Below are positions 1-31,897 of a stretch of DNA of 31,897 bases, piece by piece (positions within the stretch are counted from its first letter, which is position 1; each line of letters starts with the position of its first letter). Location of the stretch: positions 1 through 31,897 of the IMG/VR virus record IMGVR_UViG_3300025424_000027, one strand, 5' to 3'. The position numbers were made by a program, and so were the translations under genes. The stretch comes from a virus. The notes under the pieces are model-generated. The model saw only the letters and a list, made by a program, of their open reading frames with translations. It searched no databases and was not told where the DNA came from.

Positions 1-23
1 GATGCTGCCTCTATTATGAGTTT

Positions 24-51
24 ACTATAGCATATACTCAGCGAGTGTCAA
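24..51 (-). promoter_or_regulatory. sigma70-like early promoter
   Basis: On the minus strand TTGACA (46-51) is followed after 16 bases by TATAGT (24-29), with TGC just before the -10 box, an extended -10. It points off the left edge, so it should drive a minus-strand gene outside the window. The same layout recurs upstream of several minus-strand operons here. Confidence 0.7.
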
Positions 52-75
52 CTGTAATTTTCAAGTGTTTACAAT

Positions 76-83
76 CATAAATA
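76..83 (+). promoter_or_regulatory. possible T4-type late promoter box
   Basis: CATAAATA lies four bases before the ATG at 88. If it works like a T4 late box, transcription would start at or inside the start codon, giving a leaderless message. No Shine-Dalgarno sequence is visible. The match is short and the DNA AT-rich, so chance is possible. Confidence 0.35.
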
Positions 84-87
84 TGTG

Positions 88-867
88 ATGTGTACAATTA
101 TCGCTAAAAAATTCCCAGGCGTAGGATGGGTTGGAGTTAAAAATAGAGACCGCAGCTTCTCTACAGATACGGAATTATTGCGAGATCAAATCAATGATAT
201 TCAACGAGTTACACTAATGGACATGAAAACTCGTTGGACAGAAGGTATGAATAGTGCAGGCATCAGTATTATAGCCAGCAGCCTGCGTGTAGTAGAATCC
301 GGTGACAGTACAGATCATGTTTCTAGAAATGCAGAATGGTTTAAATTAGCACTCAGCAAACCAACATTAGACAGTGCAGTAGCAGTACTCAAAGGTCATG
401 CCACAGGCTGTGTAATGATTTTCAACTCTGAAAGACTTTGGTTGCTGGAAGGCTATAACGGCGGTAGAGAATATGTGTGTCAAGAAGTTGTCGCAGATCG
501 CATAGCCAGAACCAATCATGGCATTTGGTTACCCAAAGCCGGATATCAACCTCACAACGAAAATCCCATATTGAGAATGCGTCGTATTAGTTCGGTTGCC
601 AGATTACTCATAGCCAATCATATACTGGATACAGCAAACAAACCCGAGGAAATGATGCCAATGTTAGCTGAACCTTGGACTGACAATCCGCAGGTTACTA
701 CACTTAGAAAACCAGTACCGGGTATAGTAACCAGAACCACTGAACAGCTACAGCTAGAACCCAGCAAACGACTGATGTTGGTTCGTAACACAGATGGTGT
801 ATTGGAATTTGATCAAGCTGATGCTAATCCACCGGGCAGTCAAGTGCTGGTCGGTGTAGTTGATTAA
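88..867 (+). CDS. NRDE/TANGO2-like Ntn-hydrolase family protein
   Basis: A 259-residue protein beginning MCTII, with a KNRDR motif at residues 18-22. Cys2 exposed after Met removal plus an N-R-D motif is the hallmark of the NRDE (TANGO2) branch of N-terminal nucleophile hydrolases, which probably cleave amide bonds; substrates are unknown for most members. I chose the ATG at 88 over the GTG at 85 because only it puts Cys at position 2. There is no signal peptide or membrane segment. No Shine-Dalgarno is visible, and a late-promoter-like box ends four bases upstream. It is one of few plus-strand genes, convergent with a small membrane-protein gene, and the two stop codons overlap. Its role in a phage is unclear; an acylase or amidase acting on a host metabolite or wall component is only a guess. 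Confidence 0.75.
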   Translation: MCTIIAKKFPGVGWVGVKNRDRSFSTDTELLRDQINDIQRVTLMDMKTRWTEGMNSAGISIIASSLRVVESGDSTDHVSRNAEWFKLALSKPTLDSAVAVLKGHATGCVMIFNSERLWLLEGYNGGREYVCQEVVADRIARTNHGIWLPKAGYQPHNENPILRMRRISSVARLLIANHILDTANKPEEMMPMLAEPWTDNPQVTTLRKPVPGIVTRTTEQLQLEPSKRLMLVRNTDGVLEFDQADANPPGSQVLVGVVD

Positions 868-873
868 TCAACT
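858..873. other. 16-bp perfect palindrome over two convergent stop codons
   Basis: AGTTGATTAATCAACT is a perfect inverted repeat with the stop codons of the two convergent genes at its centre (865-867 plus, 864-866 minus). It could form a short hairpin at the end of either transcript. There is no T-run on either side, so a rho-independent terminator is not supported. Confidence 0.5.
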
Positions 874-1025
874 TCTATTCTATCAAAATGAAATTTACCA
901 CATTGCCCATTTAGAAAATACACTCCGCCCTGTTGTTTACACTGAACATTTGGCGGATAGAATGGAAATAATATAACTGCTATTATACCAATTACAGCAA
1001 CCCATAATTTACAATTACCAAGCAT
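864..1025 (-). CDS. small single-pass membrane protein
   Basis: A 53-residue frame: a short N-terminus (MLGNCKLW), one hydrophobic segment at about residues 8-23, then a polar C-terminal part with Cys29 and Cys42 that could form a disulfide if it lies outside the cytoplasm. TAGGAC sits five bases before the ATG as a ribosome site. It is the last gene of the minus-strand series and its stop codon overlaps that of the Ntn-hydrolase gene. No family recognised; a lipoprotein is unlikely because there is no lipobox after the hydrophobic stretch. Confidence 0.6.
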   Translation of the reverse strand: MLGNCKLWVAVIGIIAVILFPFYPPNVQCKQQGGVYFLNGQCGKFHFDRIEVD

Positions 1026-1033
1026 AACAAGTC

Positions 1034-1270
1034 CTAATTGTAGGCACGGCTTAATTTGAAATGCATAGCATCATTCTCATTGGTGAATTTGATCCACAGA
1101 TCTGTTATTGATCCATATTTGTCAACGTTCTTGGTTATGCAAGCGCCCTTGTAGGTATTACAGATCATCTGCTCCATTACGGCAATGCCGAATTGCTCGT
1201 CGGGATCTTGTAAATGATCCCGATCAAATCTTATATGTATAGTGCTGTCATCTGTGCAAACGTCGGCCAC
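1034..1270 (-). CDS. hypothetical protein, 78 aa, GTG start
   Basis: The frame is open further upstream, but that part lies inside the preceding gene. The GTG at 1270 follows that gene's stop codon after one base, which is the usual spacing in this operon, so I take it as the start. The protein is mixed and soluble (for example an FDRDHLQDPDEQFG stretch, then an aromatic-rich C-terminus with DLWIKF). No membrane segment, no metal motif and no recognised family. The ribosome site is weak (GAAAGAC), suggesting translational coupling to the upstream gene. Confidence 0.6.
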   Translation of the reverse strand: MADVCTDDSTIHIRFDRDHLQDPDEQFGIAVMEQMICNTYKGACITKNVDKYGSITDLWIKFTNENDAMHFKLSRAYN

Positions 1271-1271
1271 G

Positions 1272-1547
1272 TTAGTCTTTCGTAATAAAACGTTTCGCCC
1301 AGGTATCCGCCCAATCTTCCAGATTCTCTTCAAGATACTTAACACCAGAGTCACTGTGTAGACTCGGAGTTTTTGCGATAGTATTAGATACTACCTCAGG
1401 CAACTGCCCTTCTATCATATCTAAAATTCTACGACGTTCATTGGGCTGCATGTCCTTGGACCAATAGGCCAAACGCTCAGCTACTAACCCACAGAGTTTG
1501 GCTGTAAGATCTGCAAGTTGAATTTGGTAGTCTGCTGGTTTAGCCAT
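1272..1547 (-). CDS. hypothetical helical protein, 91 aa
   Basis: The start is the ATG at 1547, which overlaps the stop of the preceding gene; an in-frame TTG four codons earlier is less likely. The product is charged and predicted helical throughout, with an NERRRILDMIEG stretch and an acidic Trp-containing C-terminal region (LEDWADTW). No membrane span or catalytic motif is seen. It belongs to the run of short coupled genes between 0.86 and 2.03 kb. Function unknown. Confidence 0.65.
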   Translation of the reverse strand: MAKPADYQIQLADLTAKLCGLVAERLAYWSKDMQPNERRRILDMIEGQLPEVVSNTIAKTPSLHSDSGVKYLEENLEDWADTWAKRFITKD

Positions 1548-1728
1548 TATTACCGCCAAATAGATTCAAACTTTCTGACAACAAGTTGATTACGTTTTCT
1601 GCATTGTCCAAATGACTTGTAACGGTGCTATGTGCTTGATCGTCGAGTTGGATATTACCAGCAGTTTTAGCCATCTCATTTACTTTGGTTGCTATATTAA
1701 GTAATCTGGTAACGTTTTCTGGATTCAT
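1540..1728 (-). CDS. hypothetical small helical protein, 62 aa
   Basis: A short soluble protein rich in Asn, Leu and Thr with heptad-like spacing of hydrophobic residues (VTRLLNIATKVNEM, NAENVINLLSESLNLF), suggesting a two-helix hairpin. AGGAGA precedes the ATG at 1728 with good spacing. The stop overlaps the next gene's start. No known family. Confidence 0.65.
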   Translation of the reverse strand: MNPENVTRLLNIATKVNEMAKTAGNIQLDDQAHSTVTSHLDNAENVINLLSESLNLFGGNNG

Positions 1729-1739
1729 AATGGAATCTC

Positions 1740-2030
1740 CTAATCATCTTTATGGTATTTCAACTTTAATGCTACGATTAATGGATCGTCATCGTCAAAT
1801 TCTAATCCAGCACTATATGGATCTTTTTCACTGGGCCAAGCATAGGTTTTAACACGATAACCCAATTCAGTTAGATATTTTACAAAGATATTTAAACCTT
1901 CGGGTGTTTTAATCCAGTCTTTGGCTTGATATTGGTCGAGGTCATAATCCTCAATCAATTGATTTACTAAATGAATGAATACGAGGCGTCTAGTGTCTCT
2001 GAATCCCGGTCTTTTAAGATTAACTCTCAT
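1740..2030 (-). CDS. hypothetical protein, 96 aa, first gene of small operon
   Basis: A basic N-terminus (MRVNLKRPGFRDTRR) is followed by a mixed domain with an acidic patch (EFDDDDP) and a C-terminal KLKYHKDD tail. No recognised motif. It opens the 0.86-2.03 kb operon; its start codon lies within a 17-base palindrome just downstream of a plausible promoter, so it may be repressor-controlled. No clear Shine-Dalgarno is visible. Confidence 0.65.
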   Translation of the reverse strand: MRVNLKRPGFRDTRRLVFIHLVNQLIEDYDLDQYQAKDWIKTPEGLNIFVKYLTELGYRVKTYAWPSEKDPYSAGLEFDDDDPLIVALKLKYHKDD

Positions 2031-2079
2031 AACATAATGTTATGATCGTTTATATATTACGCAATATTTAATTTGTTAA
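2028..2079 (-). promoter_or_regulatory. promoter with palindromic operator
   Basis: TTAACA (2074-2079), 17 bases, TATATA (2051-2056) on the minus strand. The predicted start falls at the first base of the palindrome CATAACATAATGTTATG (2028-2044), which also contains the start codon of the next gene. A related palindrome, ATAACAATGTTAT, sits at the same place relative to the -10 box at 4953-4965 and 6802-6814, suggesting a shared operator. Confidence 0.5.
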
Positions 2080-2315
2080 CTAAATTCTTTAATAAAGATT
2101 TTTATTTGTAAGACTATTGGTATAAATTTTGTTAGATTCTTATCAGGAACTTCTGATAATCGTAATTCAGTATTAAGATTATTAAGCAAGTCTGATGCTT
2201 GTTCAATCATCTCATCTTTGGTTATATGACCGCTACTAAAACTCTCATGTATTGAACTGAGAGTGTGATCTACATGGGATTTTGTTATTTCAAAATCAAT
2301 TTCATTCAGAATCAT
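2076..2315 (-). CDS. hypothetical helical protein, 79 aa
   Basis: A small soluble, mostly helical protein (DEMIEQASDLLNNLNTEL and similar amphipathic stretches). Its ATG lies 14 bases inside the end of the preceding gene, indicating coupling. No cysteines, no membrane span, no family recognised. Confidence 0.6.
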   Translation of the reverse strand: MILNEIDFEITKSHVDHTLSSIHESFSSGHITKDEMIEQASDLLNNLNTELRLSEVPDKNLTKFIPIVLQIKIFIKEFS

Positions 2316-2508
2316 CTGGGACCTGAACCAAGTTGTTATAACAATCTTCGATTATTTTATCCCAATCTTCCCATGTGAGATTGTCTAAATCTATATTCTG
2401 TAATTGATTATGTACAGTATATGCAGCTATCTTTTTAATTCTTTGAATAAATGGATCGTGGTTCCATTTATTCAAATCTTCGGCTAATTCTATTTCCCAT
2501 TGTCTCAT
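2302..2508 (-). CDS. hypothetical protein, 68 aa
   Basis: Trp-rich and acidic (MRQWEIELAEDLNKW, TWEDWDKIIEDCY), predicted all helix and cytoplasmic. It is the first gene of a two-gene minus-strand unit and faces away from the HNH endonuclease gene at 2622. I see no convincing Shine-Dalgarno before the ATG. Function unknown. Confidence 0.6.
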   Translation of the reverse strand: MRQWEIELAEDLNKWNHDPFIQRIKKIAAYTVHNQLQNIDLDNLTWEDWDKIIEDCYNNLVQVPDDSE

Positions 2509-2551
2509 GTGATTATTTAGTAAATTGATTTAACTTGTTGAAAGATTGTAA

Positions 2552-2613
2552 AATAAATAGTTGATGCTAGTCGCGATGTGGGGACATCCACTAGCTCTAT
2601 TGCTAATAAGGAG
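2552..2613 (+). promoter_or_regulatory. mobile-gene leader, copy A: late box, bulged hairpin, Shine-Dalgarno
   Basis: A late-promoter-like AATAAATA (2552-2559) puts the likely start at about 2565. The RNA then begins with a hairpin: GCTAGT (2566-2571) pairs with ACTAGC (2590-2595). Inside is a CGC bulge on the 5' side, GATGT-GGGG-ACATC (2575-2588), and a single C bulge on the 3' side. TCTATTGC and AAGGAGCAACAGC follow, leading to the ATG at 2622. Two more leaders with the same plan precede the genes at 23005 and 17783. Confidence 0.75.
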
Positions 2614-2621
2614 CAACAGCT

Positions 2622-3662
2622 ATGCATAATTATAGTTACGATAACGTTACTAGTCTATTAGAATCTATTGGTGCAGATACCATATATCATGGTTATAGAT
2701 TAAAATGGCTGCAAAGTAACTATCCGAACTTGTTAAACCAACTTGTATCAGTTACGTCTTTTTTGAATCCTGCAACATTAACTGAGCGTTTATATTGTTA
2801 TACCAATGATATCAAATATAGACCTAAATGTAAAATGTGTAAAAACACTGTTACTTATTCGAGAATAAAAAAGGAATATCACACATATTGTTCTCAAAGA
2901 TGTTCAATGTCGGATATGAAGACATTACTAGGAGTTGAAAATACAAGTCAATTAGAGTTAGTTAAACAAAAGAAAAAAGAATCAGCTATAACTAAATATG
3001 GTGTAGATAACCCGAGCAAGGCTCCTGAAATTAAATTAAAAATTGCAAAAATAAGATCTAAACAATGGGATGATTTTTTTGACAAATTAATAAACGATTC
3101 AAAAGGTCAGGATATTATTGAAATATCAGAAAAAGAATATAATCGTCGGGTATGGAAAATTAGTAATTACATGTATCGATTACATAGAGATAACTTAGAT
3201 CCAAATCGTACAAGGGGAGATAAATTCCATTTGGATCATAAATTCAGTATTAAAAACGGTTATATAAATTCAATTCCTGCTCATATAATAGGCGATATTA
3301 CCAATTTGGTAATTTTATCGGCATCAAAAAATACATCAAAATCCTATAGGAATTCTATTGAAATACACGAGCTTATAACTGAATATAATAAATTTTATTC
3401 TGCAAAAGTATTACCTAATATCAACGAAATTCTACACAAAAAGATTCAAGTTTCTAGTGTTAGGTACTATGAGCATGATTTTGGTATTTGTAGAACCTGT
3501 GGGAGTATAGCACATTTTAAATTTGAAAATAATCAAAAATGGTGTTGTCAACCATCTAGAAATTCATGTCTTGGAATGAAAACTAAAAATAGTACGACTC
3601 AAAAATTATCAGAAAAGAAAAAAGAAGCTACTCAGAAACGAGTAGCTTCACGTATAATTTAA
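2622..3662 (+). CDS. HNH homing endonuclease
   Basis: A 346-residue free-standing homing endonuclease that would nick or cut a specific site in related phages lacking the gene. Seen: a zinc-finger-like C70/C73/C90/C94 near the N-terminus; a KYGVDNPSK element at 125-133, a short motif also present in the 5061 endonuclease and in part in the 9263 one; an HNH core with H203-L-D205-H206, N228 and N237; and a second Cys cluster (C290, C293, C308/309, C316) near the C-terminus. AAGGAG lies eight bases before the ATG, after the structured leader. The last codons overlap the VWA gene and contain that gene's terminator on the other strand. Family assignment is firm; the target site is not known but is probably nearby. 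Confidence 0.85.
   Translation: MHNYSYDNVTSLLESIGADTIYHGYRLKWLQSNYPNLLNQLVSVTSFLNPATLTERLYCYTNDIKYRPKCKMCKNTVTYSRIKKEYHTYCSQRCSMSDMKTLLGVENTSQLELVKQKKKESAITKYGVDNPSKAPEIKLKIAKIRSKQWDDFFDKLINDSKGQDIIEISEKEYNRRVWKISNYMYRLHRDNLDPNRTRGDKFHLDHKFSIKNGYINSIPAHIIGDITNLVILSASKNTSKSYRNSIEIHELITEYNKFYSAKVLPNINEILHKKIQVSSVRYYEHDFGICRTCGSIAHFKFENNQKWCCQPSRNSCLGMKTKNSTTQKLSEKKKEATQKRVASRII
3612..3649 (-). terminator. rho-independent terminator of the VWA gene, inside the HNH gene
   Basis: On the minus strand GAAGCTACT and AGTAGCTTC (3641-3649 and 3624-3632) form a perfect 9-bp stem with an 8-base loop, followed by TTTTTTCTTTTCT. It lies just past the VWA stop at 3659 and within the last codons of the plus-strand HNH gene. 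Confidence 0.8.
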
Positions 3663-4936
3663 GCAGCCTCCACTTCCTCTACACCGACTTTTGGCTCGTA
3701 ATACGCCCAGGTTCCGAACGGAGGTTTTACACGAGTCTTAGCGCCTTCAGTGATAATCCATAAGACATCGCAATAATTCTCTGGTCCCCAACCACCGTTA
3801 GGGCCAGAAGAAAAAGGAAACCCATCAGTAAACACCACAGCCTTCTTAGGCTCGATGTTATTCTCCATCCAATAATCCCAGAACGCCATGAAGTCAGTTC
3901 CACCGCCGCCCTTTGGCTTATATGAGAGTAGATCGTCTGCATTCTCTTGCGTAAATTCCTGGTAATTATATACTTCAGTGTCGAAGCAAAGAATGCCAAT
4001 TTTATAATCATGATATGCACTCATAATTCCATGAATTTCGCTCATAAAATCTCGAGCCATGTCGTCTGAAATCGAACCAGACATATCTATAGCAATTTGA
4101 ATATCGATAGTTTCATCTTTGTCCAATACCGGAAGGAATATACCACTGTACATATGTTTACGATTTGGACGAGACCATGTAAAATCATCTACGATACATG
4201 ACTGAATGTTTTGCTGTAGTAAATCTCTCCAATTGATCTTGGGTTCAACAAGGTCATCAATGAGACGCTGTAGACCAGCTGGCATACGACCTGCCGCAGC
4301 ATTAGCAGCCTGTAGTATCTTACCCTTCATCTCCTCTTTGATCTTCTTTAGCTCGTCGCCGTCTATATCAATTGGAATACGATTCTTACCGTCTTTGTTG
4401 CCACCTTTTTTGTCATCGCCCATGTCAATATGAACGTCCAGGGTCATTTCTTTTTTGACCTTACGCTTCTCCAAGTCATCGTAAACAGCTTCTGAGCTCC
4501 AGCCTACATATTTGGCATCATAGAGTCCAACACGCTGAGCACCTTTACCGTTGTCATCTTTTATGTTATCGTCTACTACCTTCTTCATAGGCATCTTGCC
4601 AATTTTGTCAGTAACCAGTGTACCGTTAATCACGTAGTCATTGGCCATGTTCCACCAGCTGGGATCACGATGTGACCTACGTCCAAAATGGTCAAATGCC
4701 ACATGTAAGACTTCATGGCATAAAACGAATACAATCTCGTCGACATCCAGTTCACCGAAAAAATCTCTGTTATAATAAATGTTTCGCCCGTCTACTGCTG
4801 CGGTTGGACACCAACCTGCATCAGTAGCATCTACCAGTTTAAGATGCATGGTAAGGTTGCCGAAAAACGGCTGTGCAAATAGTAGTTTAATACGTGCCTG
4901 GCTGATTTTTTTGGCTACTGGATCGCGTTGTGTCAT
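3659..4936 (-). CDS. DUF2201-type putative metallopeptidase with VWA domain
   Basis: A 425-residue protein with two parts. The N-terminal region has a zinc-protease motif HEVLH (H74, E75, H78) in a CHEVLHVAFDHFGRR context. The C-terminal VWA-like domain has a MIDAS site: D284-M-S286-G-S288, T347 in a GGGGTD loop, and D371 in FTDGFP. This is the DUF2201 architecture usually encoded beside a MoxR AAA+ ATPase, and a MoxR gene is present at 7462-8667. The pair is thought to remodel or mature a partner complex; the target here is unknown. The two genes are parted by a plus-strand mobile island. A fragment of this gene's first 21 codons is duplicated at 6718-6819. The ATG at 4936 is preceded by a CGGAGA ribosome site and a sigma70-like promoter. 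Confidence 0.85.
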   Translation of the reverse strand: MTQRDPVAKKISQARIKLLFAQPFFGNLTMHLKLVDATDAGWCPTAAVDGRNIYYNRDFFGELDVDEIVFVLCHEVLHVAFDHFGRRSHRDPSWWNMANDYVINGTLVTDKIGKMPMKKVVDDNIKDDNGKGAQRVGLYDAKYVGWSSEAVYDDLEKRKVKKEMTLDVHIDMGDDKKGGNKDGKNRIPIDIDGDELKKIKEEMKGKILQAANAAAGRMPAGLQRLIDDLVEPKINWRDLLQQNIQSCIVDDFTWSRPNRKHMYSGIFLPVLDKDETIDIQIAIDMSGSISDDMARDFMSEIHGIMSAYHDYKIGILCFDTEVYNYQEFTQENADDLLSYKPKGGGGTDFMAFWDYWMENNIEPKKAVVFTDGFPFSSGPNGGWGPENYCDVLWIITEGAKTRVKPPFGTWAYYEPKVGVEEVEAA

Positions 4937-4970
4937 AGCATTCTCCGATTTAATAACAATGTTATATTAG
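4869..4970. repeat. direct repeat, copy 1 (functional VWA 5' end)
   Basis: This stretch covers the first 22 or so codons, ribosome site and -10 region of the VWA gene. It is repeated in the same orientation at 6718-6819, offset by 1848-1849 bases, with long identical blocks such as the one around TTTAATACGTGCCTG and GATTTAATAACAATGTTAT. The two copies flank the Vsr-like endonuclease gene. Confidence 0.85.
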
Positions 4971-4991
4971 CATATACCAAATAAAAATCAA
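4953..4991 (-). promoter_or_regulatory. sigma70-like promoter of the VWA gene with palindrome
   Basis: TTGATT (4986-4991), 16 bases, TAATAT (4964-4969), with TGC before the -10. The palindrome ATAACAATGTTAT (4953-4965) overlaps the predicted start and could be an operator. The -35 box is weaker than the TTGACA of the repeat copy at 6835-6840. Confidence 0.6.
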
Positions 4992-5023
4992 TTGAAAATT
5001 TGGTAAAAAATAGAAAAATACAG

Positions 5024-5050
5024 TATAAATAAACATTAACTTACACGGAG
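5024..5050 (+). promoter_or_regulatory. T4-type late promoter and ribosome site of the endonuclease gene
   Basis: A perfect TATAAATA box (5024-5031) would start transcription near 5037. ACGGAG (5045-5050) follows, ten bases before the GTG start at 5061. This leader lacks the hairpin seen before the HNH and GIY-YIG genes. Confidence 0.7.
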
Positions 5051-5060
5051 CTTTTGATCA

Positions 5061-6554
5061 GTGTTAGAAAAATTAAAACAAATAATCGCCGTTACTGATA
5101 ACAGGGTGCTCGGACAAGTTGTAAAAAGCAACAGCAATTATCCACTCTACGATTGGTTAGTAAACGAAACCAAAAATTTATCACCTTCTGCAACTGTAAA
5201 AGAACGGATAAATGCGGTGTTAACAGGGGAAACACCTGAATGCAAATATGGAAATGTTCGAATTTTTTATGCGTATGATAATGGATATAAATTTTGCAAC
5301 ACCGTAGATAAGTGTCAATGTCATAAAGAGCATTATGAAGCTAATCACATACCGCTTGATGCTGAAACAATTAAAACGATACTTGAAAAAAGAAAGGAAA
5401 CTTGGAAAGAAAAATACGGAGTTGATAATCCATCCAAAAATTGTAATATTAAAAATAAAAGAAAATTAACAATGCAGGACCGATCATATGACATGATGCG
5501 ATCAAAATTAAATGAAAAACTACAGGATATTGGATATCAAGCGGTAATTGATCGCGTAAAGGATTATGTAACTCCGGCATTTACTCGAGACGAGTATACT
5601 GGTTGTTTTAGAAAAAACTTTTATAAATGGAAGTGTAATTTTTGTGGTCAAGAGGTTTTGGACCATGTGGACTACGGTAGAATTCCCAGATGTTTAAATT
5701 GCAATCCAAAGTCTGTATCTAAAAATGAAATTGAATTAAGAGAATGGATAGGGTCACTTGGTTTGTCTGTGGAGGGAAATACAAAAGAAATATTGGGGGA
5801 CAAAGAGTTTGATATTTGGTTACCAGAAAAGAACATAGCAGTAGAATTTAATGGTATTTACTGGCACTCGTCTAAATGGAAAGATCCGAATTATCACGTT
5901 GATAAATTTATCAGGAGTCGTGATAAAGGTATAAGGTTGATACAAATTTTTGAAGATGAATGGATAAACAAGCAAGATATAATTAAATCTCGTTTAAAAT
6001 CTGTTTTAGGTATATCTGATAGAATTTATGCAAGGAATTGTTCAATTAAAACAATTAATAAGTCTGAATATAAAAGTTTTTGTATAAAATATCATCTTCA
6101 AGGGTATGCATCTGCGTCAATTGTATATGGTCTTTATCATAATGACATTTTAATAGCAGTCATGAGTTTTGGTAAGTCGAGATATACTAAAGATGGTTTT
6201 GAATTAATTAGGTATTGTTCAATATCCACCGTAATCGGCGGTGCTAGTAAATTATTCAAAAGATTTATAAAAGATCATAATCCAACACGAGTTATTAGCT
6301 ATGCTAATAGATGTTGGAGTAATGGCAAATTATATGAAGCATTGGGGTTTACCAATGTTACTAAAAACGACAGAAACACCGGCTACTGGTATTTTAAAAA
6401 CCATACAAGATATCACAGAACCTCATTCGTTAAGTCTAGATTGATAAAACTCGGGTTTGATCAATCTAAAACTGAAGAACAAATAATGTCTGACGCCGGA
6501 TACCTTAAGATTTATGATTGCGGTAATTATAAATTTAATTGGTCGCCTAAATAA
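5061..6554 (+). CDS. Vsr-like (EDxHD/PD-(D/E)XK) homing endonuclease with C-terminal accessory domain
   Basis: A 497-residue protein starting with GTG. Order of parts: an N-terminal region; KYGVDNPSK at 118-126; a zinc finger CNFC-CLNC at 192-214; then a Vsr-like nuclease core with D251 in FDIWLP, E262 in VEFNG, H269, H279 and D281, followed by GIRLIQIFEDEW at 290-301. This pattern fits the EDxHD class of homing endonucleases related to very-short-patch repair nucleases (I-Bth0305I type). Residues 335-460 form a second domain (VMSFGKSRY, SYANRCWSNGKLYEALGF, GYWYF) resembling the acetyltransferase-like modules found after such nucleases in phages; its role is not established. It shares this architecture with the gene at 9263-10921. 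It lies between direct repeats of the VWA 5' end, opposite to the surrounding operon. Confidence 0.8.
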   Translation: MLEKLKQIIAVTDNRVLGQVVKSNSNYPLYDWLVNETKNLSPSATVKERINAVLTGETPECKYGNVRIFYAYDNGYKFCNTVDKCQCHKEHYEANHIPLDAETIKTILEKRKETWKEKYGVDNPSKNCNIKNKRKLTMQDRSYDMMRSKLNEKLQDIGYQAVIDRVKDYVTPAFTRDEYTGCFRKNFYKWKCNFCGQEVLDHVDYGRIPRCLNCNPKSVSKNEIELREWIGSLGLSVEGNTKEILGDKEFDIWLPEKNIAVEFNGIYWHSSKWKDPNYHVDKFIRSRDKGIRLIQIFEDEWINKQDIIKSRLKSVLGISDRIYARNCSIKTINKSEYKSFCIKYHLQGYASASIVYGLYHNDILIAVMSFGKSRYTKDGFELIRYCSISTVIGGASKLFKRFIKDHNPTRVISYANRCWSNGKLYEALGFTNVTKNDRNTGYWYFKNHTRYHRTSFVKSRLIKLGFDQSKTEEQIMSDAGYLKIYDCGNYKFNWSPK

Positions 6555-6568
6555 ATTTGGATTTTAAA

Positions 6569-6712
6569 ATGGGCAACAATAAAGAATATAATTTAGAAAA
6601 TCGATTAAAAATTATTGAAAAAATAGAACAAATGATTCGGGAGTCTAAAGCTAATCAACAAAAAATTAAAAAGATTATGAAATCTTTGAAAAATCTAAAT
6701 AAAAATCAATAA
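6569..6712 (+). CDS. small Lys-rich helical protein, 47 aa
   Basis: A short frame right after the endonuclease gene: MGNNKEYN, then a highly charged predicted coiled coil (RLKIIEKIEQMIRESK, then lysine-rich heptads). Fourteen bases separate it from the upstream stop. The ribosome site is poor (TTGGA), so it may depend on coupling or not be translated. If real it is cargo of the mobile island. No family recognised. Confidence 0.4.
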   Translation: MGNNKEYNLENRLKIIEKIEQMIRESKANQQKIKKIMKSLKNLNKNQ

Positions 6713-6717
6713 AATAA

Positions 6718-6819
6718 GGCGGGCAAACAACAATTTAATACGTGCCTGACTGATTTTTTTGGCTACTAGATCGCGTTGTGTCGGTTATTATATACGATTT
6801 AATAACAATGTTATGATAG
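6718..6819 (-). pseudogene. direct repeat, copy 2: start-less fragment of the VWA gene
   Basis: Read on the minus strand this copy still encodes TQRDLVAKKISQARI and the next residues in frame, with one amino-acid change (Pro to Leu) against the intact gene. The start ATG is replaced by CCG and the ribosome site is gone. It ends after about 21 codons beside the small island gene. It is followed upstream by an intact-looking promoter. It is most simply the relic of the original VWA 5' end or of an imported copy left when the endonuclease element entered. Confidence 0.8.
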
Positions 6820-6840
6820 CAGAATTAAGGAGAGTGTCAA
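6802..6840 (-). promoter_or_regulatory. sigma70-like promoter beside the VWA fragment
   Basis: TTGACA (6835-6840), 16 bases, TATCAT (6813-6818), with TGC before the -10, then the palindrome at 6802-6814. It is the best match to the early consensus around the VWA locus and may be its ancestral promoter. It now reads antisense through the endonuclease gene. Confidence 0.7.
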
Positions 6841-6850
6841 CTATTTTGTT

Positions 6851-6875
6851 TATAAATATTATAACAGAATTGGAG
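6851..6875 (+). promoter_or_regulatory. T4-type late promoter and ribosome site
   Basis: A perfect TATAAATA (6851-6858), expected start near 6864, then TGGAG (6871-6875) six bases before the ATG at 6882. It drives the two small genes that follow. Confidence 0.65.
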
Positions 6876-6881
6876 ATATCG

Positions 6882-7076
6882 ATGGAAAAACTACCAATAA
6901 TTAAATCGCCTACTAAACCCGGACCGGGGTATGTTGAAGTAACGCCAGAATTAATCCAGCAATTAGTGGATTCAAAACGTAGAATCGTCGAACTACGGAA
7001 AAAATTTGAACAGTTTAAAGAAGAAATGATTGCAGAAAATTTGAAAAATTTAGAGAATAATCATGAGAGCATATGA
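6882..7076 (+). CDS. hypothetical protein, 64 aa
   Basis: The frame is open further upstream, but the ATG at 6882 has the ribosome site (GGAG) and late promoter, so it is the likely start. An N-terminal Pro-rich stretch (LPIIKSPTKPGPGYVEVTPE) leads into one long charged helix (SKRRIVELRKKFEQFKEEM), probably a coiled coil. Its end overlaps the next gene. Likely cargo or displaced phage gene on the plus-strand island; no known family. Confidence 0.65.
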   Translation: MEKLPIIKSPTKPGPGYVEVTPELIQQLVDSKRRIVELRKKFEQFKEEMIAENLKNLENNHESI

Positions 7077-7365
7077 GTGGACACAGGAAGATTTAACTTG
7101 GTTAGAACTTATAGGCGAACCTTTAGATATAAATGACGATTACAACACAATTGTCGAAGTTATAAACTTCTTAATAAAACAAAAGTCGGCCCATAGAATT
7201 AAACAAATGTTACCAAATATCGAAGAATTTGAAGCAAAATTATATGAAAGAACACAGGTTGTTTTTGTAGAGCCAACAGACCCCGATGCAGTTAAATTTA
7301 TAGATGATGCAAAGAATATGTTAGAACATATAAAGTCGCTGAAAAATCAATTAATAAACATTTAA
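7063..7365 (+). CDS. hypothetical protein, 100 aa
   Basis: Soluble, acidic N-terminal half (WTQEDLTWLELIGEPLDINDDY) and helical C-terminal half ending in KNMLEHIKSLKNQLINI. It overlaps the preceding gene by 14 bases, so both are made from one message. It is convergent with the MoxR gene. No family recognised. Confidence 0.65.
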   Translation: MRAYEWTQEDLTWLELIGEPLDINDDYNTIVEVINFLIKQKSAHRIKQMLPNIEEFEAKLYERTQVVFVEPTDPDAVKFIDDAKNMLEHIKSLKNQLINI

Positions 7366-7404
7366 AATTGATCGTTAGTATATAAAGATCATATGGATAG
7401 GTGT

Positions 7405-7437
7405 AAACACAAGAAAGCGGACAATTTCTCGTCCGCT
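7405..7437 (-). terminator. hairpin terminator downstream of the MoxR gene
   Basis: AGCGGAC (7416-7422) and GTCCGCT (7431-7437) form a 7-bp GC-rich stem with an 8-base loop. On the minus strand it is followed by TTTCTTGTGTTT, a weak T-run, so it best serves the MoxR transcript. On the plus strand the following bases (CCCTAATTGTTTT) fit less well, though it may act both ways. Confidence 0.6.
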
Positions 7438-7461
7438 CCCTAATTGTTTTATATTACTTAT

Positions 7462-8667
7462 TTACGGTACATTTGGGATCAAGTCAGAATACCGATTGCA
7501 GAAGGTCGTCCAACTTTTAAGTTTTGGAGCCATAATAGGTAGTTTATATGTACCAAGAATTGCCTTAGCACCCATCACGGCTAATTCGTCTTCAAAATTT
7601 GCCATCACAAATTCAAAGAATGTATCCACTTGCTTATGGAACTCGTCCATCGGTTTTGAGTCGCCTGCACGTTTGGCTTGTTCAGCACTCTTAGCACTAT
7701 CCGCCAAGTAGTATGTAAGAGCAGTAGTCAATGCGTACATGATGTCAATCTGCTTTACATTCAACTTGGTAACCTTGCCAGTTAGCACATCCTTAGCATG
7801 TGGCAAGTTAGCAGCCTGCTGACGATAAGTCATAAATTTAATACCAGCACCCTCGCCTACAGTACCTTTGATAAGATCTGCAAGCACATCGCTTGGCAGT
7901 GTGGTATCAATTACATTACCGTCCTCATCAGTCTCCTGGATCAGTTCGCTAGCAAAGTACCATGAACGAGGTGTAGCAAACGCCATGCTCTCTGAGCCAG
8001 GATTAAACACGTTGAGATCATTTGGCTGGAAGCTCAAGTAACCAACAACGTCCTTATGGATTCTGTTAATCAGTGCCCACTCTTTCCAGTCATCAAAGTC
8101 TACTGCAAGAGTAAGATGTGTAAAGCGATTGGCCAGTGGCATTGGCATGTTATATGCAACACCCTTGTCCTTAACGCGGTTACCAGCAGCCACAATTACC
8201 ACGTTCTCTGGCAGCTGATACTGACCAATACGACGATTAAGAATGATTTGGTATGTAGCAACTTGGACGCTGGGTGGTGCAGCACTCATCTCATCAAAGA
8301 AAACCAATGCATTGCTATTTGGATCCGTTGGAAGATCACTTGGATTGCTCCATGTAAACACTTTTTCTGTAAGTGGAACACCTTTTTCGTCCTTAACGAC
8401 GTTGCCTTTAGCATCGGTGATTTTGATATCGATAAGATGTGGGATACCGCGGATATCTGTTGGTTCCATGAGTGGAAGTCGGATGTCAATTAATGGACGA
8501 CCCTGAGTCTTTGCAACTTCTGCAACAATGTCGGATTTACCAATACCCGGTGCACCCCAAATGAATAATGGACGCTTACGCTTTAATGAATGTTGAATAG
8601 CAAGTTTTAGCTTGCTTGGAGTGGTTGTGGAATGTTCAATAATTTTTTGCTGTTTGGCTGTGCTCAT
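7462..8667 (-). CDS. MoxR-family AAA+ ATPase
   Basis: A 401-residue ATPase. Seen: Walker A GAPGIGKS (38-45), Walker B LVFFDE with D125 and E126, and a sensor Asn in AAGNR (N163). Family knowledge: MoxR ATPases act as chaperone-like remodelers with VWA-domain partners. The DUF2201/VWA protein at 3659-4936 is the obvious partner and lies in the same direction, 2.5 kb downstream, beyond a plus-strand mobile island. GAGGTAA before the ATG is a good ribosome site, and a TTGACA promoter lies just upstream. It probably headed a two-gene operon before the insertion. The complex may act on a phage or host assembly; the substrate is unknown. Confidence 0.9.
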   Translation of the reverse strand: MSTAKQQKIIEHSTTTPSKLKLAIQHSLKRKRPLFIWGAPGIGKSDIVAEVAKTQGRPLIDIRLPLMEPTDIRGIPHLIDIKITDAKGNVVKDEKGVPLTEKVFTWSNPSDLPTDPNSNALVFFDEMSAAPPSVQVATYQIILNRRIGQYQLPENVVIVAAGNRVKDKGVAYNMPMPLANRFTHLTLAVDFDDWKEWALINRIHKDVVGYLSFQPNDLNVFNPGSESMAFATPRSWYFASELIQETDEDGNVIDTTLPSDVLADLIKGTVGEGAGIKFMTYRQQAANLPHAKDVLTGKVTKLNVKQIDIMYALTTALTYYLADSAKSAEQAKRAGDSKPMDEFHKQVDTFFEFVMANFEDELAVMGAKAILGTYKLPIMAPKLKSWTTFCNRYSDLIPNVP

Positions 8668-8706
8668 TTGTAATTACCTCGTTATGGTTTGTCATTACTC
8701 AATTAC

Positions 8707-8733
8707 GTTATACGAGGATAGCGATTGTGTCAA
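8707..8733 (-). promoter_or_regulatory. sigma70-like promoter of the MoxR gene
   Basis: TTGACA (8728-8733) and TATAAC (8707-8712) with a slightly short 15-base spacer, about 40 bases before the start codon. Confidence 0.65.
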
Positions 8734-8758
8734 CTGGTATTTTTGATCTAAAACCAAA

Positions 8759-9163
8759 TTATTTAGAATTTTTAAAATCCACAAAAGTGTTCAAATCCCC
8801 ACCGACCATTTCCAATTCAAAGTGAGCAGTTGGATCGAATACAACTATTTGTGAGCCGCGGATAAACCATGGTCCGCCTACAGCATTATCCATATTTAAC
8901 AGTAACTTACCAGTTATTACCTTATTTTTTTCATTTTTGCTGGTATAGTGTATGTAATTGTCGGCTATGGTAGTACATCCGGTAGCAGTAAGCCTCCAAC
9001 CTTGTCCTACGAAAAAGTACCTTCGGATTCTGTCCAAATTTAGATTTTCTAAAAAACTTGGGTCAATTGCATGTTGTATTTCGGTAACCATACGCAAGCA
9101 GAATTGTTTTGGATCCTGCGATTCAATTATTAATGCTTTATTAATAATTTTTGGTTTTTTCAT
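8759..9163 (-). CDS. hypothetical protein, 134 aa
   Basis: A soluble protein with a basic start (MKKPKIINK), an aromatic and basic middle (RIRRYFFVGQGWRLTATGCTT) and a beta-rich C-terminal half (GGPWFIRGSQIVVFDPTAHFELEMVGGD). No catalytic motif or membrane span. It stands alone on the minus strand between the MoxR promoter and a divergent endonuclease gene, with its own TATAAATA late box and no clear Shine-Dalgarno. Probably a late-expressed phage protein of unknown role. Confidence 0.65.
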   Translation of the reverse strand: MKKPKIINKALIIESQDPKQFCLRMVTEIQHAIDPSFLENLNLDRIRRYFFVGQGWRLTATGCTTIADNYIHYTSKNEKNKVITGKLLLNMDNAVGGPWFIRGSQIVVFDPTAHFELEMVGGDLNTFVDFKNSK

Positions 9164-9187
9164 TTGAGGTTAACATATTACCAAAAA

Positions 9188-9195
9188 TATTTATA
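9188..9195 (-). promoter_or_regulatory. T4-type late promoter box
   Basis: TATAAATA on the minus strand, 24 bases before the ATG at 9163, giving a predicted leader of about 20 bases. Confidence 0.55.
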
Positions 9196-9250
9196 TAATA
9201 TGATACCATGAATTTATTTATTATGACTTGTATTTGAAAAACTAACTTAA

Positions 9251-9258
9251 TATAAATA
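9251..9258 (+). promoter_or_regulatory. late promoter box directly before the start codon
   Basis: A perfect TATAAATA ends four bases before the ATG at 9263 and no ribosome site is present, so the message would be leaderless. The Ntn-hydrolase gene at 88 has the same spacing. Confidence 0.45.
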
Positions 9259-9262
9259 TAGT

Positions 9263-10921
9263 ATGAATAATCTCATCAATGAAGTAACTGCGGCCATATC
9301 GAATGCTAAATCTTATGTAAAGTATAGAAAAATAATATCAAGCAATTGGCCATTTCTTGACAAACAATTATCAACTGGTCCTTACAACAGATATGCGGAA
9401 AATTTGTATCTATTTCTGAATGGTTTATCTGAGAGACCTAGATGTGCTAATTCTCATTGTAACATAGAGTTAAAATATATTGATCGAACCGAAGGATACA
9501 GAAAATTTTGTTCAACCAAGTGTTCAGCGAGTTCAGATGAAGTTAAAAATCAACATAACATAGCAAATGCCAATCGATCAGACCAGGATAAGCAAGCAAT
9601 AGTTGATAAGAGACACCAAACTATGATCAATCGACATGGGTTCCCGCATGCATTGCAATGTCCTGAATTTAAAGACAAGTATAATTTAAAGATACAGGAT
9701 GTAGATTGGAAATCTGTAGCAGATAAACGTACAAAGACTTATTTAGACAAATATGGTGTTGATAATATTTGGAATTTACCAAGTTTTAGAGAGAAGATTA
9801 AACAAACAAATTTAGAAAAATATGGAGTAGAATGGGTACAACAAAATCACGATGTTGTATCAAAACGCACAAGCACACGCAACAAAGTATTTTTTGAAAA
9901 TTTATTCAGCAGGGTAACATCAGCAACTCCGTTGTTCACAGTAGATGACTACGATAAAGTAGATCAAAAATATCCGTGGGTTTGCAATAGTTGTTTGACA
10001 ACATTTATAGACCATATAGATGATGGCACTGATCCTATTTGCCCAAAATGTTTTCCTGGTGGAAAATTGTCATCACTTGGGGAGAAACAACTTGTAAATT
10101 TCATTTACAGTTTAGGAATAACCAATGTTTTGCAAAATGTCAGATATATTATTCCGCCAAAAGAAATTGATATATGGTTACCGGATTACAACTTGGGTAT
10201 AGAATTTAATGGATTATACTGGCATACTGAAAAACGATGTAAAACAAAATTTTCTCATTTTAATAAATGGAAAACGTGTAATGATCAGGGGATACGACTT
10301 ATACAGATATTTTCTGATGAATGGCAATTTAAACAAAATATTGTAAAGAATAGATTAAAACATTTTCTAAATAAATCAGAAAAAACGTGTAATGCCAGAC
10401 AATGTATAATACAGTCAATATCTACAAAAGATTATAATCAATTTATGAATAATATACATATACAAGGGTCTTGTGTATCTTCTATCAGATATGGCGCATT
10501 TTATAATAATAAATTAGTAGCAGCAATGAGTTTTGGTAAAAATAGAGCTATACATAAATGTCAAGGCTGGGAATTATTAAGATTTGCATCATTAGGCAAT
10601 ATACCCGGTATTGCAGGAAAAATTTTCAAAAAATTTATCAACGAGTATAATCCAGATTTTATATTCAGTTATTGCGATTTAAGATGGGGTACTGGAAAAG
10701 TTTATGAATCGATTGGGATGACACTTGATTCTATTACACCACCAGGTTATTGGTATAGTAAAGATTTTGTAACAAGATTACATAGATTCAAGTTTACAAA
10801 ACAAAAATTAATCGAACAGGGCTTTGATAGTGATTTAACAGAATCTCAAATAACTGAACAGCTAGGTTATCATAAAATTTGGGATGTTGGTCACAAAAAA
10901 TTTGTATGGCATAAAATTTGA
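9263..10921 (+). CDS. Vsr-like (EDxHD) homing endonuclease, second paralogue
   Basis: A 552-residue relative of the 5061 endonuclease. An N-terminal zinc-finger-like C61/C66/C83/C87 is followed by repeats of the KYGV type (INRHGFPHA, DKYGVDNIW, EKYGVEWVQ), thought to help DNA recognition. A CNSC-CPKC finger (241-263) precedes the nuclease core with D303 in IDIWLP, E314 in IEFNG, H321 and H332, then GIRLIQIFSDEW. The C-terminal domain (AAMSFGKNRA, FSYCDLRWGTGKVYESIGM, GYWYS) matches the 5061 protein. It sits between two minus-strand genes of unknown function and ends one base before the next gene's stop. Only the putative late box precedes it. Confidence 0.8.
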   Translation: MNNLINEVTAAISNAKSYVKYRKIISSNWPFLDKQLSTGPYNRYAENLYLFLNGLSERPRCANSHCNIELKYIDRTEGYRKFCSTKCSASSDEVKNQHNIANANRSDQDKQAIVDKRHQTMINRHGFPHALQCPEFKDKYNLKIQDVDWKSVADKRTKTYLDKYGVDNIWNLPSFREKIKQTNLEKYGVEWVQQNHDVVSKRTSTRNKVFFENLFSRVTSATPLFTVDDYDKVDQKYPWVCNSCLTTFIDHIDDGTDPICPKCFPGGKLSSLGEKQLVNFIYSLGITNVLQNVRYIIPPKEIDIWLPDYNLGIEFNGLYWHTEKRCKTKFSHFNKWKTCNDQGIRLIQIFSDEWQFKQNIVKNRLKHFLNKSEKTCNARQCIIQSISTKDYNQFMNNIHIQGSCVSSIRYGAFYNNKLVAAMSFGKNRAIHKCQGWELLRFASLGNIPGIAGKIFKKFINEYNPDFIFSYCDLRWGTGKVYESIGMTLDSITPPGYWYSKDFVTRLHRFKFTKQKLIEQGFDSDLTESQITEQLGYHKIWDVGHKKFVWHKI

Positions 10922-10922
10922 A

Positions 10923-11219
10923 TTATTTTTGATTTTCAACAATAATTTCACCGCCACTGAGTAAAACTACTGAAAATTGATCAGTTTTAAATAATTTGTT
11001 AAGTTTAGTACAAAGATTAAAGGCATGTCCTGGGTTACTAAAACTAACTTTTAAGTATTTTAAATTTGGATAATTTACAACACTGTTTAATGTTCGTAAG
11101 TTAATGGGTTTGCCCTGGTAGAATACAGCATATATACCAGTTGCTTCTAATACTTGTTCGCTTTTAAAAGTCTTTGGATCTGTGTAATTTAACAGAACAT
11201 TTGGCTTTGGTCTACTCAT
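10923..11219 (-). CDS. hypothetical protein, 98 aa
   Basis: A small soluble alpha/beta protein (GIYAVFYQGKP, LKYLKVSFSNPGHAFNLCTKL, FSVVLLSGGEIIVENQK). AAGGAT precedes the ATG and a TATAAATA box lies just upstream, so late expression is likely. No known family. Confidence 0.65.
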   Translation of the reverse strand: MSRPKPNVLLNYTDPKTFKSEQVLEATGIYAVFYQGKPINLRTLNSVVNYPNLKYLKVSFSNPGHAFNLCTKLNKLFKTDQFSVVLLSGGEIIVENQK

Positions 11220-11225
11220 AGATCA

Positions 11226-11249
11226 TCCTTCTTCGACACAATATTTATA
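11226..11249 (-). promoter_or_regulatory. T4-type late promoter and Shine-Dalgarno
   Basis: TATAAATA (11242-11249) would start transcription near 11236, just before AAGGAT (11226-11231) and the ATG at 11219: a very short leader. Confidence 0.6.
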
Positions 11250-11310
11250 AAATCTGAATCAAAGAGAAGTATTTGCGAGGATTTATTAGACTAAAATTAG
11301 CTTGGTTTAG

Positions 11311-11354
11311 TAAAGTATTTAGTTAACTATACAAAAGTATTTAGTTAATTATTC
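11311..11354. repeat. two 22-bp tandem repeats
   Basis: Two adjacent 22-base units share AAAGTATTTAGTTAA exactly and differ at a few later bases. On the minus strand each unit holds ACTAAATACTTT, so they could be duplicated CTAAATA-type promoter boxes or protein sites. They lie in the gap before the gene at 10923-11219. Confidence 0.6.
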
Positions 11355-11358
11355 AAAA

Positions 11359-11721
11359 TTAAACCACTTCTTCCAACATTTTTTCAATCATTTTTTCCAT
11401 ATCACCGGGATTCATCTTTGACATAGCAATAGTCAGTTGACTAGTTAAATAATTACCCACGTTATTGTCAGACATGGCTTGTAGTCTAGTGTCATGAGGA
11501 TTTAGATCCTTAACTGACTGTACAGCACCCTCTTGTTCCGCCCAAATACGTTTATATATCACTTGACCACACATGGCCCACATGAATACCGTAGCAAATG
11601 TGCTGTAGGTAAACACGTACCCTGCAAATGCCACATGTTTTTGATCATTAACAATCAAATGAGGTGATTCTGTTAACAAGCTCAGTGTTCTAGCCTGTTC
11701 AATGTCAGTAACTGTCATCAT
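11359..11721 (-). CDS. hypothetical protein, 120 aa
   Basis: Contains a moderately hydrophobic middle segment (HVAFAGYVFTYSTFATVFMWAMCG, about residues 29-52) that may be a membrane or buried helix, then a helical C-terminus rich in Met and Glu (MNPGDMEKMIEKMLEEVV). Two ATG codons in tandem (11721, 11718) could start it; it overlaps the end of the nucleotidyltransferase gene, so the two are probably coupled. No family recognised. Confidence 0.6.
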   Translation of the reverse strand: MMTVTDIEQARTLSLLTESPHLIVNDQKHVAFAGYVFTYSTFATVFMWAMCGQVIYKRIWAEQEGAVQSVKDLNPHDTRLQAMSDNNVGNYLTSQLTIAMSKMNPGDMEKMIEKMLEEVV

Positions 11722-12328
11722 TTACCCCATCTTGAATAGCTGTTTGTAAACAGCTTAGAAATAAATCGGGATCTGGATCATATCCGTATGCTGCATATTT
11801 TACCACTCGAAGCGGGTTAATCTTGCCAAGATAATTTTTACCAACTCTTATTGCACGGTCGGCATGATCTTGTACGGCCTGATCACTAGCAATAATAGTA
11901 TTTCCGTCAGTGATAAATTGACTTATTCCCAGGTCAAAATTATTAATCACGTCTAATGCACTTGTATACCATTGTTTACATATCAATTGAATTTTAATGA
12001 GATCTTCTTTGGGTAATTTATCTTCTAATAGATCAAACTCATGTCTGAGTCTTTTATCTGCGATTGGGTTGATATTTATAGTAAAAGATGAAGCATTTTG
12101 AGTTTCGTACACACTGTTGTTTAATTGACCAAATTCTCCGATGCGTTCCCGTAATCTGCTGTATTGATTGGGATTTTTAAAGAAAAAATCTATATCTTGA
12201 TTTTGCCAGGGTTTACCTTCCCAAATTTTACGTACACTACCTCCTGCAACCCAGGGACCATTTTCGAGATCACAATAAGGAGATATTATCTTGCTGTATT
12301 TTTTATTGTTTACTGTGAAAAATTTCAT
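11705..12328 (-). CDS. nucleotidyltransferase of the poly(A)/CCA polymerase-like fold
   Basis: A 207-residue protein with the polymerase-beta-type signature: VAGGSVRKIW (G29-G30-S31-V32-R33) followed by QDIDFFF with the metal-binding D45 and D47. This GG-x-VR...D-x-D arrangement belongs to the class II tRNA CCA-adding/poly(A) polymerase head. A C-terminal INPLRVVKYAAYGY segment fits the helical neck of such enzymes. It is much shorter than a full CCA enzyme, with no RNA-binding tail, so transfer of a nucleotide to a tRNA, small molecule or protein are all possible. Such short phage nucleotidyltransferases are known but mostly uncharacterised. It is in an operon with the exonuclease gene upstream. 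Confidence 0.7.
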   Translation of the reverse strand: MKFFTVNNKKYSKIISPYCDLENGPWVAGGSVRKIWEGKPWQNQDIDFFFKNPNQYSRLRERIGEFGQLNNSVYETQNASSFTININPIADKRLRHEFDLLEDKLPKEDLIKIQLICKQWYTSALDVINNFDLGISQFITDGNTIIASDQAVQDHADRAIRVGKNYLGKINPLRVVKYAAYGYDPDPDLFLSCLQTAIQDGVNDDSY

Positions 12329-12332
12329 AGAG

Positions 12333-12563
12333 TTAAAACTCGCCTCCGCTCATTGAAACTTCTTGCGGATTCAATAATTCTTCTTGTAATTCAATTACTC
12401 GATCAGATAGAGTTTGATATCTACTTAGTAGTAGTCCAATTCCAATTGATAGTTGTTCGGCTTCTTGTATAGTTAATCGAATTTCTTTGCTATTAAAACT
12501 ACGAGCATTCTTATACTTTTCTAAGAATAGATGAATGCCATCTGTTGTTAAATGTTCACTCAT
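12333..12563 (-). CDS. hypothetical coiled-coil protein, 76 aa
   Basis: Two amphipathic helices (IRLTIQEAEQLSIGIGLLLSR and TLSDRVIELQEELL) form a probable coiled coil; no cysteines and no membrane segment. Its ATG overlaps the stop of the preceding gene, a translational-coupling arrangement. Function unknown. Confidence 0.65.
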   Translation of the reverse strand: MSEHLTTDGIHLFLEKYKNARSFNSKEIRLTIQEAEQLSIGIGLLLSRYQTLSDRVIELQEELLNPQEVSMSGGEF

Positions 12564-13033
12564 ATGTCGATTGCCTTTTTCTTTTGACTGATGCTGTTTT
12601 GCATTTCTAATTTGGTTTTAAATGGTCCTAAGAATTCATTTTCATTTAGTGTTGACATTTTAGGACAGTAACTTGTTACCCAGCCATTTGGAAATTTTAC
12701 ACCGTAATATCCAGCTGAATACAGGGTGTTTGACGTAGTGGATCGTCTGTATGCCGGCAATGACTCGTGCTTAACCTCTACAGCGCCCAGATGTTTTACA
12801 GGATACCCATCAATGTTGCCAATTTCATCAATAGACTCTTCTTCAGTTTGTTCAACTTCTATTTTACTTCCTATGAATAATTCTAACTCGGCAAAGTCTT
12901 TAAAGGTCTTTTTGTCTAATTTGCCAATTGACTGTAGTTCTCCATTTTTAGCGGTTAACAGGGATATACGCATTCCATCTTTTTGTAAAATCCAACTGTT
13001 TTCTGCAATTGATTTCAAAGTGTATGCAGTCAT
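12560..13033 (-). CDS. hypothetical protein, 157 aa
   Basis: A soluble beta-rich protein with an acidic linker (EVEQTEEESIDEIGN) between an N-terminal part (SWILQKDGMRISLLT) and a C-terminal part (YYGVKFPNGWVTSYCPKM, then a Lys-rich tail). It begins three bases after the exonuclease gene, hence the same operon. A role in replication or repair is suggested only by position. Confidence 0.6.
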   Translation of the reverse strand: MTAYTLKSIAENSWILQKDGMRISLLTAKNGELQSIGKLDKKTFKDFAELELFIGSKIEVEQTEEESIDEIGNIDGYPVKHLGAVEVKHESLPAYRRSTTSNTLYSAGYYGVKFPNGWVTSYCPKMSTLNENEFLGPFKTKLEMQNSISQKKKAIDI

Positions 13034-13036
13034 GGG

Positions 13037-14023
13037 TTAATCTTCCTGAACCAATAAGCCGGTATAAGCTGAGCTAAAACACGGGCTATATTCGCTGGTA
13101 TTTTTTTCAATTTTAACCAATCCGTGTTGATTACAAAATCTCATCAGTGCCAATCCGACTTGCTTTTTAACTTCCTCATTAACAGCATTTATTATTGCTA
13201 AGTCAAATTTGTCAACCAAATCAGCCGGTTGTTGTGTGAGATCAATCAGCTGTCTGTTACGCTCGTAGTCGTCCCTGACTCGGTGTTCTATATTTTCATG
13301 ATCTAACCATTTGCTCAACATGAGATTATTCCATGCATAACCTTTATTAGCACGATCTGCGTATGCTTCCTGTAATTTTTTAGTACGTACACCCGGAAAC
13401 GCACTCATTACATTGTCGCCGGGATCACCGCGTACACATTTTTCAAACAGTATCCATTCGGGGTCTGGTATTGACATTTCCTGTCCTTTTTTATTAATAG
13501 CAATGTTACCATCTTTGTCGTATATACCTTTATTGGTATAAAGTAGACCAGCAATGCCATTGAAAATCATCACGTTAGGACTAATCAACTGTTGAAAATC
13601 GCTATCGCTGCTAATCACAATGTGACGATCATCAGGATGTAGTGCAATCCAACGGGCAATCATATCATCTGCTTCGGCATTAGGATGTTTTAATACTGAA
13701 CAGTTGGTACTTTTACGCAAAAATTCAATAAATTTGTCCATAACCTCAAAAAATATTTGATCTTCTTCAACTTCTCGGGGAGTTCTAGAATCTGCTGCTA
13801 CACGTCTGTTTGCTTTATAGGGTGTGTACATGTCCTTGCGCCAACTGCGGCCTTCAAGACAAAATACGGTGTGAGTTCCGTCAAATTGATTCCAAACTTT
13901 TTTGATACTGGTAAAGATGGTGTGTAATGCCAATCCAATTTGTGTTTCCAGATCGGGAGCTCTTACACCAAACCTTATTCTGAGAAATAAATTCTGAGTA
14001 TCAATTATGATGTATGTAGCCAT
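13037..14023 (-). CDS. 5'-3' exonuclease / flap endonuclease (T4 RNase H-like)
   Basis: A 328-residue FEN-type nuclease that would remove RNA primers and 5' flaps at phage replication forks. Seen: D8 in IIIDTQN; the arch region with YKANRR (69-74); the metal cluster E117-A-D119-D120 and SSDSDF with D140 and D142; and a helix-three-turn-helix-type RGDPGDN loop with D200 and D203. These are the acidic residues expected for two-metal catalysis. Length matches T4 RNase H and the polymerase-type 5'-nucleases. A TTGCAA/TATAAC promoter directly upstream makes it the first gene of an operon that continues through the nucleotidyltransferase gene to about 11359. Confidence 0.9.
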   Translation of the reverse strand: MATYIIIDTQNLFLRIRFGVRAPDLETQIGLALHTIFTSIKKVWNQFDGTHTVFCLEGRSWRKDMYTPYKANRRVAADSRTPREVEEDQIFFEVMDKFIEFLRKSTNCSVLKHPNAEADDMIARWIALHPDDRHIVISSDSDFQQLISPNVMIFNGIAGLLYTNKGIYDKDGNIAINKKGQEMSIPDPEWILFEKCVRGDPGDNVMSAFPGVRTKKLQEAYADRANKGYAWNNLMLSKWLDHENIEHRVRDDYERNRQLIDLTQQPADLVDKFDLAIINAVNEEVKKQVGLALMRFCNQHGLVKIEKNTSEYSPCFSSAYTGLLVQED

Positions 14024-14044
14024 GACAAATCCTTTGTTTCATTA

Positions 14045-14073
14045 GTTATAGCAGGAAACAAAGATTTTTGCAA
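14045..14073 (-). promoter_or_regulatory. sigma70-like promoter of the exonuclease operon
   Basis: TTGCAA (14068-14073), 17 bases, TATAAC (14045-14050) with TGC immediately before the -10 box. Confidence 0.6.
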
Positions 14074-14076
14074 CTG

Positions 14077-14667
14077 TTATTCTTTAATCCAGTACCAAGA
14101 TTCATTGCTAACAGTATTAATGCTGTTGAAGTCTCTATAATTTTCTTCACACCATTTTTTTAGTGCAGCAGGAACTCCATCTAATCTAAAATCATGTCCA
14201 GCTACCATACCGCCTTTTTTGACTTTTGGTTCCCAGGCATTAATATCATCGTATGTTGCTTGAAAACTGTGATCGGCATCAATGAAAATAAAATCAAGTG
14301 ATTGATCTTTAAAATGCAGAGCAGCTTCTGTGCTGGGCATTTTTAATAGTTCAGTTCTATTTCCCCATACACTTAAATTATTTTTATAGATGTTGTAATA
14401 CCATTCCTGGGTTTCTGCTGTAACAGTTTGAAATACATCAAAAAACGGAGCAAACGGGTCAACGTTCCAAAGCTTGGTAATATTTTCGCAATTGTCCAGC
14501 ATCATGTAGGTATTAAGTCCAGATCTGACACCAATTTCAACGCCTGTAACATTTGGCCCGAGATTTTTAATGACATCTAATAGTTGATAACAACCCTGAA
14601 ATGTTATATCATGATCCCACTCACCTGTGGATTTTAAGCTATAAATGTCAAAATTAGGTGTGCTCAT
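14077..14667 (-). CDS. class I SAM-dependent methyltransferase (Methyltransf_24 type), paralogue 1
   Basis: A 196-residue Rossmann methyltransferase. Motif I is VEIGVRSG (43-50); an acidic residue at the end of strand 2 is D70 in NVDPF; FIFIDADHSFQ (127-137) and GGMVAGHDF (152-160) are the later strands. The D-A-D-H and GHD pattern is typical of the class-24 methyltransferase group that acts on sugars or small molecules rather than on DNA, and no DNA-methylase NPPY-like motif is present. AAGGA precedes the ATG. The next gene upstream is a diverged copy. Possible roles include modification of glycans on fibres or DNA; not shown here. Confidence 0.75.
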   Translation of the reverse strand: MSTPNFDIYSLKSTGEWDHDITFQGCYQLLDVIKNLGPNVTGVEIGVRSGLNTYMMLDNCENITKLWNVDPFAPFFDVFQTVTAETQEWYYNIYKNNLSVWGNRTELLKMPSTEAALHFKDQSLDFIFIDADHSFQATYDDINAWEPKVKKGGMVAGHDFRLDGVPAALKKWCEENYRDFNSINTVSNESWYWIKE

Positions 14668-14702
14668 GTCTTAATCCTTTGGTTGTTATCGAACAGATAT
14701 AC

Positions 14703-15287
14703 TTATGTCTTTATCCAGTACCATGATTGATTTTCAATAATATGTATTGTATTAAAATCAATATTATTGCCTCTAGCCCATGCTTGTATTGCAACACTAA
14801 CACTTTTAAATCCTATATCATGACCAGCAATAACTCCGCCTTGTTTAACTTTTGGAGCATATAGTGTTAAATCTGTTAACATATTTTTTGAACTTTTATC
14901 ACCGTCAATAAATACAAAATCATAGGCTTCATTTTCAAACATATTGGCCGCATCAACACTTTTCATTTTCAATAATTTAAATTTATTACCCATTGCAGAA
15001 ATAGACTGATCTAATAATTTCAAATTGTGATCTTGTTCAGCCTGTGTGATAAATCTACCATCACAATCTGCAAATGGTATATATGGATCTATACCATAAA
15101 TTTTAGAAATATTTGTACAAATATCTATTAACATCATACTGTTTAAACCAATCTGAACACCTATTTCTATTCCTGTTATATCAGAGCCCATGTTAGATAT
15201 TAGGTCAGTGATACCCCATGCAGGTTGTTTGGTCATAAGACAGAACCAAGTACCGTTTCTTTTTATATCATCTAACGTAGGTTCCAT
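14703..15287 (-). CDS. class I SAM-dependent methyltransferase, paralogue 2
   Basis: A 194-residue copy of the downstream gene with the same layout: IEIGVQIG (40-47), GIDPYIPF, FVFIDGDKS and GGVIAGHD (150-157), and the same final SWYWIK motif as its neighbour. In the DxDH position it reads DGDKS rather than DADHS, so substrate choice may differ. The two arose by tandem duplication. No Shine-Dalgarno is visible and a GATAAATA box ends five bases before the ATG, so translation may be leaderless. Confidence 0.75.
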   Translation of the reverse strand: MEPTLDDIKRNGTWFCLMTKQPAWGITDLISNMGSDITGIEIGVQIGLNSMMLIDICTNISKIYGIDPYIPFADCDGRFITQAEQDHNLKLLDQSISAMGNKFKLLKMKSVDAANMFENEAYDFVFIDGDKSSKNMLTDLTLYAPKVKQGGVIAGHDIGFKSVSVAIQAWARGNNIDFNTIHIIENQSWYWIKT

Positions 15288-15292
15288 GGTAA

Positions 15293-15300
15293 TATTTATC
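15293..15300 (-). promoter_or_regulatory. late-promoter-like box adjacent to start codon
   Basis: GATAAATA on the minus strand ends five bases before the ATG at 15287. The predicted start coincides with the ATG. One base differs from the T4 consensus. Confidence 0.35.
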
Positions 15301-15307
15301 TTATAAT

Positions 15308-15994
15308 TTAACTGTGCTCAGTTTTACCATCTGGTAATCTTATTTTTCTTATGGTGTTAATCATCTCTGGCTCGGGTTGATCCATTTCTTGTAAAACACT
15401 ATAACATACATCATTTAACCAACGATTGATACACTCGTCATCAGTGCCTTGATAACCATTCTCACGCAAAAAATCCAAGAAGAAATCATTGTAATCTAAT
15501 TCAAAATAAGTTTTACTAGAGTCGACGGGGTCCCAAGCAATCTTTGGCATGGCTATCCACGGCTCTTCATTAATGTCGGCTTTGCGTCTTTCATATTCCT
15601 GATCAGTAATACGTTGATACTTTAACTCTACTTCAAGTATGGCTAAATTCTTTTCCTTAGTGGGACTTGTTAGCTCAGCTATGCCCTTATCATATGCATA
15701 GTCATCTATCTTATTGTGCTTTAATTCAGTGTTCAACTTTTCAATAGAGTGAGCTGTTGATCCAACTTCATTGAATAAATCGTTGTGTTTGTGATCAAAA
15801 TCATACTGACTTATTTTTTTGTATTTTAAGTCTATTTCAAGAATAGCCTTGGATAATTCAGTTGGATCACTGTGGTTAATTTCAGCTAATTTATGCTCAA
15901 GCTCATAACCTTCCAGCTCATACTCTGCTTGTGCAATAGCACGAGTTTTTCCTTTAAGGCCCCATGATCCTGGCCACATTTTAAATGGTATCAT
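15308..15994 (-). CDS. hypothetical protein with three SHOCT-like repeats, 228 aa
   Basis: The ATG at 15994 (MIPFKMW) directly follows the queE stop and is preferred to an ATG 22 codons earlier inside queE. A conserved N-terminus (FKMWPGSWGLKGKT) is followed by three repeats of about 22 residues: LEIDLKYKKISQYDFD, LNTELKHNKIDDYAYD and LEVELKYQRITDQEYE, each ending in a charged A/N-D/E-L/I. They resemble SHOCT-type short helical modules often linked to oligomerisation or nucleic-acid binding. A C-terminal acidic domain (YFELDYNDFFLDFLRENGYQG) follows. It is coupled to queE, but a link to deazaguanine synthesis is not evident. Confidence 0.65.
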   Translation of the reverse strand: MIPFKMWPGSWGLKGKTRAIAQAEYELEGYELEHKLAEINHSDPTELSKAILEIDLKYKKISQYDFDHKHNDLFNEVGSTAHSIEKLNTELKHNKIDDYAYDKGIAELTSPTKEKNLAILEVELKYQRITDQEYERRKADINEEPWIAMPKIAWDPVDSSKTYFELDYNDFFLDFLRENGYQGTDDECINRWLNDVCYSVLQEMDQPEPEMINTIRKIRLPDGKTEHS

Positions 15995-15995
15995 A

Positions 15996-16856
15996 TTACG
16001 TTCCCCAGGCATTTCGATAAAGCTGAACTTGAATTCTCGGAGAGAATCTAAATCCCACATCTCGGCAGTAGTCTGCTACGGCTCTTTCATTTAATTCATA
16101 AACACTATTGACGCCGCCAACTGGCATCAAATAAATTGGAATATCAATCCCAGCTGATTTATAAAGTGCAACAGCACGTTCTACATCTTTAACATCTTGC
16201 TCAGTTGCAACAACAAATTTAAAATAACTGCGATTATTTGGGATATCCAAATAATCCTTTACTACGTCGGGAAGTATTGCATTTTCAAATGATTCGCCAC
16301 TACATGGAAGTTTTGCGCTAATACTAAACGTAACTTCTAATCCTGCATCTTTTGCTTGTCTGTAAAGATAATCACTAAATTCTTTATGTAGCTTTTGAGT
16401 ACCGTTGGTTTCGAAAGTTAAATGTGTTAGGTTCATTTTGTTTTCTACAATAGAATTAATTAAATCTGGATATGCTCTTTGCCATCCTAATAATGGTTCT
16501 CCGCCTGTAATAATTAAATGCTTGTCCCTACCAAATTTACCGTTTGGTAGCAAATCTTTCATACGAGTTATGATTTCGTTAATAGACATCATAGGACTTA
16601 AATTTTTAAAAGCAGGATGCCATGACGCATATGAATCGCACCCAATTGATACTAATGGTAAATTTTCATAGGTTATATTTTGTGTAAGAGCTTTAGCAAT
16701 CTTATCTGGCTCTGAACTTAATTCACCTCTAGGCAATCCAAATCCAGAACAAGTGAAGTTACACCCAAATGTACGTAGGAATATACTAGGAACTCCTATA
16801 TATTGTCCTTCTCCCTGAATGCTCCAAAAAAGTTCACTTGTTTTAATTTTGGTCAT
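15996..16856 (-). CDS. queE: 7-carboxy-7-deazaguanine synthase (QueE-like radical SAM enzyme)
   Basis: A 286-residue radical SAM protein converting 6-carboxytetrahydropterin to 7-carboxy-7-deazaguanine. Seen: SIQGEG near the N-terminus, as in all QueE proteins; a glycine-rich TGGEPLL for SAM; and an [4Fe-4S] motif starting GCNFTC (C32, C36 counted from the ATG at 16856). The usual third Cys three residues on is missing (SGF instead of S-x-C). A Cys at 73 in SIGCDSYASWH is the best candidate third ligand, giving C-x3-C-x36-C. A GTG five codons earlier is an alternative start. It is separated from folE by a GIY-YIG gene and small genes. QueE function is well supported by QGEG and GGEPL; the cluster variant is unusual. 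Confidence 0.8.
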   Translation of the reverse strand: MTKIKTSELFWSIQGEGQYIGVPSIFLRTFGCNFTCSGFGLPRGELSSEPDKIAKALTQNITYENLPLVSIGCDSYASWHPAFKNLSPMMSINEIITRMKDLLPNGKFGRDKHLIITGGEPLLGWQRAYPDLINSIVENKMNLTHLTFETNGTQKLHKEFSDYLYRQAKDAGLEVTFSISAKLPCSGESFENAILPDVVKDYLDIPNNRSYFKFVVATEQDVKDVERAVALYKSAGIDIPIYLMPVGGVNSVYELNERAVADYCRDVGFRFSPRIQVQLYRNAWGT

Positions 16857-16886
16857 AAGATTTAAATCCACGGTCTAAACATTATT

Positions 16887-17783
16887 TTATAAGTAAGTCT
16901 GACATAATCTATCAAATTTGTCAAGTTCTAATATAGAATATCTTTTTTGATCAATATGATTCCATTCAAATACATGCAAGTTTTTTATTCGATCCTTAAC
17001 AGTATCAAAGGCTTTAAAATAATATCTATTATCACCTAACTTAATATAAACTTTAGTGTCAAATTCAGTTGTATTAATTTGTGAGCGAACACCTGTTACA
17101 CGATTTATGACGTTTTGTTTACCTGTACAAGGACCTTTATATCTGGAATTATTTTTAACAATATTGGTTGGTAATTGCACAAATTTTTGTAATATTGTAT
17201 CAAACACCGTTGTTAAGTTCTTTGTTTGTCCAACATATCTTGAACCATCGAATTCTTTTTTATTAATTAATTTATTAACTTTTTCAATGGTATCAAATGC
17301 TAAAACCTTATCTTTAGCAACAGTTTTATACCTGTTAAGATTAGAATAGTAATCATTTACATCAATTTGTTTGTTAATTAAATCGACAGTGTCATAAACC
17401 ACCAGTTTATCTTTTAAATTTGGCTTAGGTTTACCTAATTGTCTATCTCGACGCTTTTGATTTGAACTTTCGCTTTGTTTAATACCCGATGCCCCATCGC
17501 CGCCATCTGTTCTATTTTGCAAAATTCCAGTTCCGATATCTTTTCTTCCGTACCATCTGATTAGACGTCGTTCAATTGCACATGCTCCGATATGTGTTAA
17601 ATTAGATTCTAATATAACAATTCTATAGTTATCTTTTGGAAGTAGATCTTGGCCATTTAATCTTTTATGTGGTTTCCATGCTCTATCATCTTTACCCTTT
17701 CCTATATAATATGGTGTGAAGTTAGATGATCGTAGGTATGCATACACATAGAATTCTGATGGAAAATTTGTGTAAATAGTCAT
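16887..17783 (-). CDS. GIY-YIG homing endonuclease
   Basis: A 298-residue free-standing homing endonuclease. Start chosen at the ATG at 17783 because TGGAG and the shared leader precede it; the open frame upstream runs through the leader hairpin. The catalytic domain shows FYVYAYLR (GIY), [13 protein letters not shown] (YIG and Arg), [13 protein letters not shown] (catalytic Glu) and [11 protein letters not shown] (Asn). After it come several divergent units of the type VxDTxxxxNKxI...NxRY (about residues 135-250), NUMOD-like DNA-binding repeats. It lies between queE and a structural-type gene, on the same strand as its neighbours, unlike the other homing genes here. Confidence 0.85.
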
Positions 17784-17789
17784 GCTGTT

Positions 17790-17851
17790 GCTCCATACAA
17801 GCGGTAGAGCAGTTGGGGGCGGGAACCTCGCGAACTGCACGACTATTTATT
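17790..17851 (-). promoter_or_regulatory. mobile-gene leader, copy C: late box, bulged hairpin, Shine-Dalgarno
   Basis: On the minus strand AATAAATA (17844-17851) puts the start at about 17838, exactly the first base of GCAGTT (17833-17838). This pairs with AACTGC (17809-17814), again with a CGC on the 5' side. TCTACCGC (17801-17808) follows, and TGGAGCAACAGC leads to the ATG at 17783. The plan matches copies A (2552) and B (22944), but the inner stem pairs less well. Confidence 0.7.
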
Positions 17852-17859
17852 GAGAGTTT

Positions 17860-18339
17860 TTATTTTTCCTCTGTTTCTTTAACCAATTTTTCAATTGTAC
17901 GATAACTATCGGCTGCGGCTTTTACTTCTGGGTTCATTACAGTTTTAGCCACGGTTTCTTGATAGTGTTCATATGCTAGTTTAAGAGAAGGATTGTCTTC
18001 CATCAACTTCTGATCTGGTACAATAATATTAAGATGCTCGCAAATCAAGTCTATCATTTGTCCAATTTTTAGATCGGGCCTACCCGTGCGAGATAGTGTA
18101 ATATCAGAGTCGAAGCCAGCATTTACCGTTGGATTTGCATAACTGGTATTCCATAATCCAGTACTAGTTCCTGCATAAGTTCCGCCAGTCGTAGTGGTTG
18201 TAGTTGTGGGGTACACAACTGATGGACTGGTGCTTATTGAATAAGTACCTGACGAACCGCCAGTGGCAATATTGTACACTCCCGAACTACCACCCCCGGC
18301 TCCGTAAATGCTATTACACATGGTATTATTGTAGTACAT
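17860..18339 (-). CDS. hypothetical protein with Gly/Ser/Thr-rich N-terminus, 159 aa
   Basis: The frame is open back to 18483, but that part overlaps the AbrB-like gene; I prefer the ATG at 18339, preceded by AGGA. The first 75 residues are low-complexity (GAGGGSSG, GGSSGTYS, a run of seven Thr), then comes a compact helical C-terminal domain (RPDLKIGQMIDLICEHLNII, PDQKLMEDNPSLKLAYEHY). The latter resembles a small domain common in phage proteins that follows a DLKIG-type strand. A virion-associated role is plausible but not shown. Confidence 0.6.
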   Translation of the reverse strand: MYYNNTMCNSIYGAGGGSSGVYNIATGGSSGTYSISTSPSVVYPTTTTTTTGGTYAGTSTGLWNTSYANPTVNAGFDSDITLSRTGRPDLKIGQMIDLICEHLNIIVPDQKLMEDNPSLKLAYEHYQETVAKTVMNPEVKAAADSYRTIEKLVKETEEK

Positions 18340-18379
18340 ATAATCGTCGATCCTAAAATCTATTGTGTTTACAGACAAA

Positions 18380-18565
18380 TCACTCAGTGGGTCCTGTGTT
18401 GATTTCTTTTTTGACGACAACCACTTTTTTATCGTCGTCCATGTCCCAGACAATGTTGTCTCCTTCTTGCCATCTAAGCTCATCCATTAACTCCTTTTCA
18501 AATACCAACCATAGTTCCCCATCTTGTTCAACTACAGTACCAGTCCAATTATTAACAATTTTCAT
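18380..18565 (-). CDS. AbrB/SpoVT-like swapped-hairpin protein, 61 aa
   Basis: The sequence MKIVNNWTGTVVEQDGELWL followed by LVFEKELMDELRWQEGDNIVWD has the beta-strand, 'x-P/E-x-E-L..L-x-W-x-x-GD-x-V' pattern of SpoVT/AbrB-type DNA-binding or antitoxin domains. GAGG lies before the ATG at 18565; ATG codons at 18568 and 18577 are alternatives. It could be a small transcription regulator. No toxin gene is recognisable next to it. Confidence 0.55.
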   Translation of the reverse strand: MKIVNNWTGTVVEQDGELWLVFEKELMDELRWQEGDNIVWDMDDDKKVVVVKKEINTGPTE

Positions 18566-18577
18566 CATAAACCTCAT

Positions 18578-18886
18578 TTAACCATGTGTGAGTTTATATT
18601 GTGTAATAACTCCGCTGAGAGTCTCTACAAAATTATCGTTTTCGTTTATAATATACAACTCTCTTTCCCACTCATCTCTGGACCTGTCGTAATGAGAAAC
18701 TTCAATTATTGTTCCACCGTTAGCAGGTTGCATTTGAAAGCTGATGGACTTTCTACTATCCATGAAAGATTTATCTGCTTTACATGGGATAGGGGCAGGA
18801 TGATCAAGTGTTAAGGTATCAATAGACCTTGAATTATTCCAAGCCTCTCGACATTTTTTAGCGATCCATTTGTCAAGCCATTTCAT
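18578..18886 (-). CDS. hypothetical protein, 102 aa
   Basis: Start chosen at the ATG at 18886, with AGGTG upstream and a 14-base overlap with the preceding gene. The N-terminus is basic and Trp-rich (MKWLDKWIAKKCREAW), followed by a beta-rich part (KSISFQMQPANGGTIIEVSHYD, WERELYIINENDNF). No family recognised; the gene shares a coupled operon with 18873-19088. Confidence 0.6.
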   Translation of the reverse strand: MKWLDKWIAKKCREAWNNSRSIDTLTLDHPAPIPCKADKSFMDSRKSISFQMQPANGGTIIEVSHYDRSRDEWERELYIINENDNFVETLSGVITQYKLTHG

Positions 18887-19088
18887 AAGACACCTCGTTA
18901 GAATTGCGTAATGCATGCCAAAGTTTGGTTTGATTAAGTACTTCCTGACCGATGATAAGTGCCAGATCATCTTCTGGACGATCTAGTCTTCCTCTGACAG
19001 CTTCTATGTTTAAGACAAAACTCACATGCATATGTGGTGTAAAAGTACGTGGATCTGTTTTAACTTCAACTGAATCAATTGATAACAT
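18873..19088 (-). CDS. hypothetical protein, 71 aa
   Basis: A small soluble protein (MLSIDSVEVKTDPRTFTPHMH, then RLDRPEDDLALIIGQEVLNQ). GAGGGA precedes the ATG at 19088. It follows folE in the same direction by 21 bases and so is probably on the folE message, but no link in function can be seen. Confidence 0.65.
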   Translation of the reverse strand: MLSIDSVEVKTDPRTFTPHMHVSFVLNIEAVRGRLDRPEDDLALIIGQEVLNQTKLWHALRNSNEVSYEMA

Positions 19089-19109
19089 AATAATTCCCTC
19101 TGTGAATAG

Positions 19110-19796
19110 TTATTTTGATGCATATTCTTGTTGTAATTTAATATTGTCAAAAAATTCTTTCTTTGTACTTTGATCTTCTTTAAAAGCACCTCGTAATACT
19201 GTAGTTTGTGTCAATGAGCTATGAGCACACAATCCCCGATTTTCTACACACCCGTGAGTAGCTTGTATATAAACAGCAACATTGTCACTGTCGGTGGCTT
19301 TTTGAATTTCAGTTGCAATATCATTGCATAATTCTTCTTGTAGTGTTCCTCTACGAGCACACCACTGTGCAATACGAGTATACTTGCTCAATCCAATCAG
19401 TTTCTTATGTGCAATAATACCAATATATGCAACACCTTTAACTGGTTGATGATGATGACTGCATACACTGTTTAATTCGCTACGTACAACCAACATACCT
19501 TCATAACGCTCAGCTGAATCATTTGGAAATGCAGTTGCTTCTGGAATACAATAAAATCTACCTCGCATTAGTTCATTTACATACATCTTTGCCAGACGTT
19601 TACCAGTTTCTCGGGAATTTGGATCATTTTCGCGATCAATTATCAGGGAGTCTAATACATCTTCAAATTTACCAGTTAATTCGTCAATCAATTGTGTAAG
19701 TTCATCTTTGCTAACAAAATCACTAATATTGTCATTCGCATTGAATCTTGCCCCCGCAGCCTTGATACGGTTACGGATAATTTCACTTGTTTTCAT
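19110..19796 (-). CDS. folE: GTP cyclohydrolase I
   Basis: A 228-residue type I GTP cyclohydrolase (GTP to 7,8-dihydroneopterin triphosphate, the first step of both pterin and 7-deazaguanine synthesis). Zinc ligands C112, H115 (CSHHH) and C183 (HGCVENRG) are present, with LIGLSKYTRIAQW (133-145) and the RRGTLQEEL helix as in family members. Length matches bacterial FolE (about 220). GGGAG precedes the ATG. In phages folE usually accompanies queD and queE to supply 7-deazaguanine for DNA modification, and both are present in this window. Confidence 0.93.
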   Translation of the reverse strand: MKTSEIIRNRIKAAGARFNANDNISDFVSKDELTQLIDELTGKFEDVLDSLIIDRENDPNSRETGKRLAKMYVNELMRGRFYCIPEATAFPNDSAERYEGMLVVRSELNSVCSHHHQPVKGVAYIGIIAHKKLIGLSKYTRIAQWCARRGTLQEELCNDIATEIQKATDSDNVAVYIQATHGCVENRGLCAHSSLTQTTVLRGAFKEDQSTKKEFFDNIKLQQEYASK

Positions 19797-19874
19797 TTAA
19801 TGGTTACTCCCGATGTTAATGCAGAGGGTTGCAATATATTACATAATACTTTATTTAGGTCGTAACGTCTATAT

Positions 19875-20306
19875 CTAACAACCATCGTCGCTAAGTGTAA
19901 TCGTATAACCACCGTTTGGTACTATAGAAGAAGCACTTGCTAAACCTGCGGCGCTGGCTAATGAAATACTTCCAATTGATCCAACTGATAACCCGCCAGA
20001 CGAACCTATTGAACTTGCGCTGCTAGCAGTATAAACAGGATGATGATATATGTTCGTGTCTCTATTATAATCTTCCTTTTGAAATTTAAGTTTTGCAGTA
20101 ACAGGATCGAGATCATTTTTAATCATATAATCAATTAGATCGCGCATATAGAGTGCATTCTTTTCTGTTTCAGCAGCTTCTACCTGTAGTTTCTCCAGAG
20201 CAGCTCTATCTTCTTTGCACTGTATTTTTAGTTTTTTTGCTAGTTCTATAGTATTTCTATAATCAGCAAATAGTTTTTCTTTGAGTTCTAATAGGTCATA
20301 GTTCAT
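19875..20306 (-). CDS. hypothetical protein: coiled coil plus Ser/Gly-rich tail, 143 aa
   Basis: The N-terminal two-thirds is a charged coiled coil (ELKEKLFADYRNTIELAKKLK and following heptads), the C-terminal third is Ser/Ala/Gly-rich low complexity (YTASSASSIGSSGG, LASAAGLASASS). The ATG overlaps the stop of the preceding gene. Its layout mirrors the low-complexity/helical protein at 17860-18339 in reverse order. Function unknown; a virion or scaffold-type component is possible. Confidence 0.6.
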   Translation of the reverse strand: MNYDLLELKEKLFADYRNTIELAKKLKIQCKEDRAALEKLQVEAAETEKNALYMRDLIDYMIKNDLDPVTAKLKFQKEDYNRDTNIYHHPVYTASSASSIGSSGGLSVGSIGSISLASAAGLASASSIVPNGGYTITLSDDGC

Positions 20307-20845
20307 AGAGGCTTATCCTTTTTGTATTGATTCCAATCTGTAAACACAGCTCTATCCATTAAGGTGTGCAACGGATGACACCATACTCCTGGATTGCTGG
20401 CGTTGAAATCCTTATCATCGATTTTAACCATAGCATTATAATTAAACAACCTTGCATGTGGAATTTTTACTGAAATTTGTGGAATAAAATTGTTGTGACT
20501 TGCACAGGTCATTTCTAATACAGTTTCTACATGCCTTACATCAAAATCTAATGTAACCATAAATCCGCGATCAACCAGTTCAGTTGCTAATTTATCCCAG
20601 GGTGTAACCACATCATACAGTTCAAACCCACTGGTTCTCATTTCCATGTCTGGATCAAAACTTTGATTTGCACCGAGATAAATGTGCTCACACAACTTGT
20701 CTTTGGCCATGTTAGCGACAACATTGACGTTTCGAAGACCTACAACAAATAGAGTTTTCATTCCATATGCAGGAGTACGTTCAACTTCTATACCTGTAAA
20801 GAATATCACATCATCTTTGGTTCCGGTTTCATAATCTCTGTTCAT
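20303..20845 (-). CDS. conserved-looking hypothetical protein, 180 aa
   Basis: A soluble alpha/beta protein with no classical catalytic signature. Visible features are FFTGIEVERTPAYGMKTLFV near the N-terminus, LYDVVTPWDKLATELVDRG in the middle, and a His/Trp-rich C-terminal part (KIPHARLFNYNAMVKID, NPGVWCHPLHTLMDR). H, C and D residues there could bind metal. It is encoded two genes upstream of folE on the same strand, so a link with deazaguanine metabolism is possible. AGAGAGG precedes the ATG. Confidence 0.6.
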   Translation of the reverse strand: MNRDYETGTKDDVIFFTGIEVERTPAYGMKTLFVVGLRNVNVVANMAKDKLCEHIYLGANQSFDPDMEMRTSGFELYDVVTPWDKLATELVDRGFMVTLDFDVRHVETVLEMTCASHNNFIPQISVKIPHARLFNYNAMVKIDDKDFNASNPGVWCHPLHTLMDRAVFTDWNQYKKDKPL

Positions 20846-20854
20846 AACGCCTCT

Positions 20855-21133
20855 CTATTTTTTGATACAAGCATATCCCCAAGTCAATAACCAATATGTT
20901 TCTAACTCTGTTGGCATTTTGGTCATAATTCTATAAGTTCTAATATCTGTTTCACAACTGTAATGCGAATTAAAGAATAATTCAAGATCATATTCTTTAA
21001 TCCAATCATACCATGGTTGATCCCACACAGTTTTGGAAATAAACCAATCTAGTCCGTCAAATTCTTGATCTTTTAGTGCAACATCTGTCCAATAGTTTAA
21101 TTCTAAATCCATTAGAACAACTTCTGTGGTCAT
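20855..21133 (-). CDS. hypothetical Trp-rich acidic protein, 92 aa
   Basis: Seven or so tryptophans and many acidic residues in 92 amino acids (LNYWTDVALKDQEFDGLDW, TVWDQPWYDWIKEYDLEL). No membrane span or known motif. It starts two bases after the L,D-transpeptidase-like gene, so it is probably coupled to it. Function unknown. Confidence 0.55.
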   Translation of the reverse strand: MTTEVVLMDLELNYWTDVALKDQEFDGLDWFISKTVWDQPWYDWIKEYDLELFFNSHYSCETDIRTYRIMTKMPTELETYWLLTWGYACIKK

Positions 21134-21135
21134 TA

Positions 21136-21879
21136 TTAGTCTACACTCTTAACCACAGCAAGGCGTGTAAATTCTCCACGCTTGTATGCTTCCAAGAACT
21201 GGTTGTAATTTTTAAAACTCACACAACCCATTGAATCACCGCGCTTGCCCAAAAAGTAAGGATGTGCTAATAGTCCATCTCTATTATAAATCTCTCTCTC
21301 ACTACGTGGTGTTAGGCGTAGAGCTTGTACACCGTGGAACAGTCGTTCGCGATATGAAAGTTTATAAACATGCGGCGGGGTTGGTCCAAAGTTTTTCAAA
21401 TGCACAAATTTTGTTTGGTCCATATACACACCGCGGCCACTATGTGCTTCTAACGCTCGTCCATTTGGTAGATAAACTGTATGTGCGCTGATATCATAAA
21501 CAGCGGTTTGATCATCATCTACAAAACTTTTGGCCTGAGGTTTGATTGGTTTTAAATCTTTCTTCCATGCTACACGTTGTACGGCATGCTCAGTATCTCG
21601 TGGATCATTCAGTTTAACTGTGGGTGATATGGTAGCAAACTCTTCTACATCGCTTAGACTTGCACGTAGTCCATGTACTCGTAAAACTGGAAATGATCCG
21701 GGTTCAAAACTTTTTGGATAACTGATTTCAAATTTACCACTGGCTATATCTTCAACGGGTGCAGGAGGTTCTGAAAAAAGCAAATAGCCGACTAAACTAT
21801 ATAACCCCACAATACTTACAACACCTGCGGTTTGAAAGTCAACTCGTTCTTTGATCGAAAGAATTTTATCCTTAATCAT
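21136..21879 (-). CDS. membrane-anchored L,D-transpeptidase-like (YkuD/DUF2778-type) enzyme
   Basis: A 247-residue protein from the ATG at 21879, chosen because AGAGAGG sits just upstream; an ATG 12 codons earlier lacks one. An N-terminal membrane segment (about 18-35) is followed by a linker and a catalytic domain. The domain has the HP...S216-M-G-C219 signature of L,D-transpeptidase/DUF2778 proteins, with H206 and C219 as likely catalytic pair. These enzymes act on peptidoglycan peptides; DUF2778 members include type VI effectors that cleave or exchange wall peptides. In a phage it could weaken or alter the wall during lysis or block other phages (inference). It has its own TTGACA promoter. 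The topology places the enzyme domain in the periplasm. Confidence 0.7.
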   Translation of the reverse strand: MIKDKILSIKERVDFQTAGVVSIVGLYSLVGYLLFSEPPAPVEDIASGKFEISYPKSFEPGSFPVLRVHGLRASLSDVEEFATISPTVKLNDPRDTEHAVQRVAWKKDLKPIKPQAKSFVDDDQTAVYDISAHTVYLPNGRALEAHSGRGVYMDQTKFVHLKNFGPTPPHVYKLSYRERLFHGVQALRLTPRSEREIYNRDGLLAHPYFLGKRGDSMGCVSFKNYNQFLEAYKRGEFTRLAVVKSVD

Positions 21880-21918
21880 GATTACCTCTCTGAATAAGTA
21901 ACAACCTTTGATCATTTT

Positions 21919-21946
21919 ATAATATAGTGATTAGATACTATGTCAA
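21919..21946 (-). promoter_or_regulatory. sigma70-like promoter of the transpeptidase-like gene
   Basis: TTGACA (21941-21946), 16 bases, TATTAT (21919-21924). The predicted leader is about 35 bases. Confidence 0.7.
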
Positions 21947-21962
21947 GAGCCTAAAATGGTAA

Positions 21963-22382
21963 TTAATCGTTCCAAGCTGATAAATCCATGGGAAATTTTG
22001 ATACAAATTCTTCTTTTTTCTTCACACCCTTGCGTTTTCCGAACTCGCTCTTTTTCCAATCTTTACCATAGAACAATTCCAAAATTTCTTCACCTGGCAT
22101 ACCATTGTGTGCAAATTTCACAAGATCTGCAATAACTGGATAACCAACTTCTCGTATCACAGGCTCATCTTGATTGATAAATTCCTTGACATGTTGTTTT
22201 TGTGCGTCATTTAACCAATCATTGTGTCTGATCAAATACCCTAACTTTGGTATGTGTGCAGCAACTTCTTGATTATCTGATATTAACACGGTGTAGGTAT
22301 CATGCGAGTCGTCAAGATTGATCACAGTGAGATATAAACAATTACTGCTATACGATCTAGCACGTATTTCCACTTGCTTCAT
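21963..22382 (-). CDS. hypothetical protein, 139 aa
   Basis: A soluble protein: beta-rich N-terminal half (SNCLYLTVINLDDSHDTYTVLI), helical middle (LNDAQKQHVKEFINQ) and a Lys-rich segment near the end (KKSEFGKRKGVKKKEEF). AGAGGG precedes the ATG. Last gene of the operon beginning at 22869. No family recognised. Confidence 0.6.
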   Translation of the reverse strand: MKQVEIRARSYSSNCLYLTVINLDDSHDTYTVLISDNQEVAAHIPKLGYLIRHNDWLNDAQKQHVKEFINQDEPVIREVGYPVIADLVKFAHNGMPGEEILELFYGKDWKKSEFGKRKGVKKKEEFVSKFPMDLSAWND

Positions 22383-22385
22383 CAG

Positions 22386-22514
22386 TTACCCTCTGCGACG
22401 TTTCTTGTAATCTTCAACAGCTTGGTCATATCCAATGAAATAACCAGCACCGAATCCAGTAAACATTGCAATTACTACAAATATTAACCATGCCATTACT
22501 TGATAATCACTCAT
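22386..22514 (-). CDS. tiny single-pass membrane protein, 42 aa
   Basis: Short N-terminus (MSDYQVMAW), one hydrophobic segment with small-residue packing (GFGAGYFIG) at about residues 8-28, then a basic tail (YKKRRRG) expected to stay in the cytoplasm. AGGGA precedes the ATG, which overlaps the stop of the preceding gene. Size and topology suit a holin-like or accessory lysis peptide, but nothing proves this. Confidence 0.6.
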   Translation of the reverse strand: MSDYQVMAWLIFVVIAMFTGFGAGYFIGYDQAVEDYKKRRRG

Positions 22515-22705
22515 TGTTCTAAATCCCTTGCATCCCATTTTAACTTAGCATACGTTAATAAATTATCGTTGTCTAAATTAAAAGATATCCAAAATGTTGT
22601 AGGCATACTGATTTTAATTTCTTGAAATTTTACGTTGTTAGCATAACACCAGTCAGCACACTCATCTCTTTCAACAATGCACAATTCTCTGGTTCTATAT
22701 CTCAT
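22511..22705 (-). CDS. hypothetical protein, 64 aa
   Basis: The ATG at 22705 overlaps the stop of the upstream membrane-protein gene (ATGA); the frame is open further up but that part belongs to the neighbour. The protein is soluble with three cysteines (RELCIVERDECADWCYANN) and a beta-rich end (TTFWISFNLDNDN). Coupled on both sides. Function unknown. Confidence 0.6.
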   Translation of the reverse strand: MRYRTRELCIVERDECADWCYANNVKFQEIKISMPTTFWISFNLDNDNLLTYAKLKWDARDLEQ

Positions 22706-22869
22706 AACTTGGTAGTTGGAGTTGAAATAGACTTGTATATCATAGCAACAACTAGACCTACAACCCATCCAGATGTAAACCAATATTCTGGCGGAATAAA
22801 AATCTCTGTTACTTTAGCTGTGAATGCAAATGTCAAACACAGTATTCCAAAATATAAAAAACCTTCCAT
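22702..22869 (-). CDS. small two-span membrane protein, 55 aa
   Basis: Two hydrophobic segments at about residues 4-18 and 30-47 joined by a short Pro-containing loop (FIPPEYWF). AAGGA sits eight bases before the ATG. First gene of a four-gene coupled operon that includes another tiny membrane protein, just upstream of the L,D-transpeptidase-like gene. A holin-type role is an inference from size and context only. Confidence 0.6.
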   Translation of the reverse strand: MEGFLYFGILCLTFAFTAKVTEIFIPPEYWFTSGWVVGLVVAMIYKSISTPTTKL

Positions 22870-22943
22870 CTTAAAATCCTTATAAATTGATTACGTGACT
22901 ATATATCAATTATAATTTTATGACATTATATACAGTTATACAA

Positions 22944-22999
22944 TCTAAATGTCGATCACGGTGTACTAGACCCATCGACTCTATCGCTTACAAGGAGCA
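22944..22999 (+). promoter_or_regulatory. mobile-gene leader, copy B: late-like box, bulged hairpin, Shine-Dalgarno
   Basis: TCTAAATG (22944-22951) stands where copies A and C have AATAAATA. GTCGAT (22951-22956) pairs with ATCGAC (22974-22979); inside are CAC on the 5' side, a GGT/ACC inner pair and one C on the 3' side, the same 3/1 bulge as copy A. TCTATCGC and AAGGAGCAACAGC lead to the ATG at 23005. Outer-stem bases differ from the other copies but still pair. Confidence 0.7.
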
Positions 23000-23004
23000 A
23001 CAGC

Positions 23005-23670
23005 ATGTTTAATAATACTAAAAAATCTAAAATTTGTAAAGTTAATTACCGTAAGATATACGAAGACCATTATGGTCAGATACCTTTAGATGAAGAAGGT
23101 AGAAGTTATGATATACATCATATAGATGGGAATCATAACAATAACGACATATCTAATTTAAAAGCTGTTACAATTCAAGAACATTATGATATACATTATG
23201 CCCAAGGCGACTATGGCGCTTGTTACTTTATGGCTATAAGAATGAAAAGATCTCCGGAGAAAATTTCAGAAATAGCTAGAGAAATTAATTTAGAACGCAT
23301 TAGACAAGGAACCCACAACTTCGTGGGAGATAGAAATCCAAATACCGAACGAGTAGCAAACGGTACACATAATTTCCTAGGAGATAAGAATCCTTCGAGA
23401 ATTGCATCTAAAAACGGAACACATAATCTTCAAGGTTTAAGAAATCCTATGCATAAGTATGTAGCAAATGGCACACACCCGTGGTTAAAACAGAATGGCG
23501 GCGGCGAGATTGCTAAAGCCAGAACTCAAAGACTTTTAGAAAATGGAACTCATCACTTTCTAACAAAGAATCCTAATAAAATTGAAGCTAAATGTCCTCA
23601 TTGCGGAAAAGTTGGAGGATATTCTGGAATGAAAAGATGGCATTTTGATAATTGTAAATTGAAGACATAA
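23005..23670 (+). CDS. HNH homing endonuclease with GTH repeats
   Basis: A 221-residue protein. The HNH core shows YDIHHIDGNHNNNDISNL (H38, H39, Asn cluster 43-51) and H60/H64. Residues 101-190 hold five short repeats of the form (N/Q)GTHxF...(N)P, likely DNA-recognition NUMOD-type elements. A terminal finger CPHCGK...HFDNC (197-217) may bind zinc. The gene lies head-to-tail against dpdA, with adjoining stop codons inside a shared hairpin, and carries leader copy B. It is of a different HNH subtype from the 2622 gene, so the shared leader was not inherited with the coding sequence. Confidence 0.85.
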   Translation: MFNNTKKSKICKVNYRKIYEDHYGQIPLDEEGRSYDIHHIDGNHNNNDISNLKAVTIQEHYDIHYAQGDYGACYFMAIRMKRSPEKISEIAREINLERIRQGTHNFVGDRNPNTERVANGTHNFLGDKNPSRIASKNGTHNLQGLRNPMHKYVANGTHPWLKQNGGGEIAKARTQRLLENGTHHFLTKNPNKIEAKCPHCGKVGGYSGMKRWHFDNCKLKT

Positions 23671-23693
23671 TTAAATGTCTTCAATGTTTTTTG
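23659..23693. terminator. hairpin terminator spanning convergent stop codons
   Basis: TTGAAGACA (23659-23667) and TGTCTTCAA (23676-23684) form a perfect 9-bp stem with an 8-base loop that holds both stop codons. On the plus strand TGTTTTTTG follows, a good T-run for the HNH transcript; on the minus strand the tail (TTTACAA) is weaker. Confidence 0.75.
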
Positions 23694-25329
23694 AAATATC
23701 GTTGGTTGCATCCATCCCGGTTATTTGTTGCAGCATTTTTGCGTGTTTGTTAATAAGGTCCATGGGACGTTCGCTTTTAAATATCTCTGGGCATAAGTCC
23801 TTGAATTCCAATAGATCAGAAGTTAAATATTCCTTGGCTTCTGAGATTGGTCGATCCTGTAACATGTTCGCTGCTTGAATAGCTTGAATATGAAGTTCAA
23901 CATTATGATTCATAATTAATAGGTAAGAAAAACCATCTAAACTGCTAGGCCATTTGACTTGATATTTTTGTCGTTCATCGACAAATTTATTACTACCGAA
24001 GTCAAATAATCCTCCTTGCTCTGGGTGATGTTGTAGATATTCTTTATATGCTCGTGACCATTTGAATAAATCTCCAGCTTGTCCTTCGGGTGAGTTTTTA
24101 TATTCATCTGTTTCTAGTTCTTTTTTAGTCCATGCAAGCTTTTTGTATTCTAGATCATCATATCCTCTAACGCAAATATCTCCTACATTAATACAATCAC
24201 CTATGCGACTACGGATAGGATCACACTTCTTCGGAAGATTTCTAGCTAACCAATCATTTAATAGTTCGGGGTTGTTCTTAAGATCCTTATCGTCCGGAAT
24301 TGAGCCTCCCTTGAATCCAATATTTTTAGGGGAGTGTTCATATCCATAGTAAGATTGCCCTTTAGCCACCATCACAAATGGACTCGCTGCGTCCAGAGTA
24401 ATAGTTAATTCCGGATCAACAAATTTACGCAATGAACGCTGTACAGTTGTTAATGCGCAACCTGCTTTGATCTTACCATTACCCAGGTAATGTAGCAACT
24501 CTCTACCTTCTAGGTATCCAGTATCACGCATTATAATAAGTCTACGCAGGTTGATTCCAAAATTACTTGCTTGCACGTTTGAGAATGCCCAGGATTCAAA
24601 TGGTAGATCCTTTGCAGCAGCCCACCAAATATCACCTTCTTCTTGATTACGTCCCTGTAGAACGTTCAAAAACTTGGTAGCACCTTCCTTGCGATGCTTG
24701 ATAAAGAACTCGTGATTTTCTAAACTACCATTTAAACAGTCTGCAAAACTCTTAAGACCCGGATGCAAACTCTCACCAGTTTTAGGATCTAGTCCAAACT
24801 TGACCAGAGCATAGGTTGGCCAATCCAGTACCATACTATAGTCTGCTGTGGCTTCTAACCAACGTAGCAGTTTAAGACGTACTGCATCCTTATCCTTGAG
24901 GAAGTCCTCATCTGACTGTGTAGGTTTCTTATCCCAGGGATATTTAAGTACACCTGTTGCTGCTTGGAACCCACCAGAGTCGCCAATCATCAGTGTATTC
25001 TTACGATCACGCTGTTGAACCATGCGTTCTTGTACATAACTATCAGCAGGATCAAGTATAGCATGTCCTGCTGAATACAGTGCTGCTGGATAGTAGAACA
25101 AACTATTAGCGGGATCCAGGAAGTCCAGATCCTTTAGTCCATTTGGTAAACCTCGGGGCATTTCATCCCTGAGTTTATATTGTACCATACTGACGATCTT
25201 TGCATAAATTGCAGAGATTGATGGTAGAAAAACTGCGTAGTCATTCTGAGTCGCTGAGAAGTCTTTGGCTTCTGGATTGATTGTCAGATGACTTTTGTCA
25301 AAACTGAATTTCTTAAATTTCTTTGCCAT
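23671..25329 (-). CDS. dpdA: DpdA-type tRNA-guanine transglycosylase homologue (DNA 7-deazaguanine insertion)
   Basis: A 552-residue member of the TGT superfamily. The signature GDSGGFQ (116-122) carries the first catalytic Asp (D117); VLQGR (223-227) and LGNGK (282-286) match the substrate-binding loops; TLDAASPF with D313 is the probable nucleophile. C369, C379 and C386 may form a structural metal site in place of the usual CxCxxC. In phages, such divergent TGTs (DpdA) swap guanine for a 7-deazaguanine in DNA, protecting it from host nucleases. Supporting genes folE, queE and a queD-like gene are within 10 kb. No Shine-Dalgarno is visible, and a TTGACA/CATACT promoter predicts a start at the ATG itself. 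The C-terminal 150 residues are phage-specific. A tRNA-acting role is less likely in this setting. Confidence 0.85.
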   Translation of the reverse strand: MAKKFKKFSFDKSHLTINPEAKDFSATQNDYAVFLPSISAIYAKIVSMVQYKLRDEMPRGLPNGLKDLDFLDPANSLFYYPAALYSAGHAILDPADSYVQERMVQQRDRKNTLMIGDSGGFQAATGVLKYPWDKKPTQSDEDFLKDKDAVRLKLLRWLEATADYSMVLDWPTYALVKFGLDPKTGESLHPGLKSFADCLNGSLENHEFFIKHRKEGATKFLNVLQGRNQEEGDIWWAAAKDLPFESWAFSNVQASNFGINLRRLIIMRDTGYLEGRELLHYLGNGKIKAGCALTTVQRSLRKFVDPELTITLDAASPFVMVAKGQSYYGYEHSPKNIGFKGGSIPDDKDLKNNPELLNDWLARNLPKKCDPIRSRIGDCINVGDICVRGYDDLEYKKLAWTKKELETDEYKNSPEGQAGDLFKWSRAYKEYLQHHPEQGGLFDFGSNKFVDERQKYQVKWPSSLDGFSYLLIMNHNVELHIQAIQAANMLQDRPISEAKEYLTSDLLEFKDLCPEIFKSERPMDLINKHAKMLQQITGMDATNDISKNIEDI

Positions 25330-25335
25330 GTGTGT

Positions 25336-25364
25336 AGTATGATCGCTTTTTGTGTGGGTGTCAA
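25336..25364 (-). promoter_or_regulatory. sigma70-like promoter directly before dpdA
   Basis: TTGACA (25359-25364), 17 bases, CATACT (25336-25341). The predicted start falls on the dpdA ATG at 25329, implying a leaderless message in addition to read-through from the glycosyltransferase gene. Confidence 0.5.
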
Positions 25365-25369
25365 GTCAA

Positions 25370-26449
25370 TTAACTTTGTTGATCAGTTATAATTTGATAC
25401 AGTTTCTCACCATTAAAGAATTTAAGACCAACTGATACTGCACTGGATTTGGTTTTTGTAACAATGTCAGTTGTATCGCCCATTAGAAACTTGATATGTC
25501 CGATCAGCAGTTCTTTATGAGTTTGGTAACTATCCCAATCGGTAGTCCACTCACTGGTATATGTACCAATATCAGTCCACATCTCTCTATAACTCAATCG
25601 ATCCGGTACCATCGGTACTGTACCAACTACAGCAGCCTCATACATGCTTATTCCCAATGTCTCTTGTAGATTAGCACTAAATGCTATTTTACTTTCAGCT
25701 AGGTATGTATGATATTCGTGTTTGGTAAGTGCATGTTCTTGTGCCACAAACCACTCGTATTCAGGTAGTGATTCTGCTAGATCTTTAAATATGTCTAATT
25801 GTTTCTCTGGTGCAATACGATGTGGGAATATGATCTTTTGCTTCTTTTTAGTGTCAGTATATGGAGCAAGTACATCAACTAAGTATTCCATTGGCCAACC
25901 AACTACTCGAACTGAGCTGTTGTTTTCTTTTAGTATAAAGCCTGGCTTATCAAAAAGCTCTAGTGCAAACATATCCAAATGGAATTCTGTTGCAAAAAAG
26001 TTATGATTGTAACAATTGAACATGCTAACTTCGGCTCGACGTACCCAGTGTGCATTACCAATTATTCTACCTAGGAAGTCTTGTTGGTCATATGATCCTG
26101 CATGCCAAAGTCCACCTATTTTAACTTTAATTCCAAGTAATTCAGTCATATACTTCAACTGAATTACAGTAGGGTTCCAAGCATCAGTATATAGGAAATA
26201 GTCGCCGTTTTTAACTTTACCTTCTCTGATCAACTGTGCTATTCTAACTAATTGGCTGCTTTTATACACATTGGTAGCAGCAAAGTCTAAGAATGCACCA
26301 GGAGTTGGTTCAGGTGGTATCTCATCACCCTCGATAGTAACAACTTCTAACCCATGCTTCTCTAGTTGAGCAGGAAGAAAGTCATACCATTGTTTTGTAT
26401 AACGGCTATCAAGCTGTTCAATTGGGACGATGAAGAGTTTATTACTCAT
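25370..26449 (-). CDS. GT4-type (GT-B fold) glycosyltransferase
   Basis: A 359-residue glycosyltransferase. The C-terminal nucleotide-sugar domain shows FPHRIAPEKQ (208-217, with R211 and K216 expected to hold the diphosphate) and an E-x7-E motif, E263 to E271 in QETLGISMYEAAVVGT. These fit retaining GT4 enzymes. The N-terminal domain is divergent. It sits directly upstream of dpdA and downstream of the queD-like gene in one operon, so it may add sugar to the modified base, to another phage component or to host envelope glycan; the first is suggested by context only. GGAGAA before the ATG is a good ribosome site. Confidence 0.75.
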   Translation of the reverse strand: MSNKLFIVPIEQLDSRYTKQWYDFLPAQLEKHGLEVVTIEGDEIPPEPTPGAFLDFAATNVYKSSQLVRIAQLIREGKVKNGDYFLYTDAWNPTVIQLKYMTELLGIKVKIGGLWHAGSYDQQDFLGRIIGNAHWVRRAEVSMFNCYNHNFFATEFHLDMFALELFDKPGFILKENNSSVRVVGWPMEYLVDVLAPYTDTKKKQKIIFPHRIAPEKQLDIFKDLAESLPEYEWFVAQEHALTKHEYHTYLAESKIAFSANLQETLGISMYEAAVVGTVPMVPDRLSYREMWTDIGTYTSEWTTDWDSYQTHKELLIGHIKFLMGDTTDIVTKTKSSAVSVGLKFFNGEKLYQIITDQQS

Positions 26450-26451
26450 AA

Positions 26452-26553
26452 CTATTTTTCTCCGACAATGTTTCTTATTATAGTAAATCTCCCTTTAAAT
26501 GGAGATTCATTATTACTAAACTTTAGGTCAATAGGGACTATATAAACTGTCAT
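26452..26553 (-). CDS. tiny hypothetical protein, 33 aa
   Basis: A 33-residue frame (MTVYIVPIDLKF, then FKGRFTIIRNIVGEK) between the queD-like and glycosyltransferase genes. AAGGT lies before its ATG and its end contains the ribosome site of the glycosyltransferase gene, so it may serve mainly to couple translation. Basic, no membrane segment. Confidence 0.4.
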   Translation of the reverse strand: MTVYIVPIDLKFSNNESPFKGRFTIIRNIVGEK

Positions 26554-26562
26554 TATAATACC

Positions 26563-26952
26563 TTATAATTTCTGTGATCTTAGATCATAAGTGGGGTCCC
26601 AGATCATCAAGCAACCATTTTCGCCATCCTCGCTCACTTCAATCTTCAGCTTGCGATGTTCGCCTGCATAACGATTGGTAAGTTGTGCTTGTAGATCTCG
26701 AGCAATCATTTCGCATGATTTAAAATCTAGATCAAGTGTTTTATCTTCATAAAGACTTTCCATCCAACGCTTTTCCATAATAAACTCACGATCTCTATCA
26801 TCGTGGAACACCTGCACCCACACTTTGAAATGAAAAACATGTCGGTGGGGGTATTGTAGGAAGCTAACGGATTCTAGTCGAGGGTCAGTGCCGGCGGCAG
26901 GATAACGATGTATACCTTCTTTTTGAAATGTACACCAAACGTAGTCAGTCAT
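26563..26952 (-). CDS. queD: QueD-like / 6-pyruvoyl-tetrahydropterin synthase family protein
   Basis: A 129-residue protein whose N-terminal half has H15 (GIHRYP) and H36-R-H38 (YPHRHVFHFKVWVQV), matching the three zinc-binding His of the PTPS/QueD family. DDRDREF (51-57) and SCEMIA (79-84) follow, and a conserved acidic Glu near the end (IEVSEDGE). QueD makes 6-carboxytetrahydropterin from the FolE product, feeding QueE. The usual catalytic Cys before the H-x-H is not seen, so it is a divergent form; the alternative is a related pterin-binding protein. It is the first gene of the queD-33aa-GT-dpdA operon, with its ribosome site in a hairpin. Confidence 0.65.
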   Translation of the reverse strand: MTDYVWCTFQKEGIHRYPAAGTDPRLESVSFLQYPHRHVFHFKVWVQVFHDDRDREFIMEKRWMESLYEDKTLDLDFKSCEMIARDLQAQLTNRYAGEHRKLKIEVSEDGENGCLMIWDPTYDLRSQKL

Positions 26953-26953
26953 G

Positions 26954-26993
26954 AAAAAACTCCTGTGATATGATACATACTACCACAGGAGTT
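26954..26993 (-). terminator. terminator hairpin that also sequesters the queD ribosome site
   Basis: On the minus strand AACTCCTGTG (26984-26993) and CACAGGAGTT (26958-26967) form a perfect 10-bp stem with a 16-base loop, then TTTTTT and the queD ATG. The 3' arm contains the AGGAG ribosome site. For transcripts coming from the fibre genes it should terminate or block queD translation. Confidence 0.8.
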
Positions 26994-27005
26994 GGGATTT
27001 ATCAA
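26977..27005 (-). promoter_or_regulatory. sigma70-like promoter within the queD hairpin
   Basis: TTGATA (27000-27005), 17 bases, TAGTAT (26977-26982). The start would be near 26970, in the loop, so the RNA lacks the 5' arm and leaves AGGAG free. Confidence 0.6.
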
Positions 27006-27023
27006 GTTATTATTTTGGTATTA

Positions 27024-28580
27024 TTAAATGTATTCCAAGCTCACATGGTTACATACCTGATATGAATTTACTGAACCAGTAGCTGCGCCAACAACTACAT
27101 TTCCGCCACCGGGTGACCAACTGGTAATATCAATAGCATTGTCTAGATTATTAGCGTCACCTGTATACATATAAGCATAACGCTTGCTGCCAACAGTTCT
27201 GCACATCAGTCGCGATGTTTGCCATTTTCCGTTATATGTAATACCACTGTGGAATGCAATTTGGTTACCGGTTGCGGTACCATTTACCCACCACTTGGTA
27301 TACAAATTAGTGTAAGTAACGTATCTAAACATAACACTACCGTTTGCAACACCGGGTTGACTATTTCCAAAGTTTGTACTACCGCCTACTCCGACCCATA
27401 AACCATCAGCAGCGTTTGTGCCGGTTCCCATGAACCAAGTAAATTCCATAACAAAGTCTTTGGTAAAATCAAAGCTGCTAATGTTCCATGAAACACTACC
27501 TGTTTGGCTATTACTAGCGGGAGTAAGTATTACACCGTCTAGTGTACCAGTATAACTGGCATTACCTTGTATTGTTCCGTTGATTTGTTGACTGCTTGCA
27601 GGAGTACCATCAGCTGCCGCAGTCCAACTAAACACTCTTGATTTAAATGAACCGTAACCAATACCACTTAGGTTACCGCCGCTGTCAACTCTTACTAATT
27701 CTGCTCCGCCGGATTCGTTAAGCTGTTTGGTAATACGGAAGATTTGACCACTTCCGGGGTTAAATGAATCAAGTCCATAGTTTAAATTATTAGCATAATA
27801 GAACGTAACACCCGGGGTATCTGTAGAATTATTATCCAGTGCAATATCACCTGCACCCTGGGTCTTTGCAAATGTTCCAATACCTACTCTAACAGCACCG
27901 CCTATATTGGCACCACCACTGATACCAATACCACCGTTGACAATCACTGCACCTGTGGTAGTTGAAGTGGTTGCTGCACCACCGCCTATCGTAACGTTGC
28001 TCATTAGACTACTAGCGCCCAATTGTCTAATGGTAGCCATTGATGCTAGATCACCGCGTAATAACGCAGTACCTGTTGCACCAATTACACGCAACTTAAC
28101 TGTTTGATTTGTAACAGGTGTATAAATGATTTTTAATGAGTTATTGTCACATTCGTTGACGTTTCTATTGATTGCTTCTGCAACTCCAACAACCAATCCA
28201 TTGCCAGAAGCTGCGCCCACAATAGGAGTATTTGAACTGGCATCTACCCAGGTATATATTAAAAATCCACTTGTACCATCACTAAATGTTGACCAATGGG
28301 GGGCAAAATATAATTCGTATGTTTTATTTGCTGTCAGGGTGTAAACACCTGTACTTGTATTATATGCAATACCTGTACCAGACCCTTGTGTGTTTAGTAC
28401 TATGTCGGTATTAGTCCCCACACTACTGATATTAACATTGGTCCATGTCTGTATGTAATCTGCTACATAACCTGTTGCAGTTGTTGTACGAGTCCAAGTA
28501 TTACTTGAACTGCTCCATTGATAAGTTATGTTATTAACCGTTGATAATTGTCCATTAACTGGACTTGCAGGAAACCCCAT
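27024..28580 (-). CDS. tail-fibre-like structural protein
   Basis: A 518-residue protein with a short N-terminus ([22 protein letters not shown]) of the type found in marine phage fibre proteins, then Ser/Thr/Gly-rich beta-structure. GAVIVNGGIGISGGANIGGAV (about 209-229) and similar repeats are typical of trimeric fibre shafts. The C-terminal region (SFKSRVFSWTAAADG, LWVGVGGSTNFG, SYQVCNHVSLEYI) looks like a lectin-like beta-sandwich receptor-binding head. The start overlaps the stop of the fibre gene upstream. Likely exposed on the virion and involved in host recognition. Confidence 0.7.
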   Translation of the reverse strand: MGFPASPVNGQLSTVNNITYQWSSSSNTWTRTTTATGYVADYIQTWTNVNISSVGTNTDIVLNTQGSGTGIAYNTSTGVYTLTANKTYELYFAPHWSTFSDGTSGFLIYTWVDASSNTPIVGAASGNGLVVGVAEAINRNVNECDNNSLKIIYTPVTNQTVKLRVIGATGTALLRGDLASMATIRQLGASSLMSNVTIGGGAATTSTTTGAVIVNGGIGISGGANIGGAVRVGIGTFAKTQGAGDIALDNNSTDTPGVTFYYANNLNYGLDSFNPGSGQIFRITKQLNESGGAELVRVDSGGNLSGIGYGSFKSRVFSWTAAADGTPASSQQINGTIQGNASYTGTLDGVILTPASNSQTGSVSWNISSFDFTKDFVMEFTWFMGTGTNAADGLWVGVGGSTNFGNSQPGVANGSVMFRYVTYTNLYTKWWVNGTATGNQIAFHSGITYNGKWQTSRLMCRTVGSKRYAYMYTGDANNLDNAIDITSWSPGGGNVVVGAATGSVNSYQVCNHVSLEYI

Positions 28581-29869
28581 TATATTAACCTCTCAATAGA
28601 AATAAAGTTGTTGTTATAGCTGCCGCCTACCATAAATGTCATTCGATAAAATTTGTTGTTTGTTCTATCCATAATGTTATACCACCCAGTGTCACCGTCT
28701 CCCGGAAAATTCCAAGCAGTTATATATTGCATGGTAGTGGTTACTGTTATTTGCACATCGGAGAAATATGAAGCACTGGTACTATTATAACTAGCATAAC
28801 CGCCACATGCTGCTGTAAAGGTTCCGCTAACACTGGCAATTTGGAAACTACGGTTACCGCTAGTTGCCATCTGTATCTTTATATTGTCTAATATAACTGG
28901 GACACCTGAGTTTACCACAGCACTTGCTACAGTAACAGAGTTGTTGGTAAATGGTGTACCGTTGATATCTAACCAATAAGTTGATGTACCGTCATTAATA
29001 TACTGATACAGTACGTTAGTTGAAGTATTATACCATTCATCACCTACACTTGGATTTAATGGAGTAGTTGCACCAGCAGTATATTTAAATCCGTTAATTC
29101 CGGCCGGGCCGGTATTTCCTGTTGGACCTGTAACAGTACTTGCTGCACCCACCGGGCCTGTATTTCCTGTTGGGCCGGTAATAGTACTTGCTGCACCTAC
29201 CGGACCTGTATTTCCTGTTGGGCCGGTAGATCCGTTATTTCCTGTTGCACCAGTAGGCCCTTTTACGTTTGCAAGTTCTGTTGCAGTAATTACAGGGCCG
29301 TTTGCTTCACCAAAGTCAAAATTACTTCCTGCTATTGCATTTAATTTTAGATAATATGTATAAGTTCCTGCACTGGGTGCATCAACCACTTGTACACAAT
29401 ACGGAACATTTACGTTACTAGCACTGGATTCTGCTTGTACAATTTGCCCAATAGCAGTTGTACCTCTGTATAGCTGTAGTCTAATCCAGCCTGATGCTTG
29501 CGTTGGGTTAGCATCACCTGTGACAATAATTTGAACAGGATTACCGGTAGTTGTAATTGTAACACCTACTACAGTTGCTGGTATGCTAGCATTAGTAGCA
29601 ACGGTTACCTTATTACTTAAAGTTTGTGCATAGTTTAATGCACCAACTACTGGTACAACTCCTGTTGGACCCTGAATACCCTGAGGGCCGGTAGGACCAG
29701 TGAAACCAGTAGGACCAGTACTACCACCGCCACCAATTGATATACCACCCGGTGTACTACCGTCGTGTACCTTTACTGTAAAACTATCAGTATCAACCGT
29801 AAGTTCACCTTTGGTACCTATATAAGATGACTGAACTGTTACATTATGTTTGCTTACGTATGTACGCAC
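28580..29869 (-). CDS. collagen-like tail-fibre protein
   Basis: A 429-residue protein starting with GTG at 29869 (GGGAG six bases before). The N-terminal 45 residues ([22 protein letters not shown]) match a common phage fibre N-domain. Two collagen-type stretches follow ([19 protein letters not shown] near 51-69, then repeats of [13 protein letters not shown]-type around 205-260), and a beta-rich C-terminal head that ends in [15 protein letters not shown]. The latter ending recurs in the 29893 gene. The repeat DNA at about 29100-29240 has near-identical 51-base units, a site for length change by recombination. Confidence 0.75.
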
Positions 29870-29892
29870 AATTTACTCCCTAAACAGATTTA

Positions 29893-30939
29893 TTATATCA
29901 ATCTTTCTATAGCAATCATAGCATAGCCCGAAGCAGTTCTAAGTTGAGCAGTAACTCGATACATTCGGTTATTACCATAGTCAGTTATGTAAGCTACTAT
30001 AACATCTCCTTCTTTGGTCATGTAGTTGGAACCGCCAACAAAATACCAAGTACCGGCATTCATAACGGTTCCCCCGGCTACTCCGCTAATACCCGAATTA
30101 TGTCCAATGCTATTTCCAAACAACATTTCGGTGGTTTCGCATAATACACCTAACGAACCGCTAACTGGGCTAATTTGAAGTTGATTATTTGATCCGCCTA
30201 GGTTAGCTACTTGAACGTTTAGGTTATCTAATGATACTTGTGTATTAGCAGAACCATTGTTTAGAGTGGATATTGTCAACGGACCACCTTGTGGACCGGT
30301 TGCACCGTCCATACCTGCCGGGCCAGTAGGACCGGTTACTGTACTATCAGCGCCTGCTGGTCCTGTTGGACCAATATTACCTTGTGGTCCAGTTGCGCCT
30401 GCATTATTTTGCCAGGATAAAGTACCATTACCGTCATCAGCAAGAACTTGTCCTGCAGTACCGTGTGTATATGGAAATGTATAGTTTGGGAATTGTGTAG
30501 TACCGCTACTGTTAAAGGTCCAAGTATTACCATTATTGTTTAATTGTATACTTGTACTATCTAAATAAAGATATGTGTTATATGTTGGGGATGTAGAATC
30601 TGCTAGATTATCTGCTTGACCTATATATGTTTCTTCACTAGAAGCTATCTGTATTTGGCCATAATTTTCACCACCTCCGCTAGCAGTACCACCTGTACGT
30701 ATCAACATGTCATCTGCAGAATACATAACAGCAGGGTCGTTTTGGTTGTAACTAGTACCACTATCAAATCCAAATGATCCAACAGATACGTTACTGCCGC
30801 TACCTATTGCTACACCGCCGGCTGTGATACCATCGTGTACCTTTATAGTTAGTGTACTTGGATCAATCGTTAATTCTCCGGGGGAACCAACATATGATGA
30901 CTGTGTGGTTACATTGTCCTTGCTTACGTATACACGCAT
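29893..30939 (-). CDS. collagen-like tail-fibre protein, paralogue
   Basis: A 348-residue protein from the ATG at 30939, preceded by GGAGG; the frame begins at an upstream TTG that lies in the ribosome site. The N-terminus (MRVYVSKDNVTTQSSYVG, GELTIDPSTLTIKVHDG) is clearly paralogous to the 28580 gene, and both end in AIERLI/SIERLI. A short collagen-like GPQGNIGPTGPAGADSTVTG stretch joins the two. The centre is Gly/Asn-rich. It probably forms part of a hetero-fibre or an alternative tip. Confidence 0.75.
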   Translation of the reverse strand: MRVYVSKDNVTTQSSYVGSPGELTIDPSTLTIKVHDGITAGGVAIGSGSNVSVGSFGFDSGTSYNQNDPAVMYSADDMLIRTGGTASGGGENYGQIQIASSEETYIGQADNLADSTSPTYNTYLYLDSTSIQLNNNGNTWTFNSSGTTQFPNYTFPYTHGTAGQVLADDGNGTLSWQNNAGATGPQGNIGPTGPAGADSTVTGPTGPAGMDGATGPQGGPLTISTLNNGSANTQVSLDNLNVQVANLGGSNNQLQISPVSGSLGVLCETTEMLFGNSIGHNSGISGVAGGTVMNAGTWYFVGGSNYMTKEGDVIVAYITDYGNNRMYRVTAQLRTASGYAMIAIERLI

Positions 30940-30973
30940 AAAGTGTTCCTCCAACTATAAAAATTATTTTGAA

Positions 30974-30981
30974 TATTTATC
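30974..30981 (-). promoter_or_regulatory. late-promoter-like box of the fibre operon
   Basis: GATAAATA on the minus strand, 35 bases before the ATG at 30939. One mismatch to TATAAATA. A spot for late expression of the fibre genes. Confidence 0.5.
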
Positions 30982-31113
30982 GATTACGTACAATTTGATA
31001 AAGTTAGTATTAATTTGCAAATAACTAAAATATAATTTAATTACAATACCAAACTCTCCCCTATATAAACACAATACGTCAATACACCGTGTTATGTTAG
31101 ATTCCTACCGAAT

Positions 31114-31207
31114 ACTGTTACAACACTTGAAACAGTAATAGTAATCCAAATATTACTATTTCTATGACTACAATTGGCAATAATGTCTTTACGACCAATT
31201 GCCAATT
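31114..31207 (-). other. three successive hairpins in a 249-base non-coding gap
   Basis: Downstream of the partial fibre gene the minus-strand RNA can fold three perfect stems: AATTGGCAAT/ATTGCCAATT (31198-31207, 31172-31181, overlapping the stop codon), AATAGTAAT/ATTACTATT (31152-31160, 31137-31145), and ACTGTT/AACAGT (31131-31136, 31114-31119). None has a T-run, so they may be a processing or stability structure rather than a classical terminator. The rest of the gap, 30940-31113, shows only the late box and the ribosome site. Confidence 0.5.
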
Positions 31208-31897
31208 TTGATATTACCACTATTACTACCTAAAGGAGTTATAATCATATGACTTCCTTTAATTGTAGTAACACCTGTACTATTAGCATTAAATCCTACT
31301 TCAGGAATTAGAGTTCCGCCATTACTCCCAACAGTAATAATACCTGTGATTGTATGTGGATAAGTTGTTCCAGAAATGTTAGCATCGTCTACAGTCATTA
31401 AAGTACCGGGGTTTGTTGTATTAAAATACAACATTGTTTGATTTCCCGGACCTTCGGGTATGGTGCTAGTTACCCAGAATTGCATACTAGTAATTGATGC
31501 ATTTCCGCCCATGGCAAATAGACTTTGTTTATTATTAGGACCATTGGCATTAGCGTAATTAAGATCGAATTTATAACAAGTATTAGCAGCAACAGTAATT
31601 CCAACCCCAAATATGCTATAAGCTTGATTAGCAGTAACACTTCCGATAGTGCGATCTGAACCTAAACTATAAACACTTGCTATTCCGGCACCAAATCCAC
31701 TACTATTACCAGTGGGACCAGTTACACCCTGTATGCCTTGTGGACCAGTTGGACCTGTTACTGTACTTGCTGCACCTTGTGGGCCTGTTGATCCAGTGGG
31801 ACCAGTTACACCCTGTATGCCTTGTGGACCAGTTGGACCTGTTACTGTACTTGCTGCACCTTGTGGGCCTGTTGACCCAGTAGGACCAGTTACACCC
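31189..31897 (-). CDS. collagen-like tail-fibre protein, start beyond window
   Basis: The frame enters from the right edge with no start. Gly-x-y collagen repeats ([26 protein letters not shown]) fill the first 65 residues, followed by a beta-rich head ([57 protein letters not shown]) that ends in [20 protein letters not shown]. The head resembles small phage fibre-tip domains. It is the same direction as the other fibre genes and precedes them. An internal Met at 31512 is not the start because the frame is clearly coding upstream of it. Confidence 0.75.
31711..31897. repeat. 84-bp tandem repeats coding collagen units
   Basis: The sequence beginning AGTGGGACCAGTTACACC at 31711 recurs at 31795 and, as AGTAGGACC, at 31879: period 84 bases (28 residues), nearly identical at DNA level, more than two copies and running off the edge. 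Confidence 0.85.

Follow-up and report, generated by a model that had tools for sequence, protein, structure and literature searches.

A duplicated VWA gene start beside a free-standing endonuclease gene in a phage genome, and its probable origin by one-sided homing

The MoxR-VWA region and its duplicated gene start

The window analysed here is the whole 31,897-nucleotide stretch of IMG/VR virus record IMGVR_UViG_3300025424_000027. It contains a MoxR-type ATPase gene and a VWA metallopeptidase-like gene, separated by an endonuclease gene, several small open reading frames (ORFs) and a second copy of the VWA gene start. The features of the region are as follows; loci in the collection used for comparison are given by L numbers.

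3659-4936, minus strand: VWA/DUF2201 metallopeptidase-like gene, functional copy, downstream of the proximal repeat copy, 425 aa (Pfam DUF2201_N, 6e-46; DUF2201, 1e-16)
4867-4992, minus strand: proximal repeat copy, with promoter, leader, start codon and first VWA codons; putative donor allele
5061-6554, plus strand: EDxHD/Vsr-like free-standing homing endonuclease gene (HEG), 497 aa, GTG start, so assigned from PDB 3r3p, Pfam Vsr, conserved residues and clade
6569-6712, plus strand: 47-residue ORF, a putative hitchhiker, whose end abuts the non-homologous junction
6713-6724, no strand: putative illegitimate junction, where the end of the imported segment would meet the recipient VWA relic (about codons 22-26) and homology to the proximal copy fades
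6719-6784, minus strand: VWA relic, codons 1-22 (CCG for ATG); putative original recipient allele
6785-6843, minus strand: relic leader and intact-looking, presumably original VWA promoter, of a type conserved in relatives
6882-7076, plus strand: 64-residue ORF, with a relative in the same MoxR-VWA gap of L018, in opposite orientation
7063-7365, plus strand: 100-residue ORF, likewise with a relative in that gap of L018, in opposite orientation
7412-7441, minus strand: predicted MoxR transcription terminator (13-pair stem and T-rich tail)
7462-8667, minus strand: MoxR-type AAA+ ATPase gene, 401 aa (Pfam AAA/AAA_5 over cut-off), which adjoins VWA in most relatives

The duplicated VWA 5' end consists of two direct-repeat blocks that lie in register with each other. 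Positions 4875-4934 match 6723-6782 with 90% identity and positions 4946-4972 match 6795-6821 with 93%; joined, the blocks give a 100-nt match of 84% identity (E about 1e-23). A sequence-only reading of this DNA had placed the repeat at 4869-4970 and 6718-6819, and alignment with relatives both confirms it and extends the homology beyond 4970, as far as the -35 box (near 4992 and 6843). The full units, 4867-4992 and 6719-6843 (~125 bp), each comprise the VWA promoter, the leader and the first ~22 codons, and they bracket the HEG and the 47-residue ORF. The gene layout also bears out the statements that only plus-strand genes lie between the repeats and that MoxR and VWA sit on the minus strand, one on each side of the island; to this must be added the 64- and 100-residue ORFs, also on the plus strand, between the distal copy and MoxR. 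No phage relative was found for the 47-residue ORF. The 100-residue ORF gave no phage match, and a direct scan of viral contigs gave L001 as its sole other locus.

In the distal copy VWA codons 2-22 remain in frame with the change P6L and, at the very edge, Q22R, in agreement with the earlier count of about 21 in-frame codons with one amino-acid change. The start codon is replaced by CCG, as had also been noticed, and the Shine-Dalgarno/start region is likewise replaced relative to the proximal copy. Between codons 2 and 21 the two copies differ by seven changes, six synonymous and one non-synonymous; a test of this pattern over all 22 codons draws on few sites (P about 0.008-0.05), and two adjacent CTA-to-TTG (Leu) changes may represent one event.

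The repeat is not an assembly duplication, the outcome that would have undone the sequence-only reading, because L001, a separate and non-identical IMG/VR contig (99.82% identity, 23 SNPs over 12.9 kb), shows this structure too and because the copies differ from each other. A transposon target-site duplication was rejected on account of the length of the units (~125 bp), the 84% identity over 100 nt and the absence of a transposase between the copies. At the 6713-6724 junction only a few bases are shared (GGC..GCAAA), a possible microhomology. A 14-bp direct repeat, AAATAAAAATCAAT, also flanks the endonuclease island (4979-4992 and 6697-6710); it was noticed post hoc, with P about 0.007 from shuffles.

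The proximal promoter reads TTGATT (4991-4986), 16 nt, TAATAT (4969-4964), and the distal promoter reads TTGACA (6840-6835), 16 nt, TATCAT (6818-6813), with a TG. The distal promoter is the top sigma-70 match on the minus strand between 3500 and 9400 (11/12), as expected from the earlier claim that it is the stronger of the two, and the proximal promoter is weaker. When aligned, both are in register with the VWA promoters of L002, L003, L015 and L018; the two spacers are unrelated, with the -35 and -10 positions kept. The earlier proposal that a promoter was rebuilt beside the functional copy found no support, because both copies hold a whole VWA promoter, the proximal one being the homologous promoter in register; the endonuclease gene of L003 also brought its own VWA promoter (see below). 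The predicted MoxR terminator lies upstream of the distal promoter, and no minus-strand terminator-like site was seen between that promoter and VWA. Late-promoter-like motifs (TATAAATA) numbered 6, with 5.5 expected.

The endonuclease and the MoxR-VWA gap in other phages

The product of 5061-6554 is predicted to be an EDxHD/Vsr-like homing endonuclease. Residues 256-313 match PDB 3r3p, a mobile intron protein which we take to be I-Bth0305I, with E=6e-4, and the match to Pfam Vsr (9e-4) is below the Pfam cut-off. Residues E249, D251, E262 and H269, which we assign to the published EDxHD motif, are invariant in 30 aligned relatives, and free-standing relatives are annotated Hef or EDxHD in Klebsiella and Campylobacter phages. 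The window enzyme resembles the EDxHD (Vsr-like) enzymes represented by PDB 3r3p and the phage Hef genes in its nuclease domain, and differs from the 3r3p protein in that the latter resides in an intron, whereas the window gene is free-standing and belongs to a sub-clade tied to the MoxR-VWA gap.

The nearest relatives of the enzyme, at 49-50% amino acid identity, come from L052 and from 11 PA5oct-type Pseudomonas phage records, and together with the window endonuclease they form one clade (support 100/98). An HEG lies directly upstream of VWA in L052 and in PA5oct as well, the position having been examined in PA5oct itself among the 11 records. The insertion site appears to be specific, because these nearest relatives form one clade and, in L052 and PA5oct, lie just upstream of VWA. 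The VWA proteins of these distant phages are only about 40% identical to that of the window, and the HEG subfamily thus seems to be linked to the VWA start even in phages that are only remotely related, as expected of a homing enzyme with its target there. The orientation of the gene is not constant: it is the same as that of VWA in L052 and PA5oct and opposite in the window.

The VWA gene was found at 48 loci in viral contigs, and the junctions were compared among relatives, as the sequence-only reading had asked. Its expectation that MoxR and VWA are normally adjacent proved sound, with the two genes close together and a terminator and promoter between them in 39 of the 45 loci showing both. 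The remaining six gaps contain five different inserts: that of L001 is the window's own insert, L002 has a glycosyltransferase-like gene, L003 (= L047) and L045 have NUMOD3/GIY-YIG-type endonuclease genes, and L018 has a gene of the latter type, an N6-methylase and ORFs related to the 64- and 100-residue ones of the window. No relic VWA start was found in the other inserted gaps (L002, L003, L018, L045, L052 and PA5oct).

One of these inserts can be compared with a close relative that has an empty gap. The strains L003 and L048 share 99.9% identity as far as the final codons of MoxR and 97.8% once VWA begins, and between these points L003 has its GIY-YIG-type endonuclease gene and its own VWA promoter. 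Judging from these identities, the difference appears to be a recent two-sided swap at the MoxR-VWA gap, and therefore inserts at this gap can apparently bring a replacement promoter by two-sided exchange.

A mirror-image arrangement at the MazG 3' end

A similar arrangement affects the other end of a gene in L019/L020. After a MazG-like gene (5832-6242 in those contigs) come an endonuclease gene (6298-7422) and a further 3' end of MazG (7443-7571), the latter in frame to its stop codon. The first 94 codons of the intact MazG gene match L022, L044 and L028 (76-77% nucleotide identity), and its last part is 86% identical to L035-type phages, versus 61% for the 5' part. The displaced 3' fragment is 77-79% identical to L022, L044 and L028. 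These matches make the intact gene a chimera whose 3' end was imported, the native 3' end being stranded beyond the endonuclease gene; the displaced end is of the native type and the end of the intact gene is foreign. L019-type endonuclease genes also lie directly after MazG, with no relic, in L027 and L134/L135, and the MazG C-termini of these loci resemble the imported type.

L019/L020 thus appears to be an independent case with a clearer polarity than that of the window, and it supplies the polarity that the window alone cannot. The occurrence of a mirror-image scar in a related phage suggests a repeatable mode of movement for such genes. Among 64 HEG ORFs tested with both flanks, only two events left the same kind of scar; scanning more HEGs brought in few additional loci and did not turn up a third case. 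In Campylobacter phage NCTC12673, the repeats around Hef58-60 and Hef73-74 proved to be mostly the Hef genes themselves.

Probable one-sided homing and the origin of the distal copy

The best reading of the window, and in our judgement probably the correct one, is that it preserves the scar of a one-sided homing event. In the course of events that we infer, the endonuclease would have come from a related phage present in the cell and would have cleaved VWA of the recipient at about codons 22-26. Homologous recombination with the donor would then have mended the end on the VWA side, bringing in the donor promoter and VWA 5' end along with the HEG and the 47-residue ORF. On the MoxR side the donor would have had no matching sequence, and the broken end there would have been ligated, with no homology to guide it, to where the copied segment stopped. 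The recipient promoter and first 22 VWA codons would thereby have been stranded beyond the insert, losing the start codon and persisting as a relic, and transcription from the relic promoter may still run across the insert, antisense to the HEG, and on into VWA. The product has homology at one side, where the intact VWA gene lies beside the HEG, an association kept in L052 and PA5oct; at the other side the presumed leftover recipient sequence, relic codons 1-22 with their promoter, abuts the end of the 47-residue ORF. The idea that the break fell in the most conserved stretch of VWA was not borne out, codons 35-55 and about 90-100 being more conserved.

That the displaced copy is native and the copy in the intact gene foreign is, for the window, proposed by analogy with L019. 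The polarity rests on this analogy because neither a donor allele nor an endonuclease-free allele carrying this leader came to light: the leader, TAACATTGTTATTAAATCG, occurs elsewhere in the collection only in L001, which has the insert, and a search with a degenerate VWA-start pattern brought up no further close allele. The opposite direction of the HEG in the window and in L052/PA5oct counts against the one-sided model, which gives no account of that difference. So do the small number of such scars, two events among 64 HEG ORFs, and the position of the break outside the most conserved part of VWA.

Ordinary duplication of the VWA 5' end, by slippage, unequal recombination or HEG-provoked segmental amplification, with the HEG between the copies and later decay of the distal one, is an unlikely source of the repeat. 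SegB-driven segmental amplification is known in T6 (PMC13096335), the leader, restricted within the collection to the window and L001, is common to both copies, and a hand comparison with L002 as outgroup assigns the majority of changes to the distal copy, as would fit its decay. However, the differences between the copies are mostly synonymous even though the distal copy has no start codon, whereas a freely decaying start-less copy would show the reverse bias; the promoter spacers are unrelated with the -35 and -10 positions kept, as between alleles; and L019, the parallel case, is plainly a mosaic and no duplication. The synonymous pattern and the L019 mosaic favour the joining of two alleles that had grown apart while each was still a coding sequence, and the codon evidence for this is suggestive only, because the numbers are small and the adjacent Leu changes are possibly one event. 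Of the two possibilities left by the sequence-only reading, a duplicated target or two joined alleles, the second thus gains support, and a target-site duplication is disfavoured by a length of more than 100 bp and by the synonymous pattern.

The repeat could also reflect two successive two-sided homings, each of which imported a VWA promoter and 5' end: first the distal copy with the 64- and 100-residue ORFs, then the proximal copy with the HEG. A VWA promoter and start do follow each plus-strand island, both small ORFs have relatives in the MoxR-VWA gap of L018, and L003 illustrates that gap inserts bring their own promoter. We nevertheless regard this history as very improbable; it still needs a one-sided step, because a second homing would normally replace the earlier VWA 5' end rather than keep it. 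A different kind of proposal, that the distal copy is kept for its function, with a strong promoter transcribing VWA through the HEG and antisense RNA keeping the HEG quiet, seems doubtful to us. It would fit the best minus-strand promoter match in the region, with no minus-strand terminator-like site before VWA, the MoxR terminator upstream and a weaker proximal promoter, and the insertion of HEGs has been reported to upset adjacent promoters (PMC2988022). On the other hand, the start codon and ribosome site are lost, the copy occurs in only two near-identical haplotypes, and the proposal accounts for retention of the copy and not for its origin, so that it is compatible with one-sided homing.

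One-sided homing has precedents. A review of phage T4 describes crosses in which homology at one side of a break led to illegitimate double-strand-break repair (PMC2988022); as in the window, there is homology at one side and a non-homologous join at the other, but the T4 events came from laboratory crosses with intron constructs, whereas the window appears to hold a natural scar with a free-standing EDxHD-type gene and a relic promoter and gene start. Fungal mitochondria contain endonuclease ORFs that replace the C-terminus of a gene and displace the native one, and mobile ORFs with carboxy-terminal duplications occur in Allomyces macrogynus atp6 and in Glomus atp6, atp9, cox2 and nad3 (PMC3630166). 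These resemble the phage cases in that a foreign target-gene end is imported and the native end displaced beyond it, and the L019 MazG gene is their direct counterpart. They differ from the window in being mitochondrial, in affecting the 3' end and in using LAGLIDADG or GIY-YIG enzymes; in the window a phage gene has its 5' end and promoter duplicated beside an enzyme of the EDxHD family. Finally, HEG hot spots place endonuclease genes at the borders of allele exchange, along with passenger genes (PMC10448857); the window is similar in its exchange-border position and passengers, and differs in that the recipient allele seems to survive as a relic at one of the borders. No report of gene-end relics across endonuclease genes in phages was found in searches of an open-access library.

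The sequence-only reading had seen in the duplication a clue to how this endonuclease class moves, and in outline this stands, with an HEG clade tied to its site and a scar that fits one-sided homing. One-sided repair and gene-end displacement were already known; what the window adds is a version at the 5' end, in which the promoter is duplicated and the enzyme is of the EDxHD type. Homing has usually been inferred from crosses, and here two natural scars are found in one phage group, at the VWA 5' end in the window and at the MazG 3' end in L019/L020. Such scars would record the recombined end and the rough place of the cut, and would also show that the promoter or terminus needed for continued function of the target gene comes with the imported segment. 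As a tentative generalization, free-standing phage HEGs may regularly enter genomes one-sidedly, replacing one end of the target gene (promoter or terminus) and stranding the recipient's end as a relic, and such relics could then map cleavage sites and the direction of homing from sequence alone. A gene-end relic across an endonuclease gene is a simple sequence signature that can be searched for in other phages, and it would make the cleavage sites of uncharacterised EDxHD enzymes predictable.

Endonuclease genes in and around the MoxR-VWA operon

The operon is flanked by two further endonuclease-like genes, which brings the number of endonuclease genes in a span of about 8.3 kb to three:

2622-3662, endonuclease-like gene with DUF7487 motifs, after VWA
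9263-10921, endonuclease-like gene with DUF7487 motifs, before the 134-aa gene

Relatives of the 9263-10921 gene occupy the same place in two related viral contigs, L016 and L038, and the latter also carries one after VWA. The gap between MoxR and VWA is itself variable among relatives. The near-identical strains L003 (6980-8100) and L048 (7880-8100) differ by the presence and absence, respectively, of a GIY-YIG-type endonuclease gene in this gap, and the MoxR 3' end and promoter were swapped together with that gene. The gap of another relative has the following content:

L018, 4566-7885, endonuclease gene; Eco57I-like N6-methylase; two ORFs related to those of 64 and 100 residues but oriented opposite to them as they lie in the window

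Sequence features of the island and the VWA copies

An identical 14-bp direct repeat, AAATAAAAATCAAT, lies on either side of the endonuclease island, with one copy (4979-4992) overlapping the proximal -35 and the other (6697-6710) overlapping the 47-residue ORF at its end; sequence shuffles gave a post hoc P of ~0.007. The T4 late-promoter-like motif TATAAATA is found at 5024 and 6851, where it precedes the endonuclease gene by 37 bp and the 64-residue ORF by 31 bp, respectively; motifs of this type showed no enrichment, their overall count equaling chance expectation. Where the distal copy lost its start codon, 6782-6805 forms an inverted repeat (GTTATTA...TAATAAC), which could be the trace of a template-switch mutation. 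Between the window and its second haplotype, L001, 17 of the 23 SNPs are concentrated in or near the VWA part at 4319-4589, a cluster that likely represents a recent gene-conversion tract.

Relics and repeats at other loci

A second gene-end relic was found in L019, and the same one in L020: a chimeric MazG gene is followed by an endonuclease gene and then by the displaced native MazG 3' end (5832-7571 in L019 for the whole arrangement). In Campylobacter phage NCTC12673, a 33-bp direct repeat (94%; 43602-43634 and 45258-45290) containing promoter-like sequence lies on either side of Hef53, which is next to gp32; this is possibly a promoter duplicated upon insertion.
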